Shown piece by piece: positions 1 to 51,757 of a DNA stretch of 51,757 nucleotides. Source of the DNA: Gammaproteobacteria bacterium. Its GTDB lineage: Bacteria > Pseudomonadota > Gammaproteobacteria > Pseudomonadales > Azotimanducaceae. Location of the stretch: contig VXUA01000082.1 of assembly GCA_009837185.1 (NCBI GenBank), positions 1 to 51,757 of the forward strand. The letters run 5' to 3'. The number at the start of each line of letters is the position of its first letter. Within the stretch, counting starts at the first letter, position 1. A model generated the notes under the pieces. The model made no database searches. It was not told the origin of the DNA and saw only the letters and a program-made list of their open reading frames with translations. Position numbers and translations under genes: made by a program.

Positions 1-246
1 CCAGGTACTAACGATTAAATTATCCAACCCATACACGGAATTTAGGACACACTCGCGCGCGTAGCCCTGGGCTACTTGAGCGTCATAATGACCGTTCTGA
101 AGAGAGTTGCGACGCACTTCACGAGAAACCGTGGTCGGATGCTTCCCCAGCAAGTGGGCGATCTGTTTGCAGCTCGTACCTTTGCCTCGTTCGTGCTCAA
201 TGATTATCCTATTACCTTCAGTTAAGTGTTGATACGGCTTCGCCAT
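1..246 (-). CDS. IS30-family transposase, N-terminal part (cut by window edge)
   Basis: The 82 codons from the ATG at 246-244 run open to the left edge, so the gene is partial only because of the window. The translation begins MAKPYQHLTEGNRIIIEHER and continues with a helix-turn-helix that ends in a TTVSREVRRN motif, followed by a segment of the type HYDAQVAQ. This Y-x-HLT...R..I...IA..L....TVSRE..RN pattern is the N-terminal DNA-binding region of IS30-family DDE transposases; the catalytic DDE domain would lie outside the window. Completeness and activity cannot be judged. Confidence 0.85.
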   Translation of the reverse strand, partial: MAKPYQHLTEGNRIIIEHERGKGTSCKQIAHLLGKHPTTVSREVRRNSLQNGHYDAQVAQGYARECVLNSVYGLDNLIVSTW

Positions 247-312
247 GGGGTTATTCCTATTCTTCAGAAAAATAAAGAATACCCCAATCAACACTTCTTG
301 CAACTCAGACAG
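1..312 (-). mobile_element. IS30-family insertion sequence, right-hand end
   Basis: The transposase start lies about 60 bp inside the presumed element end. The stretch at about 275-310 (minus strand reads GTTGCAAGAAGTGTTGATTG) sits where an IS30-type terminal inverted repeat is expected and has a GTTGCA-containing end as in several IS30 elements. The matching left end and the target duplication are outside the window, so the exact boundary is inference. Confidence 0.4.
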
Positions 313-330
313 CTGCCATGATTGATGGTT

Positions 331-389
331 GCCCCTCGCGCTGGAGGGGCGCTGCAGTCGGACAAGTCCTCCTTTCACGCCCCTCCAGC
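331..389. repeat. Nested inverted repeats (competing hairpins)
   Basis: A perfect 12-bp inverted repeat, GCTGGAGGGGCG at 340-351 and CGCCCCTCCAGC at 378-389, encloses 26 bp. A third copy of the core, GCCCCT at 331-336, can pair instead with AGGGGC at 345-350. The two hairpins are mutually exclusive. There is no T-run, so a simple intrinsic terminator is unlikely. The repeat lies between the IS30 end and the promoter of the lipoprotein gene. Confidence 0.5.
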
Positions 390-444
390 ACTCTATCTTG
401 TACAGTATTAACTACTTACAATGCTCTCCGTACCTCGAGTGCAC

Positions 445-472
445 TTCACAATGAATCTAGGATCTATATAAA
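445..472 (+). promoter_or_regulatory. Sigma70-like promoter of the FG-GAP lipoprotein gene
   Basis: TTCACA at 445-450 and TATAAA at 467-472 are separated by 16 bp, each matching the -35 and -10 consensus in five of six positions. Transcription would start near 479, about 50 bp before the chosen ATG. Confidence 0.45.
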
Positions 473-527
473 ATGGATTTAGTTGACCGTTACTAAAAAG
501 TACCGACTCATGAGAGGTATTAACAAC

Positions 528-2534
528 ATGTACTCCAACAAGATCATCAGATTTTTCTCACTTTTTTGTGCCTTAGTGCTACTGGGTTGTGGAGATGCTC
601 CAGAGGAAGAGCAATCGGAGGTGCAACAATCTCTCCTTCAGCAATCCGATCAGATCGCCATGATGGGAGAAATGCAGTTTCCCGAAATCATCGGAGCTGA
701 CATTCCAGGCGCACCGAAGTTGCAACAACCAAGGTTGGTTATGGCTGGAGATGCGCCCGTCCTCACGGAAAAGCACGGTTTAGCAGCACCCGCACTATGG
801 GACTGGAACGGGGACGGTAAGCGAGACCTGCTTGTCGGCGAGTTTGAAACCAACTCTGGAGAGAACTTCCCAATGTCCGAGGAAGGTTCGACCGTGCGCG
901 TGTATCTCAACATCGGGAGCGACGGCAATCCTCAATTCGCAAATGAATTCCAGTGGGCGCGAGATACTGGTGGGACGATCATGGAAGTAGAACAATGGTG
1001 TTGCATTGGCTTTACTCCGTACTTCTACGACTTAGACGATGATGGCTATGGCGACATGATCACGGGTCAATACCATCCAGGCGAAGTTACCTGGTTTCGC
1101 GGAAACGAAGAAGGGTTTCTACCTGGCGTGAAACTGCCACAAGAAGGAAATCCAGAAGCTGCGTGGAACCCAATGTACCTTGAACTTATGGAGAATCCAG
1201 AAGAAGCTGTCATACCAGATCCAATTGAAACATTCGATTATTGGGTGTATTCTTCAGCGTCAATGGGGGACTTTGACGATGACGGAGATTACGATTTGAT
1301 TTTTGGTGGCAATGCCCTGAAAATCAGTGAGAATATTGGTACAAAAACTGAACCCAAGTTTGGACGACGAGAATTACTTTTGGATGTCAATGGCAAACCG
1401 TTAACTATTGGCAAAGTCGCAACTGACGAAGACGTTGAAGGCTGGGCACAAACGTCTACTACTTCCCTTGCCGGGGACTCTAAGACTTCGCCATATGTTG
1501 TGGATTGGGATCGCGACGGTGTCTTAGATCTTCTGGTGACCGGCAGCTATAGAAATGAAGGTGCCATGGCCGTAGCGTTCTTCAAAGGAGTCAAAGTTGA
1601 TGGCGAGCATCGCTTTCAACCAGCAGTCGACTTATTAGCAACCGAAAATGGTAGTAAAGCACTGCCTGGTAGCGGCCCGCGCTTGTATGTAGACGATTGG
1701 AACCTTGATGGTACTCCCGATCTCATTATCGGTGCGAGTGTTGCAACAGTGAATGGCGGTGAATTCTCTGACGAGTTGTCATGGGAATGGGAAGGTACGA
1801 ACAAAGTCGAAAGTGCTGGAAAAGATCCCGGACGTTACCCACCGAGAGAAAAACCGACACGTGAGGCGTTTCTAGCGCAATATGAGGACACTGGGGGTTT
1901 CTGGGAAACCGAGGAAGTGTTTGACGAATTCTTTCAAATGCAAGTGGACTACTGGCAACAAACCGTCGGTGTTCTTTACGACACGGGACGAGAACACTGG
2001 TTGACAATGCGCCACCAAGGGCGTATCTACGTAATGTTGGGTACAGAGGCGGACGATGCTGACACCGCTGATACCCAATCACCCACACAGGAAACCGACA
2101 AAAACGAGACTTCTCAGGCGGAAGAAGAGTCCAAGCTACCGGTGAAATTGGAGTTAGTCGTTCCCGAGAAAGTCGACCAAGGCTCCACCGCGGAAGTTTC
2201 TCTCGCCATTGATATAAAGGACGGGTGGTACATCTACGCGCCCACAGGGAAAAATGCCGAACAAGGCATGAAAGAGACTAAAGTGTCGTTTACCTTACCT
2301 GAGAGCATACAACAGTTAGGTAAGGTGAAGATGCCGATGCATCAGTTCAAAGGCTCTTACGATGTCTTTCGTGGCTCAGACCTCGCCGTGATCCAAAAAA
2401 TAGGAACGGAGGATAGCACTCCAGGTGAGTACACGATCGCGAGTCAGGTGACCTACCAAACCTGCAATGACGACATTTGTTTACCGCCGAAAACTGTGGA
2501 ACTTACTGCAGTGCTACTAGTAGCAAGTAATTAG
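528..2534 (+). CDS. FG-GAP/VCBS-repeat lipoprotein with C-terminal DsbD-N-like domain
   Basis: A 668-residue protein starting at ATG 528, chosen because GAGAGGT lies upstream at 512-518 and the following residues form a lipoprotein signal (hydrophobic FFSLFCALVLLG followed by Cys, lipobox LLGC). The body carries five DxDxDG-type FG-GAP/VCBS units, seen as WNGDGKRDLLVG, LDDDGYGDMITG, FDDDGDYDLIFGG, WDRDGVLDLLVTG and WNLDGTPDLIIG, which typically form calcium-binding beta-propeller blades. After an acidic, Thr/Glu-rich linker the last ~125 residues resemble the periplasmic N-terminal domain of DsbD, including YQTCNDDICLPP with a Cys pair (about C646 and C651). Likely membrane-anchored and facing the periplasm or outside. 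Alternative in-frame starts are ATG 510 and TTG 483. Its stop overlaps the convergent oxidase gene. The domain assignments are good; the function of the fusion is unknown. Confidence 0.85.
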   Translation: MYSNKIIRFFSLFCALVLLGCGDAPEEEQSEVQQSLLQQSDQIAMMGEMQFPEIIGADIPGAPKLQQPRLVMAGDAPVLTEKHGLAAPALWDWNGDGKRDLLVGEFETNSGENFPMSEEGSTVRVYLNIGSDGNPQFANEFQWARDTGGTIMEVEQWCCIGFTPYFYDLDDDGYGDMITGQYHPGEVTWFRGNEEGFLPGVKLPQEGNPEAAWNPMYLELMENPEEAVIPDPIETFDYWVYSSASMGDFDDDGDYDLIFGGNALKISENIGTKTEPKFGRRELLLDVNGKPLTIGKVATDEDVEGWAQTSTTSLAGDSKTSPYVVDWDRDGVLDLLVTGSYRNEGAMAVAFFKGVKVDGEHRFQPAVDLLATENGSKALPGSGPRLYVDDWNLDGTPDLIIGASVATVNGGEFSDELSWEWEGTNKVESAGKDPGRYPPREKPTREAFLAQYEDTGGFWETEEVFDEFFQMQVDYWQQTVGVLYDTGREHWLTMRHQGRIYVMLGTEADDADTADTQSPTQETDKNETSQAEEESKLPVKLELVVPEKVDQGSTAEVSLAIDIKDGWYIYAPTGKNAEQGMKETKVSFTLPESIQQLGKVKMPMHQFKGSYDVFRGSDLAVIQKIGTEDSTPGEYTIASQVTYQTCNDDICLPPKTVELTAVLLVASN

Positions 2535-3325
2535 TCAGGGGCTTCAGAGGCATCCTCGTCGAACAGATCCGACTCATTCGGATCCTTGTCGTTCTGGTTT
2601 TCCTCTGTAACTAGTTTTAACTGTGCGGTGGCGTACAAACTCTCGTATAGTTGTTTAAAGACATAGGCCCCTAAATTGAGGCCCTGATCGATGTAGTGCT
2701 GACGATCGGGATTATCCCAAGATGGTTCGATCACACGAAAGAATTCGTCGGCGTGCCGCTCATCCAGTTCGGAGTGTAAGGTATAGTGCGTCAAGTTGTC
2801 TCTTTCAACCCATTGACGACGCACGACACTTGCACCGATACTCGCCGATATCGAAGCGAAAGCAAGTTCAATAATGCCCATACACGCGATTCCTACCTCA
2901 AGTTCCGAAAGCACGCAGGAACCGGCTAATACCGTATTAAAAGCCCGAACTTCAGGCCACAGAGCAGATTTGTTACTCAAAGACTCAACTTCGCTCCCTA
3001 GCGATGTCAAAAACTTTACGAAAGTCGTTTGATGAAATTTACTTTCGGCAAACTCTCCGTGTTCTTCCACTACGTTTTTTAGAATGTCAAGTCGTTGCAT
3101 TGGATCAGGAAGACGACCTACCAAAGCACTCATCGGTCGGGGAAAGAATGTAACGGCGAAGAAAAATTGTTCTTGAGACAGCCGAAACATTTCTTTTGTC
3201 ATGCTACCGTCGGCTAGAGCGGTTAGATAACCGTTAGTCAGTACACCTGACTCTTTCAATATTTCTTCCGCACGATTCGTTACTTGTAACATGGGATAGT
3301 CGGTGGATTCACTAGTGGTGGTCAT
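2531..3325 (-). CDS. Haem-oxygenase-like diiron oxidase (HDO/CADD type, iron-containing redox enzyme)
   Basis: An all-helical protein of 264 residues from ATG 3325. From the upstream TTG at 3334 it would be 267, and I number residues from there. All six ligand positions of the haem-oxygenase-like diiron oxidase family are visible with CADD-like spacing: E94-x6-H101 in EFAESKFH, E156 in GIIELAF, and H187-x3-D191-x2-H194 in HSELDERH. Characterised members (UndA, SznF, BesC, CADD) use O2 to desaturate, cleave or N-oxygenate small amino- or fatty-acid substrates. The tail is acidic and low complexity. It is last in a three-gene operon: the TTG overlaps the stop of the acyltransferase (TTGA), and GGAGA at 3341-3337 is better spaced for the ATG. 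Substrate unknown. The family call is firm. Confidence 0.85.
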   Translation of the reverse strand: MTTTSESTDYPMLQVTNRAEEILKESGVLTNGYLTALADGSMTKEMFRLSQEQFFFAVTFFPRPMSALVGRLPDPMQRLDILKNVVEEHGEFAESKFHQTTFVKFLTSLGSEVESLSNKSALWPEVRAFNTVLAGSCVLSELEVGIACMGIIELAFASISASIGASVVRRQWVERDNLTHYTLHSELDERHADEFFRVIEPSWDNPDRQHYIDQGLNLGAYVFKQLYESLYATAQLKLVTEENQNDKDPNESDLFDEDASEAPD

Positions 3326-3330
3326 AGACT

Positions 3331-4302
3331 TCAAATCTCCGATGAATGAACCAAAAAAGGAAAGTCCTCGCTGAGGCTTACTCCGTATATGGACGCTGAA
3401 AAGGCATTATGGTCGATATTGTCTAAACGACTCTGTACCACTGCTAAGTGTGTTTCAGGTACAGTAACAAACAGATGAGTAAAGCCTGAGGAATGACTCC
3501 GAGTACAAGCATGTGGTATTAAACTAACAATGTGTTCCGGACTAACATAAGACAAGTACGTCAAATGTGCGTAACGATATTCTGTGTGCTGCCGGTCGTA
3601 CAACTGCTTAGCACGCCTAGTATCCTCTAGTAGAGCACTGGCATCAGTCTGTTCATCGACAAGCCACACTGGATCCTCCTGAGCGCGCAATAACGGGTTC
3701 ATCAATGCCCACGTTGGAACAGCAGTCGAAGTTTTACGGGGTTCGATCCCAGTTTCCGCTGAGCTAAGGTCGAGTGGATGCTCTGAAACTCTCGACTTCC
3801 ATGGAAAGTTTGTTGCTGTAGAAAAACTAAGTAAATGGACTCGTCCCGACCATGAGAATTGCGGGACTCCGACTCGTCCAGTGTATTGCTTCGGAGTCAC
3901 AGTCGTACCGTCCATGACGACGGAATAGGCTGATGTGATTTGTGGTCGTAACCAGAGAATCGCGGTCCGCGCTAAGCGATAGAGCAACGTACTACCTTGT
4001 AGTTCTTTCGTGATCTTTACGTCTACGACATAAGCGACTTGGGACGACTTCCCGTTAGGAGTCACCAAAGTACGGATAACGGCACTCAATACACCAACTA
4101 CCTCGTCTTCTCTCAGTGCTACAAAACAATAGGCATCGCCCATCGAACTAAAAAAGTCAGTGTAGAGGCTTGGATGTTCTATCCGGAATTCTTTTGATTC
4201 ACCCAAAGGATACCAAAACTGGTACTCAAAGTCTCGCAACATGGGACTGAATTCAGCGATCTCCTGAGCAGTCAATCGAAAGATTTGTGAAGTCTCAACC
4301 AA
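3331..4302 (-). CDS. GNAT-like N-acyltransferase
   Basis: A 323-residue protein starting at TTG 4302 behind CGAGAA. Residues about 55-125 look like the core of a GNAT domain: a strand CFVALREDEVVGVLSAV, then VAYVVDVKITKELQGSTL with the V..V.V....G...L pattern that forms the acyl-CoA pyrophosphate loop, then an amphipathic helix. The remaining 200 residues are not recognisable to me; they may be a second, degenerate acyltransferase-like half. It sits between the DUF3419 homologue (47 bp upstream) and the diiron oxidase (4-bp overlap downstream), so it probably acylates or otherwise tailors the product of the first enzyme. GNAT membership is moderately sure; substrate unknown. Confidence 0.65.
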   Translation of the reverse strand: MVETSQIFRLTAQEIAEFSPMLRDFEYQFWYPLGESKEFRIEHPSLYTDFFSSMGDAYCFVALREDEVVGVLSAVIRTLVTPNGKSSQVAYVVDVKITKELQGSTLLYRLARTAILWLRPQITSAYSVVMDGTTVTPKQYTGRVGVPQFSWSGRVHLLSFSTATNFPWKSRVSEHPLDLSSAETGIEPRKTSTAVPTWALMNPLLRAQEDPVWLVDEQTDASALLEDTRRAKQLYDRQHTEYRYAHLTYLSYVSPEHIVSLIPHACTRSHSSGFTHLFVTVPETHLAVVQSRLDNIDHNAFSASIYGVSLSEDFPFLVHSSEI

Positions 4303-4349
4303 TGGTGTTCTCGAATGTTTGCCGTATCAAAGTATGGTTCTGTTGTGAG

Positions 4350-5507
4350 TCATAACCTCCGACCGCAATGTACCCCACGATAAAAGTAACTTAGGTCCTC
4401 TCGATGTAAATTGTCGGATTCCTCATCTAACCATGTGAAGTGCTCACCGAGTGCCCGAATAGGTAAATCTGAATTAAGTTGTCGAATCAGGGTGTATCCC
4501 TTTGGTTTCAATCGATTCCAAGTTAATTCTAACAATGCATGAGCCTCGTCTACAGTCAGCCAATCTAATACATTTGAGAGGTGAATATAGTCAAATCGGA
4601 CATCGGTCTTTGCTAAGTAATCCTGCATTGTTTCGGCTTCAAAGTGAATATTCGCCGAAACTTCCTGGCGTGGTTGGCTGAGCCATCGTGCGATGGGTTT
4701 TATAGTCTCGCAAGATGCCAGAACCTGCCAAAGGAAGTGATTGGTACTAGCGTTAAAACAATGCAAGGCATGCACCGTTCTCTGGAAAAAGTGAGTAGAA
4801 AAGGACATCACTGGATTTTGAGTCGCGGTTTCTCCAAAAAGTGCGACAAGGTTTTCGATGCACATCACTTGATCGAAACTCTTGAGTAATAACGCTACAA
4901 AGTCGGGGTGAGTTTGAAGCCACTTTGCTTGATCACTTGAGTTCTCGAGTTGCAGAAGGTCGAGCACTGAATCAGGAAACGTCGCGACAGATTTGCTGAC
5001 CTGCTGAAATACTGATTCGTATCGGCCAGCATAATCAAGACCGACCTCTAAGATATGATCTGTTGGACCAAAACTACTCATAGGATCACAAGTTTCTTCA
5101 CAAATAAGATGCAATTGACGTTCCCTCGCTTCGAGGGAGAGATCCGTATGTCCAAGAAACTTTAGACGGTCGTCGGGGTCCTGACCTCTCAGTAACGCGA
5201 GTTTGACTCGGCACAAAGCCAGCTGCGCTGGATTTGGATCGACAACGTGAATCGTTCGTACATTAGGCATACTGGCGAGCACCGCGAGCGTACATCCACC
5301 AGAACCAACAATTAAAAGGGACGCGTCTCTAGAGAGCTGTTCAACTACCCAAGCATCTAGACCGGGATCTTCGCGAACTTGTGCGAAGCGAAGTGGAAGA
5401 TCTAAGGATTGATATACCCAGTCTGGAAATTGGTTCACAGATAGAAACGCACAGGTTGGCAGGTAGTACGGAGATTTTAAATCGAGGTTTTCGTACAACA
5501 AACACAC
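4350..5507 (-). CDS. DUF3419/BtaA-like S-adenosylmethionine-dependent 3-amino-3-carboxypropyl transferase homologue
   Basis: A 385-residue protein starting at GTG 5507; GGAAGG lies 11 bp upstream and an in-frame TAG at 5540-5538 excludes longer versions. Residues 41-51 (FAQVREDPGLD) match the (Y/F)xQxxEDPxxD signature of the DUF3419 family, followed by a Rossmann SAM-binding region: LLIVGSGGC (64-72) and VVDPNPAQLAL (88-98). The C-terminal part HLSNVLDWLT...RPxxKG-like and ending in FYRGV is also typical. The characterised member BtaA moves the 3-amino-3-carboxypropyl group of SAM to diacylglycerol in betaine-lipid synthesis. No BtaB-like N-methyltransferase is adjacent, so the product is unlikely to be an ordinary betaine lipid. 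First gene of the operon with the GNAT and the diiron oxidase. Confidence 0.8.
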   Translation of the reverse strand: MCLLYENLDLKSPYYLPTCAFLSVNQFPDWVYQSLDLPLRFAQVREDPGLDAWVVEQLSRDASLLIVGSGGCTLAVLASMPNVRTIHVVDPNPAQLALCRVKLALLRGQDPDDRLKFLGHTDLSLEARERQLHLICEETCDPMSSFGPTDHILEVGLDYAGRYESVFQQVSKSVATFPDSVLDLLQLENSSDQAKWLQTHPDFVALLLKSFDQVMCIENLVALFGETATQNPVMSFSTHFFQRTVHALHCFNASTNHFLWQVLASCETIKPIARWLSQPRQEVSANIHFEAETMQDYLAKTDVRFDYIHLSNVLDWLTVDEAHALLELTWNRLKPKGYTLIRQLNSDLPIRALGEHFTWLDEESDNLHREDLSYFYRGVHCGRRL

Positions 5508-5590
5508 TCGTTTCGCGCCCTTCCAACCAAAGTCGCGCTATCCTTAAAATTCTCGCTTCTTTGTTCCATCAAAAGACGAACATCCGGTGC

Positions 5591-5666
5591 GGCCAGGTAG
5601 CTCAGTCGGTAGAGCAGTGGACTGAAAATCCTCGTGTCGGCAGTTCAATTCTGCCCCTGGCCACCA
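5591..5666 (+). tRNA. tRNA-Phe (GAA)
   Basis: A 76-nt cloverleaf with acceptor GGCCAGG/CCTGGCC, D-arm GCTC/GAGC, anticodon loop CTGAAAA (anticodon GAA at 5624-5626), T-arm GGCAG/CTGCC with loop TTCAATT, and an encoded CCA end. The anticodon stem GTGGA/TCCTC has a T28-T42 mismatch. Its 5' end lies 83 bp from the start of the divergent DUF3419 gene. Confidence 0.96.
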
Positions 5667-5731
5667 TTGTTTTCCACAATTTAGTTGAGTGACAAATCGT
5701 TGTCTTTAGGGTACGTATTCTCGTGCTAGTT

Positions 5732-6181
5732 ATGTCTTTGTTAACAGTAAAGAATATTCGTTGGCTTGCTTCAAGCACCCTCATTGTCTTGCTAGCAAGC
5801 TGTGGTCAGAGTCCGACAAAAGTTTCTGTCGACGGCGCGTGGGTAAGAACTCCCTTACCCTCGAAAACAACTACTGCGGCTTATGTGCTGATCAAGAATC
5901 TCACTAAAGATGCAATCACTCTAACTTCAGCCGATTCGGAAACTATCGGAGCTATTGAGTTCCACAAGTCGGAAACTAGAGATGGTAGGCACCGAATGGT
6001 AAAGTTAGACTCGTTAGAGATTCCCGCTAAAGACACCTTGAAGCTAGAACCCGGGGGGCTACATCTGATGTTGTTCCGTATTAAAGAAGTGGAGGAAGAT
6101 CGACACGTGATTAACTTTCATGCTGAGGGTGATCTCACTTTTCAAGCCACTTTTGAAATACTTGATGACGCTCCGGAATAA
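5732..6181 (+). CDS. PCuAC-type periplasmic copper chaperone (lipoprotein)
   Basis: A 149-residue protein from ATG 5732 (a GTG at 5723 is in frame). The N-terminus is a lipoprotein signal ending LIVLLASC. The mature part shows the complete copper-binding motif of PCuAC/DUF461: H-x10-M-x21-H-x-M, seen as FHKSETRDGRHRM followed 21 residues later by HLM. Such proteins deliver Cu(I) to the CuA or CuB centres of cytochrome oxidase. The usual partner (Sco or a CopC/YcnJ protein) is not adjacent; the gene lies alone between tRNA-Phe and the pyrophosphatase. Confidence 0.88.
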   Translation: MSLLTVKNIRWLASSTLIVLLASCGQSPTKVSVDGAWVRTPLPSKTTTAAYVLIKNLTKDAITLTSADSETIGAIEFHKSETRDGRHRMVKLDSLEIPAKDTLKLEPGGLHLMLFRIKEVEEDRHVINFHAEGDLTFQATFEILDDAPE

Positions 6182-6294
6182 CTGTAGCCGTTTGAGCTCG
6201 AGCAACAGTTGAACGTTAGTCTTTTCAATATCATATTTAGTTCTTTGAGCCACAATCCGTGGCTTCTTATTTAGCAGTAGACAAGAGAGAATCT

Positions 6295-8346
6295 ATGGAC
6301 TTAGCTTTGATTCCACCGATCCTTGGAGGCGTAGGACTGATCGCGGCATTGATCGTATATTTATTGGTGAAACGCTACCCTGCTGGTGAGGAGAAGGTAC
6401 GTCACATCGCAGACCAGATTCATCGTGGTGCGATGACCTTTATGCGGCGAGAATACAGTCTCCTTATTATCTTTGCGCTTGTATTATTTGTACTCATTTT
6501 TCTGTTTGATGAACATCTTGGTTTGCGTACAGGTGTCGCGTTTGCAGCGGGGGCAGTAGCATCTGCGCTTGCTGGTTGGATCGGTATGTACACCGCGACC
6601 AAAGCGAATGTACGTACTACCACGGCAGCACAAACTAGAGGCGCGGCAGCAGCGTTGTCGGCGGCATTTTTCGGCGGGTCCATTATGGGATTGGCAGTCG
6701 CATCCTTAGGACTACTAGGACTGGGTTTAGTGTATTACTTTTTCGGTGGGAACCCAGATGCAGCCCATCACATCCACGGCTTCGGTATGGGTGCATCCAC
6801 AGTTGCAATTTTTTCCCGTGTTGGCGGGGGTATATATACCAAGAGTGCAGACGTTGGAGCTGATCTCGTCGGTAAGACAGAAGAAAACATACCGGAGGAT
6901 GATCCCAGAAATCCGGGGGTAATTGCAGACAACGTCGGTGACAACGTCGGCGATGTCGCGGGAATGGGGTCTGATCTTTTCGAATCTTACTGCGGTTCGA
7001 TGATCGCGAGTATTGCTATCGCTGCGACTCTTAGCGCGAGTGGCTTGTTCGAATTGTTCACCGTAGAGGTAGATGAGGCTCAAGCACGTGCTGTGCTCAT
7101 GTCTCTACCGCTCACCTTGGCCTCAACCGGTTTAATCTGCTCAATTCTTGGCGTCATCATCGTGCGTACCCAATCCAATCGGGACCCAGCCCTAGCTCTA
7201 CGCTTGGGCATGCTAAGCTCACCCACACTCTTCATTATTGCAGCATATGTAATCGTCACACAATACATCGATCTCTCTTGGAAAGTATGGGGGTGCATAC
7301 TAGCTGGTGCCATTGGTGGTGTCATTATCGGTCTAATTACCGAGTTTTACACCTCTGGTCGTCCAATCGAACGAATTGCTGAAAAAGGAAAAACTGGAGC
7401 AGCGACGGTGTTGATTACCGGTTTAGCCACCGGCATGCAGTCCGTGGTGATTCCCATACTCAGTATCTGTGGGATTATCTGGATCTCAACCGAGTTAGCT
7501 GGACTCTACGGTGTCGCTATCGCAGCTGTTGGTCTTCTCGCAACCGTTGGTATGACGATGGCCGTCGATGCGTACGGTCCTGTCGCAGACAATGCAGGCG
7601 GTATAGCGGAAATGGGCGGTCTGGGAGAAGGAGTACGAAAGATCACCGATTCACTTGACGAGCTTGGAAACACGACCGCGGCTATGGGCAAAGGTTTTGC
7701 AATCTGTGCCGCTGCCTTAGCAGCTCTTGCGATTATCGCGGCGTTTGTCGAAGCAGTAGGGCACGAGCGTGATGCTGCATTTATTTTGGAACTCAGTGAT
7801 CCTAGGGTATTAATTGGGCTCTTCATCGGCGGTTTAACAGCGTTCTTAATCGCCTCCATTACGATGAGCGCTGTCGGTTCAGCCGCGGAACGAATGATTG
7901 AAGAGATTCGAAGACAGTTTCGAGAAATTGATGGTCTCCGGGCAGGTACAGCTGAACCGGACAACGAAAAATGCATTCAAATCGCAACAAATGCAGCACT
8001 CACTCGCATGATCCTACCCGGTGCAATCGCAGTGTTCCTCCCGCCGCTTGTAGGATTTACATTGGGTGCCGAAGCACTAGGTGGTCTTCTTGGAGGCGGA
8101 CTTGTTGGTTGTGTGTTACTGGCGCTGACTATGGCGAACGCAGGTGGGGCGTGGGACAATGCAAAGAAGTTTGTTGAAAAAGGTGCTCTTGGGGATGGAC
8201 ACCTCAAGGGTTCGGATACTCATGCAGCCACCGTGGTAGGTGACACTGTGGGAGATCCGTTCAAGGACACCTCCGGTCCCAGCATGAATATCTTGATCAA
8301 TGTAATGGCGATCGTTAGCTTAGTGATCGCGCCTCTGATCGCTTGA
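6295..8346 (+). CDS. hppA: K+-stimulated membrane-bound ion-translocating pyrophosphatase
   Basis: 683 residues from ATG 6295, preferred over the GTG at 6259 because AAGAGAGA lies just upstream and the N-terminus then matches the family. It hydrolyses PPi to pump H+ (or Na+) across the inner membrane. About 16 hydrophobic segments are visible. The catalytic loop begins near residue 186 with [20 protein letters not shown] and continues through [18 protein letters not shown]. The C-terminal [14 protein letters not shown] is also present. At the K+ site the sequence [10 protein letters not shown] has Ala462 and Gly465, the K+-dependent signature; K+-independent enzymes carry Lys and Thr. Because K+-dependent enzymes include both H+ and Na+ pumps, the ion is undecided. 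The gene ends 2 bp from the convergent PPi-phosphofructokinase. Confidence 0.96.
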
Positions 8347-8348
8347 GT

Positions 8349-9617
8349 CTAACCATCCAAGTCAAAACTTGGTAACTTACGCGCTACTAGTTTGTTCTTG
8401 AGTTGCACATATTGCGGGAGTCCAGAGACAAAGTTTGGAAACGCTTCGCCCTGAACTAACGGTTCGAGATAACGACGCGCACTTGCAGTGATCCCAAAGC
8501 CATCCTGTGTGATATAAGATCGAGGAAGTTTTCGTTCTACATTCGCGACGTTTTGAATGTGTGTAGTACTCACTTCCCATCGATATGGCTCATCCTGCAA
8601 CCGTTCTATCGTCACCATCTGATCTGTCTTTCCTTCGAGCGCTGCAGTCACGGCCGTAGTACCAACGGCATACGCTTGATCGACATCGGTTTGAGAGGCG
8701 ATATGCCGCGCAGATCTTTGCAAATAGTCAGCAATTGCGTAATGTACTTTGAATCCTAAATTTCGCGTCACTGATTGTGCTAGTTCTTGCGCCACCCCAC
8801 CTAATTGCATGTGTCCAAAAGAATCTCGCTGACCAGAGTCTGATAAAAAGTTACCCTCGCTATCTCGCACGCCTTCTGACGCAACGACAACGCAGTGTTT
8901 ATGACGGATGACACATTCTTCGACTCTTGACAAAAAAGCATCCTCGTTAAACGCAATCTCCGGGAACAAAATAATGTGCGGTGGATCAGACTCTCCTTGT
9001 CCAGCCAAACCACCCGAAGCAGCGATCCAACCTGCATGTCGGCCCATCACTTCAAGAATAAATACCTTCGTAGATGTCTCACACATCGACCGAACGTCCA
9101 GTGCGGCTTCCTGCACCGAAACCGCAACGTACTTAGCAACCGAACCAAATCCAGGGCAAGTATCAGTATTCGCAAGATCATTGTCGACAGTTTTTGGAAT
9201 ACCAATACAATGCAAGGAATAGTCAAATTGCTTGCTCAGCGTCGAAATCTTGTTGGTAGTATCTTGAGAGTCCCCACCACCGTTATAGAAAAAATACCCT
9301 ACGTCATGAGCTTTGAACACATCGAATATGCGGGCTGCAATCGGATCTTGTGTTGAGGGTTCTTTGAGCTTGAAGCGACACGAACCGAAAGCTCCTCCTG
9401 GTGTTGAACGAAGTTTTTCAATGTCAGCGTCTGTTTCCAGACTCGTGTCGAACAGTTCCTCTTTTAAAATTCCTACTATACCGTTGTTAGCGGCTAGCAC
9501 TCCTTTGATTAAGTTTGGGTGTACGCGACATTCTTGAATAACTCCACATGCAGTCGCGTTGATGACAGCGGTAACGCCACCGGATTGTGCGTAGACCGCA
9601 TTGCGTGGTTCGGTCAA
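8349..9617 (-). CDS. pfp: Pyrophosphate-dependent 6-phosphofructokinase
   Basis: 422 residues from TTG 9617, giving the N-terminus TEPRNAVYAQSGGVTAVIN that fits the family; the frame stays open to 9692, but that longer form would overlap the next gene. It phosphorylates fructose 6-phosphate reversibly with PPi. Key residues: NGGGDSQDT (about 112-120), where Asp116 replaces the Gly of ATP-using enzymes; PKTVDNDL (141-148), with Lys142 typical of PPi enzymes; and MGRHAGW (191-197). Functionally it fits the neighbouring PPi-driven pump. The start codon is uncertain (TTG 9635 also possible). Confidence 0.93.
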   Translation of the reverse strand: MTEPRNAVYAQSGGVTAVINATACGVIQECRVHPNLIKGVLAANNGIVGILKEELFDTSLETDADIEKLRSTPGGAFGSCRFKLKEPSTQDPIAARIFDVFKAHDVGYFFYNGGGDSQDTTNKISTLSKQFDYSLHCIGIPKTVDNDLANTDTCPGFGSVAKYVAVSVQEAALDVRSMCETSTKVFILEVMGRHAGWIAASGGLAGQGESDPPHIILFPEIAFNEDAFLSRVEECVIRHKHCVVVASEGVRDSEGNFLSDSGQRDSFGHMQLGGVAQELAQSVTRNLGFKVHYAIADYLQRSARHIASQTDVDQAYAVGTTAVTAALEGKTDQMVTIERLQDEPYRWEVSTTHIQNVANVERKLPRSYITQDGFGITASARRYLEPLVQGEAFPNFVSGLPQYVQLKNKLVARKLPSFDLDG

Positions 9618-9658
9618 AGTAGACGTCCCGATCAAAGTAAACAGTAAAGAATATTTAA

Positions 9659-10276
9659 ATGAGCCAAAAATTCCATCAAATGTTACTACCAATTTTTAGG
9701 TTGTTGCTCTTTCGAGGCTCACCTGTTGATGTGAACGGAAGTCTCGCCACGATCGCCACGTTCTCGATTCTCTTGGTAGCTCTTGTGTGGTTAACGTTAC
9801 CGTCAGCCGGTTCAACTAACTTGAACCCAGAAGTAGTGTCAGATTTGCGAAAGGTTCTTTTGGTCATCCCGATCATTACCTACGCATTTGCTGCACTAAT
9901 GATTTTCACCGTACTCAACATCCGGAAATTTAACGACCGCTTTCCAAAAACGATCTCAGCATGTTTAGGCTTATTGCTCTTGTTCCAAGCCGGCATGTTT
10001 TTACTTTCTATATTGTCAATGTTCTTCGGATCGAGCTTACGTTCCATATTTGGAGCAGTCCAAATTGCAATGTTTTGTTGGTTCATCGGCGCAGGAGGTC
10101 AAGTCTTCCTACATGCATTTAGCCTAAAGCTCTATCAAGGCATCCTTGCTACGATCGCGATCATTTTGGTCTCCTCTCTTATTGCAGGGATCATTACCGG
10201 AATCGTATTACCGGAGGAGGTAGGGACATATGCTCAATTACAAGACCAGCTATTCCAACTTCGTTCGTCAGAGTAG
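9659..10276 (+). CDS. Small membrane protein, first of three tandem paralogues
   Basis: 205 residues with five hydrophobic segments. A short N-terminal amphipathic piece RLLLFRGSP is followed by TM stretches around residues 30-50, 67-90, 99-122, 130-150 and 157-180. The order of segments, the (L/C)xxFR(G/S)S entry motif and the ALxxKxYQG-like motif before the last helix are shared with the next two genes. No family is recognised with confidence; it resembles the general topology of Yip1-type membrane proteins. It begins 41 bp from the divergent phosphofructokinase start. Confidence 0.75.
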   Translation: MSQKFHQMLLPIFRLLLFRGSPVDVNGSLATIATFSILLVALVWLTLPSAGSTNLNPEVVSDLRKVLLVIPIITYAFAALMIFTVLNIRKFNDRFPKTISACLGLLLLFQAGMFLLSILSMFFGSSLRSIFGAVQIAMFCWFIGAGGQVFLHAFSLKLYQGILATIAIILVSSLIAGIITGIVLPEEVGTYAQLQDQLFQLRSSE

Positions 10277-10310
10277 ATGCGTGATTCAGTACTTAACAGC
10301 GACAAATTAA

Positions 10311-10889
10311 ATGTTGCGAGCCACTATGACATGCTTTCAGTTTTGTATCTTTCGAGGTTCGGTACGAACCGTCAAGGGAGACAATGCTACGATCGTCACG
10401 TTCTTCCTATTGCTAATACTGCTGGAACTGTATCCGTTAGTGGCTCTTTTTCCACACTCGGAAATAGCCTCTCAGTTGTTGCAACATCGTACTGCCATAT
10501 GGCTGCTGGCGTTAGTGTGGCATGGGTTAGCAATCGTGATGATATTCGCATTGTTGAAGATGAAACACTCAATGAGCCAATTTCGTGGAACTCTTGCGTC
10601 GTATTTCGGTGTGTTTTTGTTGTTCCAGCTTGTTGGGTTGCTGTTGCAACTACTCAGTCAGGGGACTCTCCCCTCGGGGATACGGACTCTCGTTTTGATT
10701 GTGTGGCTTTCTTGGAGTTGCTGCGTTGTCGGGTACGTGTTTGGAAGCGCTCTAAGCATCAAGTTCTACCAAGGTGTCGTATTGGCGTTCCTTATCAACG
10801 TAGTCTCCTATGTCTTAGCGTTTGTTGTGATTGGATCGATTCTCTCGAACGAACTACGCGAGATCTTTCTCCAGCAAGTTCGTTCTTGA
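10311..10889 (+). CDS. Small membrane protein, second of three tandem paralogues
   Basis: 192 residues from ATG 10311 (ATG 10326 also possible). FCIFRGSVRTVKG corresponds to LLLFRGSPVDVNG of the preceding protein, and ALSIKFYQGVV to FSLKLYQGIL. Five hydrophobic segments. There is a 34-bp gap to the upstream gene. A longer open frame, 10277-10912, overlaps this gene in another phase, but its product is Cys/Arg-rich and not membrane-like, so I reject it. Function unknown. Confidence 0.7.
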   Translation: MLRATMTCFQFCIFRGSVRTVKGDNATIVTFFLLLILLELYPLVALFPHSEIASQLLQHRTAIWLLALVWHGLAIVMIFALLKMKHSMSQFRGTLASYFGVFLLFQLVGLLLQLLSQGTLPSGIRTLVLIVWLSWSCCVVGYVFGSALSIKFYQGVVLAFLINVVSYVLAFVVIGSILSNELREIFLQQVRS

Positions 10890-10920
10890 ACAACAGAAAG
10901 GACATCTCGTAGACGTTTCC

Positions 10921-11454
10921 GTGGCCGGAGCATACTTAACTTACATCCGACTCTGCTTCTTTCGAAGTAGCGTAAGAAACGCCAGCGCAAGCACTGCCAC
11001 TCTCGTGCTGGTCTGCGTGTTGTTCGCAGTCACATCAATCCTTCGTTTTGAGTTTTCGCCAGAAGCAAATGATCCAGTCAATTATTACAGCAGAATCTTG
11101 GTGGTTTTTGTTGTGTTCAACGTGTTGATGTATCTTACCTTAGTCTTTAAGAAGAGTCAGAATCGCTACCGCAAGGTGCTATCCACGTTCATCGGAACAC
11201 GGACTCTGATTGATCTATTCATGATCTTAATTCTGCTAGTATCTCCAGCCGATGAGCAACTGCGTATGGTTTTGTTTGCTGTCGTGGCTATCTGGAGAAT
11301 GTGTATAGTAGGGTATATTCTTAAAGACGCGCTCAATGTCTTGTTACCGACTGGTATTCTTATTTCTGTAGCGTTCACGATTATTTCAATAGAGGTAGCA
11401 AATATGTCTGTTGGATTTCCTGTGCTACCCGAAGAAGTACCCACTAGTGAATAA
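10921..11454 (+). CDS. Small membrane protein, third of three tandem paralogues
   Basis: 177 residues from GTG 10921, chosen because it puts the conserved LCFFRSSVRNA motif at the same distance from the start as in its neighbours; the frame is open from ATG 10831, which would overlap the upstream gene by 59 bp. Five hydrophobic segments, with ALNVLLPTGI replacing the K-x-YQG motif of the other two. The last 8 bp overlap the GTG of mpl, so it is probably translationally coupled to it. It is the most diverged of the three. Confidence 0.65.
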   Translation: MAGAYLTYIRLCFFRSSVRNASASTATLVLVCVLFAVTSILRFEFSPEANDPVNYYSRILVVFVVFNVLMYLTLVFKKSQNRYRKVLSTFIGTRTLIDLFMILILLVSPADEQLRMVLFAVVAIWRMCIVGYILKDALNVLLPTGILISVAFTIISIEVANMSVGFPVLPEEVPTSE

Positions 11455-12832
11455 GAAAAAATCACTGTACTTCATGGGAATCGGTGGTACCCTGATGGGT
11501 AGTCTTGCCCTACTCGCGAAGGAAGCCGGATTTAACGTCAAAGGGTTTGACGGAAAGATTTATCCACCGATGAGCGACCTGCTCTCACGTGCCAAAATCG
11601 ATCACTATGACAGTTTTGATCCCTCGCAGTTACAACCGCCTCCAGAACTTGTGGTCGTGGGAAACGCAAATCTCCCCCGTGGATGTGAACCGCTGGAATA
11701 CGTACTAAACCAAAAGCTACCCTACACATCGGGTGCTGAATGGTTGGGAACCGAAATATTGAAAGATCGTCAAGTGATTGCGGTAGCAGGCACTCACGGC
11801 AAAACCACTGCCACAGCGATGATCGCGTGGATTTTGGCGGAGGCTGGAGTCGATCCTGGATTTCTAATTGGGGGCGTATCTGTCAATAGTGACGTGTCAG
11901 CGAAATTGGGTAGCGGAAGGCACTTTGTCGTTGAAGCAGATGAATATGACACCTCGTATTTCGATCGGAGGTCTAAATTCCTGCACTATCGTCCCGACAT
12001 TCTCATACTTACATCGTTGGAGTTTGATCATGCGGACATATTCGAAAATCTTGATGCTATCAAGTACCAGTTTCAACACTTAATCCGGGCCGTACCTGGG
12101 AACGGACAGATCATTGTGCCTTGCAATTACGACCACATTGAAGCGGTGTTGCAGCGCGGATGCTGGACACCCATAACCAGATTCTCGACCACCAAGAACG
12201 CACAAGAGAAATTCGAATTTTGTGCTGACAACGTTTTGTCTGATGGCTCTGCATTTGACGTCGTCGAACACAGACAAGGAAAAGTTGGACGCGTCTCGTG
12301 GAATTTGCTTGGTGCACACAATGTAGCAAACGGTCTAGCCGCCTTGATCGCCTCCTACCACGCAGGCATAGAACTTGATACGGCAATTCAACATTTGAGT
12401 GCGTTCCCTGGAGTGAAACGCAGGATGGAAGTGATCGCGCAGAATGATTCAACCACAGTGTATAGTGATTTCGCTCACCACCCAACCGCAATCGCGAGCA
12501 CACTAGAAGGAATTCGGAAACATGTTGGATCGGAGAAAGTAATTGCAGTGATCGAACCACGTACCCACACGATGTCGTTGGGCACCCTTCGATCTGAACT
12601 AAAAGAGTGTTGTGTTGCGGCCGATGAAGTTATTTGGTTTCAATCTCCCACCATTAAATGGAAACTGGAAGAACTTTTGACGGATACATCGCTACCGACG
12701 AAAATCGTAACTGACATTGATGCCCTAGTAATGGAACTCTGTGAACCGAACCGTCAGAAAACTCACGTTGTAGTCATGAGTAATGGTGCGTTCGGTGGAA
12801 TCTACCAAAAGTTAACCGATGCATTTCATTGA
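11447..12832 (+). CDS. mpl: UDP-N-acetylmuramate:L-alanyl-gamma-D-glutamyl-meso-diaminopimelate ligase
   Basis: 461 residues from GTG 11447, which follows GAAGAAG and yields the expected KKSLYFMGIGGTLMG start. It reattaches recycled murein tripeptide to UDP-MurNAc in the cytoplasm. Domains are those of a Mur ligase: N-terminal Rossmann region with GIGGT, the ATP P-loop AGTHGKTTT-like at about residues 113-120, central EADEYDTSYFD, and the C-terminal domain with DFAHHPTAI and IEPRTHTMSLG. Tripeptide specificity fits Mpl rather than MurC because of the GIGGTLMGSLALLA start and the length. It is last in the run with the three membrane proteins. Confidence 0.93.
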   Translation: MNKKKSLYFMGIGGTLMGSLALLAKEAGFNVKGFDGKIYPPMSDLLSRAKIDHYDSFDPSQLQPPPELVVVGNANLPRGCEPLEYVLNQKLPYTSGAEWLGTEILKDRQVIAVAGTHGKTTATAMIAWILAEAGVDPGFLIGGVSVNSDVSAKLGSGRHFVVEADEYDTSYFDRRSKFLHYRPDILILTSLEFDHADIFENLDAIKYQFQHLIRAVPGNGQIIVPCNYDHIEAVLQRGCWTPITRFSTTKNAQEKFEFCADNVLSDGSAFDVVEHRQGKVGRVSWNLLGAHNVANGLAALIASYHAGIELDTAIQHLSAFPGVKRRMEVIAQNDSTTVYSDFAHHPTAIASTLEGIRKHVGSEKVIAVIEPRTHTMSLGTLRSELKECCVAADEVIWFQSPTIKWKLEELLTDTSLPTKIVTDIDALVMELCEPNRQKTHVVVMSNGAFGGIYQKLTDAFH

Positions 12833-13002
12833 AGGATTTGAACGTCGTAGCTCTAGAGTCCCGAGAGTACTCCCAAAGAAAGTCTCATCCCCTCCCTGTG
12901 GTGTCATGTTTTTTTGGGACTCGTAGTCGACGGTCTAGACTGCCCTTTTATCGCATTAGATTCGAGGCTATTCTGTAGCCTGTACTGTTGTCAATTTACG
13001 TT

Positions 13003-13743
13003 ATGAAATGCGCTCAACATGTGGGGTTAGTATTACGGTCAAATTTACTTGTGGTGCTAGTAGCGATGTCCATCACAGCTATTGCGCATGATGAAATCAC
13101 GACAACGTTCGAATGTCACAAGATCGTCGTAGACGGCGAAGAAACAGATCAGTGTCATTGCCACGTTCCAGGGGAAGAACCAGTCAACAGTTCTTGCGAC
13201 GATGCTCTATCAATGGAACTGCTTCTTGAATTAGAGAAAGTAGATCAGAATCTGTTCTTCGGACTCAGAGTCGAACCTGAAGACACTTGTACTGAGTACA
13301 ACGTAGCCGAGTATCCGTCAGGTTCTACCTTGGATTTGATCAAAGCCCAAGAGTTGGGTGGAATATTCGGTGCTTTCGAAGATCAGTGTTTTGACACCTA
13401 CAAAGATGTAGACGTTGATCATCTTGTTGCGAGAAAGGAAGCACACGATAGCGGTCTTTGTGCAGCAGAAGCACAAACAAAAATTGACTTTTCTAACGAC
13501 TTAGAGAATATCGCGTTAGCTAGTGCGTCGGTGAATCGGAGTAAGTCCGATCGAGATCCAGCAGATTGGTTGCCGGACCACAATGCTTGTTGGTATGTGT
13601 GGCAACACATGCACGTTAAGCGTAAATACGACATGACGATTGATGAAGCCGAGAAGAACGCAATCGACTCGGTCTTGCAAGAATGTACTATAGAAGAACT
13701 CGTCTTAGAAGTCGACGAGTCTTGTACCCTTCCGCAGTTTTAA
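13003..13743 (+). CDS. Secreted HNH endonuclease-like protein (GmrSD C-terminal/DUF1524 type)
   Basis: 246 residues from ATG 13003 (an in-frame TTG lies at 12988). Signal peptide with core LLVVLVAMSIT and probable cleavage after AIA. The C-terminal half has the beta-beta-alpha metal HNH layout of DUF1524/GmrSD proteins: DVDVDHLVARKEAHDSG (catalytic D139-H140), NDLENIALASASVNRSKSDR (N178) and DPADWLP...CWYVWQHMHVK. Secreted single-domain members of this family are common in actinobacteria. The N-terminal ~95 residues form a Cys- and His-rich block (C-H-x-C-H pattern at about 51-53) that I do not recognise. Twelve or so cysteines suggest disulfides in the exported protein. Possible roles are extracellular DNA scavenging or competition. 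It stands alone, convergent with the dehydrogenase, 20 bp away. Confidence 0.8.
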   Translation: MKCAQHVGLVLRSNLLVVLVAMSITAIAHDEITTTFECHKIVVDGEETDQCHCHVPGEEPVNSSCDDALSMELLLELEKVDQNLFFGLRVEPEDTCTEYNVAEYPSGSTLDLIKAQELGGIFGAFEDQCFDTYKDVDVDHLVARKEAHDSGLCAAEAQTKIDFSNDLENIALASASVNRSKSDRDPADWLPDHNACWYVWQHMHVKRKYDMTIDEAEKNAIDSVLQECTIEELVLEVDESCTLPQF

Positions 13744-13763
13744 GAATCTCTATACAACAACAG

Positions 13764-15503
13764 TCAGAACCAAGCTGATTCTGGTGTTTGGATAGAGTCC
13801 GTACCGTTTCGGATCGCCGCGAACAGTGATGGGATTTTTGGTAATATGCGATCAAAATAAAACTCGGCTGTGTACTGCTTATTCAAGTGCTCGTCGTTCG
13901 CCCCGCTCATCTGATTCCATAACCAAGCGTAGATTACTAGACCACTGAGCTCAAGATAGTCGACTGCATTACCTGCTGCGAATTCTAAACTGTTTGATGA
14001 TCGTTCCATAATCAACTTGGTGCATTCGAACCACTCGTCGATATATCCATCAACGACTTTTTTGTAAGGACCCTCATTATTCTTCGACCGCATATATTCC
14101 GCAAATTCAACGACGTACTCACCTCGATTGAGTAATACCTTGCGGCGAACCAGATCCCATGCTTGAACGCCGTTGGTACCTTCGTAAATCTGTGTTATCC
14201 GAGTGTCTCGGACTAGTTGTTCAATCCCTGTTTCCCGGATGTATCCATGCCCTCCAAAACACTGCTGAGCATGGATCGTTGAGTCCATAGCCCGATCAGT
14301 AAGAAACGCTTTTGCGATGGGAGTCAGCAGTTCGACAAACTTAGTGGCTTCCACCTGATCTTCAGGTGCCTCGGCAAAACGTGAACGATCAATTTGATGT
14401 GCGACAAAGAGTGCGAATGCTCGACCACCCTCGGTAAACGCGCGTTGCATGAGCATGAGTCGCCGAATATCAGGATGTTCAATAATAGGATCTGCTTCAG
14501 CATCGGAATCGGGAGGTCGCTGTACCGCTTTGCCCTGTCGTCGTTCTTTCACATAGTCCGAAGCCATTTGATAGGCTCGTTCTGCAGCGCCTAGACCTTG
14601 GATTCCTACCGAGAGTCGAGCCGCGTTCATCATTACGAACATTCCTGCTAAGCCTTGATGTGGCGCGCCTACTAAGTAACCGATCGCGTCTTCGTAAACG
14701 ATCGTCGACGTTGCACTACCATGTATGCCCATTTTCTCTTCAATCGAAGCACTAAAAAAGCTGTTTCTAGTTCCTAACGTGCCATCGTCATTAACGAGAA
14801 ATTTTGGTACCAAGAAGAGTGAAATCCCTTTGGAACCAGCGGGTGCATCCGGCAATTTCGCAAGTACTAAGTGAATGATGTTTTCGGCAAGGTCGTGGTC
14901 CCCGCTCGTAATAAATATTTTTGTTCCACTCACGCGGTACGAGCCATCTTCCGCGGGTGTTGCTTTCGTCCGTAGTAAACCGAGATCCGTTCCGGCGTGG
15001 GCTTCGGTGAGCGCCATCGCACCCGTCCATTTCCCTTCATACATCGGTGGTAGATAGTTCGTCTTGGTCGTTTCGTCGCAAAATACGTCGATGCAATGTG
15101 CAGCACCGACCGTAAGCGATGCGTACAGCCACAAAGTCGTGTTGGCTCCCCAGAAATATTCTTCCACACCGATAGAGAGCACCGCAGGCAAGCCTTGGCC
15201 GCCATACTTGGGATTTCCGGTCAGGCTCAACCAACCACCGGAAACCACGCCGTCAAATGCTTCTTTGTATCCCGAGGGGGCGTAGACCTTGTTGTCGCGC
15301 CATGTTGCGCCTTCCTGATCTGCGCTTTGAGAGACTGGACCCATCACTTCTGCGGCAAATTTGCCGCCTTGTTCCAGAATCGCTTGCGCCAAATCTAAAT
15401 CCACCTCGTTAAACTGCGACCACTTAGCCCAATCTTCGTGGATCTTGAACACGTCTTTCAGAAGAAACATAGTATCTTCTACTGGCGGCCGGTAAGGCAA
15501 CAT
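13764..15503 (-). CDS. Acyl-CoA dehydrogenase, long (DmdC-like) subfamily
   Basis: 579 residues from ATG 15503 behind AAGGAAA. It is FAD-dependent and introduces a double bond into an acyl-CoA. The N-terminus (MLPYRPPVEDTMFLLKDV) and the length are typical of the ~590-residue subfamily that includes 3-methylmercaptopropionyl-CoA dehydrogenase DmdC. Visible motifs: MALTEAHAGTDLGLL (FAD/substrate), SGTKIFITSGDHD, and QCFGGHGYIRETG followed by YEGTNGVQAWD, where the Glu of YEG is the usual catalytic base. A C-terminal extension domain follows. DmdC function is not implied: no dmdA, B or D is nearby. It is 28 bp downstream of the acyltransferase gene. Confidence 0.9.
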   Translation of the reverse strand: MLPYRPPVEDTMFLLKDVFKIHEDWAKWSQFNEVDLDLAQAILEQGGKFAAEVMGPVSQSADQEGATWRDNKVYAPSGYKEAFDGVVSGGWLSLTGNPKYGGQGLPAVLSIGVEEYFWGANTTLWLYASLTVGAAHCIDVFCDETTKTNYLPPMYEGKWTGAMALTEAHAGTDLGLLRTKATPAEDGSYRVSGTKIFITSGDHDLAENIIHLVLAKLPDAPAGSKGISLFLVPKFLVNDDGTLGTRNSFFSASIEEKMGIHGSATSTIVYEDAIGYLVGAPHQGLAGMFVMMNAARLSVGIQGLGAAERAYQMASDYVKERRQGKAVQRPPDSDAEADPIIEHPDIRRLMLMQRAFTEGGRAFALFVAHQIDRSRFAEAPEDQVEATKFVELLTPIAKAFLTDRAMDSTIHAQQCFGGHGYIRETGIEQLVRDTRITQIYEGTNGVQAWDLVRRKVLLNRGEYVVEFAEYMRSKNNEGPYKKVVDGYIDEWFECTKLIMERSSNSLEFAAGNAVDYLELSGLVIYAWLWNQMSGANDEHLNKQYTAEFYFDRILPKIPSLFAAIRNGTDSIQTPESAWF

Positions 15504-15531
15504 CTATTTTTCCTTAATGTTGGAGTGAAAT

Positions 15532-16800
15532 TTAGCGCGAATGGTGAATTTGATTCGCGTATTGCATGTATAGGTATTTACGGGCTGCAGGCTCTAAACT
15601 TTGACACTGCTTCTCAAAAGCACGTTGTACCGGACCACGTTCAAGCTCACACTCAGTTCCTCCAGAGAGAAGCCTTTGAGCTTCATAAAACGTGGGAAAT
15701 GTTCGCAACCCATTTGTGATCGATTCATCGACCCTTAAAGCAAAGTCGTCTGCGTCCAATGGTCTCACGTTGGGATCGCCATTTTGCTTCACTGCCTCTG
15801 GTTTGATCGGCTCTGAGAAAGATAAGTGCACTCGACCCTTGAATCCTCTAATTCCTTGGACGATACTACGAAAGTCCTCTCTTTCGTCTTTTTCGTAGGT
15901 GCCAGTAGTCTCTCGAGTATAGAGTTCCATAGCTTTCATTGGAGCACAAGGATCGATTTCATAAGAAACTGAGATCGGCACCAGATAAACATGCTCTAAC
16001 CAATCTGAAATTTCCGAAATCTCGTCACGATACGCCAACAACAGCATCTTGATCAACGCTGGATCGGTCTTGTCTAGACCATCTTTCGATCGTCCTTGGC
16101 GTTGCGAGATCCATACGGATTCCCCTTGTTCCAGGGTGTGGCGAATGTATTTTGACGTAGTTACTAACGCTTCATACTGAGCGCGTCTTGAACCTGCTTG
16201 GCGAACGACCATGAAACCTCGGTTCAGGCGCATGATTTCTTTTTCCCAACCACTCTCAAACAGATTGTCGCCAATCGCAATCTGCATGTTCGGCACATCC
16301 TGTGATCCTAGGGTTACAACAACTATTGCCGAATCCAACACAATGTCACGGTGGTTCGAAATGAACAGACAGGGTCGATCACTCGGTAAGTGTTCCAATC
16401 CTGAAGTAGTCAAACCCAAAGAAGTACGTCGCATACAGAACCCAACATACTTCCCCATTAGGTCTTGGAGATCTTTAATGTTGTGAATATTTCGATAGCG
16501 ATTACGGAGAATACGACGCCACAGCCATTGCACTCCAGCAGGGAACATTCGATACAAACGCGGTATCGTAAACGTACAGACCGTGCGTATGAGCGTGAGG
16601 TCTTCCGAGAGTTCTGCGAGTTTGTCGGCTAGTTCTTCGTCTCGATAAGGACGAATGTCCTCGAATTGGTCTACGATCGAAGCAGACCGCGCCCTTGTAG
16701 AGCGAGCATCCGATCCACGCGTCGTCGCTTCACCGACGTCGATCAGCGATCCACCGGCACCAACTTGACTAGATTCCAAAGTTTGAGGTTGCCACTGCAC
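15532..16800 (-). CDS. PlsC-like 1-acyl-glycerol-3-phosphate acyltransferase family protein
   Basis: 422 residues from GTG 16800. The conserved part begins near residue 46 (FEDIRPYRDEE), so the N-terminal tail may be partly spurious. Acyltransferase block I is seen as FISNHRDIVLD (His150, Asp156), with one residue more between His and Asp than in the usual H-x4-D. The glycerol-phosphate block FPEGTRS is replaced by VWISQRQGRSKDG, a variant seen in a distinct proteobacterial subgroup. No clear membrane segment. It presumably transfers acyl groups to a glycerophosphate-like acceptor. Likely co-transcribed with the acyl-CoA dehydrogenase. Confidence 0.82.
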   Translation of the reverse strand: MQWQPQTLESSQVGAGGSLIDVGEATTRGSDARSTRARSASIVDQFEDIRPYRDEELADKLAELSEDLTLIRTVCTFTIPRLYRMFPAGVQWLWRRILRNRYRNIHNIKDLQDLMGKYVGFCMRRTSLGLTTSGLEHLPSDRPCLFISNHRDIVLDSAIVVVTLGSQDVPNMQIAIGDNLFESGWEKEIMRLNRGFMVVRQAGSRRAQYEALVTTSKYIRHTLEQGESVWISQRQGRSKDGLDKTDPALIKMLLLAYRDEISEISDWLEHVYLVPISVSYEIDPCAPMKAMELYTRETTGTYEKDEREDFRSIVQGIRGFKGRVHLSFSEPIKPEAVKQNGDPNVRPLDADDFALRVDESITNGLRTFPTFYEAQRLLSGGTECELERGPVQRAFEKQCQSLEPAARKYLYMQYANQIHHSR

Positions 16801-16909
16801 CTTGGCATTAAGGGGAGTTTATTTTATGTTTTTGTAACAGATTTAGCTTTTGAGGTGGAGTCTATTCATGAACATAGCTGAAAACACTTCAAGACAGAAG
16901 ATCTCTCCG

Positions 16910-18274
16910 TCAAAGGTCAGCCATAGTGTTTGGAAGCCACAACACGATATCCGGAAAGATCAAAAGGATAGCAACAGTGACCACATCCGCGATGAAAAAT
17001 GGTCCGACGCCGCGGAAGACATCTTGTAGTGGAATGCTAAGAGAAGCTCCTGAGGATGTCCTTAATTCGCGGGAAACTCCCGCGACGACAAAGCAATTTA
17101 GTCCAATCGGTGGAGTAATCAGACATATTTCGGCCATTTTGACAACGATGACACCAAACCAAATTGGATCATACCCTAGAGCGATTACCGCGGGAAAGAC
17201 TACTGGCAGCGTCAAAATCAGCATTCCGATCGCATCCATGAACATACCAAGAACAGCGTAGGCAAGCAAAATGCAAATCATGATCACCAACGGAGATACG
17301 TTGAGAGTCACTACCCAGTCAGCAAACGCACTGGGTAGACCAGCGAAGCCGAGAAATCGAACGAAGACGAAGACGCCCCAGATCAACGTAAAAATCATGA
17401 CGGTTAATTTCGCCGTTTCCATGAGCGCTTGGAAAATATTCTTGTGGAACGACGAGAACGATTTTTTGAAGAATGTGCGACCTAAGTACAGCAGAAAAAT
17501 CATCGCCGCTCCAAGTGCACCCGCTTCAGTAGGGGTAGCATATCCTGTGTACAACGCACCAAAAATCGTACCGACTACCAAGAGGACCGGCAGCGCACCT
17601 GGAAGACTGCGAAATCGCTCTTTCCAGGATATTCCCGAAACAGAACTGCCCAGTTCGGGTTTGACCTTGCACATTCCCACGATTAAGACCGTGTAAATCA
17701 ACACTGAAACAACACCAGGTAACAAACCCGCGAGCAGCAACTTACCCACGGATTGTTCTACGATGATCGCGTAGATCACCAAGATCGCAGAAGGTGGGAT
17801 TAAAGACGCAAGAGTTCCACCGGCTGCGACCACACCAGCAATAAGCCGTCGATGATAGCCGTGTCGAGCCATGTCAGGAATCGCAACCCGAGAGAACACC
17901 GCGGCAGTAGCAGTAGACGCGCCTGATACTGCAGCAAAACCAGCACTCGCAAATACTGTAGAGACAGCTAAGCCCCCAGGTACCCAACCTACCCACTTTC
18001 TAGCTGTTTCAAACAAACGATTGGTAAAACCAGCGTGAAATGCTAGAAAACCGATCAGAATAAACAATGGCAAGACAGACAGCGCGTAGGTCACTGTCTT
18101 TGAATGAGGGATCGTACCGACTATACCTACCGCGGTAGCCCAACCACGTAACATTACGAGCCCCACAAAACCAGCAAGCGCTGCTGCGACAAACACGCGA
18201 ACTCCAACCAGCACTAAGGCAATCAGGAGAGCGATGCCAAATATACCGATTGTTAGATCGTCGAAGGGTAGCAT
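16910..18274 (-). CDS. dctM: TRAP transporter large membrane subunit (DctM)
   Basis: 454 residues with about 12 hydrophobic segments. Typical DctM features: ASAGFAAVSGASTATAAVFSRVAIPDMARHGYHRRL early on, LIPPSAILVIYAIIVEQSVGKLLLAG in the middle, and a C-terminal PVVFPAVIALGYDPIWFGV...LITPPIGLNCFVV. It is the Na+-driven translocating subunit. It lies 4 bp after dctQ and closes the cluster. Confidence 0.95.
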   Translation of the reverse strand: MLPFDDLTIGIFGIALLIALVLVGVRVFVAAALAGFVGLVMLRGWATAVGIVGTIPHSKTVTYALSVLPLFILIGFLAFHAGFTNRLFETARKWVGWVPGGLAVSTVFASAGFAAVSGASTATAAVFSRVAIPDMARHGYHRRLIAGVVAAGGTLASLIPPSAILVIYAIIVEQSVGKLLLAGLLPGVVSVLIYTVLIVGMCKVKPELGSSVSGISWKERFRSLPGALPVLLVVGTIFGALYTGYATPTEAGALGAAMIFLLYLGRTFFKKSFSSFHKNIFQALMETAKLTVMIFTLIWGVFVFVRFLGFAGLPSAFADWVVTLNVSPLVIMICILLAYAVLGMFMDAIGMLILTLPVVFPAVIALGYDPIWFGVIVVKMAEICLITPPIGLNCFVVAGVSRELRTSSGASLSIPLQDVFRGVGPFFIADVVTVAILLIFPDIVLWLPNTMADL

Positions 18275-18278
18275 CGAT

Positions 18279-18887
18279 CTATGTTGGTTGACGCTCAGCC
18301 AATGCAGCTTCCGATCGCGCCTTGTCTTCCATTGTTTGAATAACGGGGACTGCTATAGGTTCATAGCTTGGCCAGAAGAGCAGGCGTAAATACCCAACTG
18401 TTTGTATCGCTAAACGACCGAATAAGATGGACAAAGCAATCGGTACGACAAGTTTCGCGGGCCAGGTCACTAGTTCAATATCCATCGTACTATCACCGAT
18501 ATCAAACGCTCTTTGAAAGTGTGCGTAAGCGGAAGGAATCAGAATACCGACTATGAACAGCGCGAAAAGACCACCCATGAATTCGGCGAACCAAAGCCAA
18601 CGCCCTTTCAAAGCAGTCAAAATCAATTCCATCCTCACGTGCCCTCCCAGTCGTTGGACGAATGCAATCGATAGCACTGCAAAACCAACCATCGACACTT
18701 CCACAATATCGATAAATCCATACAGTGGAATATCGAAAATACGAAACACAATCCGAATTCCTCCAAAACACATTAGCGCGAAGATGAGAATCCCGGCGAC
18801 TGCGTTAGTCGCGTTTTCTAAATAAGAATAGATTCGATCAATCTGCTTGAGAATGCGGCCGAGCAGATCGAGATTGGGTTGAATCAC
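18279..18887 (-). CDS. dctQ: TRAP transporter small membrane subunit (DctQ)
   Basis: 202 residues from GTG 18887, with four hydrophobic segments and the family pattern of an N-terminal amphipathic helix, FGGIRIVFRIFDIPLYGFID, and a short loop RLGGHVRMELI (the usual H-V/I-R/x-V-D/E region). It joins DctM to the solute-binding protein. Its position between dctP and dctM is standard. A 184-bp gap separates it from dctP. Confidence 0.9.
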   Translation of the reverse strand: MIQPNLDLLGRILKQIDRIYSYLENATNAVAGILIFALMCFGGIRIVFRIFDIPLYGFIDIVEVSMVGFAVLSIAFVQRLGGHVRMELILTALKGRWLWFAEFMGGLFALFIVGILIPSAYAHFQRAFDIGDSTMDIELVTWPAKLVVPIALSILFGRLAIQTVGYLRLLFWPSYEPIAVPVIQTMEDKARSEAALAERQPT

Positions 18888-19071
18888 TTGATGCTACAAC
18901 TTTTAACGGTCTACAAGTTCCATGTGCAGAAGATTGGAACCAGGCGATTAAGGTGAGGGCTTTGGGTGATTAGAAAAAATGGATGTGTTTGTTTGATCGA
19001 AATTGGGTTGCTATTTGACAAGCTTTCCACGTATCAATTGGCAATTCACTAGCGACTACCGAAACAAGTAC

Positions 19072-20121
19072 TTAAAACTCATGGCCCAGCACTTCAAACA
19101 CTAGCCGAACGAGACCACTCGCATCGAAAGATTTTTCATTCTCTTCAATCCATTCTTCAATCACCGGTCGAGCATAGTCCTTTCTTATCTGATTGATAAC
19201 TTCATCGGTATATTCAACTTCAGTGAGTTTTTCGCGCAACATGGGAAGATTTTCTGAGTCTACTTGTTCGTAGGCAAGACGTTGTTGTTTAGCGATGTTG
19301 GGTTCAAGTCGTTCAAGTAGTTCCTGATATTGTGAAGGTAGTTTGTCATACGAGCGCGTGGATAAAACAACGGGACAATCAGCGGTTCCGGGCGAGAAAT
19401 TTGAGGTAAACCAATCTGAGACCTCGTGAATTCTATAAGAGACGTGAGCATAAGTGAATGGGAATGCTGCCGCATCCATCGTTCCTTGTTGCACGCCCGT
19501 ATAGACCTCGGTCGCGGTCGTGCTTGTCGGAGTCGCCCCAATCTTGGCGAGAACTTCTCCAATTCCGCCTCCTGCTCGAACATTCAATGCCTTCCAGTCG
19601 GCCACTGTCCGAGGCGGTGTACCTTTACCCATCACTTCATACATCGGCAAGTACGACGTCGAATAAATTTGCGCTCCCCACTTCGCCATCTCTTTCTTTA
19701 TCTGCTCATGTCCATAAACCGCTTTTCGCACTTTAACATGATCGTCCCAACTATCGATAGGAAGAAACGGTAAGGAGAGTACCATGAGTCCAGGGTTTTT
19801 CTTCGGATGATAGAAATTGCATATCATCGCCCCATCGAACGCGCCAATTGAAATTCCATCAAGATTTTCACGCGCCTTGGACAATGCTTCACCGTAATGA
19901 AGTTTGATTTCCCAGTTGCCGTCGGTATGTTGTTTGACCCGTTCTGACAACGCATCGACGACCCGTGTGCCAGGACGTGTGGTACCCCAAAGCGAAATGT
20001 CCCATCGGAGCTTTGGTCCATCCACTATTACGATGGATTCGCTGGAATGAGTCTGAACACACACCGTTAAAGAGATCCCCAATAGGATCGAGATCAGGTG
20101 TTTCAACGACACAAATTTCAT
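19072..20121 (-). CDS. dctP: TRAP transporter periplasmic solute-binding protein (DctP)
   Basis: 349 residues from ATG 20121. A signal peptide covers about residues 1-27. The mature protein has the DctP fold: DISLWGTTRPGTRVVDALSERV, DGISIGAFDGAMI, PFLPIDSWDDH, and the ligand-binding arginine region WKALNVRAGGG, with Arg182 expected to salt-bridge a substrate carboxylate. The substrate is therefore probably an organic acid. The adjacent D-2-hydroxyacid dehydrogenase makes a hydroxy- or keto-acid plausible, but that is inference. Confidence 0.92.
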   Translation of the reverse strand: MKFVSLKHLISILLGISLTVCVQTHSSESIVIVDGPKLRWDISLWGTTRPGTRVVDALSERVKQHTDGNWEIKLHYGEALSKARENLDGISIGAFDGAMICNFYHPKKNPGLMVLSLPFLPIDSWDDHVKVRKAVYGHEQIKKEMAKWGAQIYSTSYLPMYEVMGKGTPPRTVADWKALNVRAGGGIGEVLAKIGATPTSTTATEVYTGVQQGTMDAAAFPFTYAHVSYRIHEVSDWFTSNFSPGTADCPVVLSTRSYDKLPSQYQELLERLEPNIAKQQRLAYEQVDSENLPMLREKLTEVEYTDEVINQIRKDYARPVIEEWIEENEKSFDASGLVRLVFEVLGHEF

Positions 20122-20281
20122 AACACTCGCTTGTTGCGCATCGATTTGGTCCTAGTCACCGATACACAAGGTCGTGTGTTGTCAAGACAATACGTTGTGG
20201 CACGGTGTGTAACAATTGACTATGTGGATTGTATTGTGGGATTACTACAACCGGTCCGTTATCAACGATTTACCGAGACTC

Positions 20282-21283
20282 TCAGATGTGAAGTTGATCC
20301 CTGTTTACACAATTTTCCAATACTCCGTCTCGTAGATATCGAGCTGCCGTCCGTGCGGTCAAGCGACGAATGTCGTACATGCTCTCGGGCGTGATGAATG
20401 CCGTATGTGGTGTAATCACCAGTCGATGTTTGATCCATTCTTCCTGACTTAACCATGCCTTAATGAGCTGATTTTCGACGTTCATCGGCTCTTCCGGCAA
20501 TACATCTAGACCTGCTGCGAGCACTATGTCTTTCTTCATAGCATCGTACAATGCGTCAAGATCAACAATTGGACCACGCGCGGTATTGAGTAGCACACTT
20601 CCTCTCTTCATCTGATTGAACAACTGTGTGTTGAACATTCGATTCGTGCGTTTATTCAGCGGCGCATGAATACTCACTACATCGGATTGTCGAAGAAGAT
20701 CCTCCATCGAATCAGCCCGACGGACACCCAATGAGTGTTGGATACCACTTGGCTTATTCGCATCATAAAAGACTACATCCATCTCAAAGGCTTTCGCACG
20801 AAGCGCGGTGGCAACGGCAATGCGTCCAAATCCTATAAGACCTAGGGTTAGTGTCGACAATCTCTTTGCAAATGGAATCGTTGTCATGTGCCAATTTAAA
20901 TTTGGTCGGGCATGAAGCAACTGATCATGGTACGTAATTCCTCGAAAAATAGCGAGCATAAATGCCATTGTGTGATCGGCAACTTCACGAGTACCGTAAT
21001 CGGGGCAATTACAGACGGGAATGTTTCGAGCTGTCCACGCTTCGACGTCAACGTCGTCGTATCCCACGGAGGTTTTAACAAAGATCTTGCAGTTCCGTAT
21101 CGTCGCCATGATTTCTGGTGATGGTTGCGTACCCACGATACCATGACAAGTCGCCCACTGTTCCTCGGTTACGTTGTCCATCCCACCACCGAAGATCGCC
21201 TCGAGGTTTTCCCCGAGACCTTCCAATTCAGCCGAATTGTCCTTATTTGGATCGCGACGGGGCCAAAGCACGCGAAGGGTCAT
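20282..21283 (-). CDS. D-isomer-specific 2-hydroxyacid dehydrogenase (CtBP-like)
   Basis: 333 residues from ATG 21283. NAD-binding Rossmann domain with LGLIGFGRIA (148-156) and Asp174 at the end of beta-2, which favours NAD over NADP. The catalytic triad is visible as NTARG (Arg236), LPEEP (Glu265) and TPHTAF (His293). It interconverts a 2-keto acid and the D-2-hydroxy acid; CtBP-type members often act on phosphoglycerate or glyoxylate-like substrates. It starts 28 bp after nuoN and precedes dctP by 160 bp, so it may be read from the nuo operon or work with the TRAP transporter. Confidence 0.92.
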   Translation of the reverse strand: MTLRVLWPRRDPNKDNSAELEGLGENLEAIFGGGMDNVTEEQWATCHGIVGTQPSPEIMATIRNCKIFVKTSVGYDDVDVEAWTARNIPVCNCPDYGTREVADHTMAFMLAIFRGITYHDQLLHARPNLNWHMTTIPFAKRLSTLTLGLIGFGRIAVATALRAKAFEMDVVFYDANKPSGIQHSLGVRRADSMEDLLRQSDVVSIHAPLNKRTNRMFNTQLFNQMKRGSVLLNTARGPIVDLDALYDAMKKDIVLAAGLDVLPEEPMNVENQLIKAWLSQEEWIKHRLVITPHTAFITPESMYDIRRLTARTAARYLRDGVLENCVNRDQLHI

Positions 21284-21311
21284 TAGTGATCTCTAAAGGA
21301 AAAATCCTAAG

Positions 21312-22769
21312 TCAGAATCCTGAGGCTTGTACGACGTTCTGAATTAAATCGATCAGATGAGTGGGATAGATTCCAAACGCCAGCATGCATAAACCCAGAA
21401 AAGCGAGTATTCCTAAACCAGTCCATGGTAATCCGGTCATCGCTTCGGCATCATCCAGAGGTCGCTTGATTGCCGTGAATACGATCCGTAGGTAGTAGTA
21501 GATACCAATCGCACTTCCCACTACCAATGCACCAATCAACGTCCACATACCACCATCGATACCTGCATAAAAGAGGTAGTACTTGGCGAAGAAACCGATC
21601 GTGAGTGGTATTCCCGCGAGAGATATCGCAGAAACAATAAGCACAGCTCCGGCTATCGGTTGTCTCCACAATAAACCACTGACACTATCAATCGTATCCA
21701 GTTCTTGTTCCTGATTCATAGACAGTACCGAAACCACTCCAAACGCGGCCAACGTCATCAGAAAGTACCCTACTAGATACAGTATCACGGTTTCGTATCC
21801 AAGCGCACTATTTGATTCGACTACTAGTAACGCAATGAGTAAGTACCCCATGTGTGCAATGGAAGAATAAGCCAATAACCGCTTCAAGTTCGTCTGCAAC
21901 AATGCAAGTAGATTACCAATCACCATCGAAATACAAGCAATTACAGAAAGTGCAAACTGCACATTCCCGGAGTCTAGTACATTGCCTTCGATGGCGTAGC
22001 GAAAAACAACAGCAAACACGGCCCCTTTAGACACCGTCGCTAGAAAAGCGGTGACAATTGAGGGAGCACCGTGATACACGTCCGGTGTCCAAATATGAAA
22101 CGGCACTAGCGAGAGTTTAAAGGCGATTCCGCTCCAAAAGAACGCATTTCCGATCAAGTAAAAATATTGCCCTTCCAAACTTCCGTCTGACGGTAGCGAA
22201 TTCGCAAATTCCATTGAACCAGAACCTGCATAGATCATCGCCATCCCAAACAATAGTGCTGTCGATCCTACACCAGATAGCACTAAATATTTCAAACCGG
22301 CTTCCAAAGGTGGACGAGCTTTTTCTGGGTACGCAATCATCGCATAGAGCGAAATGCCAACGATCTCTAAACCCAGAATGAGTGAAGCGAAATGTACTGC
22401 TGCTGGTAAGACTAAACTACCGAGAGTGGCACAAAGTAAGAGTAAATAGAACTCTTCCTTGAAACGAATTTGCCGATTGAGAAATTCACTCCCTAAGAAC
22501 GCGACCACGAGTGCAGCAAGCAAAAACAGAATGTTGAACAGGTACGAGACCCCGTTAATTTTGAACATGGGATCGATTTGAACCGCGCCGTCGCCTAGCG
22601 CACTGTAAGCAACAATGTGAGATAGCGTAGTTGCGATCAACGTCACTATAGTGAGTACCGCGGCCACCGCATGAGTGCGTTTTATGGCTACTCCAATCAT
22701 GACCACAAGAAGACCGCCAGTAAGTACGAGGTATGGCAATCCAGCTTGAAACATAGTTGCTAGCTTCAT
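21312..22769 (-). CDS. nuoN: NADH-quinone oxidoreductase subunit N
   Basis: 485 residues from ATG 22769, which overlaps the stop of nuoM (ATGA). The open frame extends to 23135 inside nuoM, but that part is charged and Cys-rich, so it is not coding. NuoN is the antiporter-like membrane-arm subunit next to NuoK and J. The protein has 14 hydrophobic segments, LVPFHIWTPDVYHGAPSIVTAFLATVSKGA and RLLAYSSIAHMGYLL being diagnostic, with a Lys in the ATVSKGA helix. Last gene of the operon. Confidence 0.97.
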   Translation of the reverse strand: MKLATMFQAGLPYLVLTGGLLVVMIGVAIKRTHAVAAVLTIVTLIATTLSHIVAYSALGDGAVQIDPMFKINGVSYLFNILFLLAALVVAFLGSEFLNRQIRFKEEFYLLLLCATLGSLVLPAAVHFASLILGLEIVGISLYAMIAYPEKARPPLEAGLKYLVLSGVGSTALLFGMAMIYAGSGSMEFANSLPSDGSLEGQYFYLIGNAFFWSGIAFKLSLVPFHIWTPDVYHGAPSIVTAFLATVSKGAVFAVVFRYAIEGNVLDSGNVQFALSVIACISMVIGNLLALLQTNLKRLLAYSSIAHMGYLLIALLVVESNSALGYETVILYLVGYFLMTLAAFGVVSVLSMNQEQELDTIDSVSGLLWRQPIAGAVLIVSAISLAGIPLTIGFFAKYYLFYAGIDGGMWTLIGALVVGSAIGIYYYLRIVFTAIKRPLDDAEAMTGLPWTGLGILAFLGLCMLAFGIYPTHLIDLIQNVVQASGF

Positions 22770-24229
22770 GATGTTAGTCTCAGCAACCCAGGCAGAAGCG
22801 GTGCCGTCATCTGCAACAGTGATTGCGGATAGATGCCAACCCAAACCAAAGCTATCATCAGCAATACCATGACGCTCATCTCTCGAAATGCGAAGTCTTG
22901 CATCTTCGGGACATCGGGATTCGGTATTCCCTGAAATGATCTTTGCATTAGAGACAAGCCATAAACTGCAGCAACGACGATTCCGAGCGCAGCAAACACC
23001 GTAAGCACGACACTCTTCTTGAACGCGGCAATCAGCACCAAAAACTCGCCAATAAAGTTCCCTAATCCGGGCATGCCCACCGATGCCACAACGAAGAACA
23101 TGGTCACCGCGCCCATGCGCGGAGCCCTTACCCACAATCCGCCCATCTTTGACATTTCCCGGGTGTGCAATCGTTCTTGTAAAGCACCAGCCATCATAAA
23201 TAGCGCAGCCGTGGAAAAACCATGTGCAATCATGGTGATTATTGCACCTTGAGTCCCTAGCTTGCTAAAGGAATACACTCCAACAAGAATGAATCCCATG
23301 TGAGCGATAGAGCTATATGCGACCAAACGCTTGAAATCTGTTTGGCTATATGCGAGGTACCCACCATACAGAATGCTTACGACTCCTAGGGACATTCCCC
23401 ATATCCAGAATTCTCGCGACGCTTCATTGAACATCGGCACCACAAATCGAATGATTCCATACGCACCTGTTTTGAGCAAGATACCGGCCAAAATTACCGA
23501 TCCTGCAGTTGGAGCCTGCGTATGAGCATCGGGCAACCAAGTATGCACCGGTACGCTGGGGAGCTTTGTAATGAATGCGATGAAAAAGCCGAGCATTAAT
23601 AGTCGCGACGTCGTACTATCAAGATTTGCGTCTTTCAGCACGTCGTAATCGAAGGTTAAAACACCGCTAATGTTGAAGTTGATCCAAACCAACGCGACGA
23701 TTGCTACGAGCATTAACAGCCCACTGATCTGCGTGAACAGGAAGAACTTCATTGACGCGTGTTCTTTGTCTTCGTGCCCCCAGATTGCGATCAAGAAGTA
23801 CATGGGAATCAGCATGACTTCCCAGAAGAAGAAAAAGAGGAATAGATCGAAGGCAGAGAACACTCCAACAACTCCAGCCATGACCCACAGTATGTTGAAC
23901 TGAAAGAAACCATGACGAGTCTTCGTTTCTGTCCATGAAGACACTACGGCGACTATTCCTAGGAAGGTCGTGAGTCCAATGAGCATGAGCGACAGAGCAT
24001 CAACTTCTAAGTGAAGGTAGATTCCAAATCGCGGGATCCACTCACAATTCAGATCTGCGTATAGTCCCGCCGTATCAGGACCGTTGAACCAAATGACAAG
24101 TACCCACAGAGTTGTAGCGACAAACGTGATTAGTGCGATCCAATTGGGAAGAGTAGTATTCACTCGCTCGGACGCCCATGCGACTACACCTGCACCGAGC
24201 AATAACAGTATGAGCAGCATTACGCTCAT
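22766..24229 (-). CDS. nuoM: NADH-quinone oxidoreductase subunit M
   Basis: 487 residues with 14 hydrophobic segments. Diagnostic motifs include FFFWEVMLIPMYFLIAIWG (the conserved Glu of TM5), KLPSVPVHTWLPDAHTQAPT, LAGILLKTGAYG (the Lys of TM8), and LVAYSSIAHMGFILVG. It is a proton-pumping antiporter-like subunit. It lies 1 bp after nuoL and overlaps nuoN by 4 bp. Confidence 0.97.
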   Translation of the reverse strand: MSVMLLILLLLGAGVVAWASERVNTTLPNWIALITFVATTLWVLVIWFNGPDTAGLYADLNCEWIPRFGIYLHLEVDALSLMLIGLTTFLGIVAVVSSWTETKTRHGFFQFNILWVMAGVVGVFSAFDLFLFFFFWEVMLIPMYFLIAIWGHEDKEHASMKFFLFTQISGLLMLVAIVALVWINFNISGVLTFDYDVLKDANLDSTTSRLLMLGFFIAFITKLPSVPVHTWLPDAHTQAPTAGSVILAGILLKTGAYGIIRFVVPMFNEASREFWIWGMSLGVVSILYGGYLAYSQTDFKRLVAYSSIAHMGFILVGVYSFSKLGTQGAIITMIAHGFSTAALFMMAGALQERLHTREMSKMGGLWVRAPRMGAVTMFFVVASVGMPGLGNFIGEFLVLIAAFKKSVVLTVFAALGIVVAAVYGLSLMQRSFQGIPNPDVPKMQDFAFREMSVMVLLMIALVWVGIYPQSLLQMTAPLLPGLLRLTS

Positions 24230-24230
24230 A

Positions 24231-26105
24231 CTAAATCCACACTACCGCCAGGAATACTAGCAACAAACCACCGACCATCGTGAACGCATACCATCGAACG
24301 TGGCCAGTCTGAAACATGGACAGGATGTGATGGAACAAGCTAGCTAAAAACTTAATGAGCTTGAAGAATAAATCGACAATGTCGTTTCTATTTGTACGAG
24401 TCTGCGCAACGAACCGAAATGGCTTAACGATCAATGTGTCGTACACCCAGTCGAAGCCCCATCCACTACCCCAAAATTGGCTCAGCAAATCGCTCAACTT
24501 GTTCTTGATGAGTGTTCGGCGATCTATCAAATCTGATGCAAAGAGGAAGTACCCTACTACAACACCCGCAAACGGGATACCCAAGGTGAGCAAAGCGATG
24601 GGGTCGAAGTGAAGTTCAGCGTGAACTCCATCGTCGCCGAATAATCGACCAGTAAATTCAAACCCCATCCAACCACCAGCGATGGATAACACCGCAAGAA
24701 GTCCGAACGGTACGACCGTGCGAATGCGACTCGGATGCCACAACGACTCTTTTTTGAGTTCATGCATTTCGCTTTGAGGTTTGCCGAAAAAGGTCAGCAC
24801 CATCATGCGAACGGTATACAGCGAGGTAAGAAACGCAGCGATGACTGCTACGATCCAGAACAGTGTTGCAAAATCGGAGTCACTTTTCCACGCTTTTAGC
24901 AAGATTGCATCTTTACTAAAGAAGCCCGAGGTGAGAGGCAATGCCACCAGCGCGGCGGATCCAACCAACATAGCGATGAATGGAATAGGAAGTTTCTTCC
25001 ACAGCCCTCCCATCTTGAACATGTTCTGTTCGTGATGCATCGCCAAAATGACCGAGCCGCTCGCAAGGAACAACAGTGCTTTAAAAAACGCGTGCGTCAT
25101 TAAGTGAAACAGTCCTGCCGACCAAGCTCCTACCCCAAGGGCAAAGAACATGTACCCAATTTGGCTCATTGTTGAATATGCGAGCACACGCTTGATGTCG
25201 GACTGCACCAGAGCAGTAAATGAAGCAATAAACAGAGTGATCAAACCCACCGCTGCCACGCACAGCATTGCTGTCTGTGACAGCATGAAAAAGTCCTGCA
25301 TGCGTGCGATCAAATAGACACCTGCGGTAACCATGGTTGCCGCGTGAATGAGCGCCGACACTGGGGTCGGTCCCGCCATCGCGTCAGGTAACCAAGTCTG
25401 CAAGGGAACTTGTGCAGACTTGCCAACCGCGCCACCTAGTAACAACAAACAAATAATGGTGTTGATCGTCGAAGCATCGGACATGTTCTCGCGCGCGAAC
25501 ACTAGCCCTTCTTGGATTTCAAGCGAACCAACCTCTCTGAACAACAGAAACAACGCAATAATTAAAAATGTGTCGCCCACTCGAGTGACCACGAAGGCTT
25601 TCCGAGCGGCATATCCGAATTCGGGTACCTTGTGAAAAAAGCCAATCAGTAGGTAACTACACAGTCCAACGCCTTCCCAGCCGAGGAACAACAATAGCAG
25701 GTTGTCGCCCATGACAAGCATGAGCATCGCAAAGACGAAGAGGTTCATGTAACAGAAAAAGCGACTGTAGCCCTCTTCTTCGCTCATGTAGCCAGTGGCG
25801 TACCAGTGAATGAGAAAGCCAACACCAGTGATCACGCTGACCATGACCAATGAAAGTGCATCCACCCAGAGTCTGAACGATACGTTGAATTCACCCACAA
25901 TCATCCACGTCCAAGACGAGGAAGTAAAGGAAGTGGAATCGGACGATATAAACTGCCATGCAACGTATCCGGTCAGTAGTGCGGCCAAGCCTACACTACC
26001 TGCTCCAATGCTCGACACCACTGCCCGTGGTAGACGACCTTCTGTGAGAAACAATACCAAAAAGCCGGCGAGCGGCAAAGCGGGTATTGCCCAGAGCAGA
26101 TGCAT
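24231..26105 (-). CDS. nuoL: NADH-quinone oxidoreductase subunit L
   Basis: 624 residues from ATG 26105 in a TAATG overlap with nuoK. Conserved regions: GWEGVGLCSYLLIGF, AGKSAQVPLQTWLPDAM-like (VGKSAQVPLQTWLPDAMAGP), VSALIHAATMVTAGVYL and LAYSTMSQIGYM. The C-terminal ~100 residues provide the lateral helix and final TM helix that bind the membrane arm together. Distal proton-pumping subunit. Confidence 0.97.
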   Translation of the reverse strand: MHLLWAIPALPLAGFLVLFLTEGRLPRAVVSSIGAGSVGLAALLTGYVAWQFISSDSTSFTSSSWTWMIVGEFNVSFRLWVDALSLVMVSVITGVGFLIHWYATGYMSEEEGYSRFFCYMNLFVFAMLMLVMGDNLLLLFLGWEGVGLCSYLLIGFFHKVPEFGYAARKAFVVTRVGDTFLIIALFLLFREVGSLEIQEGLVFARENMSDASTINTIICLLLLGGAVGKSAQVPLQTWLPDAMAGPTPVSALIHAATMVTAGVYLIARMQDFFMLSQTAMLCVAAVGLITLFIASFTALVQSDIKRVLAYSTMSQIGYMFFALGVGAWSAGLFHLMTHAFFKALLFLASGSVILAMHHEQNMFKMGGLWKKLPIPFIAMLVGSAALVALPLTSGFFSKDAILLKAWKSDSDFATLFWIVAVIAAFLTSLYTVRMMVLTFFGKPQSEMHELKKESLWHPSRIRTVVPFGLLAVLSIAGGWMGFEFTGRLFGDDGVHAELHFDPIALLTLGIPFAGVVVGYFLFASDLIDRRTLIKNKLSDLLSQFWGSGWGFDWVYDTLIVKPFRFVAQTRTNRNDIVDLFFKLIKFLASLFHHILSMFQTGHVRWYAFTMVGGLLLVFLAVVWI

Positions 26106-26422
26106 TAGCCGTTCAGCTCTTCCGCGCGATCAATATCAAGGGTTTCAAACCGACGCGCAAGTTGTATAACTAGACCTAAAGCTACCGCTACTTCGGCCGC
26201 GGCTAACGCGAGAATGAACATGAACATGATCTGTCCGTCCGGTTCGGCCCATCGAGCGCCAGCCGCAACAAAAGCTAATCCGCACGCATTCATCATTATC
26301 TCAAGAGAGAGCAGCATGAAAATGATGTTTCTTCTAATCAGTACGCCAAAAGCACCAATCAAGAACAGAATGATCGCCAAAAAAAATACGTGTTCGAGTG
26401 GAACATTGAGGGCGGTGGTCAT
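26105..26422 (-). CDS. nuoK: NADH-quinone oxidoreductase subunit K
   Basis: 105 residues, three TM segments. The two buried glutamates of the proton path are present as Glu41 (LLSLEIMMNA) and Glu77 (ALAAAEVAVALG), equivalent to E36 and E72 of E. coli. It overlaps nuoL by 1 bp and follows nuoJ by 1 bp. Confidence 0.97.
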   Translation of the reverse strand: MTTALNVPLEHVFFLAIILFLIGAFGVLIRRNIIFMLLSLEIMMNACGLAFVAAGARWAEPDGQIMFMFILALAAAEVAVALGLVIQLARRFETLDIDRAEELNG

Positions 26423-26423
26423 G

Positions 26424-26945
26424 TCAGTTCTCTCGCCGCTCTTCCAAGTACCTTCTTCCTAAATGGAAAGCTCCGACTAATGCGGCCAACAGTAATACAC
26501 CAGCTAGCTCGACACCCAACAGATATTTGTGAAACAACGCTTTCCCGACTTCTTTCGGTGGTACGACTTGACCTTCAATCATCGCACTGTTTTCGGTTTG
26601 CAGAACGGTGTACCCGAAAACAATGAACAGTACGCCCGACAGAATCGCTGGGAGCACCCACATACCCGGTCGGAGCCACTGACTTTCTCGGGCAACGGAT
26701 GACCGGCCAAGATTCAACATCATGACGACGAACAAGAACAATACGACGATTGCACCTGCGTATATGACGATTTCTAGTGCCGCTGCGAAGGGTGCGCCTA
26801 GTAGGAAGAAAATCACCGCGATCGACAGTAGGGTCACCACGAGGTAAATGAGCGCGTGCGACGCATTCTTTCGAGTCACTGCCATAATCGCAGTCGTAAT
26901 CGCGACGGCTGCGGATATGTAAAACAACGAAACACTCAAACTCAT
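26424..26945 (-). CDS. nuoJ: NADH-quinone oxidoreductase subunit J
   Basis: 173 residues, five hydrophobic segments. Diagnostic: ALIYLVVTLLSIAVIFFLLGAPFAAALEIVIYAGAIVVLFLFVVMML, abbreviated here by its key IYAGAIVVLFLFVVMML helix, which contains the pi-bulge region of the E-channel. A 21-bp gap follows nuoI. Confidence 0.95.
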   Translation of the reverse strand: MSLSVSLFYISAAVAITTAIMAVTRKNASHALIYLVVTLLSIAVIFFLLGAPFAAALEIVIYAGAIVVLFLFVVMMLNLGRSSVARESQWLRPGMWVLPAILSGVLFIVFGYTVLQTENSAMIEGQVVPPKEVGKALFHKYLLGVELAGVLLLAALVGAFHLGRRYLEERREN

Positions 26946-26966
26946 GAATTCACGACCCGATTCATC

Positions 26967-27485
26967 CTAAGGAAGGAGACTCCGTACATCTTCCGGTTTG
27001 TTTTCGTTTTGTGCTTCCCCTTTGTCTTTACCGTCAATGGTTTTCCCAGCTACGTGCCAAAAGCTGTAGTCCGGATATTTCCCCGTACCGTCAATCAACA
27101 AATGCTCTTTCTCGTAGACCATGTTGTTGCGATTGAACTCGCACAACTCAAAGTCTGGGGTGAGCTGTATCGCATAGGTGGGGCATGCTTCCTCGCACAT
27201 TCCACACATGATGCAACGAGAGAAGTTGATACGGAAAAACTCGGGATACCATCGTCCATCTTCTTCCTTCTCGGTTTTCTGTAACGCGATGCAGTCGACC
27301 GGACAGGCAACAGCACAGAGATTGCAGGCAACACAACGTTCTTCTCCGTCTGGATCGCGCGTCAAAATGATGCGCCCGCGATAGCGAGGTGCTTGATAGG
27401 GCATCTCCTCAGGATATTGCACCGTTTCATTACGCTTGAACAAGTGCACGAAGACAGTCCAAAGTGTTTTAATTTGACTTAGCAT
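26967..27485 (-). CDS. nuoI: NADH-quinone oxidoreductase subunit I
   Basis: 172 residues from ATG 27485. Two ferredoxin-type clusters carry electrons (N6a, N6b) toward N2. The cysteines are C51, C54, C57, C61 ([12 protein letters not shown]) and C91, C94, C97, C101 ([12 protein letters not shown]). An amphipathic N-terminus anchors it to the membrane arm. It lies 9 bp after nuoH. Confidence 0.97.
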
Positions 27486-27494
27486 ATCTCGTCT

Positions 27495-28472
27495 CTATTG
27501 CGTTCCAAGCAAGATTGCTCCGGTGATCAAAATGTTGAGCAGCGACAACGGCAACAGAATTTTCCATCCTAACGACATCAATTGATCGTAGCGCGGGCGT
27601 GGGATCGCGGCGCGGAGCAGGATGAAAAAGTTGATCACAATCAGCACTTTCAAACCGTACCACACAATGCCCGACAAAAATTCACTCGGGAGAAATTTAG
27701 GTCCCAACCAACCACCGAAGAACAAGACCACAATGAGCGCGGAAATCAAAATCAGCGACAAGTATTCTGCGGCCATAATCAAGGCAAACTTCATCCCCGA
27801 ATACTCGGTATGAAACCCTGCCGTAAGTTCGTGTTCTGCTTCCGGAAGGTCGAAAGGTAAGCGATGAGACTCGGCTAGACCAGCAATTAAAAAGATTACA
27901 AGTCCCACGCATTGGGGGATGCAGAACCACATATCTTCTTGCGCATGTACGACATCTCTCAGACTAAACGACCCAGTCAACATGACAACACCGAGTAGCG
28001 ACAAGCCCATGAACACTTCATAGGTAACCATTTGTGCGGCGGAACGCAAACCACCGAGGAGAGAGTACTTGTTATTACTGGCTAGACCAGCGAGAAGTAC
28101 TCCATAGACCGCTAGCGAAGACATCGCCAAAATCCAGAGGATAGCAATATTTGAATCGGCAATGATCAGTCCCGGACCGAGTGGCAGCACCGCGTAAGCC
28201 ATGAGCATCGCTCCAGCGACGATGATCGGCGCAAGAATAAAGAGCGCACGATCGCCAAATGGTGGTACCCAATCGTCTTTAGTGATCAACTTAATCGCGT
28301 CCGCAAGCGACTGCAAAATTCCAAACCACCCAACACGGTTGGGTCCTAAGCGGTCTTGAAAGAATCCTAACAGACGACGTTCCCACCACACCAGTACAAG
28401 TGCACCACCCAACGCACCACCTATCAGCGGGAGGATGAGCACATAGGACCAGTTGATGTTTTCGAAGAACAT
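27495..28472 (-). CDS. nuoH: NADH-quinone oxidoreductase subunit H
   Basis: 325 residues, eight or more TM segments. This subunit forms the quinone chamber with NuoB and NuoD. Diagnostic: WWERRLLGFFQDRLGPNRVG near the N-terminus, DAIKLITKDDWVP, and AGLAESHRLPFDLPEAEHEL with GFHTEYSGMKFAL. It shares one base with the stop of nuoG. Confidence 0.97.
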   Translation of the reverse strand: MFFENINWSYVLILPLIGGALGGALVLVWWERRLLGFFQDRLGPNRVGWFGILQSLADAIKLITKDDWVPPFGDRALFILAPIIVAGAMLMAYAVLPLGPGLIIADSNIAILWILAMSSLAVYGVLLAGLASNNKYSLLGGLRSAAQMVTYEVFMGLSLLGVVMLTGSFSLRDVVHAQEDMWFCIPQCVGLVIFLIAGLAESHRLPFDLPEAEHELTAGFHTEYSGMKFALIMAAEYLSLILISALIVVLFFGGWLGPKFLPSEFLSGIVWYGLKVLIVINFFILLRAAIPRPRYDQLMSLGWKILLPLSLLNILITGAILLGTQ

Positions 28473-31180
28473 TAGCCTTTCGCGATCACCTCCGGACTGG
28501 CATTGGAACGAGCAACAAATTCTGGATCGACCGACAAGTGGGCTCTATCGATTGCTCTCTGAGGAATTTCGACGAGACCTTGTGGTAATCCTATTACTCC
28601 ACTAGGCAATCGAGAATCGACCTGAACCTCCAAACTCTCTGTGATTCCGTCAACGCGTAATCCCATGCCAGGTTTAACTTCTAATATAGTTGCGTCTTGC
28701 TGGCTCAATAGCACAAATGGGGCTGGAATTCGAGCTCGAATTGGCCAGGATTGGTTCGACATCTCATCCGATCCAAAAACTAAATGAAGTGGAATTACTT
28801 CAAAACTTCCGTCTCGTCTAGATAACTCAGGGGTGTCGACATCAAAGTACTGGAGGTGAGCTCCAATGTTTTCAATCAGCCTTAAACCAGGATCGCCTCC
28901 GGCAAGCTTACCGGCTACTTCCTGTTGAAACTTGAACACCGACTGGTTGGAGTTCCATCCCGGCGACCAGACATAGGGTATAGCGGCACCATTTTGATCC
29001 CCTGGATTTTGTCCTTCCATCGAATAGGAAAACGGCGTGTCAGTATCAACTTTCGCTTTGGGTTCGTGAATGTTGACCTGGGCATTCATAGCGGTGCGAC
29101 CACTGTAGCGGTGCGACTGACGAGGAATTCGAGAGGTAGTGTCAATTCGATAGTCGGAACTTGGCGCAATGTCCCTTAGTAGCGAATAAGTGTGTTCGGC
29201 ACATTGTTCTAGGACACTGGCGTAAGAGTTCCAAGTTGACCCAGTACCTAGGGTTTTAGCTAAGTGACTTAACCATGACCATGCCGGCGCGATTTCATCC
29301 TGAGGTTCAAATACTTGGTAAAAACGTTGGGCGCGCGTTTCGTAATTGACAAACGTGCCAGTTTGTTCCGCATAGGTTGCGGCGGGAAAAACCACACTCG
29401 CTCGTTCGGCGGTCCGATTTTCCAACGTATCCAGTAATACAAAATTCTCAGGGCTAAGTGCTCTGTCCACACTGTCAGCGGATGCGCGGAAATACAGATC
29501 ATTCTCCAACACAACCGCAGCCTGCCCTTCTGCCAGTCTTTGCATAGCAGTTGAAAGCGACATTCCACCTTCGAGAAGCGCGACTCCAACGCTGTTGACT
29601 TCGGGGGGAACAAAAAGAAACGAACTCGTTTGATCGTGCTCGTGTAGAGCACAACAGATATTCGCGGCGACTTGCACCAACTGGATGCTTTGTAGACTTG
29701 AGCCGGTAATAATCAACGGTGCCTTAGCAGTTCGCAGCGCGTCCGCAACCCGTCCGGCAAAATCATCCGAACCAACCGTAGATGACCGAAGTTTCGTACA
29801 AACCGAACAACCGAGAGCAATCAGCTCAGAGACCGAGCCGCTGGCGACTTCTGTAGCGATATCGTCTAAGCGCGTAGCCGCCGGAGTAGCGATAAACAAC
29901 TCGCTTTTTTCACTCTGTGCATGACCCCGAACACCAGCATCCTGCCACGTTGGAATGTGTGCGTCCGTCGCCATTTCAAACGACTTTGTACGCACTGCCT
30001 GACGAACAGACAAAGCAGTGCGCGCGGCCGTATTCGCAACGTCTTCCCCAAGAATAAGGATTGCACCCGCTTCTTCTACCTGCTTTAACGACGGAACGAC
30101 AATGCCCTGTTGGTTTATTACTTCAAGTGCTACTTTAATGACTTCCAGCTCGTTGTCGTTCATTCCAGTGCAGAAATTTTCCGCTCCGACCAACTCGCGA
30201 AGGGCGAAGTTGTTTTCAAAACTCGCACGTGGCGAACCGATTCCGATTGCTCCATCCCCTAGGGTTGCGCCGGCCACCTTGATCGCGTTAGAGACGTCTC
30301 CAAATTCATAATCACCGCGCTGAGTTCGTACGCCAGCGTGTTTGATGCGTTTCTCATGATTAACAAAGTGTGAGCCAAAACGACCGCGATCGCATAAAAA
30401 ATACCCATTCAATTCGCCGTGATATCGGTTCGTAATTCTCTTTAAGTCTCCGTAGCGCTCTGCAGGAAACACGTTACATCCGACAGCACAACCAACACAG
30501 ATTGAGGGAGCCGACTGTAGATCCCATTTTCTTGTGTAAGACTGTGCAAACGGTTTGTCTGTAAAGACTCCGGTAGGACATACTTCGACCAAGTTTCCGG
30601 CAAATTCACTTTCCAAGGTACCGTCTTCAAACCTGCCAAAATACATCCGACCCCGAGACCCGAACGCTGCGAGATCCGTACCACCTGCATATTCGTCGTA
30701 GAACCTTACACAACGGTAACACGTGATACAGCGGTTCATTTCGTGCCCGATGAACGGTCCTAGATATTGGTTTTCCCATGTGCGTTTGGTGCCGGTATAC
30801 CGTCGCATCGAGTGGCCAGTCATCACCGTCATATCTTGTAAATGACACTCTCCTCCTTCCTCGCACACTGGACAATCGTGGGGATGGTTTTCCATTAGCC
30901 ACTCAATTACCGAGCTACGGAAATCCTTTGCAAGCGGAGCTTCCACTGATATGCGCATGCCATCGGAGACCGAAGTCATACACGCCATCCCAATTCGCCC
31001 ACGGGTATCTTCTTCATCCGCGTACGTAATAATCGCGCACTGTCGACAAGCTCCTATTGAACCCATCGAAGGATGCCAACAAAAATAGGGCAAATCCAAG
31101 TGCTGCGAGAGTATCGCTTCCAAAAGGTTCTCACCCGCCTTCGCTTCGTAGGCTCTACCGTCAATGTGTATCGTCGCCAC
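28472..31180 (-). CDS. nuoG: NADH-quinone oxidoreductase subunit G
   Basis: 902 residues from GTG 31180 (AGGAATAG upstream). N-terminal [2Fe-2S] domain with C34, C45 and C48 around CWHPSMGSIGACRQC; His/Cys ligands of cluster N5 in HPHDCPVCEEGGEC; [4Fe-4S] N4 ligands in CITCYRCVRF; and a third set CVGCAVGCNV. A molybdopterin-oxidoreductase-like region follows, as in E. coli NuoG; its C-terminal third is divergent. It carries electrons from the FMN site along the peripheral arm. A 33-bp gap follows nuoF. Confidence 0.96.
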   Translation of the reverse strand: MATIHIDGRAYEAKAGENLLEAILSQHLDLPYFCWHPSMGSIGACRQCAIITYADEEDTRGRIGMACMTSVSDGMRISVEAPLAKDFRSSVIEWLMENHPHDCPVCEEGGECHLQDMTVMTGHSMRRYTGTKRTWENQYLGPFIGHEMNRCITCYRCVRFYDEYAGGTDLAAFGSRGRMYFGRFEDGTLESEFAGNLVEVCPTGVFTDKPFAQSYTRKWDLQSAPSICVGCAVGCNVFPAERYGDLKRITNRYHGELNGYFLCDRGRFGSHFVNHEKRIKHAGVRTQRGDYEFGDVSNAIKVAGATLGDGAIGIGSPRASFENNFALRELVGAENFCTGMNDNELEVIKVALEVINQQGIVVPSLKQVEEAGAILILGEDVANTAARTALSVRQAVRTKSFEMATDAHIPTWQDAGVRGHAQSEKSELFIATPAATRLDDIATEVASGSVSELIALGCSVCTKLRSSTVGSDDFAGRVADALRTAKAPLIITGSSLQSIQLVQVAANICCALHEHDQTSSFLFVPPEVNSVGVALLEGGMSLSTAMQRLAEGQAAVVLENDLYFRASADSVDRALSPENFVLLDTLENRTAERASVVFPAATYAEQTGTFVNYETRAQRFYQVFEPQDEIAPAWSWLSHLAKTLGTGSTWNSYASVLEQCAEHTYSLLRDIAPSSDYRIDTTSRIPRQSHRYSGRTAMNAQVNIHEPKAKVDTDTPFSYSMEGQNPGDQNGAAIPYVWSPGWNSNQSVFKFQQEVAGKLAGGDPGLRLIENIGAHLQYFDVDTPELSRRDGSFEVIPLHLVFGSDEMSNQSWPIRARIPAPFVLLSQQDATILEVKPGMGLRVDGITESLEVQVDSRLPSGVIGLPQGLVEIPQRAIDRAHLSVDPEFVARSNASPEVIAKG

Positions 31181-31213
31181 GGTCGATCTATTCCTGGTTA
31201 TCCAACATCTAAA

Positions 31214-32509
31214 TCAGTTTTCTCGGTATGGACAGCTTTTGTGCTTAATGTGATGTTCAAAGTCGTCGCGAAAATATTCCAACGCGGATTGCAACGGTTC
31301 GATCGCACCGGTTGCGTGCAAACAGAACGTGTTACCGGGAGCTCCAATATACAGTGCGTTTTGGTCCAACAGTTCAAGATCTCCGTCCTTACCTTTGCCA
31401 TTTTCTATGTCAGCTAGTAACTCCTCAACCCACGGTAAACCTTCTCGACACGGTGTACAAAAACCACAAGACTCCTGGGCGAAAAAGTGTTGTAGATTTC
31501 GCGCCATGTCCACTGGGCAAATCGAATCATCCATCAAAATCATCGTACCCGTACCCATTCGACTCCCAGCGTCTTGTATGGTCTTGTAATCCATAGGTAG
31601 ATCAAAGTGTTCCTCGACTAGATAATCGGTAGAAGCGCCACCGGGAAGTATTCCGCGTAACTTGTAACCGTCTCGCATTCCACCTGCATGAACGTCAACC
31701 AATTCACGGATGGGGGTACCCATCGGTAATTCCCACAGACCCGGCTTATTCACGCGACCGGATATACCATAAATTTTTGTGCCAGCGTCTTCCGTCAGTC
31801 CTAGATCGTGGTACCATTGAGCACCGTTCCGAATGATCGCAGGTACATTACACAAAGTCTCAACATTATTAACGATCGTCGGACGTCCCCACGCGCCACT
31901 AGCCGGAGGAAATGGCGGTTTGTACCGTGGTTGTCCCCTTTTACCTTCCAACGCGTTCAGTAAAGCGGTTTCTTCACCACAAATATACCTTCCTCCCGAT
32001 AAGTGGATGCGTAAATCCAGATTGAAATCGGATCCAAATATCGACTGTCCTAAATACTTTTTCTCCCGTGCTTCTGCGATCGCACGCGCTAGTTGACGAT
32101 TTGGCTCGTGATACTCACCACGCAGGAAGACGTAGGCTTTTTCGGCACCGATAGCATAAGCTCCCAAAATCATCCCTTCAATTAGCGAATGCGGATTGAA
32201 TTCGATGAGATAACGATCCTTGAATGTTCCGGGTTCCATCTCGTCCCCATTACAGACGAGGTATTTGTAGCCAGGTGTTTGTGGTTCGCCCTTCGCGAAG
32301 CCCCACTTGACTCCCGTTGGAAAACCGGCACCACCTCGGCCCCGCAGATTTGCTTCTCGGACGAGATCAATAATCTCGCTTGGGGTCATATGCTTCAGTG
32401 CTTTTTGTGCGGCAGTGTAGCCCCCACCGGCTTTGTAATCTGACAACGAAACCAGGCCTCCGACTTCCTGTACTCGGCCGATTAAGGGTTTTGTATCCTG
32501 AAGCGACAC
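31214..32509 (-). CDS. nuoF: NADH-quinone oxidoreductase subunit F (NADH/FMN site)
   Basis: 431 residues from GTG 32509, which directly abuts the TGA of nuoE. NADH and FMN bind at LRGRGGAGFPTGVKWG (about 50-66) and the GDEMEPGTFKDR / GAYAIGAEKAYVFLRGEY region. The N3 cluster is held by ESCGFCTPCREG and a further Cys about 40 residues downstream (GNTFCLHA). This is the entry point of electrons from NADH. Confidence 0.97.
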   Translation of the reverse strand: MSLQDTKPLIGRVQEVGGLVSLSDYKAGGGYTAAQKALKHMTPSEIIDLVREANLRGRGGAGFPTGVKWGFAKGEPQTPGYKYLVCNGDEMEPGTFKDRYLIEFNPHSLIEGMILGAYAIGAEKAYVFLRGEYHEPNRQLARAIAEAREKKYLGQSIFGSDFNLDLRIHLSGGRYICGEETALLNALEGKRGQPRYKPPFPPASGAWGRPTIVNNVETLCNVPAIIRNGAQWYHDLGLTEDAGTKIYGISGRVNKPGLWELPMGTPIRELVDVHAGGMRDGYKLRGILPGGASTDYLVEEHFDLPMDYKTIQDAGSRMGTGTMILMDDSICPVDMARNLQHFFAQESCGFCTPCREGLPWVEELLADIENGKGKDGDLELLDQNALYIGAPGNTFCLHATGAIEPLQSALEYFRDDFEHHIKHKSCPYREN

Positions 32510-32998
32510 TCAGCTATACCTCGAAAAAATTTCTGTGAGTTCGTCTTCCTTTACGGGTCCGAACAAATCTTCGTTAATAAGCATGGTTGGAGCTCGATCG
32601 CACGCACCCAAACACACTATGGGTAGAAGGGTGAAACAGTCGTCGGGAGTCGTTTCTCCAAATTTAATCCCTAAGTGGTCCTGCACTTTTACCGCAAAGC
32701 TATCAGCACCCATGACGTAGCAGGACACACTGTCGCAGACCATCACTACGTTGCGCCCAACTGGTTGTCGATGAATCAAGTTGTAAAACGTTGCGATCCC
32801 GTCGAGTGTCGCTGGAGACATATCAAGAAATTTCGCGATCGCGCGCAAACTTTCGTCCGATATCCAGCCTCGGTGTTTTTGTACGATCATCAAGGCGTCG
32901 ATCGCTGCCGATTCTCGATCGGGTAGATGTGCAACTTCGGCCTCGATTTCATTGCGTTCTTCGTCGGTTAACGGCGAAATCAACTCAACTGCGCTCAT
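32510..32998 (-). CDS. nuoE: NADH-quinone oxidoreductase subunit E
   Basis: 162 residues from ATG 32998. Thioredoxin-like [2Fe-2S] protein (cluster N1a), with ligands C88 and C93 in [10 protein letters not shown] and C129 and C133 in CLGACDRAP, the C-x4-C and C-x3-C spacing of the family. It overlaps the end of nuoCD by 4 bp. Confidence 0.97.
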
Positions 32999-34773
32999 CG
33001 GTCTACATCCGCCATCACGAAATCAATACTGGCTATGATTGCGATTAAATCCGGTACCATAAAACCGTTACTAATAAACGGAATCTGCTGTAACGCAGGA
33101 AACGACGGAGTTCGTACGCGCGAACGGTAAGCCATAGTTCCACCATCCGATATGGAGTAGAAACTCGTCCAACCCTTGGTCGCTTCGACCAATGTCGCGG
33201 ATTCGGAAGGTGGGATCACTGGTCCCCAACTAACATTAAGGAAGTGATGAATGAGTGTTTCGATGTGTTGCATCGTAAACTCTTTGGATGGAGGGGTCGT
33301 CAATGGATGGTCAGCTTTATACGGACCCTCGGGCATGTTGTCTGCACACTGTCGGATGATGCGCAGGCTTTGTCGAATTTCTTCTACTCGAACAACACAG
33401 CGGTCATAGCAATCACCATTGACAGCCGTGGGAATCTCAAAATCAAACTGATCGTATGAACTATAAGGACGGTTTTTGCGAAGGTCCCAATCATGTCCCG
33501 TCGCACGTAAGGACGGTCCAGTAATTCCCCAGTCCAGACCCTCTGCCGTGTTGTAGGCACCAATACCCACCGTACGATTCTTTAGGATCTTGTTTTGTAA
33601 TGCCATGGTGTCATAATGGTCCATTCGCGCGGGCATGTAGTCACAAAAGTCTGTAACCATCTCGTACCAACCATCGGGAAGATCATCGCAAACCCCACCA
33701 ATCCGGAACCAACTTGGGTGCATACGGCCGCCGGTGATCGCCTCAACAATGGAGAACAGACGTTCCCGGTCAGCAAACATATAAAACACGGGCGACATTT
33801 GACCCACATCCTGCGCAAACGTCCCGTAAAACAACAAATGACTCGCAATACGAAACATCTCGGAGACCATCACCCGAATCACCTGGGCTCGAGGTGGCAC
33901 CTCTATACCTGCCATTTTTTCGACGTTCATGACATACGGGAAGTTATTCATGACGCCACCGAGGTAGTCAATCCGATCTGTGTAGGGGATGTACGTGTGC
34001 CAAGACTGTCGTTCAGCCATCTTCTCTTGACCGCGGTGATGGTAGCCGATGTCTGGTACAGCCTGAACTATTACCTCACCGTCTAACTGAAGTGCTATGC
34101 GAAAAACACCGTGTACGCTTGGATGGTTCGGTCCAAGATTCAGGAACATGAAGTCCGTGTGTTTCGTGGACCTACTCATGCCCCACTCTTCCGGTACGAA
34201 CCGTAGTGCTTCTTGTTGCGCATCTTGCACTTCGTCGGGCAGTGCGAAGGGATCCATCTCGGTTGCGCGCGCAGGATGTTCTTTTCGAAGTGGATGTCCC
34301 TCCCACAGTGGTGGTGTCAAAATGCGTCGCAAGTTGGGATGGCCTTCAAATTGAATACCGAACATGTCGAAAGCTTCGCGTTCATACCAATTTGCTACAG
34401 GATAGATCGACTCCACACTCGCTACAGATGAGTCTTCGTCTCGTAAGGGTACTTTGATGCGTAGATCCTGATCTGAGGACAACGACATCAAGTGGTAAAA
34501 CACCGTAAAGTCAGAGGGAGGTTGGTCTGCACGAAACTTACGGTGTCGCTCGTCGATTGCAGACAAGTCGAACATCAGCTCGAAACTGTCTTGCGCGTCG
34601 TGTTTCAGATATTGAAGGACTTCTGTAATTTGGTTGCGGTTGATCCAAACGTTAGGAATTCCGTCCACAGTTTCTTGATATTGGCACTGGTCGCCAAAAC
34701 GATCGGTTAGTTCGCGTACAACATTTGGAGCGTCGAGCAACGCGGTATTCTCCGTGGCTAGTTCAGCGGTCAC
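32995..34773 (-). CDS. nuoCD: NADH-quinone oxidoreductase fused subunits C and D
   Basis: 592 residues from GTG 34773 in a GTGA overlap with nuoB. Residues 1 to about 190 are NuoC (ending in [24 protein letters not shown]). After a linker the NuoD part starts with [24 protein letters not shown]. NuoD supplies part of the quinone pocket; [14 protein letters not shown] and [13 protein letters not shown] are characteristic. The C-D fusion is as in E. coli and Pseudomonas and supports a gammaproteobacterial origin. Confidence 0.97.
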
Positions 34774-35456
34774 TTCGCGCGCTTTTTCCCAAGTAGGTCT
34801 TTAGACAACGGAGCAGCGCCGACGGTATTCGGTTCGGCAAGCTCTCGAGTTTTCATGCGTTCGGGCGTGTGCAGATCACGCTGACTTGGTTCGTATTTTG
34901 CCGGCTCGCCACTTTCTGTGATAACCCACGACAACGGGCGGCGCGTGTTCTTAACTGACTCTTGTAACAGGTTTAATCCTTGCATAAAGGCTTCGGGACG
35001 AGGCGGACAACCAGGTACGTAAACGTCAACTGGTAAGAACTTATCCACTCCCTGTACTACACTGTAGATATCAAACATACCACCGGAATTTGCGCAAGAT
35101 CCCATGGAAATCACCCAACGAGGTTCCAACAACTGTTCGTACAGGTGCTGCAAAACGGGAGCCATTTTTCGAAACACAGTCCCGGATACCACGATCAAGT
35201 CTGATTGCCTCGGGGTGGCACGAATTACCTCTGCACCAAAACGTGAAATATCGTGGCGCGACGTAAACCCGGTAGCCATTTCCACGTAACAACACGACAG
35301 GCCAAAGTTGAACGGCCAAATTGAATTTGAGCGGGCCCAAGCAACCAAGTCCTCAAGGCGCGCAGTTAAGAAACTTTTAGACGCTTCTTCTTCGTATACG
35401 TCGTCCGACCGAGTCATCAACTCGTCCGGTGAGGTTTTGACTAAGCGCCAGCGCAT
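34770..35456 (-). CDS. nuoB: NADH-quinone oxidoreductase subunit B
   Basis: 228 residues from ATG 35456. It holds cluster N2, the donor to quinone, with the tandem C55-C56 (LSCCYVEM), C121 (MGSCANSGG) and C150 (VPGCPPRPE). The C-terminal tail of ~45 residues is basic and probably flexible. It shares one base with nuoA (TAATG). Confidence 0.97.
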
Positions 35457-35878
35457 TAAGACGAAGATCTCCGTGCATACGCATCAGGCATCGTGTGTCG
35501 CGATTTGATACCCCAATCTAAAGCACCGGTGCGCCACTCATACGCAAGCGCGACCAAGAGCATGACGATAAATACTGCGATCGCGATGTAGCCCATCCAT
35601 CCTACTTCCCAGAAGGCTATTGCCCAAGCGACGATAAAAATCGTCTCTAAGTCAAATATCACAAAGAAAATCGCGACGAGATAGAACTCGATCGACAAGC
35701 GCATATTCTCTGCTTCACCGACAGGTACGATACCGGATTCGTAAGGAATGTCCTGAGCTCGACCGTGCCTCGCTTTTGCACCAACGAACCAAGAAAACAG
35801 TAGAGTTACAGAGAGAATTACTATTACTGCTAGTGTGTACAGAAGAAATGGTAATATTTCAACGCTTTCAACGTTCAC
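35456..35878 (-). CDS. nuoA: NADH-quinone oxidoreductase subunit A
   Basis: 140 residues from GTG 35878; no good ribosome-binding site is visible, so the start is provisional. Three TM segments with the loop [21 protein letters not shown], and the second helix [19 protein letters not shown] carrying the conserved Asp-Glu pair. First gene of the 14.6-kb operon. Confidence 0.95.
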
Positions 35879-36228
35879 AGTAGTTTAGCACCATGTAATA
35901 GAGTGAAAACAGCCAATCAGATTGAGCGAACTTGCACTTGTGGAAGAGGTCAGCAGCGAGTGAACAGAACGGCATGAACACTCATGAGCTGTGTTCGACA
36001 CAACGCAGCAATAAATTTTCGACTGTTAGGAAGATAACTTAGAAAAAAATGGAAAGTCCACCCTTGTGAACTGCCGAAGTATTTTAATGAGTCGTCGTTA
36101 TGAACTGTTTGTTGATTGTCATAGTCAAACCAATTTGAGAATTTCGTATACTTTGTTTGCGTCGATGTGTACTACGCCTTTATTTACCGCATCTAAGTCG
36201 CAACAATACCTGCTAAAGAATATCAACC
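35879..36228. other. Intergenic region between divergent nuoA and a membrane-protein gene
   Basis: About 350 bp that must hold the promoters of the nuo operon (minus) and of the gene at 36229 (plus). It is A/T-rich around 36000-36060. I see no convincing -35/-10 pair, operator palindrome or RNA gene. An open frame at 36066-36251 has no family-like composition and is not called. Confidence 0.5.
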
Positions 36229-36675
36229 ATGAGTACCGACAACGACGTTAACTTCTATCAAGAAATTTCTAGTTCTCGCCCAGAGTTGGTCTGGTCAGTT
36301 GCTGCCTTGTTAGGACTGAATGCAGTAATACTACTGGGCTGGTGGGTTGTGTTTCCCTCCGATGTCGAGAGTAATGGAGCACAACTGTTTTTTATTCTAT
36401 TATGGGGAGCTATTGCATACGCAATCTATCGTGGGCATAGCTGGGTGCGATACGCAATCGCAGTCGTAGTCGTCGCAGGGTTCGTTGAAATCATCAATGC
36501 CCACGCTCCTGGTGAACTAATTAAGACTCTCAGCTGGGACGAAAGAGTTACTAAGTTAATCGGAGTCGTTGCTGTAGTGCTACTGTTTTATCCAAGTTCG
36601 CACCGTTGGTATAAGTTCGTTAAAGAAACGCGAAAACGGTATGAAACAGCCCAAAAAACCGCACCAAAATCGTAA
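36229..36675 (+). CDS. Small membrane protein of unknown function
   Basis: 148 residues from ATG 36229. Four hydrophobic segments at about residues 19-42, 50-67, 72-90 and 106-122, with a basic C-terminal tail (RWYKFVKETRKRYETAQK). No conserved motif is recognised. It is 30 bp upstream of another small membrane protein with similar topology. Confidence 0.7.
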   Translation: MSTDNDVNFYQEISSSRPELVWSVAALLGLNAVILLGWWVVFPSDVESNGAQLFFILLWGAIAYAIYRGHSWVRYAIAVVVVAGFVEIINAHAPGELIKTLSWDERVTKLIGVVAVVLLFYPSSHRWYKFVKETRKRYETAQKTAPKS

Positions 36676-36705
36676 GACCTCAACATCACGCAGCCCGAGG
36701 TCAAA

Positions 36706-37080
36706 TTGAAGCTTGGTAACACTCATAGCTTAGTTCTCGTCTTTGCGTGTGCCGCGGTAACTCCGTTGTTGGTCATGGGTATATTTTCTTTCTTCCCCTC
36801 GACTTGGACGGAGAACGCATGGAATCTAGGTATAGTGTTTTTTATTCTCTATCTTTTTGTAGTAGGTGCTTTCACCCTGTTGTGCTTTCGAGTAGCGCAG
36901 ACGTTTGGACTTCATCAGATCCTTATATTTTCGATCACAGCTTTGATAGTGGTCCGCGGAAAACAACTACTTGTGTCTTCAACCGACTTTCACGAAATCA
37001 TTGAAGCGGGAGCGCTATTTGGCGCTTGTTTGCTCGTCTTTTGTTTAACTCTGTTGATGCAACGAAGAAAACGGGAATAA
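36706..37080 (+). CDS. Small membrane protein of unknown function
   Basis: 124 residues from TTG 36706, supported by GAGGT 8 bp upstream. Four hydrophobic segments with a C-terminal QRRKRE cytoplasmic tail. It is tandem with the preceding gene, and the next gene follows 24 bp later. No family recognised. Confidence 0.65.
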   Translation: MKLGNTHSLVLVFACAAVTPLLVMGIFSFFPSTWTENAWNLGIVFFILYLFVVGAFTLLCFRVAQTFGLHQILIFSITALIVVRGKQLLVSSTDFHEIIEAGALFGACLLVFCLTLLMQRRKRE

Positions 37081-37104
37081 TCAGAAATTAAGGAGATAGG
37101 AACT

Positions 37105-37971
37105 ATGAAGTACCACTCAGGTAAGCGTTTCGGAGCGATTTTGTTGTTGGCGTTATTTGGTTGGATGGTTCACAGCCAAGAGACCAACGATGTCGAAGTT
37201 GTCGAAAACGTCATTTACGGGCACAAGGCGGGCATGGCCCTCATTTACGATGTTTTCAAACCTGCTAAACAAAATGGTACTGCGATCATTTTTATGGTTA
37301 GTTATGGTTGGTGGTCTCAGCGGGAATCGCCCGAGGAACACCAAGAAATGTTTCAAGATTACTTAGATCGCAATCTAACTGTCTTTGCCGTTTATCACGG
37401 CAGTGCTCCGGAGTTCAAAGTTCCTGACGCCGTGTCTGATGTACGTCGTGCAGTCCGGCACATCAGAGTGCACTCTGAAGAGTATGGCGTAGACGATAAT
37501 AAATTTGTAACGTGGGGCTACAGCGCTGGAGGACATCTGAGTTTGATGCTAGCTCTAGACAGTGACCCTGGCGATGAGAGTTCGCGCGATCCGATAGAAA
37601 GAGTCTCCAATCGAGTCGCGGGAGCGCTGGCAATTTTTCCTCCGGTTGATCTCACTGAACATGTTGGACCGGACGGTGATGCTGATACTTTTCCAGCATT
37701 GGATTTCGACGTAGAGCTAGTCGAGAGTGTGTCACCGATTTTCAAAGTATCAAAAGACGATCCACCGATCTTGCTGGTCCACGGTGATGACGATGGAATC
37801 GTAGATATTGAACATAGCGAACGCATGCGCGACGCCTTGAAGAAAGTAGGAGTTTCTGTTCACTTAGAGGTCATCAAAGGAGCAGGACATGGCTTTTACG
37901 AAGACGCTTATCACGAACAATATCAAAAAGCAGTCTTCAAATTCTTAGAAGATCATAAATTTGTCGACTAG
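37105..37971 (+). CDS. Exported alpha/beta hydrolase (BD-FAE/esterase-like)
   Basis: 288 residues from ATG 37105, preceded by AAGGAGAT. Signal peptide about residues 1-24 (cut near VHS-QE). The alpha/beta-hydrolase catalytic triad is visible: Ser140 in GYSAGG, Asp230 in HGDDD, His262 in GAGHGF. The start of the mature part (VVENVIYGHKAGMALIYDVF) and the FPPVDL region resemble BD-FAE/esterase-lipase proteins. The classical oxyanion HGGG is replaced by VSYGWW, so substrate preference is uncertain. Acts outside the cytoplasm. Confidence 0.85.
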   Translation: MKYHSGKRFGAILLLALFGWMVHSQETNDVEVVENVIYGHKAGMALIYDVFKPAKQNGTAIIFMVSYGWWSQRESPEEHQEMFQDYLDRNLTVFAVYHGSAPEFKVPDAVSDVRRAVRHIRVHSEEYGVDDNKFVTWGYSAGGHLSLMLALDSDPGDESSRDPIERVSNRVAGALAIFPPVDLTEHVGPDGDADTFPALDFDVELVESVSPIFKVSKDDPPILLVHGDDDGIVDIEHSERMRDALKKVGVSVHLEVIKGAGHGFYEDAYHEQYQKAVFKFLEDHKFVD

Positions 37972-38037
37972 TCCTGAGGTAATTCAGCCTTTGCGTCGAT
38001 TACCTTGAAATTTCTGTTCTAACAGTCGAAATCTTGA

Positions 38038-38227
38038 ATTACCCAACTGTTTTTGTCTTTAGTGCATGCCTTCTCAAGAGTACAGCAATATGTTGATTCG
38101 GAAAAATCCAAGAACGAGTCTATTCAAGTAGAAGAATTTGTCGTACCCACCCGCGGAACTCATCGAACATCTCCCTTCGTCTCAACAAGTTGAGGACATG
38201 TTATATTCTGCGTATACCAAGATTTAA
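38038..38227 (+). pseudogene. Probable frameshifted ORF remnant
   Basis: In the 308-bp gap after the hydrolase gene, a frame open from 38038 reads ITQLFLSLVHAFSRVQQYVD and continues to IQVEEFV. From 38141 the sense-like sequence continues in the next phase as YPPAELIEHLPSSQQVEDML and stops at TAA 38225-38227. The join needs a single frameshift. Both halves look like soluble, charged protein. I cannot name a family. It could also be chance. Confidence 0.3.
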
Positions 38228-38279
38228 CAGAGACAACGACGGATAGTCGAAGAATCGTTTCTAAATTTGCTAAAAGCGA

Positions 38280-38774
38280 TTAACGGCCGAATATTGATTC
38301 GACAAACTCTCTTTCTTTACAACGTATAAGTAACTCCCAGTTATTCTTCGCGAACTGTAACTTGTTGATCGACAAGCTCTTTTGTTGGATGCGCTCTATA
38401 AACATCGTCGGAATAATGTAAAAACTGATTTCGGAATCTCCATTGTCTGTACGGCAATTTACACCCACAATCGCGTCCGCAGTAAGCGTACTGTGTACGT
38501 ACGACTTAACATCGGACTTATAGGTACGATCCGCCCCTCCGCGTGACCCACCAGAAAAAGAGACAGATTTACCTTTGCTAACGGTTTTAACTTGTACTCT
38601 TACTATTTCGTGAACGTTTGTTTCAACTAGTATGTCGTAGGTCGAATGTGGAAGATCAACGCGGGATGCGTTGTATCCACGCTCAAGTAACGCAGCTAAC
38701 AACCTACTTTCGTTAGCAAATCCCCTAGCAGACGCCAACCTACCCTTAGACTGAGAGGCTTGAATATCCGTCAT
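38280..38774 (-). CDS. PD-(D/E)XK nuclease-like protein, putative restriction endonuclease
   Basis: 164 residues from ATG 38774. The order of residues matches the PD-(D/E)XK nuclease core: Glu22 in a helix (ANESRLLAALLERGY), Asp47 (STYDILVE), and Q61-V-K63 at the end of the next strand (IVRVQVKTV), i.e. E-x24-D-x13-QxK. The following Gly/Ser-rich loop (SFSGGSRGG) and YKSDV are as in Hjc- or restriction-type members. It overlaps the methyltransferase by 4 bp (ATGA), so the two are translationally coupled and it is the likely cognate nuclease. Confidence 0.65.
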   Translation of the reverse strand: MTDIQASQSKGRLASARGFANESRLLAALLERGYNASRVDLPHSTYDILVETNVHEIVRVQVKTVSKGKSVSFSGGSRGGADRTYKSDVKSYVHSTLTADAIVGVNCRTDNGDSEISFYIIPTMFIERIQQKSLSINKLQFAKNNWELLIRCKEREFVESIFGR

Positions 38775-40102
38775 TTGCGCAAAACCAGAACGTAATCATC
38801 ATCTATCCGTTCCTTTCGAGGGACTTTAATGAAGTGGTTAATAATGGTTGAAATGAAGCAAGATTCAACAGTAAACCCAACTTTAAGTGCTTCGGAATAA
38901 AGATAGCGCCAAGTTTCGAACTCAATACCGCGAATACGGTTATTCCCAACAACAATCAAGTACACGGCTCCAGATCTAAGGACACGGTAAACTTCTCTTA
39001 GATTAGTAAACATGTCCCATAGATACTTCGTGGCGATGAACGCGCGACGAGGATCAGTTTCAAATATTTTTGCTATGACTCTGTCAGCTTCGACACATCC
39101 AGACGAATGAAGTTTTGCGTACTCTTTAGCACGAACAACCTCAGTACCAATGTGTTGCTTCTTCAGGGGTTGCAACGACCCTGTCGCAAATCCAAGCCAG
39201 TAAATCTCAAGCTGATGTGTTCTCGGGTAATCTACGGCATTCACATACGGTGGTGAGGTCAGTGATAAGTCGATACTCTCAGAGTCAATCGCCGACATAT
39301 CGCGCGCGTCCATATTTTCGGGTACGAATACATTTCCCGATGGCTTTAGTGAAGACAACTGAAGCATATTTTTAACTTGAAATTCGGTGCGCTTCACAAA
39401 GAGCTCAAGAGCCATGTTTGGAACTACTTGTTTGTTTAAATTCTTTCTGATAACAGTTCTAGTACAGTTGTTGTCCGCTTGGGACACGTGTCTGACAATA
39501 GATGAGAAACAAATGTTGAAAAAATCCTTAGTCTGTCGTGTTGTATCACACGCTTCGATCTCTCTCTTTACGTGCGCTAGTTCCTTGAGAACAAAAGGTC
39601 GAAACCATTTATCGCGATAAGGAAAGTGCGGTACTCCATCCAAGTGCGATGGCTCTGTATATGATTCAATTCGTTGACGCAGTTGTCTCCATGCTCTTAC
39701 AAGAACGTCTTCGCTGAGCACTGTAGTCTTCACAGTTGTGAGGAACCGAGCTAACGGGTCCACATCAATTCCAATGCTATGTCGACCGAGTATAGAAGCT
39801 TCTAAATTGGTTGTTCCACTTCCCATAAATGGGTCTAAGACTAGGTCACCTTCCCTTGAAAACCGCTTGATGACCCAACGTGGTAGTTCAGGAAAAAATT
39901 TTGCGGGGAACTTGTGAATGCCGTGAGTCAATGCTCTCTGGTCACGACTAATGAATAAGTAGCTCTCACCCGGCTTAATCGAGAGTGAAATAGGAATTTC
40001 ACCCTCAATACGGATCGGTTCCTTGGACTGGTCTATGTTGAATTCTTGGAAGTTGTCTTCGTTTACCTCTCCAAGTTTGGGTAGTTCCAATGTAGCCATC
40101 AT
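38771..40102 (-). CDS. DNA (adenine-N6 or cytosine-N4) methyltransferase
   Basis: 443 residues from ATG 40102 (a second ATG follows immediately). SAM-binding motif I is DPFMGSGTT (90-98), preceded by HKFPAKFFPELPRW, and the catalytic motif IV is TSPPY (282-286). Order I to IV, with about 185 residues between, puts the target-recognition part in the middle. TSPPY favours N4-cytosine but does not exclude N6-adenine. YPRTHQLEIYWLG after TSPPY is typical of this subgroup. Together with the coupled nuclease-like gene it may form a type II restriction-modification system. Confidence 0.85.
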   Translation of the reverse strand: MMATLELPKLGEVNEDNFQEFNIDQSKEPIRIEGEIPISLSIKPGESYLFISRDQRALTHGIHKFPAKFFPELPRWVIKRFSREGDLVLDPFMGSGTTNLEASILGRHSIGIDVDPLARFLTTVKTTVLSEDVLVRAWRQLRQRIESYTEPSHLDGVPHFPYRDKWFRPFVLKELAHVKREIEACDTTRQTKDFFNICFSSIVRHVSQADNNCTRTVIRKNLNKQVVPNMALELFVKRTEFQVKNMLQLSSLKPSGNVFVPENMDARDMSAIDSESIDLSLTSPPYVNAVDYPRTHQLEIYWLGFATGSLQPLKKQHIGTEVVRAKEYAKLHSSGCVEADRVIAKIFETDPRRAFIATKYLWDMFTNLREVYRVLRSGAVYLIVVGNNRIRGIEFETWRYLYSEALKVGFTVESCFISTIINHFIKVPRKERIDDDYVLVLRK

Positions 40103-40202
40103 TATGTACTCATGGTCGATACAGAACGTTCGAACGGTAGAAAAGCTGGGAAACGTGCGTAAGACTGAAAAGAGTCTATTCTACTGAACATTATTATAAA
40201 TT

Positions 40203-40340
40203 TTAGTGGTGTAGGTGTAGGCCTAAGACATCATAGACCGCGTTTGTTAAATCCAATGCCGCGCATTCACTCGGGGTAGCACGACTCATCCAAAGCCTAT
40301 TCGCTATCTCCAAGCTAAGGATGGCGATATCGTGCCTCAC
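40203..40340 (-). CDS. Short ORF, third of an overlapping chain (low confidence)
   Basis: 45 codons from GTG 40340, overlapping the stop of the preceding short ORF as GTGA. The product (begins MRHDIAILSLEIANRLWM, ends LGLHLHH) has the composition of an amphipathic helical protein. No family recognised. It may be a real small gene, or one half of a frameshifted remnant with the ORF before it. Confidence 0.25.
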   Translation of the reverse strand: MRHDIAILSLEIANRLWMSRATPSECAALDLTNAVYDVLGLHLHH

Positions 40341-40429
40341 AGGAGTGGGTAAAAAATTTTATTTGGTGCACCACCGGCGATAGCAAATGGTAGCAATAGT
40401 GCAACCGGAAACTCAAAATCAAGACGCAT
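40337..40429 (-). CDS. Short hydrophobic ORF, second of an overlapping chain (low confidence)
   Basis: 30 codons from ATG 40429. The product MRLDFEFPVALLLPFAIAGG continues for ten more residues and includes a possible single TM segment. The only upstream Shine-Dalgarno-like sequence is GAGA. It overlaps the previous ORF by 11 bp and the next by 4 bp. Confidence 0.25.
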   Translation of the reverse strand: MRLDFEFPVALLLPFAIAGGAPNKIFYPLL

Positions 40430-40661
40430 TGCATTCTCTGACGTTAAGAGACTGAGTACCTTCAAGATTCCAAAGGTACCTGTTTAGAAGGGTGAAATTC
40501 AAGGAATATCCTACTCGTAGTCCCAATTCGATTTTGGTCGTCGCACAATTAATCTGGATCGACTTACTTCTGCAAAAAACGACCGAGCAAATCAGTGTAA
40601 TCAACCATTTGTTATAATAGGAGTTTACTGGTTTAAATAACCAGTTTTTCCTGAATTTCAC
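40419..40661 (-). CDS. Short ORF, first of an overlapping chain (low confidence)
   Basis: 80 codons from GTG 40661. Basic N-terminus, then WLITLICSVVFC and a polar C-terminal half. The start is only 9 bp from the divergent ATG at 40670, so the two cannot both have ordinary upstream promoters and leaders. No homologue recognised; possibly spurious. Confidence 0.2.
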   Translation of the reverse strand: MKFRKNWLFKPVNSYYNKWLITLICSVVFCRSKSIQINCATTKIELGLRVGYSLNFTLLNRYLWNLEGTQSLNVRECNAS

Positions 40662-40669
40662 ACTCGAGT

Positions 40670-41236
40670 ATGCAACCCCAACTACGCGATTCTATACCTG
40701 TTTCAAACGAAAACCTAAGAACCGAAACTTCCGAAAAAACTAGACACGAACACCAAGACTCTTGGCTCCACAAATTTCTGAAGCGATTCGGCGGGAAAAC
40801 AATTTATGTATATGACAAGCTATACCTAACTCGGTATTACCTATTGGGGGACGGTAGCGGCAAGTCGTTTGAAATCTACGTACATCACATGCATGCGACA
40901 GACAGCTTCAGATGGTTGCACAACCACCCATGGAAATGGTTTTTATCTTTTGTATTCTCCGGTTCCTATATTCAAGACACCTACGATCGGAACACCAACA
41001 AGTTCGGTAAACAACACATTCGATGGTTTAATGTATTTCGTGGGTTGAATCGTTACCACTCAATTCGTGAACTGCCTCGCGGGTCCGCGTGGACTCTCGT
41101 CCTCGCGCCGCCGAAATTAAAAGACTACAACTGGGGCTACTGGGACCACGAAACCAACGAGCACGTTGGGGACAACGTAATCGGGCACGAGTCGGCTCAT
41201 ATTGAGATTTTTGGAAACAAACAGCTAAGAGACTAG
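40670..41236 (+). CDS. Conserved cupin-like protein of unknown function
   Basis: 188 residues from ATG 40670. The central part has beta-strands with a histidine cluster FEIYVHHMHATDSFRWLHNH followed by PWKWFLSFVFSGSYIQD, then RYHSIRELPRGSAWTLVLAPP and WGYWDHE. This double-stranded beta-helix pattern resembles small cupin-like proteins. His residues in VHHMH and LHNHPW could bind metal. Function unknown. It ends 1 bp before the convergent clpB stop. Confidence 0.65.
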   Translation: MQPQLRDSIPVSNENLRTETSEKTRHEHQDSWLHKFLKRFGGKTIYVYDKLYLTRYYLLGDGSGKSFEIYVHHMHATDSFRWLHNHPWKWFLSFVFSGSYIQDTYDRNTNKFGKQHIRWFNVFRGLNRYHSIRELPRGSAWTLVLAPPKLKDYNWGYWDHETNEHVGDNVIGHESAHIEIFGNKQLRD

Positions 41237-43870
41237 TTAGTCCAAATTCGTGTTCTCTAGAGATTTAGTCTCTGTAGAACTCTCCTGTTGACCCATACTC
41301 TCAAAACTGAAGTTCCCCTCTGACACATCTACAGCGATCGTACTTTGCGGGGGTAATTCTCCAGCCAAAATTTTCTTGGCTAAAGGATTTTCTAAATATT
41401 GCTGAATCGCGCGCTTGAGCGGGCGAGCACCGTATATTGGGTCAAACCCGGCCTTACTTAACAGATCCAGCGCGGCATCGTTAATAACGAGACCAAATCC
41501 TTGGTCTTGGAAACGCGTACGTAAATGCTCGACTTGAATCGCTGCGATTGAACGGATGTGATCTGCATTCAAAGAATGAAATACCACTGTTTCGTCGATG
41601 CGATTCACGAATTCCGGACGAAAGTGTTGAGTCACGATTTCCATAACTCGTTCTCGCATCTGAACATAAGATACATCGGTGGTTGTATCGAAGAGATCTG
41701 AGCCGAGATTGGAGGTCATAACGACTACGGTGTTCCGAAAATCTACCGTTCTCCCCTGACCGTCTGTCAGACGTCCATCTTCTAAGACTTGCAAAAGGAT
41801 GTTGAATACGTCTGGATGAGCTTTTTCTATCTCATCTAACAACAATACAGAATACGGTTTTCGTCGTACTCTTTCAGTGAGAAACCCACCTTCATCGTAA
41901 CCGACATAACCAGGTGGAGCACCTATCATCTTCGCGACCGAGTGTTTTTCCATGAACTCGGACATGTCTAAACGAACTAGAGCAGATTCAGAGTCAAACA
42001 AAAACTCTGCAAGTGCTTTACACAGTTCAGTCTTACCAACTCCAGTCGGTCCCAAGAACAAAAACGAACCGTTAGGTCGATTTTCTTCGGCTAGACCAGC
42101 TCGACTTCGTCGTATTGCATTGGCAACTACGCTCACAGCTTCGTTTTGACCAACTACACGACGGTGTAACATCTCTTCTAAGCGGAGTAATTTTTCTTTT
42201 TCGCTCTCTAACATTCGAGCAACCGGAATACCAGTCCACGCGGACACTACTTCTGCAATCTCGTCTTCGGTTACCTTCGTACGCAACAGCTTAAAGCTAC
42301 CGTTTTGGCCCTGGGGTTCCACCGATGTGAGAGTGGCTTTCTCCAATTCTGGGATCTTACCGTAACGGAGTTCCGACATTCGTGCAAGATCGCCACGACG
42401 CTCTGCTGCTTCGTATTCCAAACGCGCTGCTTCTAATTGTTCCTTGACTTGATGCGTGCTCGACACGATTTCTTTTTCAGATTGCAGCACCCGACTCAAT
42501 TCATCGAGTTCCTTTTCGGCAATTTCGATAGCTTCATCAAGTTCCGTTAATCGCTTAATCGACGCGTCATCTGACTCTTTCTTGAGTGATTCCTGTTCCA
42601 TCTTCAGTTGAATTAGTCGTCGATCCAAACGATCGATCGTTTCAGGTTTGGAATCGATCTCCATGCGTATCCGACTCGCAGCTTCATCTACAAGATCAAT
42701 AGCTTTGTCGGGTAGCTGACGATCCGATATGTATCGGTGCGATAGAGTTGCTGCTGCAACCAGTGCAGGATCAGTGATTTCCACTCCATGATGAACTTCG
42801 TACCGTTCATTTAACCCTCGCAGAATCGCAATTGTGTCTTCAACGGATGGTTCGTCTAACTGTACTCGTTGAAAACGTCTCTCTAATGCTGCGTCTTTTT
42901 CAATATATTTCCGATATTCGTCTAGTGTAGTCGCGCCTACGCAACGCAACTCACCACGTGCGAGAGCTGGCTTGAGCATGTTGCCGGCATCGATGGATCC
43001 CTCTGAAGCACCAGCACCTACCAACGTGTGCAGTTCGTCAATGAAAAGGATTACGGAACCATCTTGGTGCGCTAAGTCGTTGAGGAGTGCTTTCATACGT
43101 TCTTCAAACTCTCCACGATATTTCGTCCCCGCGACCATAGCACCCATGTCCAGAGCAAGCACTCGCATGCTCTGCATACTCTCAGGCACCGTTTTGTTCA
43201 CAATCCGTTGTGCCAATCCTTCGACGACTGCAGTTTTTCCAACCCCAGGTTCCCCAATTAAAACTGGATTGTTTTTTGTTCGGCGCTGAAGTACCTGAAG
43301 AGTTCGTCGAATCTCGTCATCTCGACCAATCACTGGGTCAAGTTTTCCATTTTCGGCGCGATCGGTTAGGTCTATGGTGTATTTTTTCAGCGCGTCGCGC
43401 TGTTCCTCCGCACTAGGATCAACAACTTTTGCGCCTTTGCGAACACTATCTATTGCTGATTTAAGTGCTTCTTTTTGAACTCCCCATTTGTAAAGAATAT
43501 CGGCTGTTTTATCCTTCACTTCAATGAGTGCTAAAAGAAACAATTCACTCGCAATGTAAGCATCTTCGTTCTTCTGCGCGAGTTTGTCCGTGGTATTTAA
43601 CACCCCTGTTAGTGCTCGACTAGGAACGACCTCACCGCTCCCGCCAGTGACCTTCGGCAGAGATTCTAAGGTCCGATCTACTTCTTCGTTAATGCCTTTT
43701 AAATTTCCATCAGCAACCGCTAAGATACTTGGAATTGTGCCGTCTTTTTGCTTGACCATTGCACCCAAAACATGCACGGGTTCCAACACTTGATGATCGT
43801 GCTTTAAGGCCAAACTCTGCGCATCCTGAAGCACTTGCTGAAATCCAAGAGTTAGTTTGTCAAATCGCAT
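41237..43870 (-). CDS. clpB: ATP-dependent disaggregase ClpB
   Basis: 877 residues from ATG 43870. Hexameric AAA+ chaperone that resolubilises aggregated proteins with DnaK. N-terminal repeat domain (1-145), first AAA+ module with Walker A GEPGVGKT (206-213) and Walker [16 protein letters not shown], the ~150-residue coiled-coil middle domain that distinguishes ClpB from ClpA, and second AAA+ module with GPTGVGKT (about 606-613) and [14 protein letters not shown]. The C-terminal tail is slightly longer than usual and acidic. A possible sigma32 promoter lies upstream. Confidence 0.98.
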
Positions 43871-43903
43871 TTGTTATTTGGTTCGCACTATTGCTATATC
43901 CAA

Positions 43904-43932
43904 TAACTAGGGGCATTTTCAGCAATCACAAG
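43904..43932 (-). promoter_or_regulatory. Candidate sigma32 (heat-shock) promoter of clpB
   Basis: On the minus strand CTTGTG (43932-43927), a 13-bp spacer and CCCCTAGTTA (43913-43904) resemble the CTTGAA / CCCCATnTA heat-shock consensus. It would give a leader of about 27 nt. ClpB genes are normally sigma32-controlled. The match is partial. Confidence 0.45.
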
Positions 43933-43999
43933 GGAGCAGCTCTAGTAAAGAAATGGAAGATCGCGCAACCCCAACAGCGAAATTACATCTCCAAGAAGG

Positions 44000-44015
44000 T
44001 GTTCCACGTGGAACA
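44000..44015. promoter_or_regulatory. parS: parS centromere site (ParB-binding palindrome)
   Basis: TGTTCCACGTGGAACA is a perfect 16-bp palindrome with the GTTcCACGTGgAAC core of chromosomal ParB-binding sites (Pseudomonas and Bacillus parS have the same core). It lies in non-coding DNA upstream of clpB. ParB spreads from such sites to organise origin segregation. No parAB is in the window, so the assignment rests on the motif alone. Confidence 0.8.
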
Positions 44016-44147
44016 TCTGTACATGGTTATTCCCAGTGTACCGAGATTTCTAACAATCAAGCTGTTTCAAAGCAAAGAGTCTAATCCACAGTTAACAGTG
44101 AGGGTTCCTCCATCAATCTAGAACAACCTTAATGGAAAACCCGATTC

Positions 44148-44175
44148 CCTATTGAGGAGAGTCTCCTCAAATAGG
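44148..44175. terminator. Strong hairpin, possible terminator
   Basis: CCTATTGAGGAG, a 3-base loop, then CTCCTCAAATAGG pair over 12 bp with one bulged A. The position suits termination of minus-strand transcripts from the NfeD/SPFH genes, but it is ~300 bp past their end and has no T-run, so this is tentative. Confidence 0.35.
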
Positions 44176-44469
44176 CGACCCTATATGTTCTCGAAGTATC
44201 TCAGAGTTGTATTGGGAGACAGCGTTCTAAGTGATAGCTTTTGCCCTCGCAGTTTTGTTGTCTCGACCTCTCGGTCGAACCCGTTAGATTTTTGTTAACG
44301 GTGGCAAGACGCCCGCCTCAGCGTCCTTAGTCATGCCTGTTTAAAATCTGCGACAGATAGGTCGGTCGTGTCGAGTGTGATCTGTAATGCAGTCGATGGT
44401 GTGTTGTTCGCCTACAGTTGGCTAAATCTTACGTTTTTTTGGACACTTAATACGCAAACTAGGGTGGAG

Positions 44470-44913
44470 CTAAGTCGCCTTGGGTTCGATATCAAGAATG
44501 GTCGAAGAACCGCCAACAATTTGTACCCGAGTTCCTTTCGGTATCGCGGTATTAGCACGCACTGACCACCGCGTATCTCCAATCTGTGTGCTAATCTGAC
44601 CGGGGCTGTCGAGTGCATCCTCCATGACAAACTCAGTGCCTACCATGCTTCCAACTTTATCATGCCACTCGACGTCTCGCGTTGGGTCGGTAGTTCGGAA
44701 AAACTTGTAATAAATGAAGGTTGCGATAGTTGCCGCGATTGCGAAGGTAATGATTTGAAAGACAGCATCCAAGCCGGGAAACAGGAATGCAACTATTGAC
44801 ATTCCGATACCGGCGACAGCAATTCCAATAAGAAAACCACCTGCTCCCAATACTTCGGCCACGCCAAATACTAGTCCCACTCCTAACCAAATGAGTGCCC
44901 ATACATTGTTCAT
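44470..44913 (-). CDS. NfeD family membrane protein (YbbJ-like)
   Basis: 147 residues from ATG 44913. Three TM segments in the first 80 residues ([20 protein letters not shown] and the next two), then a C-terminal OB-fold beta-barrel with [20 protein letters not shown]. It is the short membrane-NfeD partner of SPFH proteins. Overlaps the SPFH gene by 4 bp (ATGA), so the pair is translationally coupled and acts together at the inner membrane. Confidence 0.88.
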
Positions 44914-45854
44914 CGTGGAGATCCTCCTTGCGAAGACGTATCACTGTTTATGTCTCTAACTATATCACTGATTCCTGCGATTGAGCCGATCACATTCGCC
45001 GCTTCCAATGGAATCATCATGACTTTATTGTTTGGTGATGCTGCCAGTGCCGCAAGCGCATCAACGTACTTCTGTGCAACAAAGTAGTTAATCGCTCGGT
45101 TATCGCCTTGTGCGATCGCATCAGACACCATTCGAGTAGCATTTGCTTCAGCTTCGGCTAGTCTTTCCCGTGCTTCAGCTTCGCGTCTCGCCGCTTCCAA
45201 TTCTCCGTCTGCTTCAAGAATTGCTGATTGTTTCTGACCTTCGGCAACTTGGATTGCGGATTCACGTTCACCTTCTGCTTCTAATATCTGCGCACGCTTT
45301 TCTCTTTCAGCTTTCATTTGTCTTGCCATAGCTTGCACCAAATCGTGCGGAGGAGACACATCACGAATCTCAATACGCGTGACTTTCGTTCCCCACGGAT
45401 CGGTAGCTTGATCAACTTTCTTCAGAAGTTCTATGTTGATACGATCTCGATTCGATAGGATCTCATCAAGTTCCATTGATCCGAGCACCGCACGGATGTT
45501 GGTCATTACAAGATTCTTCGTGGCAAGCTCGAGGTTTGAGATCTGATATGCAGCTTTGGACGCATCTAGGACCTGATAAAAACAGATTGCGTCACAGGTC
45601 ACCAGCGCATTGTCCGAAGAAATCACATCTTGAGCTGGAATGTCAAGGACTTGTTCCATCATGTTGAATTTCCGCCCCACTGCTTCGAGGACCGGAGTGA
45701 GAAGATTCAAGCCCGGTGTAATCGTTCGGGTGAACTTACCAAAGCGTTCTACTGTCCAGTGATAGCCTTGAGGTACTATGCGAATAGATCGCAAAATTAT
45801 GACAAGGGCAAACAGCAGTATTAAGCCGATGACTATAGGGATGGCATATTCCAT
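44910..45854 (-). CDS. qmcA: SPFH/band-7 (stomatin-like) membrane protein, YbbK/QmcA type
   Basis: 314 residues from ATG 45854. One N-terminal TM segment ([16 protein letters not shown]), then the band-7 domain starting [21 protein letters not shown] and containing [18 protein letters not shown] long Ala/Glu/Lys-rich coiled coil covers about residues 170-245, and the C-terminus is [20 protein letters not shown]. Forms membrane rings and modulates FtsH-type proteolysis. First gene of the pair with NfeD. Confidence 0.92.
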
Positions 45855-45911
45855 ATCAAAGTTCCTACCAGTTGTTTATTCTAAAGGCAAATTTCGTGCC
45901 TAGCATTGTAG

Positions 45912-47108
45912 CTAACTACTTGTGGGCACTTCGTTGAATGGGATACCTTTATCGATACGCACTTCTTGGGGTAATCCTAAAACTCGTTCCGCTAGTATAT
46001 TGAGCATGATTTCATCGGTGCCACCTGCGACTCGAAATCCGGGCGAGTTCAAGAATGTGTCAAAGTATCGTGCTTGTTCCGAAGTGGATAACGAGCCAGC
46101 CATTTCCAACAAATCCAATGCAAAAGACGCCATGTCTTGAATCTTTGACGCCCCTACGAGTTTGCTGATGGAGTGCTCCGGACCAGGGGTTTCACCGCGC
46201 GATAAAGCAGTAAGTGCACGATATCCAGTATATCGTAAACCACTCTCTTGACAATACCAATTTGCAAGCGCGCTACGCACCTGGGAGTCGTCGATTGCCG
46301 GTCGATCTTCAATCATTAATTGACTTGCGAGTTCGAAGACATTCTTAAATGCTACACCCCCATCACCAGTGCCCAATGCAGCTCGTTCATTCATCAATGT
46401 CGTGATCGATACTTTCCATCCCTGGCCAACTGCTCCGAGTCGATTTGCGTCGGGGATTTTTACGTTTTGGAAGAACACCTCGTTGAAGTTAGATGAACCG
46501 GAGATCTGTTTAATCGGCTTTACGTCAATTCCTAGCGACTTCATGTCTACGAAGAAATATGTCAAACCTTCATGTTTTGGCACGGTTGGATCGGTGCGTA
46601 CAACGATGATCCCAAAATCACTGTAATGCGCACCTGAAGTCCATATTTTTTGACCGTTTACAACCCAGACATCCCCTTCTTGAATTGCTCGTGAACGAAT
46701 TCCAGCGAGATCAGAGCCCGCTATTGGTTCGCTGAATAATTGACACCAAATATGTTCCCCTGAAGCCAGTTGAGGTAAATGTTTTTGTCTCTGCTGATCG
46801 GTTCCCCAATGCATCAGAGTCGGTGCGGCCATCCCAATCCCAATGTCAAATATTCCGAGAGGTAGGTCGTACTTTGACTCTTCTTGTTGCCAAATCACCT
46901 GTTCAATCGCAGATGCATTTCGACCGCCATACTTCTCAGGCCAACGAATACACGCCCATCCCGCATCAGACTTTCGTCGTTGCCAGAGTTTACACTGCTG
47001 TATCTCAGTTAAACCCTTAAGTTCGTCTTTGGTTGGCACATTCCGTTGTAACCATTCCCTTACTTCTTTGCGAAAGCTAGCTTCTGAAGGCGTGTCGTTG
47101 AAATCCAT
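45912..47108 (-). CDS. Acyl-CoA dehydrogenase (first of an adjacent pair)
   Basis: 398 residues from ATG 47108. FAD-dependent: LFSEPIAGSDLAGIRSRA, VNGQKIWTSGAHYSDFG and the C-terminal GGTDEIMLNILAERVLGLP, the last motif being typical of subunits that bind FAD's adenine. The gene lies 26 bp from the other acyl-CoA dehydrogenase on the same strand. Pairs of ~400 and ~370-residue genes often make alpha2-beta2 enzymes that act on CoA esters of branched or steroid-like acids; that is inference here. Confidence 0.93.
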   Translation of the reverse strand: MDFNDTPSEASFRKEVREWLQRNVPTKDELKGLTEIQQCKLWQRRKSDAGWACIRWPEKYGGRNASAIEQVIWQQEESKYDLPLGIFDIGIGMAAPTLMHWGTDQQRQKHLPQLASGEHIWCQLFSEPIAGSDLAGIRSRAIQEGDVWVVNGQKIWTSGAHYSDFGIIVVRTDPTVPKHEGLTYFFVDMKSLGIDVKPIKQISGSSNFNEVFFQNVKIPDANRLGAVGQGWKVSITTLMNERAALGTGDGGVAFKNVFELASQLMIEDRPAIDDSQVRSALANWYCQESGLRYTGYRALTALSRGETPGPEHSISKLVGASKIQDMASFALDLLEMAGSLSTSEQARYFDTFLNSPGFRVAGGTDEIMLNILAERVLGLPQEVRIDKGIPFNEVPTSS

Positions 47109-47134
47109 AGAACTTGACTAATTCAAGGTTACCT

Positions 47135-48250
47135 CTATGCAACCTTATTTCGTTGTTCATGTGCGGTGATCAAACGATCTTGCCACCAGTGTTCGCTACC
47201 CAAGTTCAAAGCCAACAATTTTGCTCTCCGGTAATACAGCTGGCAGTCAAATTCCCATGTAAAGCCCATTCCGCCGTGCGTTTGAATGTTCTCTTTTGTC
47301 GCGTAGTAGTATGCCTGAATAGCACTGACACGGCAAGTCGCTGCAGCCAGCGGTAAGTCTGCGTGGCCACCTGCGAGAGTCCAGGTACCATAGTAGCAGT
47401 TTGAGCGTGCTAGAGTGTGCTTTACGTACATGTTTGCAAGTTTGTATTTAATCGCTTGAAAGCTCCCAATCGGGCGACCAAAAGCGTAACGAGACTTGGC
47501 GTATTCCGTGGCTTGCGCGAGCGTGCTCTCCGTCCCACCGACCTGTTCCCAAGCTATTAGAATTGCTGCCCGATCAAACACCGCGTTCATCGTCTCCCAA
47601 CCGTATCCATCGGTACCGATCAACTCACCGTATGCGCGATTAAATTCAAGCGTTGCGTGCGATCGAGTTGGGTCGATACTATCAACGATCTCGTAGGAGA
47701 ATTCTTTAGATTCAACGCAATAGAGACTTGTACCGTTACCTTTGTCCGACATGACGAGAACTATCACAAAATCTGCAACGTCTCCGTCGGTTACGGCGAT
47801 TTTTCGTCCAGAAATCTTCCCATTTCGAGCAATAGTCTGAATGTTCCGCGGTGTGGAACGACCAAGATCTTCAACAAATGCCAAGGTACCAATGGTTTCT
47901 CCGTTTGCTAACTTTGGTAACCATCTTTCACGTTGGCCGGGAGAACCATCACGAAGTAACAGCTCAGAAGCTAAATAAACAGAAGACGAGAAAGGAGTCG
48001 GTGCGAGTGCTCTACCAAGTTCTTCGGCGATTACGGCAAGCTCGTAATAAGTAAGCCCCAATCCACCATACTCTTCAGGTATAACAGTAGCCTGCCAACC
48101 TAATTCTGCTATCTTTCTCCACAAATCTCTATCAAAAGGATCATTCCCTTCTAAAATCTTTCGAACGACAGTGGTTGGACAATGCTGTGTCAAGAACGCA
48201 CGAGCTTGTTCTCTAAGTAAGTCCTGTTCTTTGGAAAACTCGAAGTTCAA
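47135..48250 (-). CDS. Acyl-CoA dehydrogenase (second of the pair)
   Basis: 371 residues from TTG 48250; no strong ribosome-binding site, so the start is uncertain, but MNFEFSKEQDLLREQARAF is a normal family N-terminus. Characteristic: GWQATVIPEEYGGLG, RYAFGRPIGSFQAIKYKLANM, and IQTHGGMGFTWEFDCQLYYRRA. The FAD loop (LAFVEDLGRSTP) is atypical, and the Glu-containing end motif of the partner is absent. This fits the auxiliary subunit of a heteromeric dehydrogenase. It is the first gene of the pair, and nadE starts divergently 80 bp away. Confidence 0.88.
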   Translation of the reverse strand: MNFEFSKEQDLLREQARAFLTQHCPTTVVRKILEGNDPFDRDLWRKIAELGWQATVIPEEYGGLGLTYYELAVIAEELGRALAPTPFSSSVYLASELLLRDGSPGQRERWLPKLANGETIGTLAFVEDLGRSTPRNIQTIARNGKISGRKIAVTDGDVADFVIVLVMSDKGNGTSLYCVESKEFSYEIVDSIDPTRSHATLEFNRAYGELIGTDGYGWETMNAVFDRAAILIAWEQVGGTESTLAQATEYAKSRYAFGRPIGSFQAIKYKLANMYVKHTLARSNCYYGTWTLAGGHADLPLAAATCRVSAIQAYYYATKENIQTHGGMGFTWEFDCQLYYRRAKLLALNLGSEHWWQDRLITAHEQRNKVA

Positions 48251-48330
48251 GACACTGGTTTTGACAATAATTTCGGTAACACAAGGGAATCATTGAATTT
48301 TAATGTCGATAATAAATTTGTAATTGGTAT

Positions 48331-50256
48331 ATGTCAGATTTTGATTATCGAAATATAGGATTTGTACGCGTAGGTGCAGTTGCCCCGGCAACTCAGCTGG
48401 CCGATCCGCTCACGAACGCAGAAATCCATCTTGAGCATTACCAAGAATTGGTCGACGCAGGCTGTGCGATCGTATTATTCCCCGAGTTGTCTCTTACCGG
48501 ATACAGTTGTGAGGATCTGTTTTACACACATGACTTACGTACACGAACCATAGACGCAATCTGCTATCTTGCGTCGCAAACTAATGAAGTCGTTCTAGTT
48601 TTTGGGGCACCAGCGACATTCGGTTCTTCGAAACAAATCTTGAATTGTGCAGTTGTCTGCTCGGAAGGCGAAGTTGTCGGTGTTGTGCCGAAGATTGCAA
48701 TTCCAAACCACGGCGAGTTCTATGAGCGACGATGGTTTACTTCCGGTGAGGGTATCGAATGGTTTGGTCAATTTGATGGAGAAGAATTTATGGTTGGTTC
48801 GAACCAGACCTTTTCCGTCGGGCGAAATGTGAAATTTGGCGTAGAAATCTGCGAAGATCTTTGGGTTCCCAACCCACCCTCGAATAAGTTGGCTGCTAAT
48901 GGCGCTGAATTGATCCTCAACCTGTCAGCAAGTAACGAATTGGTCACAAAGACATCCTATCGGCGAGATCTCGTACGAGTCCAGAGTGCAAAGTGTGCCT
49001 GCGCGTACGTTATGGCGAGTGCGGGTCCTCTAGAGTCTTCTAAAGACACTGTTTACGGTGGACATCTTCTCGCTTTCGAAAACGGAGACTTATTAGATGA
49101 AACGACAAGATATTCAGAACTGTCCAAACAACTAATCGTCGACTGTGATGTTCATCGAGTAGCATTTGAACGAGCTCGGTCTTCCACTTTTCCTCCACCC
49201 GATTTGGACGAAATGTTGGATGTCCCCCTCAATCCTACCGGTCCGTTGACGAATACTGTACGGAAGGTTGATCCAACGCCCTTCGTGCCGCAGGACGACG
49301 ATCAACTAAATGCGCGGTTAAGCGAGATATTTGATATTCAAATTCTTGGATTGTCTCGTAGAATGCAAGCTTCTGGGAAAATGAACTTGGTTCTCGGGTT
49401 GTCCGGTGGAGTGGATTCCACCCTAGCATTCTTAGTCTGCATAGAAGCTCTACGTGGCTTTCAACAGAACAACGCGGAATTGATCTCGGTAACGATGCCC
49501 AGTTTTGGTACTTCAGACCATACGTTAACGTCGGTGCGAGAACTGGCAGCAGCGACAAAAACCAAACTCAAGGAATTGGAAATTAAAGATGCAGTTGAGG
49601 CACACCTCAAACTCATCGAGCACGATGGTTCTCGAGACATCACCTTTGAAAATGCGCAGGCACGAGAAAGAACCAAAGTTCTATTCAATCTCGCCAACAT
49701 GCACGACGGAATTGTAGTGGGATCTGGGAACATGTCAGAACTTGCTCTAGGCTGGTGCACATTCAACGGTGACCACATGAGTTCCTACAACGTAAATGTT
49801 GGCATACCAAAGACTTTGGTACGAAGTATGGTAGACTGGTATGCCCAATCTTTTGCCAAGACCAAATTACGCTCGGTGCTGGAGCGAATTTTGAACACGC
49901 CGTCTTCGCCTGAGTTGTTGGAACCAAAAGAGGGCGAGATAGCCCAAGAGACAGAGAAAATTTTAGGACCCTATGAAGTTCAAGATTTTTTTCTTTATTA
50001 CTATATGAGAACCGGAGCGTCCGTCCGAAAACTGTACGAACTCGCCAAATTGGCCTTTACCGATAAATACTCACCACTCGACTTAAAGTTGTATTTGACG
50101 ATCTTTGTCGATCGTTTTTTCAGTTCGCAGTTCAAACGTACGACGTTACCCCCAGGACCCAAAGTAGGAACTATTAGTCTTTCCCCACGAACAGATTGGA
50201 GGATGCCAGATGAGATTGATCCAAAGCACATCATCGAAGAGGTACGTCTGTTATAG
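48331..50256 (+). CDS. nadE: Glutamine-dependent NAD+ synthetase
   Basis: 641 residues from ATG 48331. N-terminal nitrilase-type glutaminase domain with catalytic triad Glu52 (FPELSLTG), Lys121 (PKIAIPNHGEFYE) and Cys174 (EICEDLW). C-terminal synthetase domain with the ATP-pyrophosphatase P-loop LGLSGGVDST (about 354-363) and GNMSELALGW. It makes NAD+ from deamido-NAD+, ATP and glutamine. The length is of the long type known from Mycobacterium (about 680). Last step of NAD synthesis, cytoplasmic. Confidence 0.96.
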   Translation: MSDFDYRNIGFVRVGAVAPATQLADPLTNAEIHLEHYQELVDAGCAIVLFPELSLTGYSCEDLFYTHDLRTRTIDAICYLASQTNEVVLVFGAPATFGSSKQILNCAVVCSEGEVVGVVPKIAIPNHGEFYERRWFTSGEGIEWFGQFDGEEFMVGSNQTFSVGRNVKFGVEICEDLWVPNPPSNKLAANGAELILNLSASNELVTKTSYRRDLVRVQSAKCACAYVMASAGPLESSKDTVYGGHLLAFENGDLLDETTRYSELSKQLIVDCDVHRVAFERARSSTFPPPDLDEMLDVPLNPTGPLTNTVRKVDPTPFVPQDDDQLNARLSEIFDIQILGLSRRMQASGKMNLVLGLSGGVDSTLAFLVCIEALRGFQQNNAELISVTMPSFGTSDHTLTSVRELAAATKTKLKELEIKDAVEAHLKLIEHDGSRDITFENAQARERTKVLFNLANMHDGIVVGSGNMSELALGWCTFNGDHMSSYNVNVGIPKTLVRSMVDWYAQSFAKTKLRSVLERILNTPSSPELLEPKEGEIAQETEKILGPYEVQDFFLYYYMRTGASVRKLYELAKLAFTDKYSPLDLKLYLTIFVDRFFSSQFKRTTLPPGPKVGTISLSPRTDWRMPDEIDPKHIIEEVRLL

Positions 50257-50260
50257 TGTT

Positions 50261-51199
50261 ATGAGAAAGTTTGTTATATTGTTTGTAGTTTTCCTATTCT
50301 TTGGAAACTCTCTTCAGAGTCAGAGTACGCAACGTCAGTACTGCGGTGAAGAGGGTGTGTGGCTCCAGGTCCTAGGTTCTGGTGATTTCGATCTCCAAAA
50401 CAAACGCGCGACGGAAAGCTATATAGTCTGGAACGACAACGTCGCTACGTTTTTGATTAATGTCGGTGAAGGAACTTCAACACGTTTCGACGAGAGTGGT
50501 GCTAAATTTAGTGATATCGAAGCGATATTGCTCACTCAAAATACGATCAGCCAAACCGCTGACTTCCCTGCGATGATTGGTAGTTCCGCGCGTGCTTATC
50601 GAGAAAAACCATTGTGGGTGTTTGGTCCAAAAGGTTCCGACGAGTACTTTTCAACTTCTGAAATCTTGGAAAAATTACTTGGCGAAGACAGTGCTTTTCC
50701 TCAGTTAGCGCCCGTACTAAAATCGGTGAATACGATGGGCTATTCGATACGAAGTACGGACATTCTTGCGATTGGTCGCCAGCACTGGTCAGACTACGGA
50801 ACCGAGACCTATCAGTTATCTGCTATACCAGTTCACCACGGCGACGTGCCGACCCTTGCTTGGCGGGTAGACATTGGCGATCACTCACTAGTATTCGCAT
50901 TAGCGTTTAGTAATCGCAACGATGTACTGGCAAATTTTGCGAAGGACGCTGACATCATTGTGTTCACGCACGCACTCCCGGTGGGTACAGTGGGACCAAA
51001 CACAGACAAATATTTGTTACCGCGAGAAATCGGGAGAATTTCAAAACGTGCCGATCCTCGCTTTATTGTCTTGGGCGGACGTAACTGGCGAACCCAAGGT
51101 CGGGAATCGAACTCAGTGGAAGAAATTCAAAAAGAATTCGAAGGTAAAATACTCCTGCCCGACGACCTCAAGTGTTGGGGACTACAAAGAACACGTTAG
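50261..51199 (+). CDS. Exported metallo-beta-lactamase-fold protein without metal ligands
   Basis: 312 residues from ATG 50261 (the frame extends upstream over the nadE end). Signal peptide with core FVILFVVFLFF. The MBL fold is suggested by VLGSGDF, YIVWNDNVATFLINVGEG, IEAILLTQNT and VHHGDVPTLAWRVDIGDHSLVFALAF. The metal-binding H-x-H-x-D-H site is lost: at the position of THxHxDH one reads LTQNTISQTADF (91-102), and the later SGDT-type ligand region is LAFS. So it is probably a non-metallo pseudoenzyme of the RNase Z or arylsulfatase-like branch. Starts 4 bp after nadE, so probably in its operon. Confidence 0.7.
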   Translation: MRKFVILFVVFLFFGNSLQSQSTQRQYCGEEGVWLQVLGSGDFDLQNKRATESYIVWNDNVATFLINVGEGTSTRFDESGAKFSDIEAILLTQNTISQTADFPAMIGSSARAYREKPLWVFGPKGSDEYFSTSEILEKLLGEDSAFPQLAPVLKSVNTMGYSIRSTDILAIGRQHWSDYGTETYQLSAIPVHHGDVPTLAWRVDIGDHSLVFALAFSNRNDVLANFAKDADIIVFTHALPVGTVGPNTDKYLLPREIGRISKRADPRFIVLGGRNWRTQGRESNSVEEIQKEFEGKILLPDDLKCWGLQRTR

Positions 51200-51209
51200 G
51201 AGTTTGACT

Positions 51210-51323
51210 TTGGGAAAAGGTGACATACGCACGCGACGAGGCAAGATTGTTCGCGGTACAAACGGCAATACTCGCCCAAAAAAGAAAAAGCCAGCACCAA
51301 AAAAAAGTACTGACGAGAGTTAG
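51210..51323 (+). CDS. thx: 30S ribosomal protein bTHX
   Basis: A 37-residue basic protein starting at TTG 51210, with AGGAG at 51198-51202, seven bases upstream (a TTG at 51204 would be too close). MGKGDIRTRRGKIVRGTNGN followed by TRPKKKK is the bTHX (Thx) signature; it fits in the head of the small subunit. The C-terminal tail (PAPKKSTDES) is longer than in many species. The gene is only 10 bp after the MBL-fold gene, and convergent with the next gene. Confidence 0.85.
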   Translation: MGKGDIRTRRGKIVRGTNGNTRPKKKKPAPKKSTDES

Positions 51324-51363
51324 TTTACCCCCGCCGGCAACGACGACATTAACATGTGCGCTT

Positions 51364-51732
51364 TCACCTCGTCGGATAGTAAGCGCGAGACCCGTCACGG
51401 CGAATTTCGCCATCCTGAACAAGTTTCGTTAGTGCAACGCTTACACTTTGCGCTTTGTTGCTCTTGACATCGATCCCCATTTCTTCGCAGATTGCCTTAC
51501 GTCGAATGCCTGGTTTTGCCTTGACCAACTTCAATATTTGTGAACGTCGATTTTCTGACACGTTTCGACTACCCGAGACCGTGCGTTCATATTGCACGAC
51601 TGCAACCATATGTCGATCAAGATCGGCAATCTGCTCTTCAATATCTCTAATTTGTTGCTCGTATTCTCGCTTCAGTTCTAAGATTCGACTTTTTTCGTCA
51701 GCAACATAATCCGCAAATGTCTTAGCTTCCAT
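51364..51732 (-). CDS. Coiled-coil plus winged-helix protein of unknown function
   Basis: 122 residues from ATG 51732, preceded by a strong AAAGGAGGA 11 bp upstream. Residues about 12-47 form a heptad-type coiled coil (ILELKREYEQQIRDIEEQIA). The C-terminal half (about 65-122, NRRSQILKLVKAKPGIRRKA ... LTKLVQDGEIRRDG) looks like a winged helix-turn-helix. This suggests a dimeric DNA-binding protein, but no named family is recognised. The right window edge is 25 bp upstream. Confidence 0.65.
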   Translation of the reverse strand: MEAKTFADYVADEKSRILELKREYEQQIRDIEEQIADLDRHMVAVVQYERTVSGSRNVSENRRSQILKLVKAKPGIRRKAICEEMGIDVKSNKAQSVSVALTKLVQDGEIRRDGSRAYYPTR

Positions 51733-51757
51733 CAGTGTACCAATCCTCCTTTAATAT

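Follow-up and report, generated by a model that had tools for sequence, protein, structure and literature searches.

BtaA is a SAM:diacylglycerol 3-amino-3-carboxypropyl transferase involved in the formation of betaine lipids, while N-myristoyltransferase (NMT) uses its own C-terminal carboxylate as the catalytic carboxylate in acyl transfer. Haem-oxygenase-like diiron oxidases (HDOs), in turn, have been described with 3H/3C and with 3H/4C ligand sets (PMC13108848), and Tyr27 is given as the tyrosine which CADD sacrifices as its substrate (PMC11965152). Finally, aminolipids made via an N-acylated amino acid are known from OlsB-type systems (PMC11631085). The locus reported here combines proteins resembling the first three enzyme types in a real and widespread three-enzyme cassette which is undescribed within the literature searched: each family is known, but no description of the trio appeared among the papers listed by full-text searches (DUF3419, HDO neighbourhoods and combined terms), which covered few subscription papers. 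The window, i.e. the whole stretch of 51,757 nucleotides analysed (gammaproteobacterial contig VXUA01000082.1), carries the cassette at 2531-5438 in the minus-strand order DUF3419, GNAT-like, HDO:

4350..5438, minus strand: DUF3419 gene (362 aa from GTG 5438; alternative start GTG 5507)
3331..4302, minus strand: gene for a tandem-GNAT, NMT-like predicted N-acyltransferase (323 aa; named from predicted fold and C-termini)
2531..3325, minus strand: HDO gene (264 aa from ATG 3325; alternative start TTG 3334)
5591-5666, plus strand: tRNA-Phe, just upstream of the cassette

A first-pass annotation of this DNA had placed three minus-strand open reading frames at 2531-5507 with junctions of 47 and 4 bp, as the ORF list confirms. 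The 4-bp junction, however, applies to the TTG 3334 start of the HDO gene. Since close relatives have an aligned Met at ATG 3325, translation probably begins there, and hence the 4-bp overlap would become a 5-bp gap. For the DUF3419 gene, comparison favours GTG 5438 over GTG 5507, because in locus L040 the open frame extends upstream of the matching ATG by just three codons. The tRNA-Phe was rejected as a functional part of the cassette, as it is retained in the close relatives (four of four scanned, L037, L039, L040 and L041, with L038 left out) and was not seen in a scan of L042-L047. On the other side, the cassette meets a convergent plus-strand gene (483-2534) that codes for a DsbD N-terminal domain as well as FG-GAP repeats and whose 3' end shares 4 bp with the end of the HDO gene. 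Past the tRNA lie a PCu(A)C copper chaperone-like gene (5723-6181, plus strand) and, further on, three successive plus-strand ORFs of about 190-207 aa (9659-11454), hydrophobic by eye and with counterparts in L037, L039 and L041.

Two of the family assignments made in the annotation stand on Pfam scores well above cut-off, namely PF11899 (DUF3419; 75.7 bits vs 28.2, E 5e-21) and PF14518 (Haem_oxygenas_2; 63.9 bits vs 28.9, E 2e-17). The DUF3419 protein is the single DUF3419 match in its genome and is 99% identical to that of L037, the OMG group bacterium isolate Plut_88873. Sequence-only PDB searches returned no significant relative, and a phage origin was rejected since none of 50,697 phage records matched. 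Its AlphaFold2 model (pLDDT 90.7) displays a class I SAM-methyltransferase fold with a large helical insert, and putative SAM binding draws its support from this predicted fold together with conserved motifs. With BtaA-type proteins it shares, besides the Pfam family, the conserved positions E23-D24, G48, D67, K79, G138, F144, R319, D348 and Y353. In contrast to BtaA, it belongs to a separate clade partnered by GNAT and HDO genes: in a tree, 33 trio-clade proteins split from 20 other DUF3419 proteins, BtaA-type ones included, with support of 100/99. The tree comprised 33 of the 38 trio-clade loci (L119, L189, L190, L198 and L200 are partial or split and were left out), and it parts the two groups at 50-70 bits, where the bit score alone fails to do so. 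Alignment against the BtaA-type controls further revealed the clade-specific switches W22R, Y18F, N50T, H72Q, G141E and D289N. For this clade, which stands apart from BtaA, the predicted activity is SAM-dependent 3-amino-3-carboxypropyl transfer. The annotation had also remarked that BtaB is missing, and indeed no BtaB-like gene, or any methyltransferase, is found among the neighbours of the window trio, whereas seven of the eight neighbours tested for BtaA-type controls (8 of the 20 controls) are methyltransferases. Synthesis of a BtaA-type betaine lipid was rejected on the tree split and the missing BtaB neighbour. Three chlamydial loci (L122, L123 and L124) form a further DUF3419 clade (100/100) which is neither of the trio type nor grouped with the BtaA-type controls, and which lacks GNAT and HDO neighbours.

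Switches such as W22R, G141E and D289N suggest an altered acceptor site and could also fit an enzyme which turns SAM into a cyclic product (azetidine-2-carboxylate or homoserine lactone). The GNAT protein would then acylate the ring, and the HDO would trim or oxidise the resulting signal-like N-acyl compound. SAM cyclases with a methyltransferase fold do exist (PMC10491745). The only regulators among the Pfam-scanned neighbours are of the TetR (L045) and AraC (L111) types, which speaks against a signal. Acyl-homoserine-lactone synthases likewise use SAM and an acyl donor, but to our knowledge the DUF3419 family is known for intermolecular transfer, as in BtaA, only. Overall, we regard cyclisation as improbable and retain transfer of the aminocarboxypropyl unit as the preferred reading.

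The three genes occur on an all-or-none basis within the genus. Queries with the HDO, DUF3419 and GNAT proteins matched the same 10 of 18 genus genomes, with the genes adjacent and in the same order and identities reaching down to 54, 39 and 36%, respectively. The other eight gave no match to any of the three proteins at E <= 0.001, although some of these absences could be gaps because three of the eight genomes are less than 90% complete. At least two cassette sites exist in this one genus, since L037, L039, L040 and L041 adjoin tRNA-Phe while the cassette of L042-L044, a second subclade, sits elsewhere behind an RND pump gene. Beyond the genus, a profile search of genome contigs with the DUF3419 alignment yielded 11 loci, each with adjacent GNAT and HDO genes; eight came from the genus and three from Planctomycetota, Verrucomicrobiae and Chlamydiae. 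With alignment A2, DUF3419 matches were obtained in 37 of 387 Verrucomicrobiota genomes (five of trio type), 30 of 232 Chlamydiota genomes (six of trio type), 32 of 398 Pseudomonadota genomes (the window's own being the only one of trio type) and 66 of 392 Planctomycetota genomes, here with a graded score tail. Of the best-scoring loci, nine from Verrucomicrobiota/Chlamydiota and 17 from Planctomycetota were studied alongside 6 + 14 controls, which were chosen high-scoring non-trio DUF3419 hits and not a random draw. A fifth phylum is represented by a Mycobacterium riyadhense plasmid (NZ_OY970457.1, locus L234), the sole match among 72,556 plasmid records.

All three genes lie on one strand in 30 of the 38 trio-clade loci (32 of 40 when G010 and the plasmid locus are added), while none of the 20 control loci has a GNAT or HDO partner. 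Contig ends cut the cassette in L119, L188, L198 and L200; L189 begins inside the DUF3419 gene and shows no partner in the following 3 kb, and L194, on a very long branch, has neither partner. Two planctomycetal loci, L192 and L193, combine DUF3419 and GNAT genes with no recognisable HDO within about 5 kb on either side and are possibly a two-gene variant. Four gene orders were found among the 30 complete loci, i.e. DUF-GNAT-HDO (18), GNAT-DUF-HDO (5), DUF-HDO-GNAT (4) and HDO-DUF-GNAT (3); in L201 the HDO is placed after the GNAT. The cassette of L191 also contains a 504-aa ORF that has no Pfam match. Moreover, in the chlamydial L115 and L116 the DUF3419 and HDO proteins are fused in one 613-residue frame (in L115 also by Pfam), and because of this fusion both are suggested to act on consecutive intermediates. 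Reciprocal HDO searches gave strong hits in trio genomes only, in 5 of 176 Chlamydiota and 4 of 298 Verrucomicrobiota genomes; the trio genome G377 is absent from the latter matches and may lie outside those 298. Ten more Chlamydiota genomes gave weak hits (<=55 bits), presumably to other HDOs. Compared between the three proteins, distance matrices show correlations of r = 0.83-0.89, or 0.39-0.67 for pairs below 50% identity (27 of 30 loci, excluding L190, L196 and L201). A chance neighbourhood was rejected on the 30/38 versus 0/20 count and the genus pattern; being all-or-none in the genus and kept together across phyla, the arrangement exceeds chance. Confinement of the trio to this genome would have counted against the annotation; instead, the trio occurs in five phyla and is partially fused in two genomes.

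The middle gene had been called acyltransferase-like. In the window protein, Pfam GNAT matches remain below threshold (18.6 vs 25 and 17.7 vs 20.7 bits), and it is the modelled fold that identifies it as a GNAT; the M. riyadhense homologue does exceed the PF00583 cut-off (21.5 vs 20.7 bits). Sequence-only PDB searches found no significant relative of this protein either. Its structure model (pLDDT 84.4) has the GNAT fold and aligns to tandem GNATs including NMT (Foldseek, VIA-align), overlaying NMT from end to end at 8-12% identity with the C-terminus at the same place. There, where NMT provides its catalytic carboxylate, the trio proteins carry a final Ile, which is the last residue in all 35 complete C-termini and closes a conserved -[S/T]-x-[E/D/Q]-Ile pattern. 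Unlike NMT, however, the protein is bacterial, its acceptor is presumably not a protein, and no NMT family appeared when 12 members were scanned against Pfam (hmmscan, E <= 0.01). Given the modelled fold and conserved C-terminus, N-acyl transfer is a likely activity of the enzyme, while use of a long acyl chain is only slightly favoured. The cassette would share with OlsB-type systems the N-acylation of an amino acid on the route to an aminolipid. In contrast to these systems, neither the window protein nor the 12 members scanned match PF13444, the amino-acid part would derive from SAM, and an O2-dependent oxidation would be added.

For the HDO, the nearest solved relatives are BesC and 4-aminobenzoate synthases of the CADD type, the latter giving the strongest PDB matches (E 3e-12 in a profile search). 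The metal ligands are predicted to be E88, H98, E153, H184, D188 and H191, of which E88 and H98 are kept in 31 of 31 trio HDOs and the other four in 30, the remaining row being gapped there. The stretch from E88 to H98 contains two variable positions, E91 and E94, so that a 3H/3C set as in CADD and BesC is expected from the alignment rather than the 3H/4C set of PMC13108848. A dinuclear metal site and O2 activation are accordingly predicted from the residues conserved, and O2 chemistry of some kind is very probable. The top-ranking CADD-type chains might suggest a function in p-aminobenzoate/folate synthesis. Yet the position of CADD Tyr27, mapped by alignment, is occupied by Phe (20), Leu (10) or Val (1) in the 31 proteins, no Lys is conserved near the CADD Lys152 position (at most 7 of 31 in any column) and the window HDO scores 48.4 against a cut-off of 200 in NCBIfam CADD. 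CADD-type synthesis was therefore rejected at the Tyr27 position, and a p-aminobenzoate role altogether has a negligible likelihood. The trio HDO lacks the substrate tyrosine of CADD and, in contrast to CADD and BesC, adjoins DUF3419 and GNAT genes and is twice fused to DUF3419.

From co-location, fusion, predicted folds and the conservation of ligands and C-termini, we infer a set of reactions with which the three genes would constitute one short pathway, its product most likely being an amphiphile of the N-acyl amino-acid type, either a lipid or a lipid-like metabolite; to this proposal we give an even chance. First, the DUF3419 protein would move the aminocarboxypropyl unit from SAM to an acceptor, the simplest guess being a lipid alcohol such as diacylglycerol. 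The NMT-like enzyme may then acylate the amine, probably with a fatty acyl group drawn from a thioester, with the carboxylate of its own C-terminal Ile as putative general base. Finally, the HDO would use a diiron (or Mn/Fe) site to activate O2 and would oxidise the aminocarboxypropyl-derived product, with desaturation, C-C cleavage/decarboxylation or N-oxygenation as candidate outcomes. The first-pass idea of an aminocarboxypropylated lipid or small molecule, N- or O-acylated and oxidised with O2, fits these findings; the NMT-like tandem-GNAT model of the acyltransferase favours N- over O-acylation. Kept together in varied orders, fused, and at unrelated sites in five phyla, the trio resembles a ready-made minimal pathway to a compound not named in the literature searched, small enough for expression and solving in a laboratory strain. 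If the proposal is correct, DUF3419 would gain a second physiological use and HDOs a new reaction, and a bacterial enzyme would be seen to rely on its C-terminus for catalysis as NMT does. More tentatively, and with somewhat less than even confidence, a new class of bacterial amphiphiles may be envisaged across the five phyla, with a mycobacterial plasmid and relatives of chlamydiae among the carriers. Such compounds would unite a SAM-derived head group, fatty N-acylation by an NMT-type C-terminal carboxylate and diiron remodelling by a reaction new to such lipids.

Neighbouring genes provide a hint at an exportable amphiphile at some loci, although the Pfam scan was selective (30 proteins, some not direct neighbours) and these lipid and export hints come without a background rate. 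FA_desaturase genes lie inside the cassette of the verrucomicrobial L111 and L112 and, in one ORF with PAP2, just before that of the planctomycetal L187, while a VTT-domain gene precedes the cassette of L196. RND pump genes precede it in L042-L044 (an HlyD partner was checked for in L042 only), with an ORF without Pfam match in between in L043. Beside the window trio there is no desaturase, PAP2, VTT, RND or MmpL4-like gene. A small product that is soluble rather than lipid and bears a short acyl group would agree with the entries named acetyltransferases among the nearest tandem GNATs, and with most trio proteins examined, the window's included, having no hydrophobic N-terminal segment. Such segments were seen in 22 loci only in the L115 fusion, more weakly in that of L116, and in the L047 GNAT, so lipid anchoring via N-terminal helices was not used as strong evidence. 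Set against the FA_desaturase, PAP2, VTT and MmpL neighbours and the NMT-like fold, a soluble product appears quite unlikely, and an amphiphile, exported perhaps in some lineages, is preferred.

In the plasmid locus, the row of DUF3419, HDO and GNAT genes is followed by an MMPL transporter gene whose product reaches 1538 bits to the PDB entry 'Siderophore exporter MmpL4' and exceeds the TIGR00833 cut-off. Together with the RND pumps of L042-L044, this could point to a secreted hydroxamate metallophore or antibiotic, for which the HDO would hydroxylate the amine nitrogen of the aminocarboxypropyl unit and leave the hydroxylamine to be acylated by the GNAT protein. Acylation of hydroxylamines follows other N-oxygenases in the mycobactin and aerobactin pathways, and 3H/3C N-oxygenases exist (HrmI); pumps of the MmpL4 and RND types, however, have many cargoes. 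HDOs do include N-oxygenases and take part in the formation of metal-binding metabolites (PMC13108848), but the additional carboxylate of the 3H/4C N-oxygenases is not seen here, E91 and E94 varying. A metallophore or antibiotic of this kind is hence considered unlikely next to the N-acyl amino-acid amphiphile. On the plasmid, SAM motif I marks the start of the DUF3419 gene as annotated, and the cassette lies, together with the MMPL gene, between PE/PPE genes and tyrosine recombinases.
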